Part shown: in pieces, positions 1 to 64,000 of the stretch
Position numbering within the stretch: the first letter of the stretch is position 1
Layout of the letters: the number at the start of each line of letters is the position of its first letter
Source: Mrakia gelida
Taxonomy: Eukaryota; Basidiomycota; Tremellomycetes; Cystofilobasidiales; Mrakiaceae
DNA: 64,000 nucleotides
Assembly (NCBI GenBank): GCA_024345305.1
Contig: BRON01000001.1
Location: forward strand, 3,100,001-3,164,000
Reading direction: 5' to 3'
Translations under genes and position numbers: made by a program
Notes under the pieces: generated by a model
Told to the model about the DNA's origin: nothing
The model's database searches: none
What the model saw: only the letters and a program-made list of their open reading frames with translations

Positions 1-907
1 CCGACGTTGATGGAATCGTCATCCGACCGTCGCTGTTCTACGGTCGAGCTGGAGGAGTTTGGGGACCTCTGTTCGAGAGAGCGACTGAGGCGGGGGAGAA
101 GGGAGAGACGTTCGAGTGGTACATCAACGAGGGAGGAAGGTTCACGCTTGCTCATGTTGATGTGAGTGGGATCGAGCTTTCGGAGATATGGCTGGGTGGT
201 AGCTGATAGGATTTGGGGCGGGTTTGGGTATCAGGACATCGCTCAAATGGCGTTGAAGGTCGCTGAACATGTGAGCTCGTTCTCGACGCGTCGCGCGCTT
301 TCTTCTCCCCCTCGCCCTCAAACTGACCTCGCGGCATTTCCTTCGCTTCGATGACCAGTCTCCCATCTGCAAGCATCTCGTCTTCGGTGAGTCGTCGATC
401 TCTCATCTGTTTTTCCGCGACGCTTGTTTCTTCGCCGCGTCGATGCATCGATTCGCCTCGAGTTTACGCCAGGCTTTTGAATTCCGCCCCAACCTTTTTC
501 TGACCTTCCTCAATCTCCATTTCTTCTCTTCAGACTGCGCCAACCCCATCACCGAACCTCAATCCGTCTTCCTCGACAAGCTCGCAGCTCTCACGGGAGC
601 CAATGGTTGGGTCAACGTCAAGCCCACGAACGACTTCGAGAGAGCGATGATCAGTTCGAACACTATCCGACCTGGTACGTTACGCCTCTACTCATCTTCG
701 GATACTACCTCCAAAGAGAAGACGCCGACGAAGAGGCCAGAAACGCGTCGCGAGTGAGCTCGAACGACGAAGTGGGAGCTGACCTCTTTTTCGCTTCTGT
801 TTTTGTAAGGACTCGCGAGAGCGCTCGTCGGTTGGGAAGCAAGAAAGCCTTCGTTCACGGATGGACTCGACATCTACTACGCTTCTTGGAAGGCTGCTAG
901 GAAGTGA
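1..907 (+). CDS. NAD(P)-binding epimerase/dehydratase-like protein, C-terminal part
   Basis: The gene is cut by the left window edge. The first exon reads DVDGIVIRPSLFYGRAGGVW..., the substrate-side part of an extended short-chain dehydrogenase/epimerase (the RPS/YG-rich stretch follows the Rossmann fold in this family). Later exons read DIAQMALKVAEH, SPICKHLVF and a longer exon from about 534 to 675. The last exon (about 810-907) ends ...GLDIYYASWKAARK and TGA at 905-907. Introns have gtgag donors and cag acceptors. Family knowledge: such proteins use NAD(P) to epimerise or reduce sugar-nucleotide-like or small carbonyl substrates in the cytosol; the substrate cannot be told because the cofactor-binding half is outside the window. 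Confidence 0.7.
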
Positions 908-1916
908 GGAGGAGGAGGGAGGAGGGGAGGACGTCGGCGTTGGCGAGCGAGAGAGCGAGGGAGCGAGGGAGGCTGGTTTTGAACGATGATTTACGATCTA
1001 TGCTGTTTCATCGACCCAAACTCTTCGTTGTGAGAGGAGGAGAGAGAGGATGCAGAGATAAGTGTCGAAATCTGCGACCGACGAGTCGCCTCTTCAAGCT
1101 CAGCCCGAGCTCAACTCTCCTGCCCCTACAACCATGACCCCCGTTCCCTCGTCGCTCGACAACCAACCCTGATTCGACGAACACATCTTCGCAGGCGCCT
1201 GTTTTGTGCAGCCAAGCCATCCAGGGATCACGACCGGCAACCCACCCCAGCTTCCAAGGTGGAGGAGGGAAGGGAGGAGTTGGTCGGGAAAAGTCGAGCT
1301 CACCTTTGCTTCCCTCCTTCCCGCCCTTCCTCTCGCTCTCCTCAGACCATCATCCGACTCCTCAGCAGCTCACCCTCTCGTCAACTCGTATAGCCAACAT
1401 CCTTGAGCTCTCCAGCTCCTCCTGCGAGCTTCAGCGATAGGAATCGATGGAGAAATGGCCGGCAAAGAGAAGGAGGGGAAGGGAACGCAGCGAGATCCCC
1501 GCTCTTCCCTTTGCACCCGTCAACCTCCCCTCCAAGCTCTTTCTCGGCCTTCTCGGACCTCCACCTCTCTGTGGAACTCGACTGCTCGTCTCTATCATCC
1601 AGGCTACACGCCATCTTCACTCTCCTACTGCAGCTTTCTCTGCCCACCGAGCGACGACCTTCTCTCGCTCTCGCTCTCGCCCTCCTCCCCTTCCCCTCAC
1701 CTTCTCCAGCCTGTCTCCAAGAACCGACGACGATCGAATCTAAATTCGGCACCGTCTCATGCACTTTTTGGAGCTAGCAGATCCGGGGAGACCAGCGAGG
1801 AGAGCAAAACATCTGATAAAAACGCATGTGGTTGGCTGTTTTCCCTCACCCTCGACCTTCCCCCCTCGCCCTTCCTACCCTTTCTTCGACCTTACCAACC
1901 CATCAAACTCTCCGAG
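908..1916. other. intergenic region upstream of the ferric reductase
   Basis: About 1 kb between two co-directional genes, very rich in pyrimidine tracts on the + strand from about 1280 on. An open frame runs from about 1455 into the first FRE exon, but it has the Ser/Pro/Leu make-up of translated CT-rich leader, and the methionine at 1917 is the first followed by convincing protein. Likely promoter and 5' leader; no other gene is supported. Confidence 0.5.
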
Positions 1917-4911
1917 ATGGTCAAGACACTTCCCTCCAAGCCACAGCGAAAGTGAGTCGACGCGTTCTCTCTCTTTCTCGCGCTCTTTCTCGATCCCCCG
2001 TCCTCTTCCTCGTTCTCAGTCCCTGGCAATCAATCTGATTGGCTTGCTCGTTTTTTCCTCCTTCCCACAGAGCCTGGCAGCATGAGTTCCCCTTCTACCT
2101 CTGGTGGGCCATCGCCTCCTTCGTCGCCTTCCTCACTCTCGTCAACATCGCTCGAACGCTCGTCCATCGACAACGTCGTCGCTCAGCCATCGCGAGGTTC
2201 AACGAGGCGTCCGAGAAGAACGATTTTGCCTCCTCCCCTCCACCTACCTCCTCCCTCGCTCAGTTCCCCATCAAGGTCGCCACCGCTGCCAACAAGGGGA
2301 TCTTCTGGAGGGACGTTGCCTTCAAGTTCTTCTTCAGAATCCCTCTCAACGAGTTGCTTTTCACCTGGCTGTACTGTTTCGTGATCCTGCTTTTCGCCCT
2401 CATCTACGGTCAGTTCGCCGCTCGTCCAATCAAAGCTTCTCGAGCTGACGTGCTCCCTTCTTCCCCCTCTTCTTCTCTACCTTCTTCAGTTCCCCTCGAT
2501 GTTCCTGGAGCGACGCAAAAGTGAGCGTAGTTGCAAACTGCGACGTCTCGAGCCTCAAATCTTTTGCTGACCTCTCCACTCCTTCCCTCCTTCTCCGTGC
2601 CCAGCCAACTCGCCCTCCTGTACAGTAATCGATGTGGACTTCTCGTCTTCAGTCAGGTGAGTTTCGTGCTAGCGAGGAGTGAAGGATTGTTCGAGAGACA
2701 GTCGTGGTCTCGAACTCTCAAAGCTCTCGCATGGGCTGAACTGGTCGAACTCTTTCCTTATCTCAGCTGCCCTTGATCATCGGCCTCGCTTCCAAGAACA
2801 ACACCATCAGTCTTCTCACTGGTATCTCCTACGAGAAGGTGAGTTATATTTTGCCCTTCTTTCTCCATCTTGCAAAGTCGAGAGACGAGCTGACCTTTCG
2901 CTCGTCGGTTTTACAGCTCAACTTCTTCCATCGATCGGCATCTCGAGCCAACCTGATCATCACTTGGCTCCATGTCTTTGGAAGGTCCGTCGCTATCCCT
3001 CTCGGGAAAGACAACCAGATTGGAGAGAGGCATATGATTGTGAGTCGGCAACTTCGCGTTGAAACGAACGAGCCTGAACTGATCTCGACTCCTCAACTTC
3101 CTCCTGGCCCTCAGATGGGAGTCGTCGCCTTCGTCAGCTTCAACCTCATCGTCATCCTCGGATACAAAGGCTTCCTGCGAGCTTTCGCATACGAGGCCTT
3201 CTTGATCTCGCACATCGTTCTCGCTCTGTGAGTCAACCAACCCTAGCCTTCGTTTCGCTCTTCGTCCGTTCAATCGACTCACAATTTTGACCTCCTCTCA
3301 TCCCTTCAGCCTCTTCGTCATCGGTGCCGCTATACACTGGTCGGATTATGCCTATTACGTTTACCCCGCCATGGGTCTCTGGTAAGTCAAGCCCGCGTTT
3401 CACAAAACGACGACGAACGAGCTGACCTCCCTCTCCCTTTTCCTCTTTAGGTTCCTGGATCGGTTCGTTCGACTGGTTCGAGTCGTCTTCTTCAACCGAT
3501 TCTGGAACATCGTCTCCAAGGGATCGAGTGGCTCTCGAAGGGCTGTCGTTGAGAGTGAGTCCACCGAGTCGCGTCCCTTTCGCCGACACGAAGGGGCTCG
3601 AACCTGACGCGTCTCGCCTCTCGTCCTCCTCTCCAGCCGTCCACGGAGGAGCTCTCAGGCTTACTCTTCAGCGACCCATGAGCTGGAACGCTGGACAGCA
3701 CGCCTACCTCGTTTGCCCTACGGTTTCAGCTTTGCGTTCGTACCCCTTTCCCTTTTCATTGAGTCGACGAGACGCGCGTTGACTGACCGACGACTTCTCA
3801 TCATTCCCTGCTTCCAGCCTTCGAAGCACACCCCTTCACCATTGCCTCCATCCCATCGTCCGACATCAAGGCCGCTACCTCGGAGCTCGTTTTCATCGTT
3901 CGAGTGCACGATGGGTTCACTCGTACGTCGACTTGGACGCGTCTTCGAACGACCGCGGCCGCTGATGCTCATCTTCCTACGTTTCTCAGACCGACTCTCG
4001 GAGCTCGCCAACTCTCACGGAGGTCGAGTCGAGATCCCTTGCTTAATCGATGGTCCCTATGGAATTGTTGATGCTTTGGATTCTTTCCACTCGTCCGTTC
4101 TCGTCGCCGGTGAGTTTGCCTCGATTTCTCCTCGATGCTTCGCGTCCTCAGTTCTCTGACCATCGTTCCCCTTGCTCTCTTCCTTCTAGGTGGATCTGGA
4201 GTAACCTTCACTCTCCCTCTGGCTCAGGAACTCGTTCGACAAGCCCAACTCGGAGTCAGCGCCGTTCGTGTTTTGACTTTCGTTTGGATCATTCAGAGCG
4301 TCGGTCAGTACATTCTTTCTCCTTCGGAGCTTTTATTCCACCTTATGACTTCTGACCTTCGTTTATATCTCCTCTCCAGATCACCTCGCCTGGATCTCGA
4401 ACGAGCTCGAAGCTCTTCGATCCTCCTGCCCTCCCTCCCTCGTCCTCGACCTCAAGATCTTCGTCACTCGATCGTCCGACATCCCAGCTGATCAGCAGCT
4501 TTCGGATGATGCTTCGATCCAAGAGGAGGAAGTGTCGAGCGAAGAGGACTCTCCCAACGGATCCATCGACGAGAAGACCCCCGACCTCAACGAGAAGAAG
4601 AGGAAGCTGTCGGCGTCGTCGACGCTTGTGAGCGCCGTGATCAAGGGCCGACCTGATCTCGAGGAGGTCTTCAACGCTGTCCTCGTAGATGCCAAGGGTG
4701 AGCCAGTATCCGTAAATGGTGAGTTTGAGTCTCGATCCCTTCATCGCTGAGCGAGCGAATCGAAGAACGAGAAAGAGCTGACCGTTTCGACGCGTCTTCG
4801 TCTGTTCTTTCAGTCTGCGGACCCACCTCCCTCTCGGTCGCTACCAAGCGAGCTCTTCGAGCTGGAACTGGGAGTAACGTCAGCCTGTCGGTAGAGAACT
4901 TCGGATGGTAG
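1917..4911 (+). CDS. ferric/cupric-chelate reductase (FRE family, flavocytochrome b)
   Basis: Transmembrane reductase that moves electrons from NADPH through FAD and two haems to extracellular Fe(III) or Cu(II) chelates. The first exon gives MVKTLPSKPQRK (1917-1951), the second starts AWQHEFPFYLWW with the first membrane span. The ferric-reductase domain follows: PLDVPGATQNQLALLYSNR, the NN..SLLTG..YEK..FFHR segment, then LIITWLHVFGR with a likely haem histidine. Further spans read AFLISHIVLAL and IGAAIHWSDYAYYVY. The cytosolic half has the FAD-binding HPFTIASIP, the nucleotide-binding GGSGVTFTLPLAQE, and the closing CGPTSLSV...VENFGW with TAG at 4909-4911, the normal FRE end. An acidic Ser/Glu insert (about 4500-4610) sits in the NAD-binding half. 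At least ten introns. Expected at the plasma membrane for iron uptake. Confidence 0.9.
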
Positions 4912-5125
4912 ATCTTGCGCGCCGGAATCAGAGTGGTCGCAGTTTCGTCTTGCCAGACGCGTTCAGTTTTTTGGGTTGCTTTTTCTTTTCTCACTTAGAT
5001 TCCTTCTCGCCTTAGACGTACTCAGGTATTCGGTTCAGCAATATCGATGTAAACTACTTTAATCAGTTCCAAACAGCGCTAAGATCGAGCAAGTGAAGGG
5101 AAAAACAAGCGAAACCCATCGCGTT

Positions 5126-7992
5126 TCACTCCTCCTCCTCCACCTCCTCCTGTTCGACCCGCCCGAACCTCCAAGCCTGCCAGACTATCAGTCCTCTCAT
5201 CACAACCTCCATCAGATCCTCGAACCTCCAGCTCTCCATCAACTCCCAGGTCCCCCACGATCCACTCAGTACCACCGGCAGGGCCTTCAACACCGAGGAC
5301 GCGAAGAGAAGGTACGCGACGAGTCGGTAGCCTCCGCCGAAGGTTTTGGAGCGCTGGTTGAGGAGGGCTTGGGAGAGGAAGAGGATGAGGTGGGAGGTTT
5401 GGTAGATGGGCTTAATGAGCCGTAAGAGGGATGTTGAGTTGGGTAGGTGCTGGTAGGCGAGGGAGGCGGGTGAGATGTAAGGGGAGGGAGGCGGGGAAGA
5501 GGAGACGATGGATGGGAGGAGAGGGAGGAGGGTGTGGTAGAGGATGAAAACAAGGAGGGTAGCCTGAAGGAAGGAGGAGCGGGAGAGTCAGGACTGAGCT
5601 TCGCAATTCTCGAAATAAGAGGAAGAGAGAAAGAGACGGTGAACGCGACTTACCAAACCTCGTGCTTTCCAACCAAACTTCCAATCCAGCCTCTCGCTCG
5701 CTCGCTCACCATGACTCGCCTTCCTCCTCCCCAGTCCAACGGTCAACCATCCTCCCCATCCTCCCCAAACCCACTCCACCCTAGCAGCCAAGCTCCAAAC
5801 CATCGAGCTCGCGACCACGACCACCGGAGTCATGGCGAAGTCCTCGAACTCTCCTCGATCCTTCTTGAACGCCAGATCGACGAAGAAGAACGCAAAGTAG
5901 AAGAAGGTATCGACGGAGTAGGCGGCCATGGATATCCCAGTGGTGGTGGTGCGAGTGAACCAGAAGAGGAGGGTGAGAGGTGCTGAGATGGTCGAGAGGA
6001 AGCGGGCGATCCGACGGAGAGCGAAGCGAAGGATGGGACGGGAGTGAGGGTTGAGAGGGTGGGATTCGAGGGCGTCTGATCGAAGAAGAGGGTAGAGAGT
6101 GACGTCAGTCGTGGTCTGTCTGAAGTGAAAGAGGGGAGAGAAATGAGGACGACGACGAACTGTGAAACTCCGCACGATCATGAGCGTTCGCGACGTCGAA
6201 GGGATGAGGCGAGACCGGACCGGGAACCAGACTGGAGAAACGAAGAGCTCGATGGTTCCGTCCATCCTGAAGGTATTCGGAAGACTGCGGAAGGCAGAAG
6301 AGGTCAGAGAGAAAGCTGTGTGAAAGGAAGAGAGCCGGATTGGAACGAACGAGGGCGAGCTTGAGCGGTGTGGTCGACGCGAAGCTGATGTGCCAAGAGA
6401 AAGTGAGATCGTCCACCTCTTCGGCTGAGTAGAAAGAGCCCGAAGGTCGGAGGTCAGCTTAGGAGCTGGAGGCGAGCGAAAAAAACGGGATAGTGAGACG
6501 AAGGTAGGAACTCACCATCCTCCGACGCGTTCGATCTCGCAGGAATCTCCACCAGATCATTCGCCCCGACGCGTCCGTACCCAGTCTGAACGAAGGGAGC
6601 GTACCGCCAGCCTTTCGCCTCCCTCGTCACGACGTCTTCCTCCTCCTGCGAAGGGTTCGACGACGACGGCTCCTCCAACGCGGCGAGATCCTCCATCGTT
6701 CCCATCTCCAGGAGCGTCTCGAAGTGCCCCTGACGAGGGAAGCTCCTCGTCTTACAAACACTGTGGTCGGCGGTGACTCTCATGCAACCTGCCTGGATGA
6801 ACGAAACCGAGCCGAGAGCGAGGCGACGCTCAAGTCAGTTTCGTTTCGACGAGGAGAAGAGAAGACGAGGCGGCTCACTTCCCTATTCTTCAACACGTTC
6901 ATCTTCGTCCTGAACATCGACAGCGAGAACGTCGGAAAGTCTCGAACCATCGTCACCGTCGACCTCGTAATGATGGCGTAGCGTCCCGGCTCGTTCGATC
7001 CTGCCTTCTCCTTCTCCCTCTCCGTGGACCCATCGTCCTCCAAAACGTCCTCGTCCCTCTCAGGTTCAGGCTTGTGGTTGATCCTCTGCTGTCCAGGGTT
7101 CGTAAGGGTCTGAAGGATCCCTTGAGGCGTCGATCCTCCGAGTCTGTTCGCCCACGAGAGGGTCTCGTTTTGTTGGGCGACGAGGGAACGGCCGAGTGCT
7201 GGGTAAGGGAGAGGGTAGGACGATGCGAGTTGTTTGGGGTGAGGGCGACCGTAGGGAGGGATGAGATTGTGAAGGAAGTGGGTCGTGTTGATGGGAACGA
7301 GGTCGGAGGGAGAAGGGGAGAGGGGGAGGGAGGGGACGAGGTGGAAGGAGGTTTGGAGTTGGACAGGGTGTTGACGGCTGTTTTGCTGGATTGCTGAGCT
7401 ATAAGGATAGCAAACGCGACGAGTCAGTTTCGAAAAGTCGCACTGAGTAGATGAAGCAAAGAACGTACACGATGCGAGCAGGTAGAGTCGCGTTGACGAC
7501 GACCTTGCGAGACGAGGTCGAGAGGGCGAGATCCTTCATCACCACCTCGCTGAAGACCCTCTCCCAAGAAGCGTCTGGTCTCTGCCGACCACGGGACTCT
7601 TCTTCGGTAGATACCGATGTCTCGCTCGAAGAAGGGAGTCCGGCTCCTCCTCGGTTCTGGTAGTAGATGGACGCTACGAGGTCGGACCTCTCGATTCCTC
7701 CATCCTTCGCTTTGCCGAAGAGGGAGCGTACGATCTCGCTCTCGGGTAGGGACTGATCTGCGAGTCGCTGAGGGGAGTGAGGGTTTGAAGATCTGACGAG
7801 GCTCTTGTAGAAAGGCCGTACGTTGGTTGTGAGGTAGAAGATGGAGAGACTGAAGGCGGCGAGGAGGAGGAGGAGTCGAAGGAAGCGGACGAAGGTCGAA
7901 AACGAAGAGGTCTTGGGTCGTCGTCGCTGAGGTGAAGGATCCACCGTTGAGGTATCCAAGTGGAGGAGAGGTATTGGGTCGTACGAGGACAT
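5126..7992 (-). CDS. CLPTM1-family multi-pass membrane protein, copy 1
   Basis: Starts MSSYDPIPLLHLD at 7992, with a Ser/Arg-rich cytosolic tail and one membrane span (RLLLLLAAFSLSIFYLTTNV), followed by a large lumenal domain and several C-terminal hydrophobic spans. The end is WRFGRVEQEEVEEE with the stop at 5126-5128. It matches copy 2 (23109-26433) in order and motifs: ESEIVRSLFG versus DELVRSFYG, WERVFSEVV versus WERIFSEVV, MVRDFPTFSLSMFRTKMN versus MVRDTSVYSLESFRKQMK, and the same acidic C-terminus. Family knowledge: CLPTM1/CLPTM1L are ER/Golgi proteins; CLPTM1L is reported as a GlcN-PI scramblase in GPI-anchor synthesis and CLPTM1 controls receptor trafficking. Which role applies here is unknown. 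Several introns. Confidence 0.85.
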
Positions 7993-8728
7993 CCGTTGCT
8001 GTAACTTGAGGAGGTAGATGGGTAGATGTGGTGGGGAGGTGAAGGGAAGGAGGGAAGACGGCAGACCTGTCGAGTCGAGCTTTGAGCTCTTCTTGCCCCT
8101 CGAGCGGGGAAGGGGAAAGAACAGAACCTATTTGCGGACCAGAACGTTCAAGCTGGTCTGTAGATCTCAAGGAGACGATGTTCAGTTTGAGATCCGAGGG
8201 TTGGACGGAAGAGCCCTGAGCGTTGGCAGGAGAAAGGAAGGGAAGAAAAAGGTGAGCTCGACACTCGTTTCGCTTTTGGCCGGTTCCTTCCCGACGCTCA
8301 CTCACTCAAGAAGAAAAACTGCATTGCAGCATCGCTGATGTACTCTCTGAAGACCTCTTCACCCTCCCCTTGACCTTCACAGCTCTCAAACCCTACTAGC
8401 AACCCTCGAGGAGCCAAGTCCTGAGCTCACCCTCTCTCCGGCCTTCGTTCCTTCTCCTCCCCTTTTCTTCTTTCTCTCCCTCATGCATCGACTCGTTTCA
8501 TCATCGCCCAGCTCAATCATCCTGTCTCAGCCAGCCTCTCTATGAGCCTAATGCGGCCAGTCCAGTCCAGAGCCTTCCTTTCATCCTCTGATCTTCCCTT
8601 TGAAGCTCACCCCTTCCCTTTCATCCCCTCGCTCTTCCCTCCCTCCCTCCTTCTTTCCTTCTTCTTTCAGCTCCTCGCCTCCCACTTCAGCCTTCAACGC
8701 CCATCTTCGCCTCTTCCCTCCCTTCAAG
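7993..8728. promoter_or_regulatory. divergent promoter between CLPTM1 copy 1 and the AA14 gene
   Basis: 735 bp separate two divergent starts (7992 on -, 8729 on +). The right half is strongly pyrimidine-rich toward the AA14 start, as before most genes here. No TATA box or known operator could be assigned; no further gene is supported. Confidence 0.5.
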
Positions 8729-10889
8729 ATGCTCGCTTCACTCCTCGTCCTTCTTCCTTTTGCTGCCACGTTGCCGGTGTCCGCGCACGTCGCTCTTTGG
8801 GATTCAAGTCTCTTCGGGTTCGATGGGGTCGTCGAGGGAGTTGTCGACTATAACAACAACCTGCCTGTTCAGCCTCTGAGGCTGTCGGATGGATACCCGG
8901 AGGAGCAGTGGTTCGGACACGGGTGAGTTGGTGTTCAATCGAGTCCTTGCAGAGAACGACGAGGGAGCGAGAGACGGAGCTGACCGGAGCTCGTCGTTTC
9001 TTCTCTTCGAATCAGGTTCAAGAGCTTCCCTCCTGCTGATGGAATGCTCATGGAGGTGAGTCGAAATGCTCGACCCATCACTCGAACATTCTTCTGACTT
9101 TCAAATCTCTCCGTATCGTTCGAAGCTCCCTGCTGGTTCGCCTCGTTGTCTTTCAAGATCTCTCTCTCGTTCGAGCTGACCCTCTGCTTTCTTCTTCGTC
9201 TCGAAGGCGGAACCTACCACGGTTAGTAGAGCAAGTCTCTCCATCCTCCCGCCTGTGTCTCCCCTGACTTGTTTCTCTTCTCTCGCGTCTTTCTCAGGTC
9301 AAGTCTCGGCGAATCGAGCTGGAACGACCTACCGAGACCCTTCTCGAACCGACGCTTTCGAGGAGCACGCTGCTGGAGCGTGAGCCGAAACTCCACTCTC
9401 CACATATCTAGTCGGCGGCGCGCTGATCTGCTTCTCTCTTCCTTCTTTCGATACAGCGACAATGCAGGCTGTGAGCTCGATGCGTCTTCCCCTTCCTCGT
9501 CTTCCCTTTCACTGACCTTCTTCGCTCGCTTCAGCTCTTCATACGATCATCAACTTCGGAGAAGACATCAGTGACAAGCTTCAGTACCTCGGTGGAACGT
9601 CCCTCTCCATTGCCTACGTCTCGGACATCAACCTGCTGAAGCCGTCGGATCTCGTGGTTTTCAGTGTGAACGCGAGCAGCGTCTGGTGGAGGGAGGTCGA
9701 TTATCAGGTGCCGAGTGATTTACCTGCTTGGTACGTCGCATTTTTGCTTCGAGATGACGGTGGTGGTCGATGCGTCGTAAGCTGACTTGTCGACGCGTTC
9801 TTACTGCTTTGTTTTCGACCTGCAGTCCCGTTCGTTCTCTCGCTCTCTCCGTATCCTTCCATCTCTCGCCGAAGACAGAAAATCCGCTGATCTGATCGCT
9901 TGCTACCTTCTTCACACCTATCAGGACGGTGGCTGCCTCTGCTCCTGGAACTGTGAGTGACTCGCCGAGACCAAGACGCGTCCTCGTCCATCATCGAGCT
10001 TTCGGAGCTGACTTTGTTCGACTTCTTCCTCTCCTCCAGGGATCCACACCGCCAGTGAGTGATCCTCCTCATCTCCTCCTCCTGCTGAGATGAGACGCTC
10101 ACAGGTACATAACTTCGTTTCACAGACAACGTCAACGCCGAGGGTCGAGGGGAAGGTTACCCATTCGAGATGGCACGTCGCTTTCCTTCTATCTTATCGA
10201 GTCCTCAGCGTCTCGCTGACGTCGAACTGTTCTTCTCCATCAGTACCAACTCCTTTACAGATGCAAAGTCACGGGAGCAAAGGCTCAGAACATCACCGTC
10301 GCCCCTGGTCAACTTTCGACACTCTGCGCTTCAGATCCTTCGACTTGCGTTGTAGGAGCTAAGCAGCCTCACTAGTGCGTCAAACGGATCTTTCTGCCGT
10401 TCCGCCTCTCGAGGTGCTGACTTTGCGATCCTCTTCTTTCCCCTCAGCTGGTCCCAAGCTTCGTGAGTTCGACGCAACGAGTTTCGCTTTCGTTCTCCTC
10501 TACCCTTTCAAACACTGACACGTCTCGTTTCCTTCTTCTATCAGTGGAAACAACAACTTCGACGCCGACCCTCCCACTCACAACTCTCGTTACGGGTTCG
10601 CCGACGGAGCTCAGGTCAGTTCGAGCCTCCTCACCTCCCTTTTTCGTTCCCATTCGTTGCGTCGAACCTGACCCTCTCTTTCCCTTCCTCTCAGAACGAC
10701 ATCTTCCTCCGCTCCACCACGACCCCTACCGATACCAACGTCACCACTACGCCTGCCACCCCCGTCGAGACTTCCATCGGCGCCTCAGCTCTGTCGAGGA
10801 GGAACCGAACACCCGACGCGAAGAAGAGGTGGGCGAAGTTCAAGTCGCGAGGGTCGCATTCGGCGCTGAAGGGACATGGATCTGTATAG
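8729..10889 (+). CDS. AA14-type lytic polysaccharide monooxygenase-like secreted protein
   Basis: Signal peptide MLASLLVLLPFAATLPVSA is followed directly by His (HVALWDSSLFGFDG), so cleavage would expose the N-terminal His that binds copper in LPMOs. Then come EQWFGHGFKSFPPADG, LPAGGTYHGQVSANRAGTTY, the second likely copper His in SLHTIINFGED, SLSIAYVSD, DLVVFSVNASSVWW, a Cys-rich GGCLCSW stretch and YGFADGAQNDIF near the end. This order matches the AA14 family described from white-rot fungi as xylan-acting copper oxygenases. A Thr-rich tail and a basic C-terminus follow; the stop is at 10887-10889 and no carbohydrate-binding module is seen. About ten short introns; the small exons around 9200-9480 and 9840-10040 are the least certain. 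Substrate inferred from family only. Confidence 0.8.
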
Positions 10890-11258
10890 GGGGGCTCGAG
10901 TAAGCTGAAGGTGGGAGGGCGGGAGTTATATATGTTGGTGACGAAGGAAGAGTCTCGACGAGAAAGAAAGGGAGAGAGAGATAGAAAAATAAGTCGTCGT
11001 CGAGACGTGTCGATCCCCTCCTCCCTCGGTCGGCCCATCATTTCTTCACCTAGTTGATACATCCCTAGCACGTTAACGATTATATGATTCTTTTTTCTTC
11101 CCGCGTCATCTCGGCTCGTACAGGTGGCCAGTCTTAATGCCTTTCTCTCGTCTTCAAATCTTTCGTCGCGTCGACGCGTTCCTTTCGATTCGTTTCGTCG
11201 ACAAACGTGATAGAAACGTAAAACCCCAAAAGGCACCCAGAAGCAACCTAAGCCTAGT
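10890..11258. other. convergent intergenic region
   Basis: Shared 3' flanks of the AA14 gene (+) and the membrane-protein gene (-). Lower GC than the genes, with a TATATATG-like AT-rich patch near 10925. Nothing else recognised. Confidence 0.5.
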
Positions 11259-13301
11259 CTAATAGAACCAGTTCCCCGTCCCAGCACCAAAGGAAACGAC
11301 CCCCTCGTCCGTCATGAGCACGATCTCTCCCTTCCCGTTCCCAACGCTCGTCCCGCCCTCTCCTCTCCAAACAACGTCCGCCTCACTCCAGGCCAGCCCA
11401 GGAATCGGAGGACCCTCCCCGAAAGTCTGAGTATGAGGAGACTCAGGATACTCTGTCGAGTTCTGCCAAGATGCAACTATCCCGACGGTGAGTCCTTTGT
11501 TCGTTCCCGTTTTGACGGATCCTTCGTAGACGTCGAAAGGGATGGCGAGACCGACGGTTCCGTTGAGGTTGAGAGCGGTGAGGGTGAGGTTGGCGTGAGC
11601 GGGGAAGGAGGTGATGTTGGTTTGGAGGAGGGAGGAGGAGAGAGGGTTGAGTTGAAGGAAGGTGAAGTTGTGGGTTGCGGGGTGGGTGAAGTTGTAGGTT
11701 GAGAAAGCGGTGAAGGGGAGGACGACGAGTTCGGTCTTGATGGTTGAGTTGGAAATGAAGGTGAGAGATTGTGTGACGGTGAAACGGCCGTAGATGGGGA
11801 GGAGGGAGAAGAGGGAGAGGGTCAAGGTGGTGTTGAATCCTCCCTGTTGACGCGCGAAAAAAAGGGAAGAGAAAAGAACGACGCGTCAGCGAGATGTCCC
11901 GTGGGTATCTTCAACGTTGAGAGGGGCCTACATAGGACGTGATCGATCCTTTCGGTACACGAACGTCGACGTCGAAGAAAGTCGCGTTCGTTTGCGTGAA
12001 GTCCGCGAAGTCGACGGCCATGGCGCTCTCTCCGTAGACGTCGAGATAGCCACCGGCAAGGGAGTGTGTCACGGTGACGGTGATGTTGAAAACCAGGGTG
12101 TTGTTCCAGTCGGGAAGGGAGTCGAACGGCGTCGCGAGGTTGGCTGGTTGATACAATCCGTCGTTGATGTTCGAGCTCGAGGTCTGATAGAGAAACGAGA
12201 CGTCACGGTAAGGCGGGAGGCAGCTCAGTTATTACTCTGCACCCTCGTGATCGTTCGATGCCGACCCGAGATCAGGAACACCTCAAGGCAAGTCGAACGA
12301 GTGAGACGAAGCGAACTTACGAACAAGCCAACTCCTCTGACTCCTCCGCTGGTGCTCCCCGTCCAGTTCGACCCATGCATCCCTCCCGAGAGAAGCTTCA
12401 ACTCTTTAGCTCCCCACGCAATGCTATCCTCCTCGCTCCAACCTTCGCCTCCCTTCCAGATCGCCGTCACGTTCACCACGACGTCCTGCGTCTGATCGCT
12501 AGGAGCTGCTGAGACGAAGGTGACCTTACTCGAGCGGCTTCCGAAGACTTTGACGTAGTAGTTGGATACAGCGACAAGGCGAAGGGGTCGTTGGAGAGTG
12601 GAGGTGAAGACGGTGTAGTTGGATGAAGTCCCAGCGTTGTCTTTGAAGAGGATTTGGGAGGCGAGAGGAGAGGTGAAGTTGAAGGAGGTGATGAGCTCTT
12701 GGTCGTAGGCGACAAGACCAGAAGGAACCTGAAGGGGAGAAGTTCAAAGTGTAGAGAAGGTAGAGAGGAGTCAGTCAAGGAGAAAAGAGAGGAGGGAGGC
12801 GTGGAAACAAAGGGGAAGGGGAAAGGTCGCGAGCTTGCTCGTTCCTCCCTCCAAGTCGAAGCTCACCTGTGGCAGTGCCGCAGCCCTAGCTGCATCCATA
12901 TACACATCGACTTGTCGGACTCGTACAGCCTCCGCCTTCTCCGCCGCCTTCTTGACCTGCAAGCGATGAACTCCATACCAAGCGAGGGTTGCTACGAAAC
13001 CAGCGAAGAGGACGAGGACCGCTCCGACGAAAGCCTTTCCTTTGCGAGAGTGAAAGAGCCAGCGAGGGATGAGAGGTGGGCGAGGAGGTTTCCTGGGAGC
13101 GCATCCTTCTATGGTGGATTCGTCGAGGGTGATAGCAGATTGAAGGGAGCGGAAGGAGGAGGCAGGTTGAGGAGGGGGAGGTCGCGCAAGGTACGAGGGA
13201 GGAGGAAGAGGGCCGAGGTTGGCGAGCTCGTACGAGGGGGAAGGACCGGTTTCGTCGCGGGTTTCACCACCTTGATAGGTAGGGGGTTGATCGCTGAGCA
13301 T
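11259..13301 (-). CDS. type II single-pass membrane protein with N-glycosylated ectodomain, function unknown
   Basis: The start at 13301 gives MLSDQPPTYQGGETRDETG, a Pro-rich cytosolic tail of about 90 residues with a PPTY motif, the kind of site bound by WW-domain ubiquitin ligases. One membrane span follows (FVGAVLVLFAGFVATLAWYG), then a long beta-rich lumenal or extracellular part with many N-x-S/T sites (NFTSP, NYTVF, NVTAIW, NWTGST, NNTLVFNITV). Repeating patterns such as VVVNVTAIWKGG and VFNITVTVTHSL suggest tandem beta-sandwich units. The end is GAGTGNWFY with the stop at 11259. About five introns. A relation to vacuolar DUF3712/Tag1-type proteins is possible but I cannot show it. Confidence 0.65.
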
Positions 13302-13848
13302 TCCTGAGCTCGAAGAAGGGTGCTGGACGTTGAGGGTGAACTAGAGAGAGCGAGAGAGGGAGGAGGGGTGCACGAGACGGCGTCGGTTGTCACCCTCCTT
13401 CTTCTTCTCCCAAGTTTCCCCGTTTGGATTCAATCGGAGGGATATAAGAGCTTGTCTAGAAGCATGATACATCTCCTGAGGTGATGAGAGCGGGGAGGGT
13501 AGAGCGTGAGAAGCTTCTAGAGGTTGAAGGAGGGAGGAAGCGAAAAGGTGAGCTTGAGCTTCCCTCCCTCGTCCTCGTCGTCCATGGCGACGCGTCTCTC
13601 GCCTTCTCGTCCCAGTGAACCATCGCACAGCCAGATTTGCACGCAGTCAAAAACTCCCTACGTATGCACTCAGGGGAAAAGCAGCTTTCCCGTCAAAGAG
13701 ATCAGTCCCGAAACGTTCGAGCGTCAAACCCGCTCGTCTTCGTCTTCTTTCCGAGCCTAGAGGGTAGTCAAGATTGATCAAGATCGTCGTTCATCGAGGT
13801 ACCCCAAAGAATAGGTGATACTAAAGCTGAGAAAATATCCAAGTCAAA
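13302..13848. other. intergenic region, likely promoter of the type II membrane protein gene
   Basis: About 550 bp between the start at 13301 (-) and the P450 stop at 13849 (-). Pyrimidine-rich on the - strand near 13320-13440. No protein-like frame or RNA gene recognised. Confidence 0.4.
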
Positions 13849-16800
13849 TCAAACCCTGCTAACAAGCAGGGGCATTGTCGCACCCTCCGCCTCCCTCCCA
13901 AGTCGAACGGGCTTCGCGACGATGGCTTGTCGAAGGACGATCTCGTGGGCCATGGACGAAGGCTCGAACTTGAGGTTCCTGAGAAGAACGAAGAGGATGT
14001 ATTCTATCCTGTTCGGACGAGCGAGAGGGGAAGAAGAGAGAAAGTCAGCGACGCGTCGAGAGCGAGAACGAAGAGAAACGACTGACTCAGCGAGCGAGAA
14101 TCGGTATCCGAGGCACATCCTGCAGAACAAAAGGTGACGGAGAGGTGTTAGTGATGTCGAAGCGATCGCTGAGAAGGCGAGCAAGAAGGACTGACCTGTT
14201 TCCGGCCAAGAACGTCGCTTGGTGACTCCAGAAGCCTAAGAGCTCGTCCGTCGAGGAGGGGAGAGGGTTGAGCCATCGGCCGGACTGCAGGAGAAGGGCA
14301 CAAGAGCGGTGAGTACGATTGATGAGACATTAAGGAAGAAGAACGAGTCGAGAACGGACTTGAAGACAAGCGCGTCCGGACCCCAGATGTTCTTGTTCGT
14401 GTTGACGTTGACGACGGCTGATTTATCGGAACGAGGAATGGTAGGGAAAGCCGAAAGTCAGTGGTAGCGCAAGGGGGAAGTTCGAGGAACCCGAAGAACG
14501 TACGAATCGTGAGTAAGGCTCCCTGAGAAGAGAAACGGAACGCGTCGTCGCTGTATCAGTTTCGAGTTCGAGAAGAGCGTGAGACGGAAGCCCAAAAGAC
14601 GTACCTTCTTCACAGAGATTTCGCTAATCATCTGTCCAGTCTTGATGTTCTTGACGGGAACCGAAAGAGGGAGGGCGTCGTCGCGAACAGCGGTTCTGAG
14701 GGTGATGGAGACCGAGGATCTGAGACGGAGAGTCTCTCGAACGACGGCGTCGAGGAAGAGAAGATCGTTGAGCGCGTTCCTGGATCGCAATTCAGCCGAG
14801 AAGTATCCATCAGTGGATGCTGTAGACTAAACGAGCGTGAAGTGAACCGAAGCGAAGAACAAGAGCTTACAGCGAGGGCAGGTCGTCGTCGACAGCGAGC
14901 AACTCCTCTCGCAGTCGTTCCTGGGCTGTCTCATATCGTCAGCTTCAGCCTCGAAACTCCCCATCGACCAGACCTCGTGGCCGAGCTCGGGAAGTTTTTC
15001 AAACGACCGTTAGTTGTTGAGTGGCGGGGAGATCATCAACGACGTTGGCTCGAACTGCAAAGAAGAAAACGAAGAGCGGTGAGCACGATCAACAGGGTGA
15101 CGGGTAGTCTCGCAGACTATGCCACAGTCTGGAGCAATTCTAGTGATGGGGAGTGGAAGTCGAAGCGAACGTACTGAGTCTGTCCAGAAGATCGCGCGGA
15201 GGGATGTCGTCCTTGTGGATCTTCTCGTACGACGACGTCTTCTCGGCCATGACGCTAGCTTTCTTCTTCACGATGATATCCTGCGCAAGAAAAAACAAAG
15301 AGAAGCGGTGGTCCTCAGCTTCAAAAACACGGGAGGCAGAGAAACTCGAACGAGGAACGAGGCTCGACATTCGACTCGACTCACACGAGCGATGACCCTG
15401 AGGGCTCCGAGAGAGAGCTTCTCGCGTCTGACTCGATCCGATGACTGAAAGCACACGCAGAGCGTAAGTAGTCAGCGACAGATCTTGGGCGTCCCAAAAA
15501 CGTGGCAGCGGGCGACTCACAAACAGCCTGAAGAAGGAGAGATGAGCTTGTGCCACTTCGAGAATGTCGAGCTTGGTCACGTTGCCTCCAAAGAGCTCAG
15601 CGAACGTGCGGTTGTCGGAGTTCGATCCAGAAAGACCTCCGAGGTCATGGTCAAAGCCTGAAGCGAGACGAAAAGGTCAGCGTTCGACTTCGAGAACGAG
15701 CGACGCGTCTGCCGACCGAGAGAAGACGTGACTCACTTGCGAGAGCCACGATGTCCAGGGTAGCACGAGAGATCTCCTTCGAAACATCGAGTTCGGTCGC
15801 TTTGTCTGATCCGACCATCTGAAGGAGAAGGTCTCGAAGCTGCAGGGAAAGCGAGACGCGAAATGATCAGTCTCGAGCGAGAGATCACGAACTCTTCCCT
15901 CGTTATTGTAGAATTTGGAAGGGAGGACTGACCACGTAGGACTTCTCGAGGAACATGGGGGTCCAAGCCTTGATCTCCGAGAAGGCGAAGGGAGGGGTAA
16001 GGAGTCGTCGCTGTTCGAAAGAGGGGAAAGAAGCGAAGAGGTCAGTCGCGTCGTTCTTCGTCGAGCGAGGTCGAGTTGTAGAAAACGATACTGACCTGGT
16101 TCTTGTGAGCGTCGCCTACGCGTAGGAGATCAAGGTGAAAAGCGTCAGTTACTCGCTCGACGGGAGCTTCATGAGCGACGCGTCGGAATCAACGACGACT
16201 CACCTTCGGCGAGGAGAACTCCATTTCCTGTGAGCTGTCCGACTTGGTAGCTCATAGCCGACGGCTTGATGAACGTCGTATCATTCTTGAACTGCTCGAA
16301 ACGAGGGGGAAGATGAAAGATCAGTTGACGACGAGGAGGAAGAACGCGTGGAACGCCCACGGCCTCGGGCTCAGAACGGAGGGAGGGAAGGAAGGAGATG
16401 GGAACGAACGATGTACATGATAGCTTCGGGGTCGTGAGTGTAGAGTTTTGGGAAACCGAATAGATCCCAACCGTCCAGGTAGGACCATAGATATCCGAGA
16501 GAGCTCTGACTCCGACTCCTGGCTCCTGAGTGTTTCTGGTTTCGAGGAGGGAAGGAGAGAAGGAGGGAAGGTGAGCTCGGATCGAAGACGCGAACTTCGA
16601 AGACGAGATGATGAGACGAGGGATTCAGACTCACCCAAAGACCAAGTCCATGTTCCCCCAGAACCAGTGGTTGCGTCCAGGTCCGTCGAGGAAGTTGTAG
16701 GCGTTCTCTCGGTCGATGAGGGATTGCTGGAAGGGAGGGAGGAAGGAGACGAAACGAAAAAGGCAGATGAGCGAGTGTGTTCGCTCGTTGCTGTTCGAAG

Positions 16801-16905
16801 TGAAAGGTTACGAAGAGCGGTCCAGGTGAGAGCTAGGGAGGAAGGGAAGAGGGTGAGCGAGACCAGGAGGTTGCCTGAGAGGAAGGGGAGTAGAGAAGAG
16901 ACCAT
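13849..16905 (-). CDS. cytochrome P450 monooxygenase, I-helix segment apparently missing
   Basis: The proposed start at 16905 gives the membrane anchor MVSSLLPFLSGNLLVSLTLF (an in-frame ATG at 16995 is an alternative). Conserved blocks follow: DGPGRNHWFWGNMDLVFG, SYLDGWDLFGFPKLYTHDPE, RDLLDRLIRANVVDDLPATQ, ERLREELLAVDDDLPSL, the K-helix ETLRLRS, NIWGPDALVFKPGRWL, and the haem loop FLAGNRMCLGYRFSLAE with the Cys ligand. The end is GATMPLLVSRV, stop at 13849. Between DLPATQQLT and AQERLREELL only about 75 nt of intron-like sequence (about 14938-15010) remain, with no room for the usual I-helix carrying A-G-x-(D/E)-T-T. Without it oxygen activation should fail, so the gene may be decaying, or the model may be wrong here. 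About twelve short introns. Confidence 0.75.
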
Positions 16906-17220
16906 GGTGATGGGAGTTCGGAGGGAAGGAAAGCGAGCGGATGAGACGCGCTTCTTTGAGCGAATTCTCAAACAATAGCAGGAGTGAAGCGACATGTTGA
17001 TCTGCTGATGACTTTAACCTGTCGAGGAGGAAGAGGAGTAAGTGAGAGCCGGAGAAAGACGAGGAAGGAAAGAAGGAAAGCACTCACGAGCAAAAGTAAA
17101 CGAGACGCGACGCGACGCGTTCGACGACATAAATCGCAAGGACTGATGAAACCGAGGGGACGAAAAGTCAGCTAAGTAGGCAAGCATGGTGAGATGGAGA
17201 GTAAGACTCACTCAGATCTA

Positions 17221-18462
17221 CTACTCTTCTTCGACCAAGCTCATCCCCTCTTCGAACCCAATCTCTCTCCCATCCTCGTCGACCCACAACCAGTTTTTCT
17301 CCTTCACAAGCTTGAGCAGGACCCGTTCGTACTCGCTCTCCTCCTCATCCGTCAGCATGTATTCGAGGTCTCCTCTCATGCTCATCTCGTCGAAGAGCCT
17401 GTCCCAGAACCGACGCCGACCGGATGTATCGAGAGGGAACGCGATGAACCGAAGGTTGTTGGCCATCAACTCCAGTTCGTCGAACGAGGCGAGGGCGGTG
17501 ATGAGGGGATGGAGGAGGTCCGTGATACTCCTGTTCTGATGCTCGACGAGGAGGAGGGGGTAGAAAGACTGGGAGATGTAGATGGAAGGAAAAGAGGGAG
17601 GAGGTGGAGGGGAGAGGAGAACCAAGTGCGTGGCGACCCTGGAGTCCTTCCAGAAGCTCGTCTCGGGGAGCAGCGCTGTGATCCTGGTAGCCTCTTCTCC
17701 TCCGATGGGGATCCATACGTCGCTCGCTCCCGAGAGCACAAGGAGATCGTCGATGAACCACTTTCTCTCGGATTCCAACCAGCCCAACACGAGTCCTGCG
17801 AGCCTGCTCTCCCCTTCCACCGTCCTGCCCAGAGGAGCCCTCGTGGGAACGCTGCCAAGGGATCGTTTTTCTCGTCCCTGTAGAACCCGAGGTGCCTTTG
17901 CTCAAGTTGACGGAGGAGGTGAGGAGGCCAAGGTGGATGGGGAGCGGTTTGGGAGGGGAGGAGGACGACTCGGTCGAGGTTTGGGAAGAAGGGAGGAGGG
18001 AGTGGGACTGGCGGTGGAACTCGTCTGAAGTCGGGGTGTGGAAGGGGGACGCTGACGAGAGCCGGGGATGGGTACTGCTCCTGGAAACGATAGGTCCCGA
18101 GATCTCTCTCTTTCTGATAGATGTCAAGGGAGAGCGAGACTCCGTCGGGTTCGAGAGCGATGAAGCCTGATCTCTCGAACCCAGCTCCTCCTCGTCCTTG
18201 CCTCGTCGCTGAATCCATCAAGAAGACCTTGCTCCCATCGAAGGAGGAGTTCCCATTGGTGTGGTTGAGTGATGCTGATGGAGTAGAAGAGGGAGGGGAG
18301 GACGAGGAGTCGGAATGCTCTTGAGACGAGGAGGAGGGAGGTTGAGCCTCGAGTTGGAGTGATGAGGGTGAAGTTGTCCTCGGGAGTGTGGAGGAGTTGG
18401 TCTCGTTTGAAGTAGTAGAAGATGATCCGTTCGAGGATCTCGGTAGGGAAGGGTTTGACCAT
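17221..18462 (-). pseudogene. F-box-like gene A1, frameshifted twice relative to A2
   Basis: The N-terminal part (MVKPFPTEILERIIFYYF... LLLVSRAFRLLVLPSLFYSISI) is an F-box-like helix set followed by the common YsIsI strand; such proteins usually recruit substrates to SCF ubiquitin ligases. It aligns throughout with A2 (38850-40482): GLLDGFSDEA / GLLDGYSEEA, FPNLDRV, WPPHLLRQLEQRHL, NNLRFIAFPLD, WLWVDEDGREIGFEEG. A2 is open across these blocks, but A1 changes frame after RRSWVRE (about 18170-18185) and again after DPLAAFP (about 17843), where one base appears lost. At the second site a 26-nt gt...ag segment would restore frame but is very short for an intron. The C-terminus lacks the acidic tail of A2; stop at 17221. 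Confidence 0.65.
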
Positions 18463-19146
18463 CTCGGGGAAGGAAGGAGAAGGGGAACGAGGGAGGGAGG
18501 GGAGCGATGGGAGGGTAGGATGAGGTCGACGAGGCTTGAAGGCTGAGCCGATGGTGGGGAGGCTTGAGAAGGCTGCTGGGGGAGTTGACTGGTTCGGAGA
18601 TAGTTGATAGGAGGATGGTGTACTCGATGGTTTTGAGAAGTCGATGGCAGCTGCTGGTTGAAGCGGGACGAAGAGGAGGAGGGAATGAGGAGGAGGTGAG
18701 CTTCGACGCTTCGACGTCTTCCCTTTCGTTCCTTCGCTCGACGTAAAGGAAAAACAGTCGACTCACTAGGGCGAGGTCTGAGCTGTTGAGAATCGTTTCG
18801 GAAGCGGTATGTACGAGAAAAGAAAGGATTTCGATGGTGGAAGTCGGGAACAAAACCGGATGAGCTCGTTCATCCTTCCTTTTCGCCGGGGCTCACCCTC
18901 GCTGTTCCTTTGCCTCTCAACGGCCAGGATCGACTTTTCTTTTCCTCTTCCGTACTCTGGCGCTCTTCGCATGAAGGTACTTCATTCCTCACTCACTCCA
19001 GGTAAGTTCTTCGCGCCTTTGAAGACAAGGGGGACGCGAGAAAGGGACGGGAAGGAGACTCCGAGCTCACCATCTTCGCACCTCCTTCCTTCCCTCCTTC
19101 AGATACTCTCTCTCTCCCACCATCCTCAACCACGATCGCCAACGTC
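18463..19146. promoter_or_regulatory. bidirectional promoter and spliced leaders of A1 (-) and B1 (+)
   Basis: The - side holds an A1 leader exon near 18776-18853 and an intron near 18660-18775; the following stretch is open in the A1 frame but I see no ATG upstream of 18462. The + side holds a leader intron ending at about 19100 in a pyrimidine tract and cag, followed by the exon containing the B1 ATG. Segments around 18681-18750, 18831-18853 and 18926-18946 recur, reverse-complemented, at 36703-36770, 36599-36619 and 36516-36535. The B1 leader also matches the B2 leader (36300-36455). Confidence 0.6.
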
Positions 19147-20160
19147 ATGCCAGAAGTGAGACCAATCCTCTCTTTTCGTCGTATCCAAGCGTTCAACTGA
19201 CATCCCTCTTCTCTCGTTTCGCCTTTGCAGCTCCCTTCACCACCTCGACGTCGATTGCCGTGGGAGCTCATCCTTCTCGTCCTCGAACAAGCAGATCCCT
19301 CGACCCTCGCCGTCTTGGGACGGGTCTCGTACGACTTCCTGTATGCAGCTTCGCCGCTCCTATACGGATCTATCACGGTTCGCTCGGTGAAGGCGTTGAA
19401 GGAGCTGTTTTGCGAGAGGGAGGAAGCGAAGGTGAGCTCGACTCGAGTCCTCTCTTCTCGTCTCCTTCGTCCCCTCACCTCCGCTCGTTGCATCCAAACT
19501 GACTGCTCACCTCTCACACCAGACCCCAACATCATCGAGGATCAACCCTTCACTCACCCTCTCCCAGATCCGGACCCTCTCTCTCGACTTCAGCTCCCCT
19601 TCCTCCTCCATCCCTTCGACCCTCTCCCTCTTCTTCTCCAGACTCGACGGTCCCGACCCTCTTCCCCTCGATCACCTCAAAGTCAGGACTCATCCCTCCA
19701 CCTCACTCGTCTACCCTCTTCTACACTCTACCCTCTTCCCTCGACTCGCTTCACCTACGCGGGGTTCGGAAAGCAACCCCCTGCGCTTTCAGTTTTCCTC
19801 TGCGTCCCATGGCCCCACCAACCCCTCTCTGCATGGACGAGGATTCGGAAGGTGTCTTTCGTAGGCGGCCTCGTCTACCTCGTGCCGGAAAGCGGACCTC
19901 TCCTACTGGGCGGGCTCCTCCCACCTTCTCTGGATCGACCAAGGATCGTTCGCATTCGAGTTGAGATCGACCGTGTCGTCCTCGTCCTGGGCGTGTTGTG
20001 TCGAGGAAGTAGGAACTTCGGGTTCGAGGGGATGCAGGATGGGACGATCATATTCGTTGCCGAGTCGGAGGAGGAGAAGGTCGAGATCGAGGGACTCGTG
20101 CGGGCGAGTCAGGACATCGAGCGATGGAGACGCGTCTTCGCTGTTGAAGTCGGGACTTGA
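19147..20160 (+). pseudogene. F-box gene B1, truncated by a 10-nt deletion
   Basis: A three-codon first exon (MPE, 19147-19155) is joined to exon 2 starting LPSPPRRRLPWELILLVLEQ, a clear F-box (WELILLVLEQADPSTLAVLG..SYDFL), then SPLLYGSITVRSVKALKELF. An intron follows EREEAK. Exon 3 aligns residue by residue with B2 until FPRL, where B1 lacks 10 nt between two ACT triplets at about 19745. In that frame a TAG occurs at 19862-19864. The old reading frame is well preserved afterwards up to FAVEVGT and TGA at 20158-20160. The truncated product would keep the F-box but lose the conserved C-terminal part (GMQDGTIIFVAESEEEKVEI). An intron donor lies about 6 nt after the original stop, as in B2-B4. 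Confidence 0.7.
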
Positions 20161-20853
20161 TGGAAGTGAGTTCATCCCTTCCGCTTTCTCTCTCGCCTGA
20201 CGTCTCAGCGTTCCTCCAACTCCCTCCACGTTCTGACTCGAGGCTCCATTCCCCTTTCGTTCCCTCCAGACGCTTCGCTTGACACACAACTTCCCCCGTC
20301 TCGTCGCCTGCCTCCCCTCTCTCCTTCCCATCCTTTTCTCCCTCACCCCCACCCTCAAAACCTACCACTTTCACCGCCAGCACCCACTCACCCCCCCTCC
20401 TATCTTCCCGCCCACCAAACCTCGAATCTCCCCTCCTCGCCTCTCCCTCTCCCTCCCTCAATCCTCGACGCGACGACTCGACTCGGCGGTCCTCGTCCTA
20501 CTTTTCGTCGTCCTGAAAAGACCTGGTCATCTCAAGATGGGGATCGATTATCTAACTGCAGCTTTCAAGGGTAGTCTTCTGGGAGGGAGCGGGGGGGGGG
20601 GGCAAAGACGCGTCGATGGAGTGCAGGACTCGAGCTTGGCTTTTTGTTCTTTATCTTCTCTTCGACGACGAATGCTGGATGGAAACTTTGATCTTTCCTC
20701 CGTCCCAAGCCAGAGCGAATAAAGAAAGCGCCTATCCTATCACGTCACCGAGCAAAGTCTACGATATCGAAAAAAACCAAAGCGCTCCTACGTTCAATTC
20801 GCACGCTCGATGATCCCTCCGTCCCTCACCTCTCCTCGTTCCAGCCAGCTCCT
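20161..20853. other. convergent intergenic region with B1 3' leader intron
   Basis: Starts with an intron-like segment (donor near 20166, cag near 20210), then CT-rich sequence and a run of 12 G at 20591-20602. No coding frame is supported; 3' flank of B1 and of the carrier gene. Confidence 0.4.
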
Positions 20854-22681
20854 CTAGAGAGGGATCCCAAACATCAACCCAAACATCGTCGGCATCCAAG
20901 CGGTGTAAAGAGCCTGCCACCCTTCCTCCTCGATGATCGTTTTGAACGCGTCCTGCGAAAAGCGAGGCGAAGTCAGCTTCGTTCGAGCGTTTCGACACGT
21001 CGAGTTCAAGTTCGAGCCCTCGAGTTCGCTGTTCGAGTAGGGGGTTTCAAGGAAGAGGAATCGGACCCACCAAAGCACCCTCGTAAGGCTCGTCCTCGGA
21101 TCGAAGGACAAGAACGTCCTCTTCCTTTCCAGCGTACTCGGAGGGGATCTGGTCGACGGGGGTTTGTCCGTTGTTTTGACGTTGGATTGAGAGACGGACG
21201 GCGAGGACGGAGAGGGGGCAGCTGGTGGGGAAGGAATAATGTGGAGTCAGTCAGTCGATGCTAGAGAAGAGGTCGAGAGATAGAGAGAGAGAACCTGATA
21301 GACTCACATCAGGAAAGTCGACAGCATCTGGAATGCGAAGAAAGCGACGAGCCTCGCGATGAAGAACGACTTCAGCTCCGGCGTCTCAGGAGTCTCAACA
21401 GGAGTAGTAGTTCCGAAGTTGTTGATCTCGGGGAGGAGGAGGTTCCTGACAGCCTTGACGATGATTGCCATCCAGATGACTTGGAGGAAGGTGACGACGA
21501 GGAGTCCAGGAGCTTTGAGGAGGACCCAAGGTTTGGACTGCTCGAAGGGGGTGAGGATGATACGGGCGGCTTTGATGGGGTTCCAGGAGAGGAGGTGGGG
21601 GGTGACGATGGATCTGATGCGAGTAAGGAAGAAGAAAGAGAGGGAAGGAGAGTGGTGAGTTTGGGAGAGCGACGGGTCGCGAGGAGGACGCAACAAAGGG
21701 AAAGAGGGACGAACCGGTTGATGAGAACGGTACAAGGAAGGGTGAGGAAGGCGGCTCCGAGTCCTCCGATGACCAGACTGAGCAGCAACAATAAACAGAT
21801 CCAGCAGTCAGCCCTTCGCGCGCTCTCGCCAACGTGAAGCGACGACGCGAGGTCTCGTTCGCGTTCAACTCACCTCAGTCCTCCGGGAGCGTTGGGAGTA
21901 TCGTCGGTGGCAGAACCGGAGATGGAGTTGGCGATGAAGGCAATGACGGCGACGGCGCATCCGATGAGAAGCTCGAGGCCGATGACGGGAGCGAGTCCTG
22001 TTTCGAGAGGAGGAAGAGAGGAGGAGAAGGTCAGCTCGAGCTGAGTTTCGGGTGCGAATCAGAAGAGATCAACGACTCGACACAGAGCTTCTGGGCTACT
22101 TCGAGCCCATCGAAGTACGAGCAGTTTTTATAGCTTTTCTCGCATACACGAGTCGAGCGAGCAAAACACAGAACACCAAAGGGGGAAGGAAAGAGGTGAC
22201 CAACGTCCTCCTCCCTTGTCCTCGTCCTCCCTCTCCCCTCCCTCCCCTCCCCTATCCCCCACCCCTTCCCCCTCCCCCCAAACTAGCCAGAGAACTCCGC
22301 ACTCACCCTTGTAAAGCCCCTTCCACCCCTCCAACTTCTTAACCCTCTTGATCATCCCCCAAACAGACCTTACGACCGTCGGTCCTCCCTTTCCAGCTTC
22401 CTCGTCCAGTCTCACGCCTTTGGGAACGTAGTTCGCTCGGAGTCGGGTGATGCTTCCTGCGATGGGCTGGCAAAGATAACGAAGGAGAAGAAGAAGAAGG
22501 GGGGGGGGGTATGGAAGTTAGTTGAGTCGAGAAGAGGAAGAGGGAAGGAAGAGAAGGAAGGGGGGAGGAGAGGGAAGGAGTTGAGTCGAGTTGAGCTCAC
22601 CATCACGAACGAGAAGAGGAAGAGGAAACCGAGGAGCATGAAGAAGATGGCGAAGATGATCGGAATGAGGAGGACCGCCAT
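20854..22681 (-). CDS. mitochondrial-carrier-like (SLC25-type) membrane protein
   Basis: The start at 22681 reads MAVLLIPIIFAIFFMLLGFL, a hydrophobic first segment. Two blocks look like carrier-repeat ends: VKKLEGWKGLYKG...LAPVIGLELLIG and IIEEEGWQALYTAWMPTMFG; EGW..LY.G/A is the usual motif after each odd helix of the SLC25 repeat. Further spans include LVIGGLGAAFLTLPCTVLI and a long segment ending LVAFFAFQMLSTFLM. The canonical Px[DE]xx[KR] signature is not clear, so this may be a divergent or outer-membrane carrier relative (Ugo1/MTCH-like). The stop is at 20854-20856. About six introns. Substrate unknown. Confidence 0.6.
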
Positions 22682-23108
22682 GATGAGTGAGGCGATAAAA
22701 CGAGTGTGGGTGGATGAGGTGGCGAGGATGTTGGTGGAGAGAAGAGGGAAGGAAAGGTTCGAGCTGAACAGGTCGAAGTGGGCGGAGCAGGAGATGCCGG
22801 ATTTAGATCGGCAAGGTCTCCCTTTGTTGTTCGTTGGAGCTCGCGAAAATTTCGCTTCCGCTCTGGGTAGATGAGAGTTCTATCTTTGAAGTTGCTGGCC
22901 TGCGAAAATCTGAGTGCGGAGGAGCGCAGAGGACACCTGCGACGCGTCCCAAAAAAGGTGAATCACCTCGGAAGGGACACGCGTCGCTTTCGCCTTCCCT
23001 CTCTCTCTCCAAACCTGTTCAGCTCGAGTTCGTTTTTGCGTTCGATCCTCCACTACCACAGCCCCCCTCCCCTTCCTCTCCTCCTCCTCCTCCTCCTCGC
23101 TTGGGTCG
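22682..23108. promoter_or_regulatory. divergent promoter of carrier gene and CLPTM1 copy 2
   Basis: 427 bp between two divergent start codons. GC-rich, with pyrimidine tracts before 23109 and one GACGCGTC at about 22941. No defined element could be assigned. Confidence 0.45.
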
Positions 23109-26100
23109 ATGCCCGCCCCCGAAGACACCCTCTCCCTCCTGGACCAAGAACCCTCCTCCCTCCCTCCTCGCCGTCCCAAAAAGTCCAAGCTCACTCCCTG
23201 CCGGTTCTGCATTGGACTCGTCCTCGTCTTCCTCGCTGCCTTCTTCGGTCTCTTCTTCTACCAACTCGGCAAACTCGCCTACGACTTCTTAGGAAAAGCG
23301 AGGTTCCCTCATCTCGCTCATCACCACTCCCCGCTCAAGAACGAAACAGGACGAGTCTTTGGAGAGGACGAGCTCGTGAGATCGTTTTATGGAAGGGAGG
23401 AGGACGGGGGAGTAGCAGAGAAGTTTGATTTGATCGCAACTATCTTCCATCGGGTTATGGTGAAGAATGAGACGGTGGAGGAGCCAGGAGCGCTGGCGTT
23501 GAAGGAGGAGGGAGGGGAGGACGAGCTGGAGAAGAAGAAGAAGGGGAGGAAGGACGAGCTCATCTGGGGACCTTGGGAGAGGATCTTCTCGGAGGTCGTC
23601 CTCGGCGGGTTGGATCTCAAGATGAAGAGGATCAAGACCATCACCAAGATCACTCTACCTGGTCGAATTGTGTGAGTCCGCGTAGAAGAAGGGGAAAGAA
23701 GGGAGGGAGACAAAGGAAGGAAGGGAAAACGAAGCGGACGCTCGAGCTCGAGCTCACCACATCTCCTCCTTCCTCCCTCCCTCCTCTCCCTCCCCAGTCC
23801 CTCCCTCCGCAACTCAACCCAGCGAGTCGACCTCGTCGCCTCTTTCAACCTCATCCCTTCTTACCTCGAAACTCCCAACGACCTCATCCCCATCGACTCG
23901 ACCTACTACGTTCCTCTCAATCACTCCACTCGAACCTACCCCTCCCCTTGGCCCGTCCTCGGAAACACCCTTCAAGCTCAGAAGGAGACGGAGCAGCCGA
24001 GTGCGTCCTGGAGGGATCAGCTCGTGAATTATGTGACGATTCAGCCGTTGTTGAAGGAGGTGGTGCCTTGGGTCGAGAAGAAGGACGGCGAGGAGGAGGA
24101 GAAGAAGGATGGGGTGGTGATCACGATGGCTGTTAACGGGGAGGAGATTGCAGGGTCGGACGAGGAGGAGGAGGAGGAGGACGGGGCGAAGAAGAAGAAG
24201 GAGAAGAAGACGAAGAGTCATGCTATCGTTACGAGGTGAGTAGTCGACGAGTCGCGTTTCGGTCCTCCTCCTCTTCTTCTGAACTCGACTTCGTCCGTCT
24301 TTCCACAGGTCAATGGTCACCATGGTCCGAGATACTTCCGTTTACTCGCTCGAGTCGTTCAGGAAACAGATGAAGGCTCTCGGGGAATCTCAGGTCCGTC
24401 TCATCTGCACGTTCCGCGTCTCGCGTCGCACTTTTCTTCGCTCGACGTCCCTCCTTCCTCATCGCCGACCCCTTCCCTCGTTCTCACTTCGCAGCAAATC
24501 TGCAACGACCTCTCCACCGGTAAACGCATCAACCTCAAAGCTGGACAGAAGTTCCCGAACTGTCGAGATCTCCTTCGGTTCGACGGACACGGACACTTCC
24601 AGAGCTTGTTTGAGATGGGAAGTGAGGAGGATGCTGCTCTTCTACGGGAGGAGAGGGAGAGGGAGAAGGAGGGCGGCGAGGTGGTGGAGGAGAGGAAGAA
24701 GGGAGAGAAGGGGTGGAGGTATGGAGCTGTGAGTTTCGCGTCGTCGTTGAGTCTTGTTTCGCAAGACGAAGGAGCTGGAGTTGGAGTCGGTCGAGCGTGA
24801 GCTGACTCGAGACGATGTTGTGCTTCTGGGCTGGTACGAAAGTTCATCCAAGCCAACGCTGGGTTCCCAGGACCTGCTGGTCTGCTCGAGCTGGGGAATG
24901 GGACGAGCAAAGGTCAGTTTTCGCGTATCTTCCGTCTTCGCTCTTTGCTCTCGTGCTAACTCTTTCTTCCTGCTTTCTTTCCCAGCCGCCGAGGAGGAGC
25001 CCGATCTCACCTTCGATTGGCATCTCACCTTCTCGACGTCCTCTCCTCTCACGGTCGCTCTGGTTCGTTCGCGTCTCCCTCTCTTCTCCGCGCCGTCGAA
25101 CTCAACACTGATTCACGTTTTGGTTTCGTTCGACCTGCAGGCTAAGGCCCTCGTCAACGGCGGAGATGGGCCCAATGATGGCGTCTCTTCGAATCGATCC
25201 GCTCACGATATCGCTCAGGGTCAAGACACTGCCGAGTTTTTCAGTGCGTCGTCCGGTTTCTTTCCGCTCTCTTCGCTTGCCTCCCTTCGCTCCTGCCGTG
25301 TCCCTCGCCTAACTTCTCTTTCCCTTCTTCTTTGACTTTCCCGTCTTTGATTCCAACCCTTCTCTAAGACGCTCTCCTCGGTCACCCTTTCCACCCGACA
25401 AGCCGACCTCTCGCGCGAAAAGCCCTACGACACCTCTCCCGCATCCTCACCTTCTTCTCCACCCTCATTCAACTTCACTTCTGGATCACACGGAACGTAA
25501 CGACGGGGATTAGCGCACCTGCCTTCGGTTCGTCGCAGTCCCTCTCCTTCTCGACTCAACTTCGACTGGAACAAGAGTACCTTTCGTCGAGCTGACCTTT
25601 CCCTCTTCCCTCCCTTTCCTCTGCGTTCCTCCTCCTCTCTTCAGCCATCGATGGTCTCGTCAGCTATATCTTCTTCCTCTGGCAAGGAATCCTCGAGTAC
25701 AGGGATCTCGAGGCTCCCTTCTTCTGGGGAGGAGTCGTCGTCGTGACTTCCTATAGCGCAATCGTTTGGTCGCTCGTGCTGAGGTTGGAGTTCGCTTGGT
25801 GGGGATACCTTCCCGTTGGGTGCAGCAGGAGGAAGGCCTCTCATTTGGAGAGGGCGAGTACTAGGGTAGATATGAGGTTCAGCTGGAGGCAGCGAGGAAT
25901 GGTGAGTCGATTCGACGCGTCTCGTCCTTTCGTTCTTCGTTTGAGTTTGTAACCGTCCCGCTCACCGAACCCTCCTTTCTCTTTCTCACCCACTCTCAAA
26001 CGCACAGACCTTCCTCCTCTTCCTCGCCCTCTCAATCCTCCTCTCCAAACTCCCCGACCTCATCCACGCCTCCCCTCCCCTCTCCCTCGTCCCCGAACCA

Positions 26101-26433
26101 GGTTCCCTCCGCGCGTCCGTCGCCAAAGCCTGGTACTTCACCTACCTCAACCACCTCGTCAACACCTCCTCCAACCTCCTCTTCCTCTCCCAGTTCCTCC
26201 TTAATCAACGCTCCAAGTCCTTCGGAGAAAACTACCGCCTCCTCGCTGGAGTCGACTTCGTTTCGCATGCGCTCTTCGCGCTGCCGGTGCTGTTGAGTGG
26301 GAGCTGGGGGAGGTGGGAGTTGATGGATCCGTTGGATGTATGGGATGTGGTGACGGTGGGGAGGTTTGCAGCGAGTGCGTGGCAGGCTTGGAGGTTTGAG
26401 GGGGTGAAGCAGGAGGAGGAGGAGGAGGAGTGA
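23109..26433 (+). CDS. CLPTM1-family multi-pass membrane protein, copy 2
   Basis: The start at 23109 gives MPAPEDTLSLLDQEPSSLPP, a short cytosolic tail, then a span (CRFCIGLVLVFLAAFFGLFF). The lumenal domain has DELVRSFYGREEDGG, FDLIATIFHRV, WERIFSEVVLGGL, and MVRDTSVYSLESFRKQMKAL, all shared with copy 1. It carries two Lys/Glu-rich inserts (about 23505-23560 and 24075-24210) absent from copy 1. The C-terminal membrane part includes SYIFFLWQGILEYRDLEAP and FLLFLALSILLSKLPDLI, then ends RFEGVKQEEEEEE, stop 26431-26433. Likely an ER/Golgi protein. Copy 1 and copy 2 are on opposite strands about 15 kb apart and well diverged, so the duplication is old. Confidence 0.85.
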
Positions 26434-26747
26434 AAGGGAGGGGGAGAGGAGGAGGGCGGGTTGAGGGAGATTTCGTTTGGTGGGAGCGGTGGATCGATCG
26501 GTCATCTTGGTAAGACATGTGTCTGTATCTCAAGACGGTGACCCGTTCTCACAAACACAAAGAAAGAGAGAGAGAGACTGCGAATGCTGGAGTCGAGGAA
26601 ACAAACGGCGCACAGGCGACGCGTCTTGCGAGTCGTTCCTTCGTTCGACTTTCGAATCGTATCGTAGAGATAGTCGCGTGTGTAGACCCGACCCGCACCC
26701 CAACTCTCATTCAGCTCACTGTCACCCAACTGTGGAGATAGCTAAAT
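26434..26747. other. convergent intergenic region
   Basis: 314 bp of shared 3' flank between CLPTM1 copy 2 (+) and the bZIP gene (-). A GACGCGTC lies at about 26620. Nothing else seen. Confidence 0.4.
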
Positions 26748-27891
26748 CTACCAGGCCAAAGAACCGAAAGAAACGACGCATCGTCCCAGCTCCTCGTTCT
26801 CCTTCGAGATCGTCTCGACCTGATCTCTGAGGTGCTTGATCTCGGCATCTAGGTAATGTAGGAGGTATAAAAACCAGTGGAGGAAGAGAAAGTTAGTCAG
26901 TCTTGCGTCTGAGGAGTGGACGAGCGTGAGGCGAGGGTTACATCTGAAACGCGTCGAACTCACCTCGCTCGTCCAGAACTCCTCGTTGACGCTCGATGAA
27001 GGCTCGTTGACGCTCGCGATGAGACTTCGCACCTAAGAAGCAAAGATCCTCATCAGTCTCTCGTTCACTTTGGGAGTGAGATGGAGAAGAACAGCGAAGC
27101 CAAACTCACTCGATCGATTGCAAGCGCGTCGCTTTTCGAGACGAGCTTCCTTCTCCTCCTCCGTAAGCGACCTCCTCTTCCTGTTTGGTCGAGCCGGGAC
27201 CGTGTTTCCCGCTGCGTTACGGATTTGCTGATTCGTCGCCGGGAGAGAGTTCGAGGAGGAGGACTCGCGTTCGGACGACGACGACGGAGATGTCGACGCG
27301 TTGGATGTGGACGGAGAGGAGGCGACATGGCAGGATCGGGATGACGAAGTTGGTTCTTGGTAGGTGTGGTAGGGATCAGTTGGAGGATCTCGAGGATTGA
27401 AGTGTTGGGGGGCGAGGGAGGAGAAGAGAAGGTCGGCGTCGAATGGAGCAGTGAGTGGTTCGTAGACTGAAGGAGGACGGAAACCGGGACGAGATTCAGT
27501 CAGAGAGTTGGAGCGACGGTATTTCCGGATAGAGGTGCTGGAAATCCGAGGGGAGAAGGCGAGAAGACGTACGCAAAGCTTTGGAGAACGGTTTGTCGGT
27601 CGAGCTTTTCCAAACCCGCTTTTCCCCAAACATTCCACCTCCACCTCCTTCTTCTTCCGACTTGGTTCCCAGCCCCTCAAACCCTGTGAGTTCTGTGGGG
27701 GACGAGTAGAGGTCTCCAAGGTGCTTTTGATCGAAACTGAGCGAGAGCGTCGCGTCCGTCCATCCGTCGAAGTTGAAGTCAAAGGAGAGAGACCATGTTT
27801 TGAGGGAGAGGAGGTCGAGGGAGGAGTTCCCGAGGACTAAGGAGTTTGGTGGATGGAGTGCAAGTGGTGCTTGAGGTCGCGGGAACGACAT
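26748..27891 (-). CDS. bZIP transcription factor 1
   Basis: The ATG at 27891 (MSFPRPQAPLALHPPN) is used; the codon before it at 27900 is TTG. An acidic/aromatic N-terminal region is followed by a Ser-rich linker and then the basic region RKRRSLTEEEKEARLEKRRA, continuing CNRSSAKSHRERQRAF. This fits N-x7-R (NRSSAKSHR), as in AP-1/Yap-type DNA binding. Two introns split the bZIP: one inside the basic region and one within LDERDAEIKHLRDQVETI. Leucine-zipper heptads run through LDERDAEIKHLRDQVETISK. The end is SFGSLAW, stop 26748-26750. Expected nuclear dimeric regulator; target genes unknown. Confidence 0.8.
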
Positions 27892-28637
27892 GAAGGACAA
27901 TGGGGAAGTACGTCGAGGAGAAAAGGGAAGAGGAAAGGAGGTTCGTCGACGATGATCGTTGGTGGTTCAGGAGAAGTTCTGCGATCGAGAAGAGAGAGGA
28001 TCGATCACCGATCACAAATGAGCTGAGTGAGGAAGGAGCTCAGTCAGCTCGACCGAATCAGCTCGTGGGAAAAGATCGGGTCGAGCTCCGGGAGGAACTT
28101 GGAGAAACCTCCTTCCTTGCCCTCTCGGTACGAACATTCTGGGATTCCATATCAGACAGGTTCGGAAAAGTCACACTTAGCGCATTCCCAAAGGACACCG
28201 AGATGTCTCGAGAACTGGCAGGCAGACGAGTTCCTCGACGCGACCCGTTCCTTCGTTTAGTCCCTCTCTCAGAAGCTGCTCGTCTGCTTCGGGGACTCTC
28301 AATCCGAGGTAAGGTTTCTCCGATCATCTGCCTCGTCGTTCGATGAGTGGTAGTAAAAAACCGAAATCGAATACTGCAGTACCGTAAGAAATGAAAAGAC
28401 GAACGCACAAGTCCCCTCCCCTTCCCTCTCAACCCACCGAATCATCTACTCCGCCTCTTCACACGAGGTCCCAAAGAAGCAAATCTATAAACAAAAGGGT
28501 TCTCTATCTTCGACCTCAATCACCCATCTCTCCCCTCCCTACCAGAACCACCTCCGTCTTCGAAGCCAACGCGTCGGCCGACCGAACGCGTCCTTCTCCT
28601 TCCCCTCCCCACCATCGCCGAACGACCCAAGGCCCCC
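27892..28637. other. intergenic region upstream of bZIP 1
   Basis: About 745 bp. It holds the bZIP promoter and the 3' flank of the next gene. A + strand open frame from 27900 (148 codons) overlaps the bZIP start and has no recognisable domain; I do not support it as a gene. Confidence 0.4.
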
Positions 28638-29990
28638 TCAAACCTGCACGAGCCCCAAGGAGAGAACGGAGAAGGAGGAGGAGACTCGGACCTTCTTGAG
28701 CGACCGAGGAGGAGTTGAAGGAGGAGTGAGGAGGACGGGCGAGGAGGTGGAGTTGGTGGAGTCGAGGGATCCGACCGACATCGAGAGAGGCGATCCCGAA
28801 GACTTTGAAGAGGCGACTCGACTAGATTTGTTCCTAGGACCGAGCCTTCTCATCCTCTCGTCGAAGTCCCTATCCCCCTTCTCCGTCGCGAGACGAGCGA
28901 CCACCGACGCAGCGATCCTCTTCTCCTCCTTCTTCGAAACCTCTCGCTCGATTTGACGGTGGAGTTGAAGGATCTTGGTGGCCTTGACGAGGAGATGGGC
29001 GACGAAGGTGCATCCGTGGGTGGTGAAGAAGGAAGAGGAGGAGGTGGCGGGAGGGGAAGACGCGTCGAGGTGGGCGAGGGCGAGGCAGCGAGCGTAGGAG
29101 ACGAGGGAGGTTTCGGTGAGCTTGAGCGAGGAGGGAGAGGAAGTCCGACCGATGAGGTAGTTGGTGCGGATGAGGATTCGGATGGTTTGGTTCGAGAGAG
29201 GAAAGATGGAGGAGGTGGATCCGTTTCCGAGCGACGACGATGACAGCTGAGCTTGGCCGAACCTCTCCTTCAACGTCCTCGCGACCGATTCTACGAGCTC
29301 CCACCCTTCCATCCCAGACATGGCCTTCCCCTCCAACCCCAAAGCCATCCTGACGCTCTCGGGAAGCCTTCCAGCAGCCTTCAACTTCTCTCCCGTCGAC
29401 CCGTCCGTCATCAAGCCAACCAACTTCTCCAACGCTTCCTCGACGAGCTGCTGCTTCTTCGCGAAGAGAGCGTCGGGGAGTCCGAGGGCGAGGTGAAGGA
29501 CGAGAAGAGGAGGGAAGGATCGAAGGACTGCAGCGTCGATGTCGAGCTTTCTTTGGGCTCGTTGTTGTTCCTCCTCCTTTCGCTCGAACGCGATCTCGTC
29601 GGCTAAGTTGGCGAGAGGGAAGGAGTGAGAGAGGGTTTCGGAGACGACCTCTTGTTTTTGGTTGGAGGGGAGGATGTCGGAGAGGTTGGTGGTGGTGATG
29701 AGGGAGACGAAGGAGGACAAGGTGACGGTTGGGCTGCTTTGGAGGTGTCGTGTGAGGGAGGCGAGAGCGGCGGGGAGGGAGAGGTTGGAGAGACCAAGCT
29801 GAGAGAAACGCGAGAAAGGGAAGCGAGGTCAGCATAGAGAAGTCGATGAGTATGAAAGCAATCCAAAAAATCAAATACTTACCTTGTAGAGGTCCTCGAA
29901 GGAGGTGAGCGAAACTTGAGGGTCGACGACGACGAGAGCCGGAGGAGAGGGGGTCGACTTGAGCGACCTGCGGGCGAAGGGGAAAGTCAT
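28638..29990 (-). CDS. conserved-looking protein of unknown function, mainly helical
   Basis: The start at 29990 gives MTFPFARRSLKSTPSPPALV, one intron at about 29822-29881 joins FEDLYK to LGLSNLSLPAALASL, and the rest is one open frame to QV at 28638-28640. Amphipathic helices dominate (DEIAFERKEEEQQRAQRKLD, LVEEALEKLVGLM, ILQLHRQIEREVSKKEEKRI), and the C-terminal 80 residues are Ser/Pro/Thr-rich and probably disordered. No signal peptide or membrane span. No family recognised; soluble cytosolic or nuclear protein likely. Confidence 0.6.
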
Positions 29991-30671
29991 CTTGAGAGGG
30001 GACAGTGGATGAGGGGAGTGTTGAGTGAGGAAGCCGAGGTGGAGAGCTCAGGCTAAGAAGGAGGAAGAGGGAGGCAAGAGAGTAAGTGCGGGAAGGGAGA
30101 GAGGAAGTGGGTGTTGGGAGGACAAGAGGCTCACGAAGATGGCCAGTTTTGGGTTCGTTCCGTTCGTCGCTCGCAGCAGAGCTACAGTCACAGCCCTAGT
30201 TTGGAAGCAAAGAAAAAGAAGGAGAAGAAGACGGGTAAGTGATCGGACGAGGAAGGCTGAAGCTCGAGGAGATCATTCGCGTACCTGATTGACTCAGAGT
30301 CAACCACCAACGTTCGCTCTTCCCTTCCCGCAACATCGCACCAGAGACGTTCGAGCAGAGATACTAGCATGACACGCTTACTGGGAAAGAAGAAAAAGAG
30401 AAATAATCAGCTCGTGCGGATGGCGAGGAGAGGAGAGGGATGTGAGGAGAGTCGGACGAACAATCGAACGAACGAACGTGATAACCCAAGCGCCGCCCGC
30501 TATCCCCGTCCTCCGAGCCCACGAGCCAGCTACGCCATGTTTATTGCGAACGACCTGCGAGCTCTAATGAAAGGAACCGAATTCAGCTCTCGACCAAACG
30601 AATCAAGTCGCGTCGCGTCGAACGAGACATCAATCACACTCACCCAATCAATCCGACCCGCCTCCCCCGAA
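29991..30671. other. intergenic region
   Basis: About 680 bp upstream of the preceding - strand gene. A + strand ATG at 30369 opens a 118-codon frame of low-complexity composition without similarity that I can see. Nothing supported. Confidence 0.35.
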
Positions 30672-32392
30672 TCAAACCACCTCCTCCGGATCCTCCGACG
30701 TCCAAATCATGTGAACCTTCTTTGAAAAGGCAGGACCGATCTTCTTCTGCTGAGCTTCCCCGTTCTCTCCCACGGGCTGAATATAAGCGAGTCAGCTGCC
30801 GCTCTCAAGCTCCCACAACGGTTCCTGCATCTCCTTCCCAAACCTCCAATCTTGCTTCCCCCATTTCGAGGAGAAGAACGAGATCCAACTCACACAAAGC
30901 TCCTCCAACGCCGCCGTTCCTCCTCCTCTCCTTCCTCCCCCTCCTCCCCACCGTACCTCTCCAACAGCTTCCTCACTGATCCAAACTGGTTAGTGATAGC
31001 TCTCGACTTGTCCTAGCTTCCTCGAGTGATCTTCTGATGCATCAGACCGTAGGTGTCGCGGTAGTTGACGCCTTTTCGAGGGGTCTTCGTGTCGAAGGTG
31101 CGACGGACTTTGATGGGCGGAGGGGGAGGAGTGAGGGTTGAGTGGTCGAGGCGGCTAGGAGGGGGTTGGGAATGGAGTGAGAGCGGGAGGGAGGAGGTAA
31201 TGGGGACGGAGTGAGCTAGGAGAGGGAAAGAAGGAGGAGAAAGAGGGAAAGGGAGGGGGGGAGGGGGAAAGGACGAACGAGTGTCGTCGAACAGCGATGT
31301 GACCGAAGGAGGTCCAGAGGAAGGAGGTGGCTTCTTTGGCGGCAGCGACTAATTGACCAAGAAGCAAAAAAATGTTTAGAGCGAAGTCCGTGAGCAGCTG
31401 AGCACCTCTTGAACGCGACGAGACGAGACGACGTGAGCTCGAAGAAAGGAAGGACGACGCGAGCTCACCATCATGAACGAAACACACCCTCCCTTCTCCA
31501 CCAGATCCCCCAATACCTTCTCCATCCATTTTCTGTCCTCCCTGACCTTCCCTTCCCAGCAGCTCCAACTGAGAACGACGCAGATGACCCTCCCCTTGGT
31601 GCTCTCGTCTGCCATCTCCCCGTTCGCCAACTGACCCTTCCCTACGCCCGTAAACTCTCTCACTCGTTCTACCATCTCGATAAACTCAGCTCCTTCTTTC
31701 TCCCCCTTGATGAGATACCTCATCTGCTTCTCCTCGAGCACTAGGAGCGTCGTCGCTTGAAGCATGTCGGTCTCTCCCTGATCTCGATCCTCGACCCAGA
31801 TTCGCTTGACATGGTCGTAGAGGGTGTTCGTTCGTCGAGTGAACGTGAACAGTCCAGATATGGAGCTGAGGAGGTGGGGAGGAAGGAGGTTGAGGAGTTG
31901 AAGTGGGAAGCGAGAGGAGTAAGGCTCGAGGGAGGTCGAGAGGGGGGGGAGGATCGAGGAGGAGAAGGTCGACGAGGTTGAAGATGCTGAGGAGGGATGG
32001 TAGCAAGCGATCTTGATCTCGGAGAGGTAAGGGTATCGTTGAAAAATGGAGTACCTTGGTAAGGTTGAGTGTCGAGTGGGTAACTTTCGGTTGGATCCGT
32101 GCGAGACGAGCGGCGGCGAGCGAGGGCTGCAGGGGAAGAGGGAGAGGAAGGGAGGAGGAGGAGAGATGAGCTCGATTCGTTTTGTTTCGGACCAGAGAGG
32201 AGGCAGACGGACGAGCTCACTTTTGGGGTCGATGATCCAGAGACGGAGGCAATCTTCTTGGTGGTATACTTGTGCGATGTCGAAAGCTTGGGAGCTCGGA
32301 GAGGGAGGGAGGAGATGGCGAAGAGGGAAGAGGAGGAGGAGGCGAACGCTCGAGCTGTAGAGAGGAAGGGAGCCTGGTTTCTTGAGCTTCAT
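30672..32392 (-). CDS. uncharacterised protein, model with an in-frame stop
   Basis: The clear coding block (about 32045 down to 31465) reads QRYPYLSEIKIACYHPS... TRRTNTLYDHVKRIWVEDRD, EEKQMRYLIKGEKEGAEFIE, CWEGKVREDRKWMEKVLGDL, a layout common in fungal F-box-type proteins after the F-box. Downstream exons are Pro-rich (LPPKKPPPSSGPPSVTSLFD) and then KVRRTFDTKTPRKGVNYRDT. A TAG at 31016-31018 interrupts a frame that continues sensibly as KSRAITNQFGSVRKLLERYG and ends KKVHMIWTSEDPEEVV at 30672. The first exon (MKLKKPG...) does not join in phase to the second by any good splice pair that I find. So either two genes, a decaying gene, or a sequence error. Confidence 0.4.
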
Positions 32393-32844
32393 CGAGAGAG
32401 AAGTGCCGTCAAATGTCTCAGCGGGACCATCAGTAATGAATCAAGACCAGGAGTAGACATCGGAGAAGGATGGGAGGAAGGGGAAAAGGGAGGGACAAGG
32501 CCGTTGCGAGCTTCTCAAGGATGAGCTCGTCTCTTTCTTTCCCAGCACCCTTGTGCCCTCCTTTTGCCGCGATCTGAGAAGTTTTCTCAATCAAGGGTTG
32601 GAAGAAGGAGCTTATCTAGGACCGAAAAGACTCTTGAAAGATCTTCGTGTCCTTCAGATTTTCGCGTTCCCCGTGCCGCCGTCGCGCTTCGCTCCCCTTT
32701 CTTTCGCTCTGTGTTCAGAAACGTATGTATACGAAAACCCCTTCACCGTCACCGCCCACTACCCATCAAGCCCTAAAGACGAACTGACTAGATCTCGAAA
32801 CCAAAAACGCTACCAGAAACGGGGAAGGAAGGCCTGCGAGAGGT
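32393..32844. other. intergenic region between the uncharacterised gene and COX2A
   Basis: 450 bp with the 3' flank of the COX2A gene and the upstream region of the - strand gene at 32392. No coding or RNA feature recognised. Confidence 0.4.
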
Positions 32845-34758
32845 TTATTCCTCGTCGTCCTCAGCCGAGTTGATGAAGTCGCAGTACTCGTAGGACCAGT
32901 ACCTGATAACGATAATGGGGGTTGCTGTTAACGGGAGCCTCTGGCGTTTTGAGAGACGTTCGAGTGGACGGGCGAAGAAGGGAGAAGGAAAGATTCGCGA
33001 CTCGACTCGACCTGAGGAAAGAGCGGGAGGACTCACCACTGGTGACCCATAACCTTGATGGTGAGAGCGGGAGAGATAACCTCGTCCATCAAGTAGAGAA
33101 GTCGGAAGGAGGGGAACGCGATGGCGACTGTGTAAATCGAAAGAAAAGCGTTGTTAGCGATCCAATTTGTGGGGACGACCTGGTCGACCTCGAGTCTCGC
33201 CTAGACCTCTGAGAAGCACGAAAGACTCACCCAAGACCAACGCAGGGGTGATGGTCCAGATCAACTCAATGAGAGTTCCCTGTAGACGGAAGAAAGAAAG
33301 AGGAGTCAGTCGAGGGAGAGGAAGGGAGAGCGTCGACGCGTCGAACGTACGTGGTTGAGGTACTTGGAAGCGATGGGGTTCTTGCTGACTCGGAATCGGT
33401 AGACGATAGCGGCCAAAGCGTAGGTGACTCCGGTGACGATAGCGATAACGAAGTACATGACGGCGTTGTGAAGCTTTTGGAGGGAAGAGGAGGGGAGGGA
33501 GGGGGAAAGTCAGCGACCAAAAAGCGACGTCGCTCGTCCCGTTCGATCTCCCTAAGAGCCCTCACCTCAGTGATTCCTTCCATAGTAACGGAAGCACCGT
33601 CTTGGAAGCCGTACTGCCAAGGTTCCGGTGCGTCCAAATTGATCAATCCGAGCCCAGGAAGGGCCTGAGGAAGGAAGTGGGAGGAAGGGGGGCGGGAGGG
33701 AGGGAGGGGAGAGACGCGGATCGAGGCGAGGCGAGGCGAAGTTCGAGGAGCAGGACGAGAGTCGGAGGATTCAGGATGGGTTTGACGAGTCAAAGGAGTG
33801 GCGTGAGTAGTGTGAGGGAGAGGTGAGAGTGTGAGGTTCGAGATGGATGGAGTATGGTTGGTTGGCGAGAGGGAGGGAAGACGGAACGGACGAGGGAGAA
33901 GTTGTTTGGCGATCAGCTCGAGCTCGCGCGACGACGAAACTTTGCTTCAAATCTCGACTTACGGAGTAAGCGATCTGGTTCAACTTGGCTCCAGCGACCG
34001 AGGTAGTGGGAGCTCCCTTGAGAAGCTGGGAGAGGGCCTAGAGCGATTGGAAGAGGGAGGAAGAAGGCGAAAACAAAGTCAGCCCTTGGATCGTCCCGAG
34101 AGGCGAGACGAGGAGGATGAGAGCTAGTAATCCCTACAGACGTACCTTCTGGTTGACTCGAGCGGCCTGGAGAGAAGCGCTGGGAGATTTGATGAACTGT
34201 GAAGTAGCGTTCAAAGAAATGAGGTGATGCAGAGGGAAGGGAGGGAACGAAGAGACGAAGGACAAAAGGTGAGCTCGGGTTCGCCCGACGTCCCTCCCTC
34301 CTTTGCGACCTTCCTCGTTCTCTGACGGGCTCGAAACGACGTACCTGGGTTCCAACGAGCTCAATCTTGGAAGCCTGAAGAGCGCTGGAGTTGCTGAGAG
34401 ACTGAACGGTCCAAAAAGAAGCGAAACGACGTTCAGCATGTCGAAAGGAAGACGTTGGAAGACTCAAACGACGCCCGTTCCATTCGTTCCCCTCCCAGCA
34501 GACCCTCCTTTGCCATCCATCCATGCCCTTCAGCCAGCTAGACTCGAGTCGCGAAACTGGGATAGAAAGAGGAGGGGCTGAGGTCGAACGAACCTTGAAA
34601 GCAGAAGCGGATCGAAGGTGGGAAGGGGAAGCCGATGCCTGGAAGGTCGAAGAGGTCGACGCGAATCGAGCGAAGGGGGTGGAGAGGGTGTTGGATCGGG
34701 CGAGGGCAGCCAACGAGGTCCCTGGGAGCCTGCGAGCGATGAGAGGAGCGAAAGACAT
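32845..34758 (-). CDS. COX2A: nucleus-encoded N-terminal half of cytochrome c oxidase subunit 2 (COX2A-type)
   Basis: Subunit II of complex IV is normally one mitochondrially encoded chain with two membrane helices and a C-terminal Cu-A domain. Here the nuclear gene codes for about 255 residues: an Arg/Ser/Ala-rich presequence ([20 protein letters not shown]..., about 126 residues over four phase-0 exons), then [20 protein letters not shown], helix 1 ([20 protein letters not shown]), a loop, helix 2 with the conserved Glu ([20 protein letters not shown]), [31 protein letters not shown] and the short acidic end INSAEDDEE, stop 32845-32847. The Cu-A ligands (C-x3-C, H, M) are absent. Seven spliceosomal introns and standard codons rule out mtDNA. 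Helix 1 is fairly polar, as expected for an imported protein. It resembles split COX2A of chlorophycean algae and alveolates. One intron (about 33667-33962) is unusually long. Confidence 0.88.
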
Positions 34759-35284
34759 CGTAGGGGAAGGTAAGGAGGGGCGAGGGAGGGAAGGGAGATC
34801 GCGGTTGGGAGGGTCGGAAAGTCGGGCTGGGTGAATCTTCTGTGCTCTTCCTCGCGCTACAAATCCGTCTCGTTTCAGTCCCACGAGCCTCACCGAGGTA
34901 CGGTAGGATACGGTAGGCGTACCGATAAGAGTGGGAGGACGTATCAGAGCTCGTTGATGAGATGTAGTAGAGAACAAAGCTGGATGGTTTGGTTACGACG
35001 ACGCGTCGCGATCTTGAGTGAGATTATCCGAAGGACGTACTGGAAGTGATGTATAGACAAAATATAGAGCGAGATGAGATCTCCAGTAGGTAGAGAGGGT
35101 AAGGAAGGGTGTAGGATGTCTTCCATGAACGAAACTGGGGGGAGGCGATCTAGAGAAACGAGGAGAGTCAAAGTCAGTCAGCGCTCATCTTTCTCCTGAC
35201 CTCTCCAGACAGCTCGAGACCTCGCCGTCGTGGCGATGTCACTCGGACGCCTCCTCCTTTAAATGAAAGGATTGAGACTCACCG
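34759..35284. other. COX2A promoter and B2 3' flank
   Basis: About 525 bp. The B2 side begins with an intron donor right after the B2 stop; the COX2A side has no recognisable core element. One GACGCGTC near 35001. Confidence 0.4.
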
Positions 35285-36299
35285 CTACCGCTTCCCAACC
35301 TCGACAGCGAAGACGCGTCTCCAGCGCTCGATGTCTTGATTCGCACGCACGAGTCCCTCGATTTCGACCTTCTCCTCCTCCGATCTAGCTACCAATGTGA
35401 TCGTTCCAGCCTGCATTCCCTCGAACCCAAAGTTCCTACTTCCTCGACCTAACCTGAACAGGACGGAGGCGACCAGGGCGATGTCGACACGGATTCGAAC
35501 GATCCTTCGACGATCGAGCGAAGGCTTGACGAGACCGCTGAGGAGGAGAGGTCCGTCTTCCGGCACGAGGTAGACCATCCCTCCAACGAAAGACAGCTTC
35601 TGGATCCTCGTCCAGGCGGAAAGAGCTTGTCGAGGCCGGGAGACACGAAACAGGATCGACTCGCCGTCCTGCTTCCCGAACCATGCGTACGCGAAGCGAG
35701 TAGGGTTAAGTCGAGGGAAGAGGGTAGAGTGTAGAAGAGGGTAGACGAGTGAGGTGGAGGGATGAGTCCTGACTTTGAGGTGGTCGAGGGGAAGAGGGTC
35801 GGGACCGTCGAGTCTGGAGAAGGAGAGGGAAAGAGTCGAGGGGATGGAGGATGAAGGGGAGCTGAAGTCGAGAACGAGGGTCCGGATTTGGGAGAGGGAG
35901 AGCAGAGGATTGATCCTTGATGGTGTAGTGGCCTGTTGGGAAATGAAAGGAGTCAGTTTGTTCGCTTCAGAGCGGGGGGAGGAAGAAGGGGAAGAGAAGA
36001 AAGGAGTCGAGTCGAGCTCACCGTCGCTTCCTCCCTCACGCAGAACAGCCCTTCCAGAGCCTTCGACGAGCGAACCGTGACGGATCCGTACAGGAGAGGC
36101 GACGATGATGCCATGAGGTCATACGAGACTCGTCCTAAAACGGCGAGAGTCGAGGGATCTGCTTGGTTGAGGACGAGAAGGATGAGCTCCCACGGCAATC
36201 GACGTTGAGGTGGCGAAGGGAGCTGCAAGAGCGAGACGCCTTGAGAGTCAGCTGGGGAGTTTGATACGACGGCGAGAGGGGCAAGCTTACCTCTAGCAT
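35285..36299 (-). CDS. F-box protein B2, intact
   Basis: A three-codon first exon (MLE, start 36299) is joined to LPSPPQRRLPWELILLVLNQ, an F-box, then SYDLMASSSPLLYGSVTVRS. After an intron following REEAT, the C-terminal exon runs open through TPSRINPLLSLSQIRTLVLD, LFPRLNPTRFAYAWFGKQDG, LSFVGGMVYLVPEDGPLLLS, GMQAGTITLVARSEEEKVEI to FAVEVGKR, stop 35285-35287. About 300 residues. Very similar to B1 but inverted and without the 10-nt deletion, so this is the better reference for the family. Probable SCF substrate-recognition subunit, substrate unknown. It shares a bidirectional leader region with B3. The leader intron holds a run of 13 C (36406-36418). Confidence 0.7.
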
Positions 36300-36810
36300 G
36301 CCGTTGAAGATAAGAGCTGAGGATAACAGTATTGAGGGAGGATCTGGAGAAGGGAAGGAAGGAGGGAAGGAGATGATGAGCTCCGTGTCCCTCCTCTTTC
36401 TCCCGCCCCCCCCCCCCCTTCCGCGTGCATTCGAGCATGAAACTCACTTCGTTCCGATGAGAGAGTGTCGACCACCGTTCCGACTACGAATACAGAACAA
36501 AAGCGAGAAAAGACAAGTCGATCCTGGCCGTTGCGAGGCGGCGAGAGCGACGGCGAACTTCGACGAAAAGGCAGCCAGGTCGAGCTCGTCTCGTTTCGCT
36601 CCCGACTTCCATCATCGAGATTATCCCCCTTCTCCTCTTTACCGCTCCAACAAGACGCTCGAGAAATTGGACCTTGATCTGCTGAGTGAGCTGTGCTCCC
36701 TTAACATCGAGCGAAAGAGCTGAAGGGAAGACGTCGAAGGGTCGAAGCTCACGTTCTCCTCATTCCTTCCCTTTGCCTCTTTGCAGCTCCTTTTATCGTA
36801 CATCCTTGCC
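36300..36810. promoter_or_regulatory. bidirectional leader region between B2 (-) and B3 (+), inverted copy of 18.65-19.2 kb
   Basis: The - side matches the B1 leader: an intron ending before an exon with the start codon of the three-codon exon. The + side (36516-36785) matches the A1 leader: the element near 36516-36535, the CCCGACTTCCATCATCGAG stretch (36601-36619), and an intron with GGGAAGACGTCGAAG and GTCGAAGCTCACG. So the same two-sided module serves an A+B pair at one locus and a B+B pair here. Confidence 0.6.
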
Positions 36811-37842
36811 ATGGCAGAGGTCAAGACTAGCATTCACATCAGCTCATACACCGCCGCTCCTAATCTCAGCTTTCTTTGTCGCTTTCCAGGCCCTCGTTCC
36901 CTTCGAAAAGCCCTTCCTTTGGGAGATCCTCCTTCTCATCTTCGACGAGTGCGATCCCTCCACCCTCGCAGCTCTGGGAGCAGTCTCGATGGACTCCCTC
37001 GTCGCTACCTCCCCTTTACTGTACAGGAATGTCGCGGTCAGATCCGTCGAGCAGATGGAGATGTTGTTCTGCAAGAGAACTCCAGCAACGGTGAGCTCAA
37101 CCTTCCTTCTCGCCCTTGCGACGCACTTTCTTCGAGCCACTGACGCCACCCTTCCCTTCCATTCCCTTCCCGTCTGTCGTAGGCGTCCCCCAACTCTCGA
37201 ATCAACAGGTTCCTGAACCTTTCCCTCCTCCAAACCCTTTCCATCGACTTCACCTCACCAACCTTCCCTCCTACCTCCGCCCTTCATCCCTCTCCCTCGC
37301 GAATCATCTCCACATCCGGTCTTCATCTCGACACCCTCACGATCACCTGCGACCACTGGAGTAAGATAACTCTCCCTCTCCTCCACCGGTCCCTGCTACC
37401 GCATCTCAACCCAACCCGCCTCGAGTACGACGTTCGAGGACCACGAACGGGTGCCACCTTCGTTATCGTCGACACTCCCCTCCTCCTCAACTTTACGCGA
37501 CTGGAGGAGCTCGTCTTCAAGGGAACCATCGTCTATCGCTTGCAGAGGTCCACTGTTCTCCTCGCCTCTTTGCCCGCTCCCTCCCTTGAGCGGCGTCGAG
37601 TCGTTCGACTTCATCTCCATTCTCTCTTCGACCGCGAGGCTTCCGACGCGGCGTCATTTCTTCGAATGATTCGAACAGAGTGGAAGACGAAGCTCTTCCT
37701 CCTGGCGCAGATGGAGGAAGGGACGATAGTTCTGGTCGTGGAGACGGAGGGGATGCGGGTCGAGACGCAACGGGCGCTGAGAAGCGAGGTCAGGCAGAAG
37801 TGGAGAGGGAGGTTCGTGGTCGAGCTTGAGAAGAGGGTCTGA
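36811..37842 (+). CDS. F-box protein B3, intact
   Basis: Starts with a three-codon exon (MAE, 36811-36819), then ALVPFEKPFLWEILLLIFDE...DPSTLAALGAVSMDSLVATS, an F-box, and SPLLYRNVAVRSVEQMEMLF. After the intron following TPAT, a single exon reads SPNSRINRFLNLSLLQTLSI, LRLEYDVRGP-like RLEYDVRGPRTGA, LLLNFTRLEELVFKG, LPAPSLERRRVVRLHLHSLF and MEEGTIVLVVETEGMRVETQ to VELEKRV, stop 37840-37842. Same exon layout and blocks as B1, B2 and B4, but clearly diverged from B1/B2. Its 5' leader is of the A1 type, not the B type. Likely SCF adaptor; target unknown. Confidence 0.7.
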
Positions 37843-38060
37843 GGTGAGTCTCGCTCTCAATCTATCCAAGCCGTTTGCTCTACTGGGGCACTCTGCGTTT
37901 TCTATCTCTCTCTCTCTCTGTCCGCTGACTCCAGCTTCCTTCTTCGTTCCTTCTCAGCCTCGTCGAATCTGCCGCGTCTTCGTCTTCGAGTCCTTATCCT
38001 TTCTTCAGACCGTCCTTCGAGTTATATCCCACTTGTCTCTTTTCGAACGCGCCGAAAGGG

Positions 38061-38493
38061 GGTGGTGGCTTGGAGGTAAGGGTCGAAAAGGGAGTGAGAG
38101 GACCTTCTTGGGTCAGCACGGAGAGGCGAGCGAGCTCCCAGCGTCGCGGCGGGCGTCCGAGATCTCTAGACGGCTGCAAAACGTCTCAGTGCAGCTGCGA
38201 CCTCGGGAGAATCGGGACTGGGGAGGCAAAGCATGGGAATAGATGATCAGCTTTTCACCTTCGAGAGAATCTGCTCGAGAGGGACAGACCGAAGCTGAGA
38301 GAGCAGCCGATTGAACAGTTGGGAGCGCCTCGGTCTCCGCCCGTGTCCTCAGCGACTCCGCGTTTGGTGGCAAGGATCTTGGAGTTCCCATCCTCCACAT
38401 GCCCCCATGCCACCCGAGAGCAGCGTGAGAGTGGAGCAGGGCAAACGAAGGGCGAGATGACGGACCAAAGGAGTCGGGGGGCGAGGCTCGGCG
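38061..38493. repeat. dispersed repeat R, copy 1
   Basis: About 430 bp with a second copy in the same orientation at 46613-47060. Identity is highest in the right half (38294-38493), where long stretches around TGCCCCCATGCCACCCGAGA and GGAGCAGGGCAAACGAAGGG are unchanged; the left half is looser. No terminal inverted repeats or clear target-site duplication seen. The reverse strand has an open frame in both copies, but this may simply reflect the nucleotide identity. Confidence 0.7.
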
Positions 38494-38849
38494 CGTCGAG
38501 TCAAAGCAGTGGCGTGAGTAGTGGAAGAGAGAGACCAAGAGAACGCCGCTTGTCGTAGGAATGGAAACAGTTCACTGTATCGCGTCGGACGCACACGAAA
38601 AAAACGAGCGTGCAATGCTGAGGTCAGAGATGAGCAGCAGTGCGTATACATAGAGGATAGGAAGGAAATAACTTATCAAAAGTACATCGTATCATACAGT
38701 TCAGTGTCGGCTCAACGGTTATCGAGGAAGAATTGCGGAAGGCAAAGCGGTTTGATGGACGCGACGCGGCGAGCGAAGCACTGCAGGATAAACAGAGCTC
38801 TAGATGGGGCTCGCAAAGATCAAACGAGCGAAGTGACAGGGAACGGGCA

Positions 38850-40482
38850 TTATGTAGCAAGTACGGACGCCTCCTCAGAATCAGCTGCGGGGAGAGACGG
38901 CATCGTAAAGTCTGGGTTTGGCGAGAATCCCTCGTCCTCGTCTTCGTCTTCGTCGCCGTCGTCCTCGTCGTCAAAAGCCTGTCGAGCGAAAACGAGAGAA
39001 CCGATTGAATCAGCTTTGAGATCAGATCAAGAAAAAGTGATGTAGATGCAGAACTCACTGCTGCAAAGTCGTAACGGTTGTACACGTCCTCGCCCAATCC
39101 CTCCTCGAACCCAACAACCGTCCCATCCTCTTCAACCCACGCCCAATCCTTCCCCTTCAAGATCTCCAACATAATCTCACCCCCCTTCCTCCTCTTCTCG
39201 TCGTAGTCCACCAGCGCCCAAACCTCCTTCTGCTGTCCCATCTCCCCGAGGATATCGTGCCAGAACCGACGCCGAACGCCCGCTGGCTCGAGAGGAAAGT
39301 TGACGAAACGGATGTTGGCGGGGAGGGAGTCGACGTCGTAGAAGATGGAGAGGGGTTTGAGGAGAGCAAGGAGGTGGATCCGGAGAGTGAGGGTGGGTTC
39401 GGTGGAGTGTTTCGTGTCGGAGTGGGAGTAGAGTTGAAGGGGCAGAGTTGGAGGGTAGACGAAGTGTTTGCGCACCGACGCGTCGCTTCGATGGACCGAA
39501 TCAAAGACCTCCTTCGTCCTCTTCTCGTCCTCGAGAGGGATCCAATATCCCTTCGGCGTCAAGAAGTGAATGAGTGCTTCCTTCTTCAACTTGCTCTCCC
39601 TCAGCAACCCTTCCCTAACCACGAACTCGAGCCTCTCCTCCCCGTTCATCTCGACCCATCCAGTCGACGTTCGCTCCTCCCCTACTGGGAACTCCGCGAA
39701 GGGATCGTGCATCTCCTCCTTGTATTCGACGAGGTGACGTTGCTGGAGTTGGAGGAGGAGATGAGGAGGCCAGGGGCGGGAGGAGGGTCGAGGGGTAGCG
39801 AGGAGGGAGTTGGAGGGGAGGAAGGTGACACGATCGAGGTTTGGGAAGAGGGAGGGGTCCGGAGGGAAGGGATAGTGGTTGAAGTGAAAGGGTATCAAGC
39901 CAGGGGAGGGGGATCGTTCGATGGGCATGAAGCTCTTGAAATGCTGGGGTGGAGAGGGAGCGAGAGACCTTCCATCGGGGGACGCAGCGATGGGAAGCTC
40001 GACGTCCATGTCGATGTTGAGCTCTCGAACCCAACTCCGTCTGAGCGTCGCCTCTTCGCTGTATCCGTCGAGCAGGCCCGATCCAGGGGAGAAGAAGAGG
40101 CTCCAGTGATCCTGCTCCGTGATGTTGATGGTGTGATAGGAGTTGGGGAAGACGAGTTGACTGAAGTCGTTCGAGACGAGGAGGAGGGAGGATCGGTCCT
40201 GAAGCGAAGTGGCGAGAGTGAAGTTGCTCGCCGGGGAGTCCATCGGTTTCTGCTGAGGGGAGTAGTAGTAAAGGATCCACTCGAGGAGCCGATTCGGGAG
40301 AATCACGTTGGCAAAGGAAGGGAGGGGAAGTGGCGAAGGAGGGCAAGGGGGTGGGTGTTGGAAGGGAAAAGAAGGAAGGACCGTGTGAGCTTTCGTCTTT
40401 GAAGGAAGGTGACTCACCGGGGCGGAACAGGAAGACAAGCTTCGCTCGAACTTGCGGCGCGCTGATTTGGGTATAAGACCAT
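38850..40482 (-). CDS. F-box-like protein A2, open
   Basis: A long open frame with ANVILPNRLLEWILYYYSPQ, SLLLVSNDFSQLVFPNSYHT (F-box-like), GLLDGYSEEATLRRSWVREL, FPNLDRVTFLPSNSL, WPPHLLLQLQQRHLVEYKEE, FLTPKGYWIPLEDEKRTKEV, LPANIRFVNFPLEPAGVRRR and DWAWVEEDGTVVGFEEGLGE. One intron near 39012-39057 leads to a strongly acidic tail (FDDEDDGDEDEDEDEG) and the end EEASVLAT, stop 38850-38852. It is the intact reference for A1. The start is not settled: an ATG at 40482 is upstream but out of frame without splicing, and the open frame itself runs up to about 40693 without an ATG. B4 ends only a few bases further, on the same strand. Confidence 0.6.
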
Positions 40483-40696
40483 CGATCAGCACTCGAAAAG
40501 GAGATCTACGAGCTGCTACGAGGCAAAAACGGCGAGAGAAAACGAGCGAGGTCAAACACGAGCTCTCTCGAGACGCCTCCCTCTCCCTCTGCTCTATTTC
40601 CGAGAGAGTCAACGAAGGCGAGGAAAAGTCAGAGCGAGCTTCGTCAACGAGAGGAGGTGTTGACGAGGCAGTAGGGAAGCAAACCAAACTCACCTC

Positions 40697-41500
40697 TCAA
40701 TCCTTCCTTTCAACCTCAACCGCGAACCTCCCTCTCCACTCGGGCTCCTCCATCTCCTTCAGGATCGCAGCCTCGACCTCCTCCCTCTCCTCTTCCGTGC
40801 GACCAACGAAGATGATCGACCCGTTCTGCATCGGCTCAGTTGAAAAGATGCCATACGGCGACTCCACTGGAAGCCTGTAGATGAACCTCGCCGCGGTTTT
40901 GCACGACTTGGATAGGAACGACGCGATGTTGATGCGAATGGTTCGGCGACGGTCGAGGGTTGGGGGTGGGAGGGAAGCGATATTCCGAGCTTCGGGGAGA
41001 GTGGTGTCGTGAAAGAAGAGGAGCCCTTTGACGGAGATCTCCTCCAAGCGAGTAAAGTTGAAGAGGAGGGGAGAGCCACCGAGCAAGCTGAGGATCTCCT
41101 TTCCAGCTCCTTGGACGTCGTACTCGAGGCGGAGGGGGTTGAGTAGAGGTAGGAGGGCTTCGTGAAGGAGCTTGATGGACCAGGTCATCTTGTAGGGGCA
41201 GGAGATGACGAGGTTGTCGAGGGACAAGGTTGAGGTCAGCGCGAGTCTTGAGCGAGGGAGGTGAAGGCTAAAGGGCGTGAAGTAGAAGGAGACGAAGCCG
41301 ACGAAGAGCGTCCGAACGGTCGATAGATCGAGGAGGTGGTTGATCCGAGATGGCAGTGAGGTCTGTAGATATCCCTGTGGGTCAGCGGACGGGCAGCGAA
41401 CGTCTGAAGCGAAGGAAGGGACGACGAGCTCACCGTGTCTTGCTTCCTCTCGCAGAATAGCATCTCCAGCTGCTTGAGCGAGCAACACCCAGAAGATCGA
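40697..41500 (-). pseudogene. B-type F-box gene B4, F-box missing
   Basis: The C-terminal exon is well kept: LQTSLPSRINHLLDLSTVRT, LNPLRLEYDVQGAGKEILSL, LLFNFTRLEEISVKGLLFFH, LDRRRTIRINIASFLSKSCK and MQNGSIIFVGRTEEEREEVE to VEVERKD, stop 40697-40699. The preceding exon keeps SLKQLEMLFCERKQDT with the family intron position, but upstream of it no F-box or three-codon start exon is found. So it is 5'-truncated or begins from an unrecognised exon. Diverged from B1-B3. A donor site follows the stop by about 3 nt. Confidence 0.55.
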
Positions 41501-42720
41501 CCGGTTCCTTCTCTATTCTCTGGACTCGAACATTCGCATCCGATGCTTCAGCCCGACCAGGTTTCTCTCGTATCCGAACCCTTGGAGGGAGGGAAGAAGA
41601 GCAGGAGAAGGGACCGACTTCAAGCTCACCGTTCTCCCCCTTCCTCACAGCTGTCAACCCCTCGCCGTCCCTCGCTTTGTATTTGCTGCTTCATCATCGG
41701 GATCCAGGGCGATCTAGACCATCAAGAAATCCTGTCGCCGCCTTTCAGTCCCCGGAAATGCCCTTCGCTGAAGCTGGCGACGAATGCTTTCTCGAGGTGA
41801 GCTCGACCTTCGCTTCCTTCCCCCTCTCTCCTCGAAGCTCTGGGTTTCGACCTAATCGATCAGCATGACTGATGTGCTTGAACATGTATGCACCGACCTT
41901 ACTCCTCGTGCCTAGAAGGAATCGTCGATCAAGCTCATGGTTCACCAGTAACAGCGATCAAACGTGAGCTCGACCTCCCTTCCCTTCACTTTCGCTCGCT
42001 TCGCTTCCGTCTCGAGATCGGGCTGACCTTCCTTTCGCCATCGCCTTGAACACACAGTCTTAGTGACAGCCAATTTGATGCCACTATTGGCTGCTCTGTT
42101 CACAATCCAACTCGTCAAATCTTCAGGACCGCTTCAACGAGTCTGTCACGTCGCGAGCCCCGTTCGTCCTTCCCTCCCTCCCTCTTTTCATTCACCCTCG
42201 CTCGCCATCTTCGACCCTCCTCCTCGATTCACCTCTGCACGATTCTCACAGCCCGCTCTCCTTCCCTCGAGCTCTCCCGCTGACCAAAGTCTTTGCTTTC
42301 CACGCTCGTCTTCTGATCGTTCAGCGCGTCCCTTCCCAACTCTCACTCCTCCCTCTTCGAATCTCGATCCTGCCTCTTCTTTCACTCTTTTTTTGGCTAC
42401 TGCCCAGTCAACCAAGAGACCCCATCCTCGGAAACAACTCGAGCAGAACGATCGACGGATCAACCTCGCCCGACTCGCGTGTGAGAGATCCGCTCTCCTG
42501 TCTTCCGTTCACCTCGTTTCACGCGGTCGTGTTCCCTCCCGTCGAGCTCGACTCACTTCTCCCTTCACCTCTATCTTCGTGCAGTGCTTCAGGTGACCAA
42601 CCGTCCATAGCAGCCCTCAAAAAGCGTCTTTCCCTCCCCTTCTCTTTTTTTCTCCAACAACCACTCTCCCTCCTCTCCCTCCCTCTCAACAACCTTTCAA
42701 CTCCAGCCACTCCTTCAAGA
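41501..42720. other. region with spliced-looking + strand segments, upstream of the secreted protein
   Basis: Two + strand intron-like segments (about 41797-41864 and 41965-42058, both gtgagctcgacc...ag) lie between short stretches with no long frame. From 42140 to 42720 the + strand is a pyrimidine-rich leader or promoter for the gene at 42721. It could be a non-coding spliced leader of that gene or a remnant of a lost gene. Confidence 0.35.
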
Positions 42721-43533
42721 ATGCGATCCTTCACCCTCACCCTCGCTCTCGTCGCTCTCTGCTCGGTTCTCGTCGTTGCGGCTCCTCATCAAGCTCGAGG
42801 CAAGGGTCAGTCCAGCTCGTCCTCGTCTCGCCTTCTTTCGTCGTCGCGCTTGATTTCCGAGCTGACCTCTTTTCACCCTTTCCCTTTCCGCCGTTATTTT
42901 TCTCTTTCCCTCAGGCCTCGAATCCTATCACGGATACCTCGCCCGTGGGGTCAACCTGATCGTCGCCCGTCAAGACGAAGTCGAGGAGGTCGCTCCTCCT
43001 CAGGAGACAGGCGTCGTCGAGGAGGACGAAGACGAGGATGAGCTTTCCGAAACTGAGACTGCTGATACCCCCGTCGAGACTGGAATCGACGTCGAGACCA
43101 CCGACGATACGTGAGCAGTTCTTCTTGGTTTTCGAGCTGGAGTTCGACGCGTCCAGAGCTGACCTCTCTTTCTCTTTTCCCCTCCTTCTTTCTTTTCCAG
43201 CGACGTCGCTATCGGAGCCGAGAACGAGGAAACTTCTGAGGAGATTGGAACTCCCGAGGTTGAGACCACCGACGATACGTGAGCAGTTCTTCTTGGTTCT
43301 TCGAGCTGGAGTTCGACGCGTCCAGAGCTGACCTCTCTTTCTCTTTTCCCCTCCTTCTTTCTTTTCCAGCGACGTCGCTATCGGAGCCGAGAACGAGGAA
43401 ACTTCTGAGGAGATTGGAACTCCCGAGGTTGAGACTGTCGACGGGGCGTGAGTCTTCCTTTGATCCTCGTTCGAGCTCGACACGTCCAAGGCTGACCTCT
43501 TTCCTTCCTTTTCTTTATGTCAGCCTCGCTTAA
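42721..43533 (+). CDS. small secreted acidic repeat protein
   Basis: Signal peptide MRSFTLTLALVALCSVLVVA is followed by APHQARGKGLESYHGYLARG, then an acidic chain: EVEEVAPPQETGVVEEDEDE, TPVETGIDVETTDDT, and two copies of a 26-residue unit beginning DVAIGAENEETSEEIG, the last ending ETVDGALA, stop 43531-43533. Five exons; exons 3 and 4 (43201-43278 and 43370-43447) are each 78 nt and nearly identical. No cysteine, no GPI signal, no known domain. Likely secreted or wall-associated, or a processed peptide precursor (ARG and AR-Q sites), role unknown. Confidence 0.7.
43111..43447 (+). repeat. tandem duplication of one intron+exon unit
   Basis: Unit 1 is intron 43111-43200 plus exon 43201-43278; unit 2 is intron 43279-43369 plus exon 43370-43447. 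The introns differ by one inserted base in a TTCTTGGTT(C)TTCG stretch; the exons are identical over the first ~66 nt and differ only near the end. The exon length of 78 nt keeps the frame. Confidence 0.9.
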
Positions 43534-43950
43534 TCTTTCTTTCTCGTCCCCTTGCTCTCTCTACATATTTCCCCTGCCGCTATCCCTCTTTTCGTCGCGA
43601 CCCTCTCGCTTTCTCTTTCGCTCTTTTCGAACGGACAATGCCTGAAATTCCCTACCTTTATGCCTGGATTTACTGAGCAAGAACTTCCAAACCGCGAAGA
43701 GAGAAATCGGATAAAAGTCTGCAAGAGAGAAGCTGCAAGACCAGCGTCGCGCGAAGAAGCGAGTGACCGCCCGTCTTCTCGCTCGTCGGCCTTCTCGCTC
43801 GCGATCCCCCTCGCTCGGAGCTCAAGAAACAACATCTAAGAACGAAAAGGGTTACTGAAAGAGCTATGGGCTACAAGGTTGTTGTAAGCTATCGAAGAAG
43901 CGAACTACTACATATCGAGAAATGTCCATGTCCGTGCGAGAAAGGAAAAG
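43534..43950. other. convergent intergenic region
   Basis: 417 bp of 3' flank between the secreted protein gene (+) and bZIP 2 (-). No feature recognised. Confidence 0.4.
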
Positions 43951-45724
43951 CTACGAACTCGAAGCTCGTTCGAGCGCGTCAACTTTGGCTTGGACTGTCG
44001 AAACGAAACGAGCGAACGAAGGTGAGGGTCAGCTCGCTGCAGGGAGCTCGAGTGGAGGAAGGGTGGAAGGCAGAGAAGATGGCAGGGAGGTCGAGTCGGA
44101 CTCACGTTCCTTGACCAAATCAATACTCCTCACCAATCGACTCCTCGTCTCGGTGATCAACCCATCCCTGCCTGCGATCCTCTCCTCGAGCGTGGTGATG
44201 TACTCCTTCCTCCTCTCTCTGAATCGTCGGGCTCCGAGTTTGTTTCTGCGAAAAGGGAAGGGAAGAAGGGGGTCAGCGTTTGGTTTGGTTTTGGTCGAGA
44301 ATAGACAACAGAACTCTCTCTCGCTCCCTCGCTCGCTCGAAGCTCGGCGACCTCGACCGCACGCCCGCCTGTCCCTCCCTCCCCTCCTCCTCGCCTGCCT
44401 CGCTGGAGTCATGACAGCAAAAAACTCACCTAAGCTGCTTCTTCGCCTTCGCACTCAACTTCTGATACGCTTCCTTCCCGATCCCCCAGCAGTCCTCCCT
44501 CCCAGAGAAATCAGGAATCGCGACTCCACCCGAACCGTGATGTTCGTCTCCGAGGAATCGGCTCTGGCCTCCCTCACCGTACTGGTCGAAGTCCTCCGGC
44601 AACGGCGGTAGGGAGAGGAAGTCGGTCGGCGAAGAAGATGTTGAGGAGGGGGAAAGTTTGACTCGTTTGAGAGGGAGGGGAGGGGAGGAGGAGAGGTGGC
44701 GGGAGGAAGGTTCGGGTGCTGAGACGCGTCGTTTGGTTGCTGCTGAGGTGTTGGAGGAGGTAGAAGAGTTGGCTTTGGCGGTGGGAGCGGAAGGTTTGGT
44801 TGATTTGGGTTTGGGTTTAGAGGAAGAGGAGGAGGCGGCGTTGTTGCTGTTGTTGTTGGAGGTGGAGGTGCTGGAAGGTCGTCGACCGTCGTGGTAGGAG
44901 GAAGTGGTGGAGGAGGAGGAAGAAGGCGAGTCGCTCGCGTCCTCGTCGTCGTCCGATTGAAGGTCTTGAGAGTTCTCGTCCTCGTCTTCCACCTCGTCCT
45001 CCTGGTACTTGACAGCGTTCCGAACCTTCCTCCTACTGGTCCTGGTAGCGACGTCTCCTCCTGCTCCAGCCTTGAACCCAGGAATCTCGAACGAGCCGTC
45101 GTCCTCGTCCTCGACCTTCGCCTCGACGACTGATGCCCTCCCGCCCTTCCTCCCGTCCTCCTCTAACGACTTGAGATCCACGCAGAGAGGTCGTCCGGTA
45201 GCGGCGACCTGCCTGAGTCCAGCACCGAAGGTTGAAGAGGCGGCCGAGGAGTCGGAAGAGTAGGTGAGGGAGGCATCGTCGTTGATGAGGGAGGGTGGGA
45301 TTGAGGAGGCGGGAGGACCGAACGAGCGGGAGGTGGAGGTGGAAGCGAGGTTGTTTTGGTTGAGAGGGAGGTTGGAGTTGGGGTAGTTTCGGTACTGCTG
45401 CTGTTGCTGCTGTTGTGGCTGCGAGTACTGAGCGTTGTTCGAGGAGGAGGGTTGCTGGAGTTGGAAGGTCGGTTGCTGAAGAGGGATTTGTTGGTAAGCG
45501 AGTTGTTGTTGAATCTGGTAGAACGATCGAGCCTGCTGCTGTTGGAGGAGAAGTTGTTGCTGGTAGGAGGCGGTGGAGGTGTCGAGATCGGCTTGTTGGG
45601 AGGAGGAGGACTGTTGAGGTTGTTGATGCGAAGGCGGAGGTTGGAAGTACGGCGAGGTTGGGAGGGAAGAATCGAAGTTGAACGCTGGGGACGCTCCCGT
45701 CGAGTTGAAGTACCACTGCTGCAT
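43951..45724 (-). CDS. bZIP transcription factor 2, Gln-rich
   Basis: The start at 45724 gives MQQWYFNSTGASPAFNFDSS. A long N-terminal region is Gln-rich (repeated QQQ, 45380-45620), then an acidic Ser/Asp stretch, a Ser/Thr/Asn linker, and PPLPEDFDQYGEGGQSRFLG. The DNA-binding region is QKLSAKAKKQLR joined by an intron to NKLGARRFRERRKEYITTLE, fitting N-x7-R, and the zipper continues ERIAGRDGLITETRSRLVRS to a last short exon LQAKVDALERASSS, stop 43951-43953. The RR/RRKEYITTLE form is typical of a fungal bZIP group. The polyQ region is a likely activation domain. Probable nuclear dimeric regulator. Confidence 0.85.
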
Positions 45725-46612
45725 CTGTTTTTTCGATAGGTGATGATGGATGTCGAGGGAAGGAAGAACAAAGGAAAGGGAGGAAGGTGGACGGTGGAGA
45801 GAGAGAAGGCAAAAAGTAAGGCGGCCGAGAGGAGAGGTTAGCCAAAGCCAAGCGAGCTGGTTACAGCACCCACGTCTCGAGCCGGACTGCGAGAATGAAG
45901 AGATATAGATGGGGCGAACATTCGTTGGTGACTCGAGAGGATATCCAGTTGCTCCAGGCGAGAAGAAGAAGGGCGTTTGGGCGTCGAGCTGGGAGGGAAA
46001 AGGAAGATCGAAGAAGTGGAGGCTGAAGGTCAGCGCGCGCCTGCCCGGATCCTTTGATGATCACAGAGGTCTGACGGCAGGGCTTTGTAACGATAATCTA
46101 GAGATCGAGGGCAAGAAAACTTACCTTCATGGGTTGAGCAGCGTTGGCCGAGTGAGGGAAAGGGAAACCTTCGACTGAGAGGAAGGGAAGAGAAATGACA
46201 GGGCGAGGAAGCGTCAGATCAAAGGCGAGAGGGCGAGAGCGAGAGGAAGGTCCTCGGAGACCGGTCGAACTCAACAGCTCTCAGCTCGACTCGCGGCTTC
46301 CAAGGGTAGCTTGAACGAGCGAGCTGCTTGCTGCTACTGCTTTTGCTGAGAGAACGAGAGCCAAGGATACCCAGGAGATAGAAAAGATTACTCACAGGTA
46401 GAAGATCTGACAGACAGCGAGAAACCGGTGAGGTGGGCGAGGTCAGCTCGCTCACTTCAATCTTCTCGTTCATACCCACCTCTCGATTTAGCGTCGCGAG
46501 GAAAGGCGATGGGTCCGACTCACTGTGAAGCTGAGGCTGTCGAGGTTGGGTTGTTGTTGTTCATCTCTGCTGCTTGAGAAGTTCGTGCGAAAGAAAGAAG
46601 AAGAAGGAAAGA
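45725..46612. promoter_or_regulatory. upstream region of bZIP 2
   Basis: About 890 bp. On the - strand several donor/acceptor-like pairs suggest a spliced 5' leader, but exact exons cannot be fixed. No other gene seen. Confidence 0.35.
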
Positions 46613-47060
46613 GGTGGTGGTTTGGAGGTGAGGGACCACAAAAAGGGAGTCGGCGAAGGAGGGAGAGGAAACGGTCAGCTTCAAACACGGAGGATGGGCA
46701 GCGAGCTCCCAGTACTTCGGGGCGGCCGAGGACTCTAGACGTCTTCGAAACGACTCACTGCAGCTACGACCTCGGAAGAAAACGGACTGGGAAAGCAAAA
46801 CGCAAGAATGGAAGATCAGCTTTTCATCCTAGAGAAAATCTGCTCGAGAAGAACAGACCGAAGCAGAGAGAGCAGCCGATTGAGGAGTTGGGAGCGCCTC
46901 GGTCTCCGCCCGTCCTGAGCGACTCCGCGTTTGGTGGTGAGGATCTTGGAGTTCCCATCCTCCACATGCCCCCATGCCACCCGAGAGCAGCGTGAGAGTG
47001 GAGCAGGGCAAACGAAGGGCGAGATGACGGACCAAAGGAGTCGGGGGGCGAGGCTCGGCG
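46613..47060. repeat. dispersed repeat R, copy 2
   Basis: Same orientation as copy 1 (38061-38493). Begins at the shared GGTGGTGG(C/T)TTGGAGGT stretch and ends at GAGGCTCGGCG. The most conserved block is 46862-47060. It sits between the bZIP 2 upstream region and the F-box remnants. Confidence 0.7.
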
Positions 47061-47079
47061 TGTCGCGTCGAGATTTCCT

Positions 47080-48200
47080 CGACTCTCCATCGGAAGCAGA
47101 CCGAGGGAGTGAGATGGTGCAGGCGTAGGCGTAAGCGTATGGGAATGAGCTCTCCCTTGCCCGACGCGTCGAAATCACTTTCGCGCGTGGTCAAGCTGAA
47201 ACTGGAGGAGGTCAAACATCGCGAGATCGAGCTCGACCGTTTTCCCTCTCCTCCCCTGTCCGACCTCCATCAGACCACTAAACAGCTCTTCCCTCCGATC
47301 AAGGAGGGTGCAAAACGAAGATATGAACTCACTTTGATCCATCAGTCATCAAGAGAGATCTGCTTTCCTCTCCGTTCCGTCGTCGCAGCCGAAACGCGTC
47401 GAGTCGAAACGAGGTGGAACGACGCAGGGATCGAGAGAGGTTCGGAGGGGATCCTTGTCGGCGATGTTGATCGGAGAGATGCTGAGAGTCTCTGGTGGTC
47501 GAGGTTGAGTTATTGACGATGCGACCGAGCTGCAAGAAGCTGGAAGAGCGAGGAGAGAAGGAGAGAGAGAGAGAAGAGAGGTTAGGGAGGGCGTTGAGAC
47601 GAGCTCGGATGCGAGGTTTGGAAGCTTAGACTACGATGGGCTTGATGGAGTGTGGGCGAATAGCTAGGGATAGGATCTGAGAGCTCCTGATCCAGGGAAG
47701 ACGCCTCAGTGCTCTCGAATCGAAGAGGGAGGGAGGGAGAGAAGAGGAGATTGAGCTCACCTCCTCCTCCCACTCTGTTGACCTTCGAACTTTCGACAGG
47801 GCTCGCCTCTCGGCTTGTGACCTCGAGCGCATCCGTAGGACCTCGAGGAAGTGTTTGAAGAGGGTAGGAGACGAGGAGGAAGGGAGAGGGCAGGGGGAGA
47901 TGAGCTCACGTTGAGCTCGAGCTCAGATGAGCTTCAATGAGACGGGCTCCTCCTTTGCGAGCTCGTCGAGCCAGGCGAGCTCTTCTGTACTCGAAATCGA
48001 GATGTTGAAAAAGCTGTGGTGGTTAGCATAGGGCTGGAGCAGACGAGAAAGAAGTGGGGAGGGAAGAACGTCAGCTCGAGTCGAGAAAGGGTTTGGGGGG
48101 AGGAGGAGGGAGAAAGAAGGTCGAGCTCACCTGATAAGCCCAAACGGCGAGGAAGATTTTCGTCCTCGAAGACCGAGAAGGTTTTTCGGACCTGTTCTGA
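47080..48200 (-). pseudogene. eroded F-box-like (B-type) remnants
   Basis: On the - strand, exon-like pieces with normal splice borders remain: PYANHHSFFNISISSTEELA (about 48030) resembling the SPLLYGSITVRSVKALKELF block of B genes, then a TGA; VLRMRSRSQAERRALSKVRR (about 47830); ELSDPIPSYSPTLHQAHRS; and a piece at 47335-47545. No ATG lies upstream and stops interrupt the chain. The similarity is weak and I infer decay of an F-box gene from position and pattern. Confidence 0.3.
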
Positions 48201-48410
48201 TGTGAGAACGATGACCTTTGAAATTTGGACGCTGATGGTTTGAGGTCAAGAAAAGAAGAGGAACGAGCTCGACTCCTGAGGCCTGACCCCTAACCAGCTC
48301 GTCCCTTTCCTTCCCTCCCCTCCCCTCCCTTCCCCCCTCCCTCCTCTTCTTCTCTTCCCCACAAACCTCCCATCTACTCTACTCAACTCTCTCCCCTTCT
48401 TCCCGCCTTC

Positions 48411-49773
48411 ATGGCTACCTTGGAACGACTTTCTCAACCTGGTCCTTCGTCTCTGGCAGACGAAGGAGCCTCGGCTTCTCCTCTCGTCGAGCTCGCTCCC
48501 GAAGTGCCCTCTCCCTTCCCTTCGGACCAACTCTCAGCTCTACGAAGGGAGCCTCAGCAGCAAGGAGGAGTGTACGCTCGTGAGCGAGAGGTCTCGATAA
48601 CCTCTCTCGAAGAAGGCCATCTTCCTCCCTGCTACGACGAAGGAGAGACGGATCCCTTCCTGGACCCTCACCATCCTCACGCTCACCATGACCTCCCTCC
48701 TCCTTCCCACGACGATGACGATGCGACCCACATCCCTCCTACCTACCCTCACGAAGAACGACCTTCCTTCGAAGATCACGACGACTACCCAAGAGACAAA
48801 CCCTCAACCTCCTCCAACCTTCCTCTCTCCTCCTCCTCCTCGACCGACGACCCTTCCTCGGAAAAGATGAGACTCGACCTCGACTCCGTCACGGCCGCCA
48901 TCTCTCGCCTGTACGACGTCGCACCTCAGATGGGAGATCAACGGGTAGAACTCAACGCCAGGAAGAGGGACGAGATGGATCTCGCTAGGATGGTAGGAGG
49001 GAGAGGGAAGATGACCGATCAGGTCGCAGAGTCGTCCAAGGGCAAAGCGAGGGAGACCAAGGAGCAGGAGCTCGGTCAGATCTGGGAGAGGATAGAGCAG
49101 GCTCATGGAAGGAGGTTGGGAGGTCAGGAAGCTGAAATGAGACCTAGTGGGAGTGCTAGTGCCAAGAAGGAGAGGGATCAGAAGGTAGGTCCGAGCTCAG
49201 CGGGAGGGAAGGGAAGGGATCGACGAGCTCGACGAGACTGACTCTCGTTGCCTTCCCTTTCTTTCTTTTCTTCTCGTAGAAACAAGCGTTCATGGAAGGA
49301 GTCGCAGATCGTACTTCAGCTGGTCGAATGCACGGACAAGATTCGTCGCCTCCTTCGTTCGTCAACGGTGTCGCCTCAGCCTCCTCCTCGACGACGACCA
49401 AAGAGCAACAAGATCTCATCACCGTCGGACAGTTCATTCGAGAACGTGAGTCCATCTCTGTTCCTTCTCTCTCTCCGTCCTTCCCGAGCTAACCCCTTCC
49501 TCTCGTCGCTATGAATCAGTCGGAACCAACGCCGTCCCTCCCACCACCACCAGCCGTCGAACCTCCCTCTCACAAGCGTCCACTCCTCCAGCTTCCTCTT
49601 TCTCCTCAACCCCTCCTCCTCCCGCCGCCGCTACCTCCAACCCTCCTCCCACTACCTCAAGCAGACGATCCTCCTTCGTCCCAGCTTTCGTCGAAGCCGC
49701 TCTCCAACGACGAGCGAGCATCAAGAACAACCCTTCGCAGGATTCCCTCCCAGACGGTACGGTCGCTGCTTAA
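48411..49773 (+). CDS. largely disordered protein of unknown function
   Basis: The start at 48411 reads MATLERLSQPGPSSLADEGA. The first 150 residues are Pro/His/Asp/Ser-rich. A short ordered-looking helix pair follows: DLDSVTAAISRLYDVAPQMG and QRVELNARKRDEMDLARMVG, then EQELGQIWERIEQAHGRRLG. Introns at about 49184-49279 and 49452-49519 lead to KQAFMEGVADRTSAGRMHGQ and a Ser/Pro/Thr-rich C-terminal exon (TSRRTSLSQASTPPASSFSS, RRSSFVPAFVEAALQRRASI), stop 49771-49773. RRSS/RRAS sites resemble basophilic kinase sites. No membrane span. The central motif resembles nothing I can name with certainty. Confidence 0.65.
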
Positions 49774-50119
49774 TCTCCCTCTCTTCTTCTCCGTCGCTTC
49801 GTTTCTCTCTCTTCTCCTCTCCATGGTCTCCCTGCATCGCGTTCTGTTCCTTTTTCTTCCTTTTGCATCGCCCTACCACCACAAGCCCATCGTCTCCTTC
49901 GCACTCTCGCTCACGCGCTCGTTCTCGGTCCTCGTCGCTCCTTCGTACCCTTCTCGGTCATGCATCCCCTTTCACTATACCTTCTTCACACGCACTTAAC
50001 CGAAACACATTTGCTTTATAACGACTCTCGCACCCTCTCTTCGTTTCTGGTACTCGAACTCGGAACCGTCTCGCTTTACCTTCTCGTCCTCTTTCTTCCT
50101 TCTTCACGAGCTGCGACGA
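49774..50119. other. intergenic region upstream of the UBE3D-like gene
   Basis: About 345 bp, T/C-rich on the + strand. Probable terminator of the upstream gene plus promoter of the next. No frame supported. Confidence 0.4.
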
Positions 50120-52517
50120 TGCTTCTTTTCACCCCCCCAACCTCCCCTTCAGTGGGGACGGACCCTCACTTCAGTCTTGCTGACCGCTCTCTACCCCTCA
50201 CCTCTCTCTCATCTTCGTGCTTTTGTCTTCTTCGTCGCTGCAGTTGGATCCTCCTCCTCAAGCTCTCGTCCGCCGTCGCGTCAAGTCGGATATCGCTACC
50301 TCGCCGAGTTCCAGGAGAGCATCCGCGTCGTTCAGGTCCATCTCGAAATGGAGGAGTTCGCCGCTGGAACGGAACTCGAGGTCGTCGTCGTTGAGGGAGA
50401 GCAGAAGGAGGTTCGGATCAGCTCGTCGAAGGAAGGCTGGGAGGTCAAGATCCCTCTTCCTGGATCGGCGCGTCCTCACTCGTCCAAGGTCATCACCACC
50501 GCCAGCAACCCATCTCCTACCTCGTCTACTTCCAAACACACCATCCCATCCTCAACCATCTCCCTCCGACTCCCCACCGAACCGTCGTCGTCCTCCTCGT
50601 CCTCCCAACCAACCTCCCCGCCTCTCTCAGCACCCTTCCTCGCCTCCCTCGCTCCCACCTCCCTAGCCTGCTCGACTTGCTCCACCCCCATCGTCAACAC
50701 CTCCCTCCTCCCCAACCCCCAAACAGCGTACAAGGATCTCCCCTCGGAACACTGGGAGGAGCTCGTCGGGAGCTGGCTCTGCCACGACGAGATGAAGCTC
50801 GCGCTTGGAGTCGAGGACGGCAAAGGAGGAGGAGGAGGAGGAGGGTTTTGGCCTAGGGAAAGAGAAGTGCTGGTCGGAGGGAACTACGTGCTGGTGGGGG
50901 ATGGGCTGGTGATCGGTAATGGGGTTTGGAAAGTGAGGGAAGGAGCTGAGGTGAGTTTCCTCGACGCGTCTCTCTTTTCCCTTTCTCTTCTTCTTCCTCT
51001 CTCTTTCCTCTCCTCTCTCCTTCCCCCCATCTTCCACCACGGATCCTCAAAAAGGCCGCCGTCCTTCCCATCCTTCCAACGGATGTTCCCCTTCTTCCAC
51101 CTCCCTTTTCTCTCATCCCGCAACCGAGAACCCTCGCTCGCTTTGGCTCCTTCTCCTTTTTATCCCTTCCTTGTCAAGACGAACCCCTCCGCTGGGTTTG
51201 TCCTCGTCTGGGAATGGAGTGGAGAGGGAGGACTATCGCGGGGTTTCGAGATCTTGGGAAGGGAGGAGGGAGGAGGTGTTTGGGTGGGTTGGGGATCGAA
51301 GGGAGTTCCGTGCTCCCTTCGCGCGGTCGATACCAAGGTCCAACAACATCGAGGGGAACGACACGTTCTTCTCGAATCCTTCTCACAACAAACTCTGCTG
51401 TCTCGAGGATCATAGACAGGAGGGCTACACGAGATGGGACATTTCATTCTTCGTTTCGTTTCGTTTCGTTTCGTTTCGTTTCGTTTCGTTTCGTTTCGTT
51501 TCGTTTCGTTTCGTTTCGTTTCGTTTCGTTTCGTTTCTTTTCGCACTCGCTTCTGTTCCCTCTTCTTCTCTCTTTCTTTCGTTCTTCGCGCACAACCTCT
51601 TTCTACTCACCGCCTTCGATAACACCTTACTGACACCCCTCTTCTTCCCTCTTGCGTGGCGCTGGCGGTGGTGTTCAAACAGTCGGAAACCTGGCAACCC
51701 ATCGAATGCTCGACGTGCTCGTCTCCGCTCGGTCGTCGGTTCAACCATCCATCGATACCGCCAACCTCGACGTTTAAGTTCCAGAAGTACGCGATCAAGC
51801 CCATCGGATCGTCCTCTTCTTCTTCTTTGTGAGTTTCTCTCCAGTCTCTCGTCGAACTCCACCGAGGAACGCGCGAAACTCGAGCTCGAACTGACATCGT
51901 CCTTCCCTTCTTCGTGCCTCGCAGACCGCCGCCACCAACCTCCCCCCTCTCAATCTTCATCGCTTCGGACCTTCTCGAACTCGCCGATGTCCACAGATGC
52001 TACCATTTCATCGTCTACTCGGAGGAGGAGCCGCTCGTACCGTTGATCTTGGTTCGTTCCTCTTCCTTGTCTTCTCCTGCGACGCACAACTAACCAATCT
52101 TCGATCTCTCGCGTTCACTCCCCAGATCTGGCTCCTCAACCCCTCCCTTCAAATCACCCTCGGCTCAATTTCCTCCTCCTCAATTCAAGAGGCTCGCGGT
52201 CCTTTCAGAGCAACCAAACTCATGTTTCAAACGAGTCCGTCGTTGCCCTCAACGTTCGTCCCTCTCTCCCTTCCTCCCTTTCCCATGCCTCCTTCTTCCC
52301 TACTCTCTCCCTTTCTCGCTTCTCTTCCTAACTCTCCCCTCCCCTCACTCGTCCCAACAGCATCCCACCCGCCTTCGACGCAGCAGAACCCCTTCACTAC
52401 CCTTCCTCGATCTGCACCCAACTCGCGAGCGAGCTCGAACGGAGTCACGCGTCGTACCCTGGGAGGAGCGGTGGAGGGATGATGGGCTTGAAGGGCGGGT
52501 GGCTGGAGAGGGGGTAG
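50120..52517 (+). CDS. UBE3D-like (HECT_2) E2-binding ubiquitin ligase
   Basis: The conserved domain starts YRYLAEFQESIRVVQVHLEM, then EVRISSSKEGWEVKIPLPGS, a Ser/Pro linker, ACSTCSTPIVN, and the family signature LPSEHWEELVGSWLCHDEMK, followed by LVGGNYVLVGDGLVIGNGVW. A 734-nt intron (50952-51685) joins GAE to SETWQPIECSTCSSPLGRRF, the C-x2-C...LG element, then STFKFQKYAIKPIGS, SDLLELADVHRCYHFIVYSE and IWLLNPSLQITLG. The last exon ends GGWLERG, stop 52515-52517. This is the UBE3D/E2C-binding protein fold (Pfam HECT_2), reported to bind E2s and cyclin B in animals. The start is uncertain: ATG 50120 followed by an intron to about 50244 is plausible but off phase by one; a run of C in exon 1 could matter. 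Confidence 0.75.
51451..51535. repeat. TCGTT pentanucleotide microsatellite, 17 copies
   Basis: Seventeen perfect TCGTT units inside the large intron of the UBE3D-like gene, bordered on the right by TCTTT. In the + frame it would read as repeated FRFVS, which is a translation artefact. Confidence 0.95.
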
Positions 52518-52968
52518 ATTGCATTGCATGCTCTTTTTGATTCGTTTGGGCCGGGAGGGGGCGAAGCGAGGGAGGGATGAGAGAGACGACGTGGCGAGGA
52601 GGAGGAGGACGACGACGCGTCACTGAGTCAGCTCGTCCTGTTCTTACTCGAGCGTTCCCACGAGGAGTCGAGTCAGCAAATCAACACAAATCGGAGTGTG
52701 TGAATCCGAGCTTTCTTCTTGTCCTTCTTTCCCTCTCTCTCTTCACCCTCCTCGTCGCTCGTCGGATCTCGCAGTTTCACAACACTGCCCACCTCGTCCC
52801 AAGCAACGCTTCCTAAGACGGCCTTCCCTCATCATCGTCGGTCAGCCAAGGCCTACTCGCTCGCTAGGTCTCGTCGCCCTCAGGCCGAGCGAGCTGCTTT
52901 GTCGTTCAACGTCGACGTCGTCGTCTCTGTTCTTTTCGGCTCGCCTCCACTTTCGACCACAAACGACC
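52518..52968. other. intergenic region upstream of the Frag1/DRAM gene
   Basis: About 450 bp between two + strand genes; GACGCGTC at about 52614 and CT-rich sequence before the start at 52969. No gene supported. Confidence 0.4.
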
Positions 52969-54590
52969 ATGACCTCCCCTCCCTTCCTCCCTCGTTCCTG
53001 GGTCCTTCTCCCCCTTCTCGCTGCACTCGTATGGCTCTCAGGACTGATTGCGCTGCTGGGACTTTGGGCGAGAGATGGGTGAGTGCGAGCGAGATGGTTT
53101 TTCGGGAAAGGGGCGGAGGGGGGGGGGGCTGAGGATCGAGCTGACGGAGGGCTGAGCTGACTTTGCGTTCGTTCTTTGGTGGGTTTGGGTGGGTGGGGAA
53201 TTTGTAGGACACCACGATACGAGCCTGATCAAGCCAACATTGTGTTTATCTCGAGTGTTGGAGCGTGAGTGTGAAAACGAACCGAGGAATCGAGAGACGC
53301 GTCGCAGACGTTCGAAACGAAGGGAAACTGACCTCTTTGCTCTTCCTTTCTTACACAGAGTCCACCAAAATCTGTTTATTGGAATCTGCACCACGGCAGC
53401 AGCGTTTCATCTGTCCTCGCTGCTGGCGGAGAGGTGGTTGAGGCATTCAAATCGACTTCCTGGGCACGGTCACGCTCGAGGGGAGGACGCAAGGGGTGGG
53501 AGGAGGAGGGAGGTTTGGTTTGGTGAGTTGGTTTGAGTTTGGATGGAGGGTTTGAGAGTGGAAGAGGAGAGGGTGGGGTCGCTCAGGAGGGTTGGAGAGA
53601 GTGAGAGGGAGCTGAGACTGAACCGCGACGCGTCGTGTTTCTCTTTGATTGACGGTCGACGCACCTAGCCTTCCTCGCCATTCTGTTCTCCATCTTTGGA
53701 GGGATCGGGTTGATTATTCTCGCTTCGTTCAACTCTGTGGATTTCGGGACTGTTCATTGGTCAGTTCTTTTCTCTACGTATTATTTTCGAGTTCCTCGTT
53801 CGCGCGCCTCGCCTCGCTGAGCTGGTTCCCTTTCCTCCTTGCCCGTTTGCCCAGGGCCAGCACTGTAACCTTCATCACCTCCACCGCCATATCAGCGCTC
53901 TTCCAATCTCTAGAGGTTCAAGCTCTCAAAACGGTGCGTCCTCGTCTCGTTTCCCTTTCCTTGCTGGACCACGTCGTCGACACGAGCTGACTCGCTTCTT
54001 TACTCGCATCGCAGGACTGCCCTAATCGACGCCATCTTCTTCGAAGCTCGATCATGAAACTCGTTATCCTCATCCTCGCTCTCGCCGTAGCCATCAGCTT
54101 CGGCATTTGCGACGGAGGTGAGTCGTCTCGACGCGTCGCGTTCCCCCACTCCTTCTGCCTAGCTCACCTCTGCTTCCCTCGTGCTTTACTGCAGACGTAA
54201 ACTACGGAGCCACCCCCTCAGAAGTCACTCGCTGCAACAGGATCACGTCGGCTTACGCTGTGTGCGAATGTGCGTCTCGAAATCGCTTTCTCTTCGTCCC
54301 TCTTCCTCCTTTCGTCGCTCTGTTTTCTTTCCCTCTCTCAGCTGACTCCTCAAACTTCCGCCTCGCTCGAATGTCCGCTCATAGGGATCGTCGCTCTCCT
54401 CTTCTCCTTCTACCTCTTCACGCTCGTGCTCGATCTCTGGCCGAGCGGAAAATCGAGCCCTCGGTATCTTCGACGCGGTGAGAAGTGGGAGGCGGGGGTG
54501 AAGGCAGAAGGACTCGAGGCCGAGAAGAAGAAGAGAGAGGGAGAGGGTACGGTGGTTGGAGAGGAAAGACAGAGCGAGGAGGGAGCTTGA
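52969..54590 (+). CDS. Frag1/DRAM/Sfk1-family membrane protein
   Basis: The start at 52969 gives MTSPPFLPRSWVLLPLLAAL, the first of about six membrane spans. The family signature is PRYEPDQANIVFISSVGA, the (Y/F)ISxxGA block at the end of loop 1. Then VHQNLFIGICTTAAAFHLSS, FLAILFSIFGGIGLIILASF, VTFITSTAISALFQSLEVQA, KLVILILALAVAISFGI, and FIGIVALLFSFYLFTLVLDL. The C-terminal cytosolic tail is charged (EKWEAGVKAEGLEAEKKKRE), stop 54588-54590. Family members: yeast Sfk1 (plasma-membrane lipid asymmetry and PI4K regulation), animal DRAM/TMEM150. Here a plasma- or endo-membrane role is likely. About seven introns. Confidence 0.78.
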
Positions 54591-55614
54591 GTGAGGAGAA
54601 GGCGCCGTCGAGTCGTTTGTCGTTGTTGTTTCGTGTTCCATTCTCGCGTGCTCTCACTGTATCGTCTAGCTCACTTTTCCTACCCTCGTATGTAGAATTA
54701 CCACACGTTTCTCTGCTTCCCATCGAGCTCGTCGGCGTTCAAAGCGGACGAGCTCGTCGAATCGAGTCGAGTCGATGGAGCCGACCTTTCTCGATGGACG
54801 GCTGGTCTGAGAAGGGAGGGGGCTTATGCAGCAGGATGAATTAGCACCCGGTTTACAGGAATGGGGGCTGCTGCAATCGTGATCAACGGAGGGCGAGGGG
54901 GATCATGAAAGCACTCGAAGGCCGAGACAACAAGCACCAAGGTTTGGACTCCGCCTCTGGAAGCAGACGCGTCCTCCCTCCCTCGTCTGTTTGGTTGGAA
55001 GGGTCCAGGAACGGAGTTGGGATTCGAGCCAGGGGCTGGCTGCTCGTATAATAAAGGAATGAGGGGATGATAAGGCCGAGGAAGAGAGTGTTTATGCCTT
55101 GCACGAGCAGGAAGATTTTGCGGAAGTGATGGGTGAATCCGGAGGAGAGTCAATCGGTGTGAGTCGAACTTGGTCTCACTCTCAAAGCGAGAGGCTAAGC
55201 TCGCCGGTCTGGGCCTGTCTGCTCGTCCTCACCAACCCCTTCGATTTAGCACTCAACCATCAGCTTCTCTTCTACACCCTCCATCTACCAACCTCCCAGC
55301 AATCTTCAAGAAGAGGCAGTTTTTGAATCGTCGGCCTCGTTCGAACAACAACAAGCCCCTCCTCCCTCGTCGATCGGTCGAAGCTCATTCAACCTCGTCC
55401 TCCTTCCTTGACTCCCTCCTCCTCCTCTCGAGCTCAACCCTTCCACCCATCGATCCTTCGCCTTCGTGCTGGGTTTCACTCTTAATCTGAGCTAGTCTCC
55501 ACTCGTGAGTACTATCTCGTTCCTACACTCTCGTTCGCAGAGTGGATCGCAAAGAGACGAAGCTCACCTTTGTCCTTCCGTTTTCAGCTTTCGACCCTTC
55601 CCTCCCTCTTCGCC
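54591..55614. other. long intergenic region before the GT2 gene
   Basis: About 1 kb. The - strand has an open stretch (about 55148-54885) with a hydrophobic run IFLLVQGINTLFLGLIIPSF that could be a small membrane protein, but without clear start, splice support or family. The last ~200 bp before 55615 look like a spliced, CT-rich 5' leader (cag at about 55587). Confidence 0.35.
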
Positions 55615-58600
55615 ATGGGTGTCTTCCGACGACTCTCGCACGCCTTCACCGGTAACAACCTCCCCAACTTCACCTTCCCAGATCCCAACGCTCCTCTTCC
55701 TGAACCTTCGAACGGGGTCCACCTCGCTGGAGAGACTTACGACGAGGACGATCCAAGAGACCGACACGCCTACGCTTCCTCCTCCCGAATCCGTCCAGCT
55801 TCAAACTCCCCTCCGAACCCTCTCAACTCCAACATCAACAACTACAACAACTACTACAACGGTCAATATCAAACTCAAGCTCGTCAAGATCCAGAGAACG
55901 ACTACGACAACGCTTCCTATCGTTCAGGAGGAAGGCAGTCGTACGAGAGTGATTTCGAGAGGAAATCCATCGCCCCTTCCTACCTCACCTCGGCTCGAGG
56001 AGGCACTCGCTACGACGACGACGATCGAGCATCGCAAGGAGAGGAGGAGAGTGACGAGGAGGATGGAGAGGGTGGAGACAAGTACGCTTTGATGACGGCT
56101 CATCTCTACCAGAGAGCTCAGAGCTCGGGATGGTTCAAGAGCAAGAAGGTCGTTGGGATGGGAGTCGTCAGTATCAGGATGAGGAGGAGGCAGTACAAGT
56201 CAGTTCAACTCGGCTTTACCTACTTTGTGAGGCTGGAAGGGGAGCTCGAAGCTGACCTTCTGCGTTTTTGCTCGTTTTGCTCTACAGGACGTTCCCTAAA
56301 GTCCATCCTCGTCAAAGGGACGCGGAAGCCATGACCGAGTCGCTCCTCGTTTGGGAATCAGCCATCTCGACCCTCAACCCCGAGATCGCCATCAAGATCA
56401 CTTCCAAGGTCGTTCATGCCATCATGGCTCGACTGTGAGTACAACTTTCGAAGACCTAGCTCGCTCCTTTGAAGCTTTCCGAAGTTGTTGTTTGTTCGCG
56501 AGCTCTCGAGCTGACCTCTCTCGTCTCGTCTCTCTCCCTCCCACCCTCCCTCTTTCCTCCACCTTCACCTCTTCACTGCTCCTCCTACCATCATATCTAC
56601 CCTCCCTCACCTCTCATTCCCGCCTCCCAGTCCCCGAGACGTCACCGACATCGCCATCGACGCCAACACTCGAATCCAAGTCGTCGACGAGATCGCCCAC
56701 CTCGCCGGAGCTCGTAAGCATCAGTTCGCAGCCTTCGTTCGTTCGGAAGCCTGTCTCGTCGTCTGGTCAGACGAAGTAGACACCATCATGGAATCCGCCG
56801 AAGCGCTCGAACTTCGAATGATTCAGTACGTCTGGATCTCGACCGCCCACGGCAAAGTTCGCGACATGGAGGGAGGGAATGGAGGCGGCGACAACACGAC
56901 CGATGGAGGGGAAGGAGGAAGTTTCCTAACGGATGGAGCGACGAATGGGGGGAGGACGGAGAAGGGGGTGGAGGGGGCTTTGGAAGGGGAGGGGCAGGAG
57001 GAGGGAGCGGATTATGATCAGGAGAAGACGATGGGTATTGCTGGGTGGACGGAACAGCAGAGGGAGAAGAGACCGGTGATGCTGTTTGCGCCGTTGATTA
57101 CGGCGACGGCTATCTGTCTCAATATGGTGTTCGTTGGGAGTGGTACTCGTGAGTTCCCAGCTCTTCCTTTCTCCATCGCTCTCCACCTCGTCGTCCTCAC
57201 GTCCCTTCGCCACGAGCTCACCTTCCTCCTCCTTTCTGCTCCTCTCTCTTCTCCCCTCGCAGGTCAACTCGTCAAAGAATCCCTCCTCGACGGGAACTGG
57301 ACTCGATTCGCTCTCCTTGCTACAACTCCCTTCACGTTCTTGCTCGCTATGGTTCGTCGCGCTCTTCGTCTCAGTCCCCTCGTCCTCCTCAACTCCCTCC
57401 CTTCTCCCTCTCCCACCTCCCCCCTTATGTGTCTTGCTAACTCTGAGTTCTTCAACATCGCTCCCAGTTCTTCTGCATCTGTGTGACCGGAAACATCTGG
57501 CAAGCCATCGGACCCATCGCTCATTTCCACCAGAACTCGTCCTACTACTCCGGAATCGCTCCTCCTCGATCGCTCAAGTCCCGGCTGCCTCACTTCACTG
57601 TTCAGATGCCCGTTTACAAGGTTCGTTCAAGCCGCTCAGTCCACCCCCCTCCCCTCATCCTCCTCTCGCTTGTTCTTCGAGAGTCGCGTCGTTCGCGAGA
57701 GCTGACCTTTCCGCATCTTCGCTTTCGTCCTGAACAGGAGGGTCTCGAAGCCGTCATCGTACCTACCATCGAATCTCTCAAGAAGGCTATCACTACGTGA
57801 GTCTTCGCTCTTTACCTCGCTCTTCTCGTGTCGAGAGTCGAGTCGGTGCGAAGAAGGCTCACCATCTCCTTCGCTCTTTTTTCTCAGCTACGAACGACAA
57901 GGAGGAACCGTCTCGATCCTCATCTGCGAGGATGGAATGCAGGTACGTCTCGTCTCTTCTCTCGTCCCGTCTTCGGTTTTCTCGAAAACGAATCGAGAAG
58001 GAAGAGCTCGAGCTGACCTTCGCGCTCGTTGACCTTCGTCGAACTCAGCTCTGGAGCGAAGCCGACGCCGAGGTCCGAAAGGCCTACTACGATCGAAACG
58101 CCATCGGATGGGTTGCTCGACCCAAGCACGGACACAACGGGTTCTTCAGGAAGGGAAGGTTCAAGAAGGTGAGTCGCGCATCTCGAATCACCTCTTCGCT
58201 CCGTTTACCTTTCTCGTTCTCGAAACTCACCTCTCTTTCTTCAACCCCCCTCGCTCGCTCCGCTCGCCCAGGCCTCCAACATGAACTTCGCCTGCGCTCT
58301 CTCCCTTCGAGTTGAGGAGATTATGGATGAGATCCGACCTGTTCCTACTGCCGACGAAGCCGACCACTGGATCTGGACGGACGACGACGAGGGAGAGATC
58401 TACGACGAGGCGCTTCAGAGGGCTTTGGAGGAGAGTGGTGGTGTCGCTTGGGCCGCTGGGAATATCAGGATGTGAGTACGAGGGTATCGTAGAGGTGGGA
58501 AGGCGGGATTGGTGAGAGGGATCGAAGACAGAGAGCTTCGAGATCGAAGAGCTGACCTTCGTTGTTTTCTTTCGCCTTCGCAGTGGAGAGTACATCCTCA

Positions 58601-60891
58601 TCATCGACTCTGATACCCGTGTGCCTGAGGTGAGTCTTCCATTTCCTTAGTTTTCCCCTCACGACGAGGAACGCAGCTCGCTGACTCCTCTTTCTCTTCC
58701 ATTTCCAGGACTGTTTCCTCGACGCTGCTTCGGAACTCGACGCCTCCCCTGAGATCGCCATCATTCAGCACGAGTCGGACGTCATGTTGGTTATTGGTCA
58801 CTACTTCGAGAACGGTGAGTCTTCTCTCAATACCTCCTGCTGACGAGCGAGGAAGTAAACTTGGAGCTGACTCGATTTGACGCGTCTTTGTTCTCGTTTC
58901 AGGTATCGCTCACTTCACTCGACGAATCAACAAGGCTATTTCTTTTTGTTGCGCCAATGGAGAGGGTGAGTTGTCACACATCCTACTCATCTTTGACTGA
59001 GAGCAACTAGTCGATCCTGACTCCCTCGTCTCGCGTCCTTCTCGAAACGAATCAGTCGCTCCCTTCGTCGGACACAACGCCTTCCTTCGATGGTCTGCCG
59101 TTCAGGACGCCTGCTTCGTCGATCCCGACGATAAGGTCACCAAGATCTGGTCCGAGTCTCACGTCTCAGAGGATTTCGATATGTCTCTTCGACTTCAGAT
59201 GAAGGTCAGTCGAGCTTTTCTCCTCCGCCTCGACCTCGGCTCTTCTCGCGAGCTGACTCGATGTCTCGCTCGTTCTCGCAGGGATACTCTCTTCGGTGGG
59301 CTACCTACAGCAAGGGAGGATTCAAGGAGGGTGTCTCGTTGACCTGTGATGACGAGTTGAACAGATGGCAGAAGTACGCGTACGGATGCTCGTGAGTTTT
59401 TCGTCCTCCCCTCCCTTTCCTCACCTCCGCGTTCGTCCCCTTCCTCCTGTTTCCCAAGCTGACGATCCTCTCCCTCTTCCCTCTTCGCTCTCAGTGAACT
59501 CCTCTTCTACCCCTTCAAGGAATGGTTCAAGAAGGGACCCGTCACCTCGCTCTACCACACCTTCGTCTGGTCCAACATCCCGATCCACTCCAAGGTTTCC
59601 GTCACCGCTTACATCTCGTCCTACTACGCCATCGCCATCGCCGCCTTCATGTCCACCGCCAACTGGATCCTCGTTGGGATCTGGTCCAGCTCTCTCGACA
59701 AGTTCTACCTCGAGAGTTGGCAGGTCTTCCTGACTTGTGTCGTCGTTTTCTGTGGATTGAGTAACGTCTGCTCGGCTGTGAGTTCCTCTCGCTTTCTCTT
59801 TCACGGTCAGTCACACGTACTGACGAACTCTCGATTCGGTCGTGATGTTGAAGATCTTCATGTACCGACTGAAGGAGGCTGGACTCGGATTCAGTTTGGT
59901 CGACAACGTGAGTGCTCGTCTCCCGTTTCGTTCTTGCTCGAGAAACCTCGCTGACCTCTCAAACCTCGTCTCCAAACAGTTCAAATGGCTGCTCTTCTTC
60001 TTCTTCTTCTTCTCGGGGATGTCGTGGCATCTCACCACCGCCCTCGTTGCCCATTTGGTCACCTACAACAGTTCGTCGCTTTCCTCGATCCCCTCCTCTC
60101 GTTCCTCGACTTCTTCCTTCCCTCGCTGACCACTTCCCATCTCCGTCTTCTTCTTCATCCTCAGTGACTTGGGGATCCACAGTCAAGGAGGTCACAGGTT
60201 CGTCGAGCCTTCTCATCTCCTCTCTCGCATTGACCTTTTCGAAACGCGTCGAAGCTGACCTCTTCGTTCCCCTCGCCCGTCCTCTTCCAGTCTCCAACTT
60301 TTTCCACGAGGTTCCCGCCATCCTCAAGAGGTTCAACATGACCTACATCTACGCTTTCACCAACATCATCGGTATCTCGATCATGGCGTCGAGCTTGATC
60401 CCCGTTGGTTACAGGATCACGACGATGGTTCGTTCCTCCGTCGATTTCGTCCTCTCCATCTCTTTCTCGAAACTTATCTCTCCGTGCTCCTTCCTCTTCT
60501 TCTCAGACTGCCATCCTTCCCACCGCCGTTCAAGCCGCCTGTCATATCTTGTGAGTCTTCGCTTCTCGATCTCGACCTCGTCGCTCAGCTTCTTCGCTCT
60601 CTCGAACTTGAACGCTGACCTTCTCTTTCTTCCTCTCTCTCTCTCTTTTCAGGTACCCAATCGTGAGTCTCAGCACTGGACTCTGTCCTTGCTCGCTCTT
60701 CCTGGACTTGAAGCTGACCATCCTCCTTCCTTCTCGTTCTTTCTCTCGTTCTTCTCGCTCCCTCCAGACCCTCAACCCGTGAGTCCTTCACCCACCCCCT
60801 TCACTTCTACGCCACCTCGAGCTCATCGCTGATCTGACCTCCTTGTTCTCTGTTTCCTCCTTTTAGATGGCTTATGATGTTCAACTTCTAA
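55615..60891 (+). CDS. family 2 glycosyltransferase, ZtGT2-like polysaccharide synthase
   Basis: The start at 55615 reads MGVFRRLSHAFTGNNLPNFT; a disordered Asn/Tyr/Ser tail is followed by YALMTAHLYQRAQSSGWFKS. The processive GT-A core has MPVYKEGLEAVIVPTIESLK, ILICEDGMQ, the metal-binding DSD in ILIIDSDTRVPEDC, GHNAFLRWSAV, the acceptor-site SEDFDMSLRLQ, SKGGFKEGVSLT, and LNRWQKYAYGCSELLFYPFK, equivalent to the Q/RxxRW site. Membrane helices precede it (ITATAICLNMVFVGSG, LLATTPFTFLLAM) and follow it (VSVTAYISSYYAIAIAAFMS, WLLFFFFFFSGMSWHLTTAL, ASSLIPVGYRITTM). The last exons are tiny; the end is NPWLMMFNF, stop 60889-60891. It is not a chitin synthase. Homologues (ZtGT2 of Zymoseptoria) are needed for hyphal growth on solid surfaces; product unknown. 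About twenty introns. Confidence 0.85.
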
Positions 60892-61550
60892 GTCGGCTCA
60901 ACTCGACTCGTCTCCCTCTCTCTCTCTCTCTCTGTCTTCCTCGATCATCTCCCTAGATCCATCCATCTCTCTCGCCTCCTTTTGCAGGTTCGCCTTTTAT
61001 CTATTTATCTATTGCTTCGCTATTTATTGGTCAGTCTCAGTTCGCTTTTCGCTTTTCACTTCCCCTTTCTCCTCACTTCGAGTCGCGTCGACTTTCGTTC
61101 GTCCGTATCAGGTCTTCAGTCGTTTCGCTTTGTTTTTAGTATCATCGAGCGGGATATGTCTCTTCTTTGAGTCTCTCTAGGATTGAGAGTTGAGAGAGGA
61201 GAAGTAGAAGTAGAAAAACGAGCGAGGGTGAATCACGAGACGCCCGTCGCGTCGAAGTTGACCGATGAGACGAAAATGCGCGAGAGATGGTCGGGGGTTC
61301 GCTTCTCCACCCACCTTTCTTCCAGCAGAACATCGTTATGAGAAGGGGCGCACCAGATCCGCAAGAAAGAGGAGACTTCCAAGCCTCTCTTCGGTGATGC
61401 GAGAAAGCTTTGGACGCGAAACGCATCGATCAACAAAGCCGTGCACCGGAAATCTACGAAACCCAACGGACAAAGCCGTCTACAAAGATGAGAAACAAAC
61501 CAAGATAAATCAAAACTTCCACTGTCTACTACATCTCCTCCCCCTCAAAC
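60892..61550. other. convergent intergenic region
   Basis: About 660 bp of 3' flank between the GT2 gene (+) and the sugar transporter (-). AT-richer than the genes. No feature recognised. Confidence 0.4.
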
Positions 61551-64000
61551 TCAAACTACAACCGGCAAAGTGGTCGTGACGGCTCCATCCTTGTCCTTCT
61601 CGTCGTACTTCTCGCTGTGTCCCTCGACGACGGGCGAGTCCGTCCCAGCATCGTGGATCCTCTCAACCACAGAGGTTCCGTCGAGGAGGGCGGCGGTCTC
61701 TTCGAGGGACAGGTTGCTGAAGAGAGAAGGAGAAGGACGACGGGAGAGCGGTCAGCTTGGAGGTTCGAACGCGTGAGAGGGTTGAAGCAAAAAGGGCTGC
61801 TCACGAGGTTTCGATGAAGAAGAAGTAGATGACGGCGAGCTCGACCGTCAACCAGATCACGTAGACGAGGTAGGTCTTCCACTGAATGTTCTGAAGCATG
61901 ACGGGGTTGGCACTGGAGCAAGTAGAAAGCAAGTCAGCCTGACCGTCCCGTTCTCGTCCTTCGCTCTTCTCGCAAGTCTCATACTCACTATTGGTTGAAG
62001 ACGAGAGCAGCCGAGACAGTCAGGTTGTAGATAGCGAGAGCTCGAGCTCGAAGAGAAACTGCAAAGCGAAGATTGAAGGTTGTCAGCTCGGTCTTGAAGG
62101 AAAAGGGAAAGAAAACGACCGTACGGGGCATGATCTCGATGATGTAAACAACCTGGATGGGTTGCCAGATTAAGTTGAAGATCCCGTTGAAAATGAAAAT
62201 CTTTTACGACGAGGGGGAAGAAATGGGTCAACTCTACTCAAATTTTCGTCTTGTAGCAGCGAACACAAAGACCGGACTCGAGAAGCCCTCCTCTCCGTCC
62301 GGCGAACACCCCCTTCCCGCACGAGGGGCTTCGTCGAGTCTGCGGAAAGACTCTGGACTCACAAATGCGAGAACCGCTTTTCCAGCAGCGTTGTTGGGAG
62401 AGCCAGCGGTGACCGACATCTCGTCTGAGCGAAACAAAGGAGATAAAGGGTGATCAGCTTCGAAAACTCTCACGCATCGGATTCGACTTCGCGGGACTTA
62501 CACTTCGCCTCGGCGATGGTCCAGGCAACGCTGAGGTGAATCGAAACGAGATGGGTAGAGGTGTCAGGTCTTCGAGTACTACCTTGACCGAAGGAGGGGA
62601 AGCCCGTCGTCCGAAGACGCGTCGTCTTCTCGACGCCTCCCTCCTTCTCGTCCTCTCGTCGGTTTGATAACTCACAATCCGCAAAGCATAGCAACACCAC
62701 ATCCGATGAAAGCTGGTCTCCTGCCGATCTTGTCGATGAAGAAAGCTCCGCTGTGGGCGAGAGGGAAGAGTCGAGGCGGTCAGCTCGACGTGTTCGTCCC
62801 CACTTGTTAGCCCTCGCTTCGACGCGGTACTTACATCATGCTGACGACCCAACAGTACCTTTGGAAGAAAGAAAAAGACGAGACGAGTAAGCAGCCGACG
62901 ACGCGAGGCGCGAAGAAAGCGCAACGCGAGGCACAAAGAGGGCGCAGGAACCAACGTGTTGAGGATACCGTTCAGACGCGTTTGACTCTCAGCATCGGTG
63001 ATCCCTATGTTGGTCAAGACGATGGAGAGCTTTGAAAGGAAGAAAAAAGCAAGACGAGACAAGTCAGCAGCCGACGACGCGACGCACGAAGAGAGCGCAA
63101 GACCCAGGGAGGCGATGTGGGACGAACGTAGTAGGTGATGAGTCCGGTTCCCGACCACTGAGAGAAAAATCCGACTAAGAGAAGAAGAAGGAACGAGCGT
63201 CAGCGATCGGTCAGCGGGGAGAATCAGCGGGGAGGACGAAAAGCGCGTCGAGACTCACCACACACGACGATGAGGAGACGCCTCCTGTTTCCCTTGGTCT
63301 TGAAGAAGTTGAGGTAGCTGGAGTTCTCGTTGATCTCGCGATCAACGATGCAGGCTTGCTCGATCTCCGCCATTTCGAGACCGATGATCGGGTCGTCGGG
63401 ATCTCCGTTGGCGTGGTAGCGAGTGATGAGAGCCTGGGCTTCCTCAATCCTTCCTTGATCTACCAGCCACCTGGGAGACTCGGGCACGAACCTGAAACGA
63501 AGCGAAGTGATGCGTTAGTCTTGAGAAGCGGTTGGACGACTGTCGAAGTTCTCGCGACCGACTCACCAGATCAAGGCGACTTGAATGATGCTCGCAGCTC
63601 CTTGGAGAAGAGCTGGGATCCTCCACGACCAGTTGTTGTCGATCCTGAAGGTTCCGAAGGTGATCCAGGCAGCGATGGTCGCTCCCAAACCCCAGACGGA
63701 GTTGTAGAGAGAGGTCATGGGAGTTCGTTGATCAGGGTAAGCCAACTCGAGGATGAGAAGGGGAGCGGCTGAGGGGAGGATGAGGGAAGGTGAGGATAAG
63801 AGGGGGGAGAATGAGAGAAGGGGAGGATGGGAGAAGGGGAGGATGAGAAAGAAAGGGATGAGAAGGGGACGCGTCGAGGAAAGGTTGAGTCAGCGTTCGT
63901 CGCTTATTCATCGCCCTCTTTTGGCCAAATATTTACCAGTAATCGAGACGCCGAGTCCAAAACCGATGAAGAACCTAGAGGAAGGGAGAAGGTCAGGATC
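61551..64000 (-). CDS. MFS sugar transporter, 5' part outside the window
   Basis: Twelve-span sugar porter read from the right edge: RFFIGFGLGVSITAAPLLIL (the family signature at span 4), ELAYPDQRTPMTSLYNSVWG, GLGATIAAWITFGTFRI, WSWRIPALLQGAASIIQVAL, then the signature FVPESPRWLVDQGR before the central loop, where IIGLEMAEIEQACIVDREIN and SSYLNFFKTKGNRRRLLIVV follow. Later exons encode the second six helices; the C-terminal tail is LSLEETAALLDGTSVVERIH and ends DGAVTTTLPVVV, stop 61551-61553. The type (lactose-permease-like fungal porter) is inferred from these motifs; the substrate could be a mono- or disaccharide. Many short introns, one about every 100-150 bp. Confidence 0.85.

Follow-up and report, generated by a model that had tools for sequence, protein, structure and literature searches.

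Why should a nuclear contig of a basidiomycete yeast carry what appears to be one half of a mitochondrial gene? The catalytic core of complex IV consists of three subunits; COX2 is among them, and in fungi its gene normally stays in the mtDNA. Mrakia is a cold-loving genus of the Mrakiaceae (Basidiomycota, Tremellomycetes, Cystofilobasidiales). The locus considered here lies in a window of 64,000 nucleotides, the whole stretch of Mrakia gelida DNA that was analysed, on a contig of 3.25 Mb (C1), and it encodes the membrane half of COX2 only. Taking together the gene structures, the complementary halves, the retained ligands, the signature of selection and the lineage, all of which are observed in the genome, and the absence of cox2 from the mtDNA, which is taken from a published paper, we consider it very probable that in Mrakia the function of the mitochondrial cox2 has passed to two sorts of nuclear gene, of which COX2A encodes the membrane half and COX2B the Cu-A half.

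In the spliced model, the window gene (COX2A-1) has nine exons and eight introns, all of them GT-AG and 71 to 298 bases long, and encodes 255 amino acids (Table 1). The first-pass annotation had counted eight exons, a number that the spliced model corrects. Its placement of the gene at 32845..34758 on the minus strand and its estimate of a leader of about 126 residues agree with the spliced product, in which 126 residues precede Asp127; in the mature chains 8ucj_b and 6hu9_b, residue 1 is the counterpart of this Asp. In a search of solved structures, the protein from Asp127 onward aligned with mature COX2 apart from a single gap of two residues; 8ucj_b was the best match (E 1.1e-42), and 6giq_b, which we take to be yeast COX2, was matched at E 2.3e-41. 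COX2A-1 covers 88 of the 88 positions of the Pfam family COX2_TM and retains the aromatic stretch WYWSYEY, whereas it reaches only positions 1-21 of the 120 in the Cu-A domain profile. It has no Cu-A ligands and ends in the short acidic tail SAEDDEE, so that the earlier description of a COX2 N-terminal half lacking these ligands and closing on a short acidic end is borne out. The Trp codons of the COX2A frame are TGG only; since the frame is open under the standard code, this is not counted as separate evidence.

Table 1. Coordinates of the COX2A-1 gene and its parts in the window.
Feature	Position	Strand	Basis or remark
COX2A-1 gene	32845..34758	-	Spliced model and Pfam COX2_TM, E 6.4e-32
Exons 1-3	34758-34594, 34401-34345, 34196-34146	-	Spliced model
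Exons 4-6	34037-33963, 33664-33566, 33473-33351	-	Spliced model
Exons 7-9	33279-33231, 33127-33037, 32902-32845	-	Spliced model
Exons 1-4, residues 1-116 of the ~126-residue leader	33963..34758	-	Spliced model
Exons 5-9, leader end and mature COX2A core with two helices	32845..33664	-	Spliced model, structure alignment, Pfam
Transmembrane helix 1	33399..33461	-	Bounds by eye
Tyr167	codon 33422-33420	-	Aligned with yeast Trp56; column count
Transmembrane helix 2	33090..33264; exon 7 (33264-33231) and exon 8 (33127-33090)	-	Bounds by eye
Acidic C-terminal tail SAEDDEE	32848..32868	-	Occupies the place where unsplit COX2 continues into the Cu-A domain

Elsewhere in the window, an ORF at 50000-51412 on the plus strand carries a HECT_2 (E2-binding) domain, and none of the eight other long window ORFs that were scanned matched a Pfam family at 0.001.

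The first-pass annotation had proposed that COX2B would be encoded elsewhere, in the mtDNA or the nucleus, and that the genome be searched for a Cu-A chain lacking the two helices. A profile search of the strain's own assembly (34,857,517 bases in 25 contigs) found one such chain, the sole Cu-A domain gene, at C6:205983-207318 on the plus strand of a 2.05-Mb contig. COX2B has six exons and five GT-AG introns and encodes 196 amino acids, which match positions 17-120 of the 120 in the Cu-A domain (E 1.1e-47) and have no COX2_TM match at 0.001. The ligand residues of the Cu-A center of COX2 occupy six positions, and all six are kept (H130, C165, E167, C169, H173, and M176). The profile ranges of COX2A (1-21) and COX2B (17-120) tile the domain, and the end of the former and the start of the latter both fall in the loop that leads from the WYWSYEY motif to FDSYM. 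The N-terminus of COX2B is presequence-like (MFASRLASVAKTVPARAFSSTPR...); after it comes a stretch rich in Ala and Gly that is weakly hydrophobic (1.35 as the mean of its best 15 residues). Both split genes belong to nuclear chromosomes (contigs C1 and C6, with GT-AG introns throughout), and the reading of the locus as part of a nuclear split COX2 is upheld by the presence of complementary COX2B and COX2A-1 genes in one genome. An ORF for mitofilin (MIC60) lies at C6:208495-210096, about 1.2 kb downstream of COX2B and on the same strand, making neighbors of two genes for the mitochondrial inner membrane.

Matches to the COX2_TM family occur at two places in the assembly, the window and C6:550856-551056. 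The second marks a paralogue, COX2A-2, with nine exons, eight introns and 264 amino acids, about 343 kb from COX2B. When the exon tables were compared by reading, seven of the eight intron positions proved to be common to COX2A-1 and COX2A-2, and the remaining one differs between the genes. At the DNA level the loci resemble each other in exons only: six of the seven blastn matches fall on exons 1, 4, 6, 7, 8, and 9, the seventh pairs 32 intron bases with a place outside COX2A-2, and exons 2, 3, and 5 gave no blastn match between the loci. Within a core of 138 codons, synonymous changes affect 52 of 93 sites and nonsynonymous changes 21 of 321 (Fisher p 7e-24), corresponding to a dN of 0.068 and a dS of 1.03 (NG86), while in the leader constraint is weaker than in the core (dN 0.257, dS 0.600). 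The COX2A paralogues are thus under strong purifying selection (core dN/dS about 0.07), indicating that both copies have long been kept as working proteins. An origin of the leader by exon duplication is not claimed. Exons 2 and 3 of COX2A-1 are weakly alike over a stretch of about ten residues (shuffle frequency 0.006) and those of COX2A-2 are not (0.676); for leader exons 3 and 4 the shuffle frequencies were 0.000 and 0.001, on short and biased sequences.

The arrangement extends to M. frigida, where both halves are annotated as separate proteins. COX2B is 95% identical over its whole length to M. frigida P0001 (annotated "Cupredoxin" / "cytochrome c oxidase subunit II"), and the core of COX2A-2 is 99% identical to M. 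frigida P0214 ("cytochrome C oxidase subunit II, transmembrane domain-containing protein"), to which COX2A-1 is only 89% identical. Since 362,040 bases is given as the longest contig for P0001 and P0214 alike, they probably lie on one contig, as COX2A-2 and COX2B do here. The tree placed COX2A-1 outside the pair formed by COX2A-2 and the M. frigida protein (100/79, just short of the starred level), suggesting that the COX2A duplication probably predates the split of these species. Among environmental records, P0019 resembles exon 4 of another species' COX2B (90% over 93 amino acids, with the match ending near the end of exon 4), and P0121 resembles the COX2A core with YEYC (78% over 123 amino acids). 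Judged by its sequence, P0121 is plausibly the COX2A of a third species; its C-terminus may run into an intron, and it is therefore not counted as a proven split gene. The likeness of both records to the Mrakia halves hints that other species may share the arrangement. Two further environmental proteins, P0007 (145 amino acids, contigs up to 21.7 kb) and P0009 (170 amino acids, contigs up to 9.0 kb), are Cu-A-only COX2 without the two helices; fragments, genes interrupted by introns and additional split cox2 genes are all possible readings of them.

These observations bear on the possibility that the window gene is no more than a nuclear relic of mitochondrial cox2 (a numt or a pseudogene), with the work being done by an intact cox2 in the mtDNA. 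Insertions of mitochondrial origin do seem to occur in this genome. A COX3 match at C8:1516680-1516850 (57 profile positions, E 5.2e-15) was rejected as a nuclear gene, being short, with two in-frame TGA codons and amid nuclear sequence, and looks like a numt-like mitochondrial insertion. Moreover, the strain's own mtDNA seems to lie outside the assembly, because profile searches of the assembly gave no match to the COX1 and cytochrome b families and COX3 is represented only by this short fragment. Within the 34.86 Mb of the assembly no intact cox2 was found, and the COX2_TM and Cu-A matches at E <= 0.001 comprise COX2A-1, COX2A-2, and COX2B only. Numts are characterized by a lack of spliceosomal introns, by the mitochondrial code and by relaxed selection, and COX2A-1 displays none of these. 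Its eight introns are all GT-AG, its frame stays open in the standard code, and it begins with a leader; COX2B complements it, its paralogue has diverged from it under strong constraint, and there are orthologues in M. frigida. Together with the reported absence of cox2 from the mtDNA of a conspecific strain, these points make a decayed copy extremely improbable.

The latter report concerns the linear, 20,924-bp mtDNA of M. gelida PAMC 26583 (PMC12749792, December 2025). According to that paper, cox2 is absent from this mtDNA and from those of M. robertii and Tausonia pullulans, its destination not being given, and nad3, nad4L, and atp8 are also missing from the mtDNAs of M. gelida and M. robertii (PMC12749792). 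The first-pass annotation had held that a complete mitochondrial cox2 would make the window gene a decayed copy; the M. gelida mtDNA is reported without one, in one conspecific strain and one paper. The gene list of that paper is untidy, in that a "cox6" is named and that, for cox3 and nad5, its section 8 records neither presence nor absence, and its main text does not use the word "split" and uses "transfer" twice, both times for transfer RNA (PMC12749792). Nevertheless, three mtDNAs reported to be without cox2 fit well with a complementary nuclear pair of COX2A and COX2B. Two mtDNAs of Filobasidium, which belongs to another, sister order of Tremellomycetes, are reported to carry cox2 (PMC9059411). 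Family searches of our assembly gave no match to nuclear nad3 or nad4L. Fungal atp8 had no match in the assembly either, a result that is uninformative since the same search had no match in any control genome.

Another conceivable origin of the split genes is horizontal transfer, the donor being an alga or an alveolate whose COX2A and COX2B were already nuclear. Consistent with such a source, chlorophycean algae have the same division into halves, and Polytomella has a similarly long leader on its COX2A. The similarity scores argue otherwise. COX2A reaches 143-150 bits against its three best chains, 115.5 against the split chain 9f5x_2B and 30.6 against the split chain 9fq7_4P, and COX2B reaches 148-156 bits against its five best unsplit chains, 129.7 against split 9f5x_2C and 127.5 against split 9fq7_4N. 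We take the best-scoring unsplit chains to be from yeasts and a plant, the 9f5x chains to be algal and the 9fq7 chains to be alveolate; with these assignments, both halves score higher against unsplit than against split chains and neither is closer to the algal split chains than to yeast-type ones. The best unsplit matches with a named source were Rhizoctonia for COX2B and Cryptococcus, Rhizoctonia, and Jaminaea for COX2A (64-68% identity); records under bacterial names (P0025 and P0046) were also among the matches, and red algae stood lower for COX2B. The identity of COX2A is 0.63-0.65 to five named basidiomycetes vs. 0.52-0.53 to two red algae. For COX2B the corresponding values overlap (0.63-0.68 vs. 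0.66 and 0.68), and this half therefore does not discriminate basidiomycetes from red algae by identity, a circumstance that leaves some room for transfer.

Trees, which hold no split algal or alveolate rows, point in the same direction as the scores. The tree of joined halves comprised 50 rows, namely three nuclear pairs, seven named rows and 40 of the 77 thinned rows from 125 full-length proteins, the 40 being chosen by COX2B search rank. In it the nuclear pairs united as a single clade (100/97), which grouped with the named basidiomycetes rather than with the red algae; the deeper forks were weak, the root was a midpoint and the bootstrap had not settled. Quick trees of the separate halves, built from all 77 thinned rows and rooted on red algae, placed each half with the five named basidiomycetes, in clades of 78 and 77 rows that shut out the red algae (local support 0.999 and 0.989). 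The nearest rows of both halves were P0051 and P0058 (support 0.76 for COX2A and 0.87 for COX2B, and 99/95 in the joined tree). These are unsplit environmental COX2 proteins on a long branch, perhaps unsplit relatives or perhaps drawn there by composition; that COX2A and COX2B have identical nearest rows is what a single split cox2 predicts. With both halves grouped with the five named basidiomycetes and apart from the red algae, in trees without split algal or alveolate rows, and with scores that favor unsplit chains, descent from an algal or alveolate donor is scarcely credible. An independent endosymbiotic transfer and split in the basidiomycete lineage, as the first-pass annotation had inferred, is the origin best supported by the sequence comparisons. 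Along this route, COX2A and COX2B would have gained N-terminal leaders of the mitochondrial kind as well as spliceosomal introns, and cox2 would have disappeared from the mtDNA.

The existence of two diverged COX2A paralogues raises the further possibility that the nuclear halves are expressed but do something else, for instance as an assembly factor or as an alternative subunit II specific to the cold, and that a standard COX2 persists undetected. We judge this to be very unlikely, given that all Cu-A ligands and the WYWSYEY stretch are kept, that the conspecific mtDNA is reported to be without cox2 and that the three genes are the only COX2 matches in the assembly. Replacement of the mitochondrial cox2 by the nuclear pair remains the preferred reading. 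The recognized difficulty for such a change is to import a protein with two helices.

The first 50 residues of COX2A-1 contain 20 Ser/Ala, five basic and no acidic residues, and exon 1 encodes six basic and no acidic residues. Taking the three genes together, the Ser/Ala-rich leaders have five, five and four basic and no acidic residues in the first 50. Calculated over residues 1-18, their helical moment ranges from low to moderate (0.24, 0.15, and 0.36), and by that measure the leaders are therefore not textbook presequences. Nuclear yeast Cox2 is reported to work only with a less hydrophobic helix 1, as in W56R, W56K, W56Q or V49Q/L51G (PMC11917479; PMC12005268). Yeast W56 aligns with Tyr167 of COX2A-1; COX2A-2 also has Tyr, as does human COX2 by published account (PMC12005268). 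The same column holds Trp in 258, Tyr in eight and Phe in one of 267 reference rows, which are COX2 proteins from similarity searches that span both helices, rows of <120 amino acids or with a short helix having been dropped. The mean Kyte-Doolittle hydrophobicity of helix 1 is 2.19 in COX2A-1 and 2.35 in COX2A-2; the reference rows average 2.48 (sd 0.17), and 14 of the 267 fall below COX2A-1 and 50 below COX2A-2. By a membrane-insertion scale, 253 of the 267 rows are more insertion-prone than COX2A-1 and 250 are more so than COX2A-2. Helix 2 is not lowered relative to these rows (2.23 and 2.18 vs. a mean of 2.22). The drop in helix 1 has the direction expected for import and is modest. At the yeast-W56 column, the environmental COX2A-like P0121 has His. 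The unsplit environmental proteins P0051, P0058, and P0078, the last of which resembles the other two by eye, have Tyr there and are possibly relatives in which cox2 was kept whole.

Given how well the genes are conserved, and that no other cox2 came to light, we infer that both are expressed and that the COX2A and COX2B precursors are made in the cytosol. COX2A would be imported through TIM23 by means of its long leader, the less hydrophobic helix 1 entering the matrix and being re-exported, whereas helix 2 would be arrested, giving an N-out/C-out topology. COX2B could reach the intermembrane space by its presequence and the Ala/Gly-rich, weakly hydrophobic stretch, which would act in sorting. 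The two proteins would then reassemble non-covalently into one subunit II, in which the electron path from Cu-A in COX2B would cross the COX2A/COX2B junction. It is conceivable that the acidic tail of COX2A and the Lys-bearing start of mature COX2B attract each other, as has been proposed for a wasp (PMC5374615).

A 2017 review places split cox2 in Chlorophyceae, in alveolates and, within the mtDNA, in Campsomeris wasps, and it states that recent functional transfers have been described in protists and land plants and not in animals or fungi (PMC5664110). Nuclear atp8 and atp9 have been reported in two Pleosporales (PMC7272585), and mitochondrial gene transfer as such is therefore not new in fungi. 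We found no report, in fungi, of the transfer of cox2 or of a mitochondrial gene in two pieces; within PMC open-access full texts, no split or nuclear cox2 of a fungus came to light, in keeping with the statement of the first-pass annotation that it knew of no fungal case. The arrangement itself is known; what is new to us is the lineage in which it occurs, its separate origin there, the presence of two COX2A genes and the leader of COX2B. More tentatively, and with rather less than even confidence, we suggest that all Mrakiaceae may have a complex IV with a nuclear, heterodimeric subunit II that arose independently of algae and alveolates, that COX2B may have a cleavable presequence and inner-membrane sorting of a kind undescribed for the algal protein, and that the two COX2A isoforms may give rise to different versions of complex IV, perhaps adjusted to oxygen or temperature.

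The Mrakia genes would add an opisthokont case of nuclear split COX2, in a culturable yeast and with the same two halves, to those of algae and alveolates, and they would account for the unexplained absence of cox2 from the mtDNAs of Mrakiaceae. Yeast Cox2 is a much-used test in allotopic gene therapy, and a natural example could serve as a guide to the importability of hydrophobic mitochondrial proteins, a question central to that field and to theories of mtDNA retention.

Among known systems, the closest likeness is to the chlorophycean algae Chlamydomonas and Polytomella, in which, as in Mrakia, COX2 is divided into a half with the helices and a soluble Cu-A domain, both nuclear. Polytomella Cox2a has a cleavable leader of 130 amino acids (PMC5855863), compared with about 126 in COX2A-1, a similarity in length that is convergence; the published proposal for the Polytomella protein is import via TIM23, with helix 1 re-exported by Oxa1 (PMC5855863). 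It differs in bearing a C-terminal extension of 20 amino acids (PMC5855863), where Mrakia COX2A has a short acidic tail only. Cox2b of Polytomella reportedly has no targeting signal of the cleavable kind (PMC5855863), whereas Mrakia COX2B appears to have a presequence. The lineage is different, the origin is separate by sequence, and Mrakia has two COX2A paralogues. In alveolates (apicomplexans, dinoflagellates, and Perkinsus) both halves are likewise reported to be nuclear (PMC5664110). That lineage is unrelated, and COX2A similarity is far lower (30.6 bits for 9fq7_4P, which we take to be alveolate). The scoliid wasps Campsomeris/Dielis share the domain division of Mrakia and, in one case, an acidic COXIIA end has been proposed to pair with a Lys-rich COXIIB start (PMC5374615); unlike in Mrakia, both halves lie in the mtDNA (PMC5664110; PMC5374615). 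The COX2 of legumes is nuclear with a long presequence, as in Mrakia (PMC12005268; PMC5855863), but was relocated as one unsplit gene (PMC5855863). Finally, allotopic yeast Cox2-W56R is made less hydrophobic in helix 1 at the very column of Mrakia Tyr167 (PMC11917479; PMC12005268). The yeast protein is engineered and unsplit and carries Arg, Lys or Gln at this position, whereas Mrakia has Tyr, a milder change.
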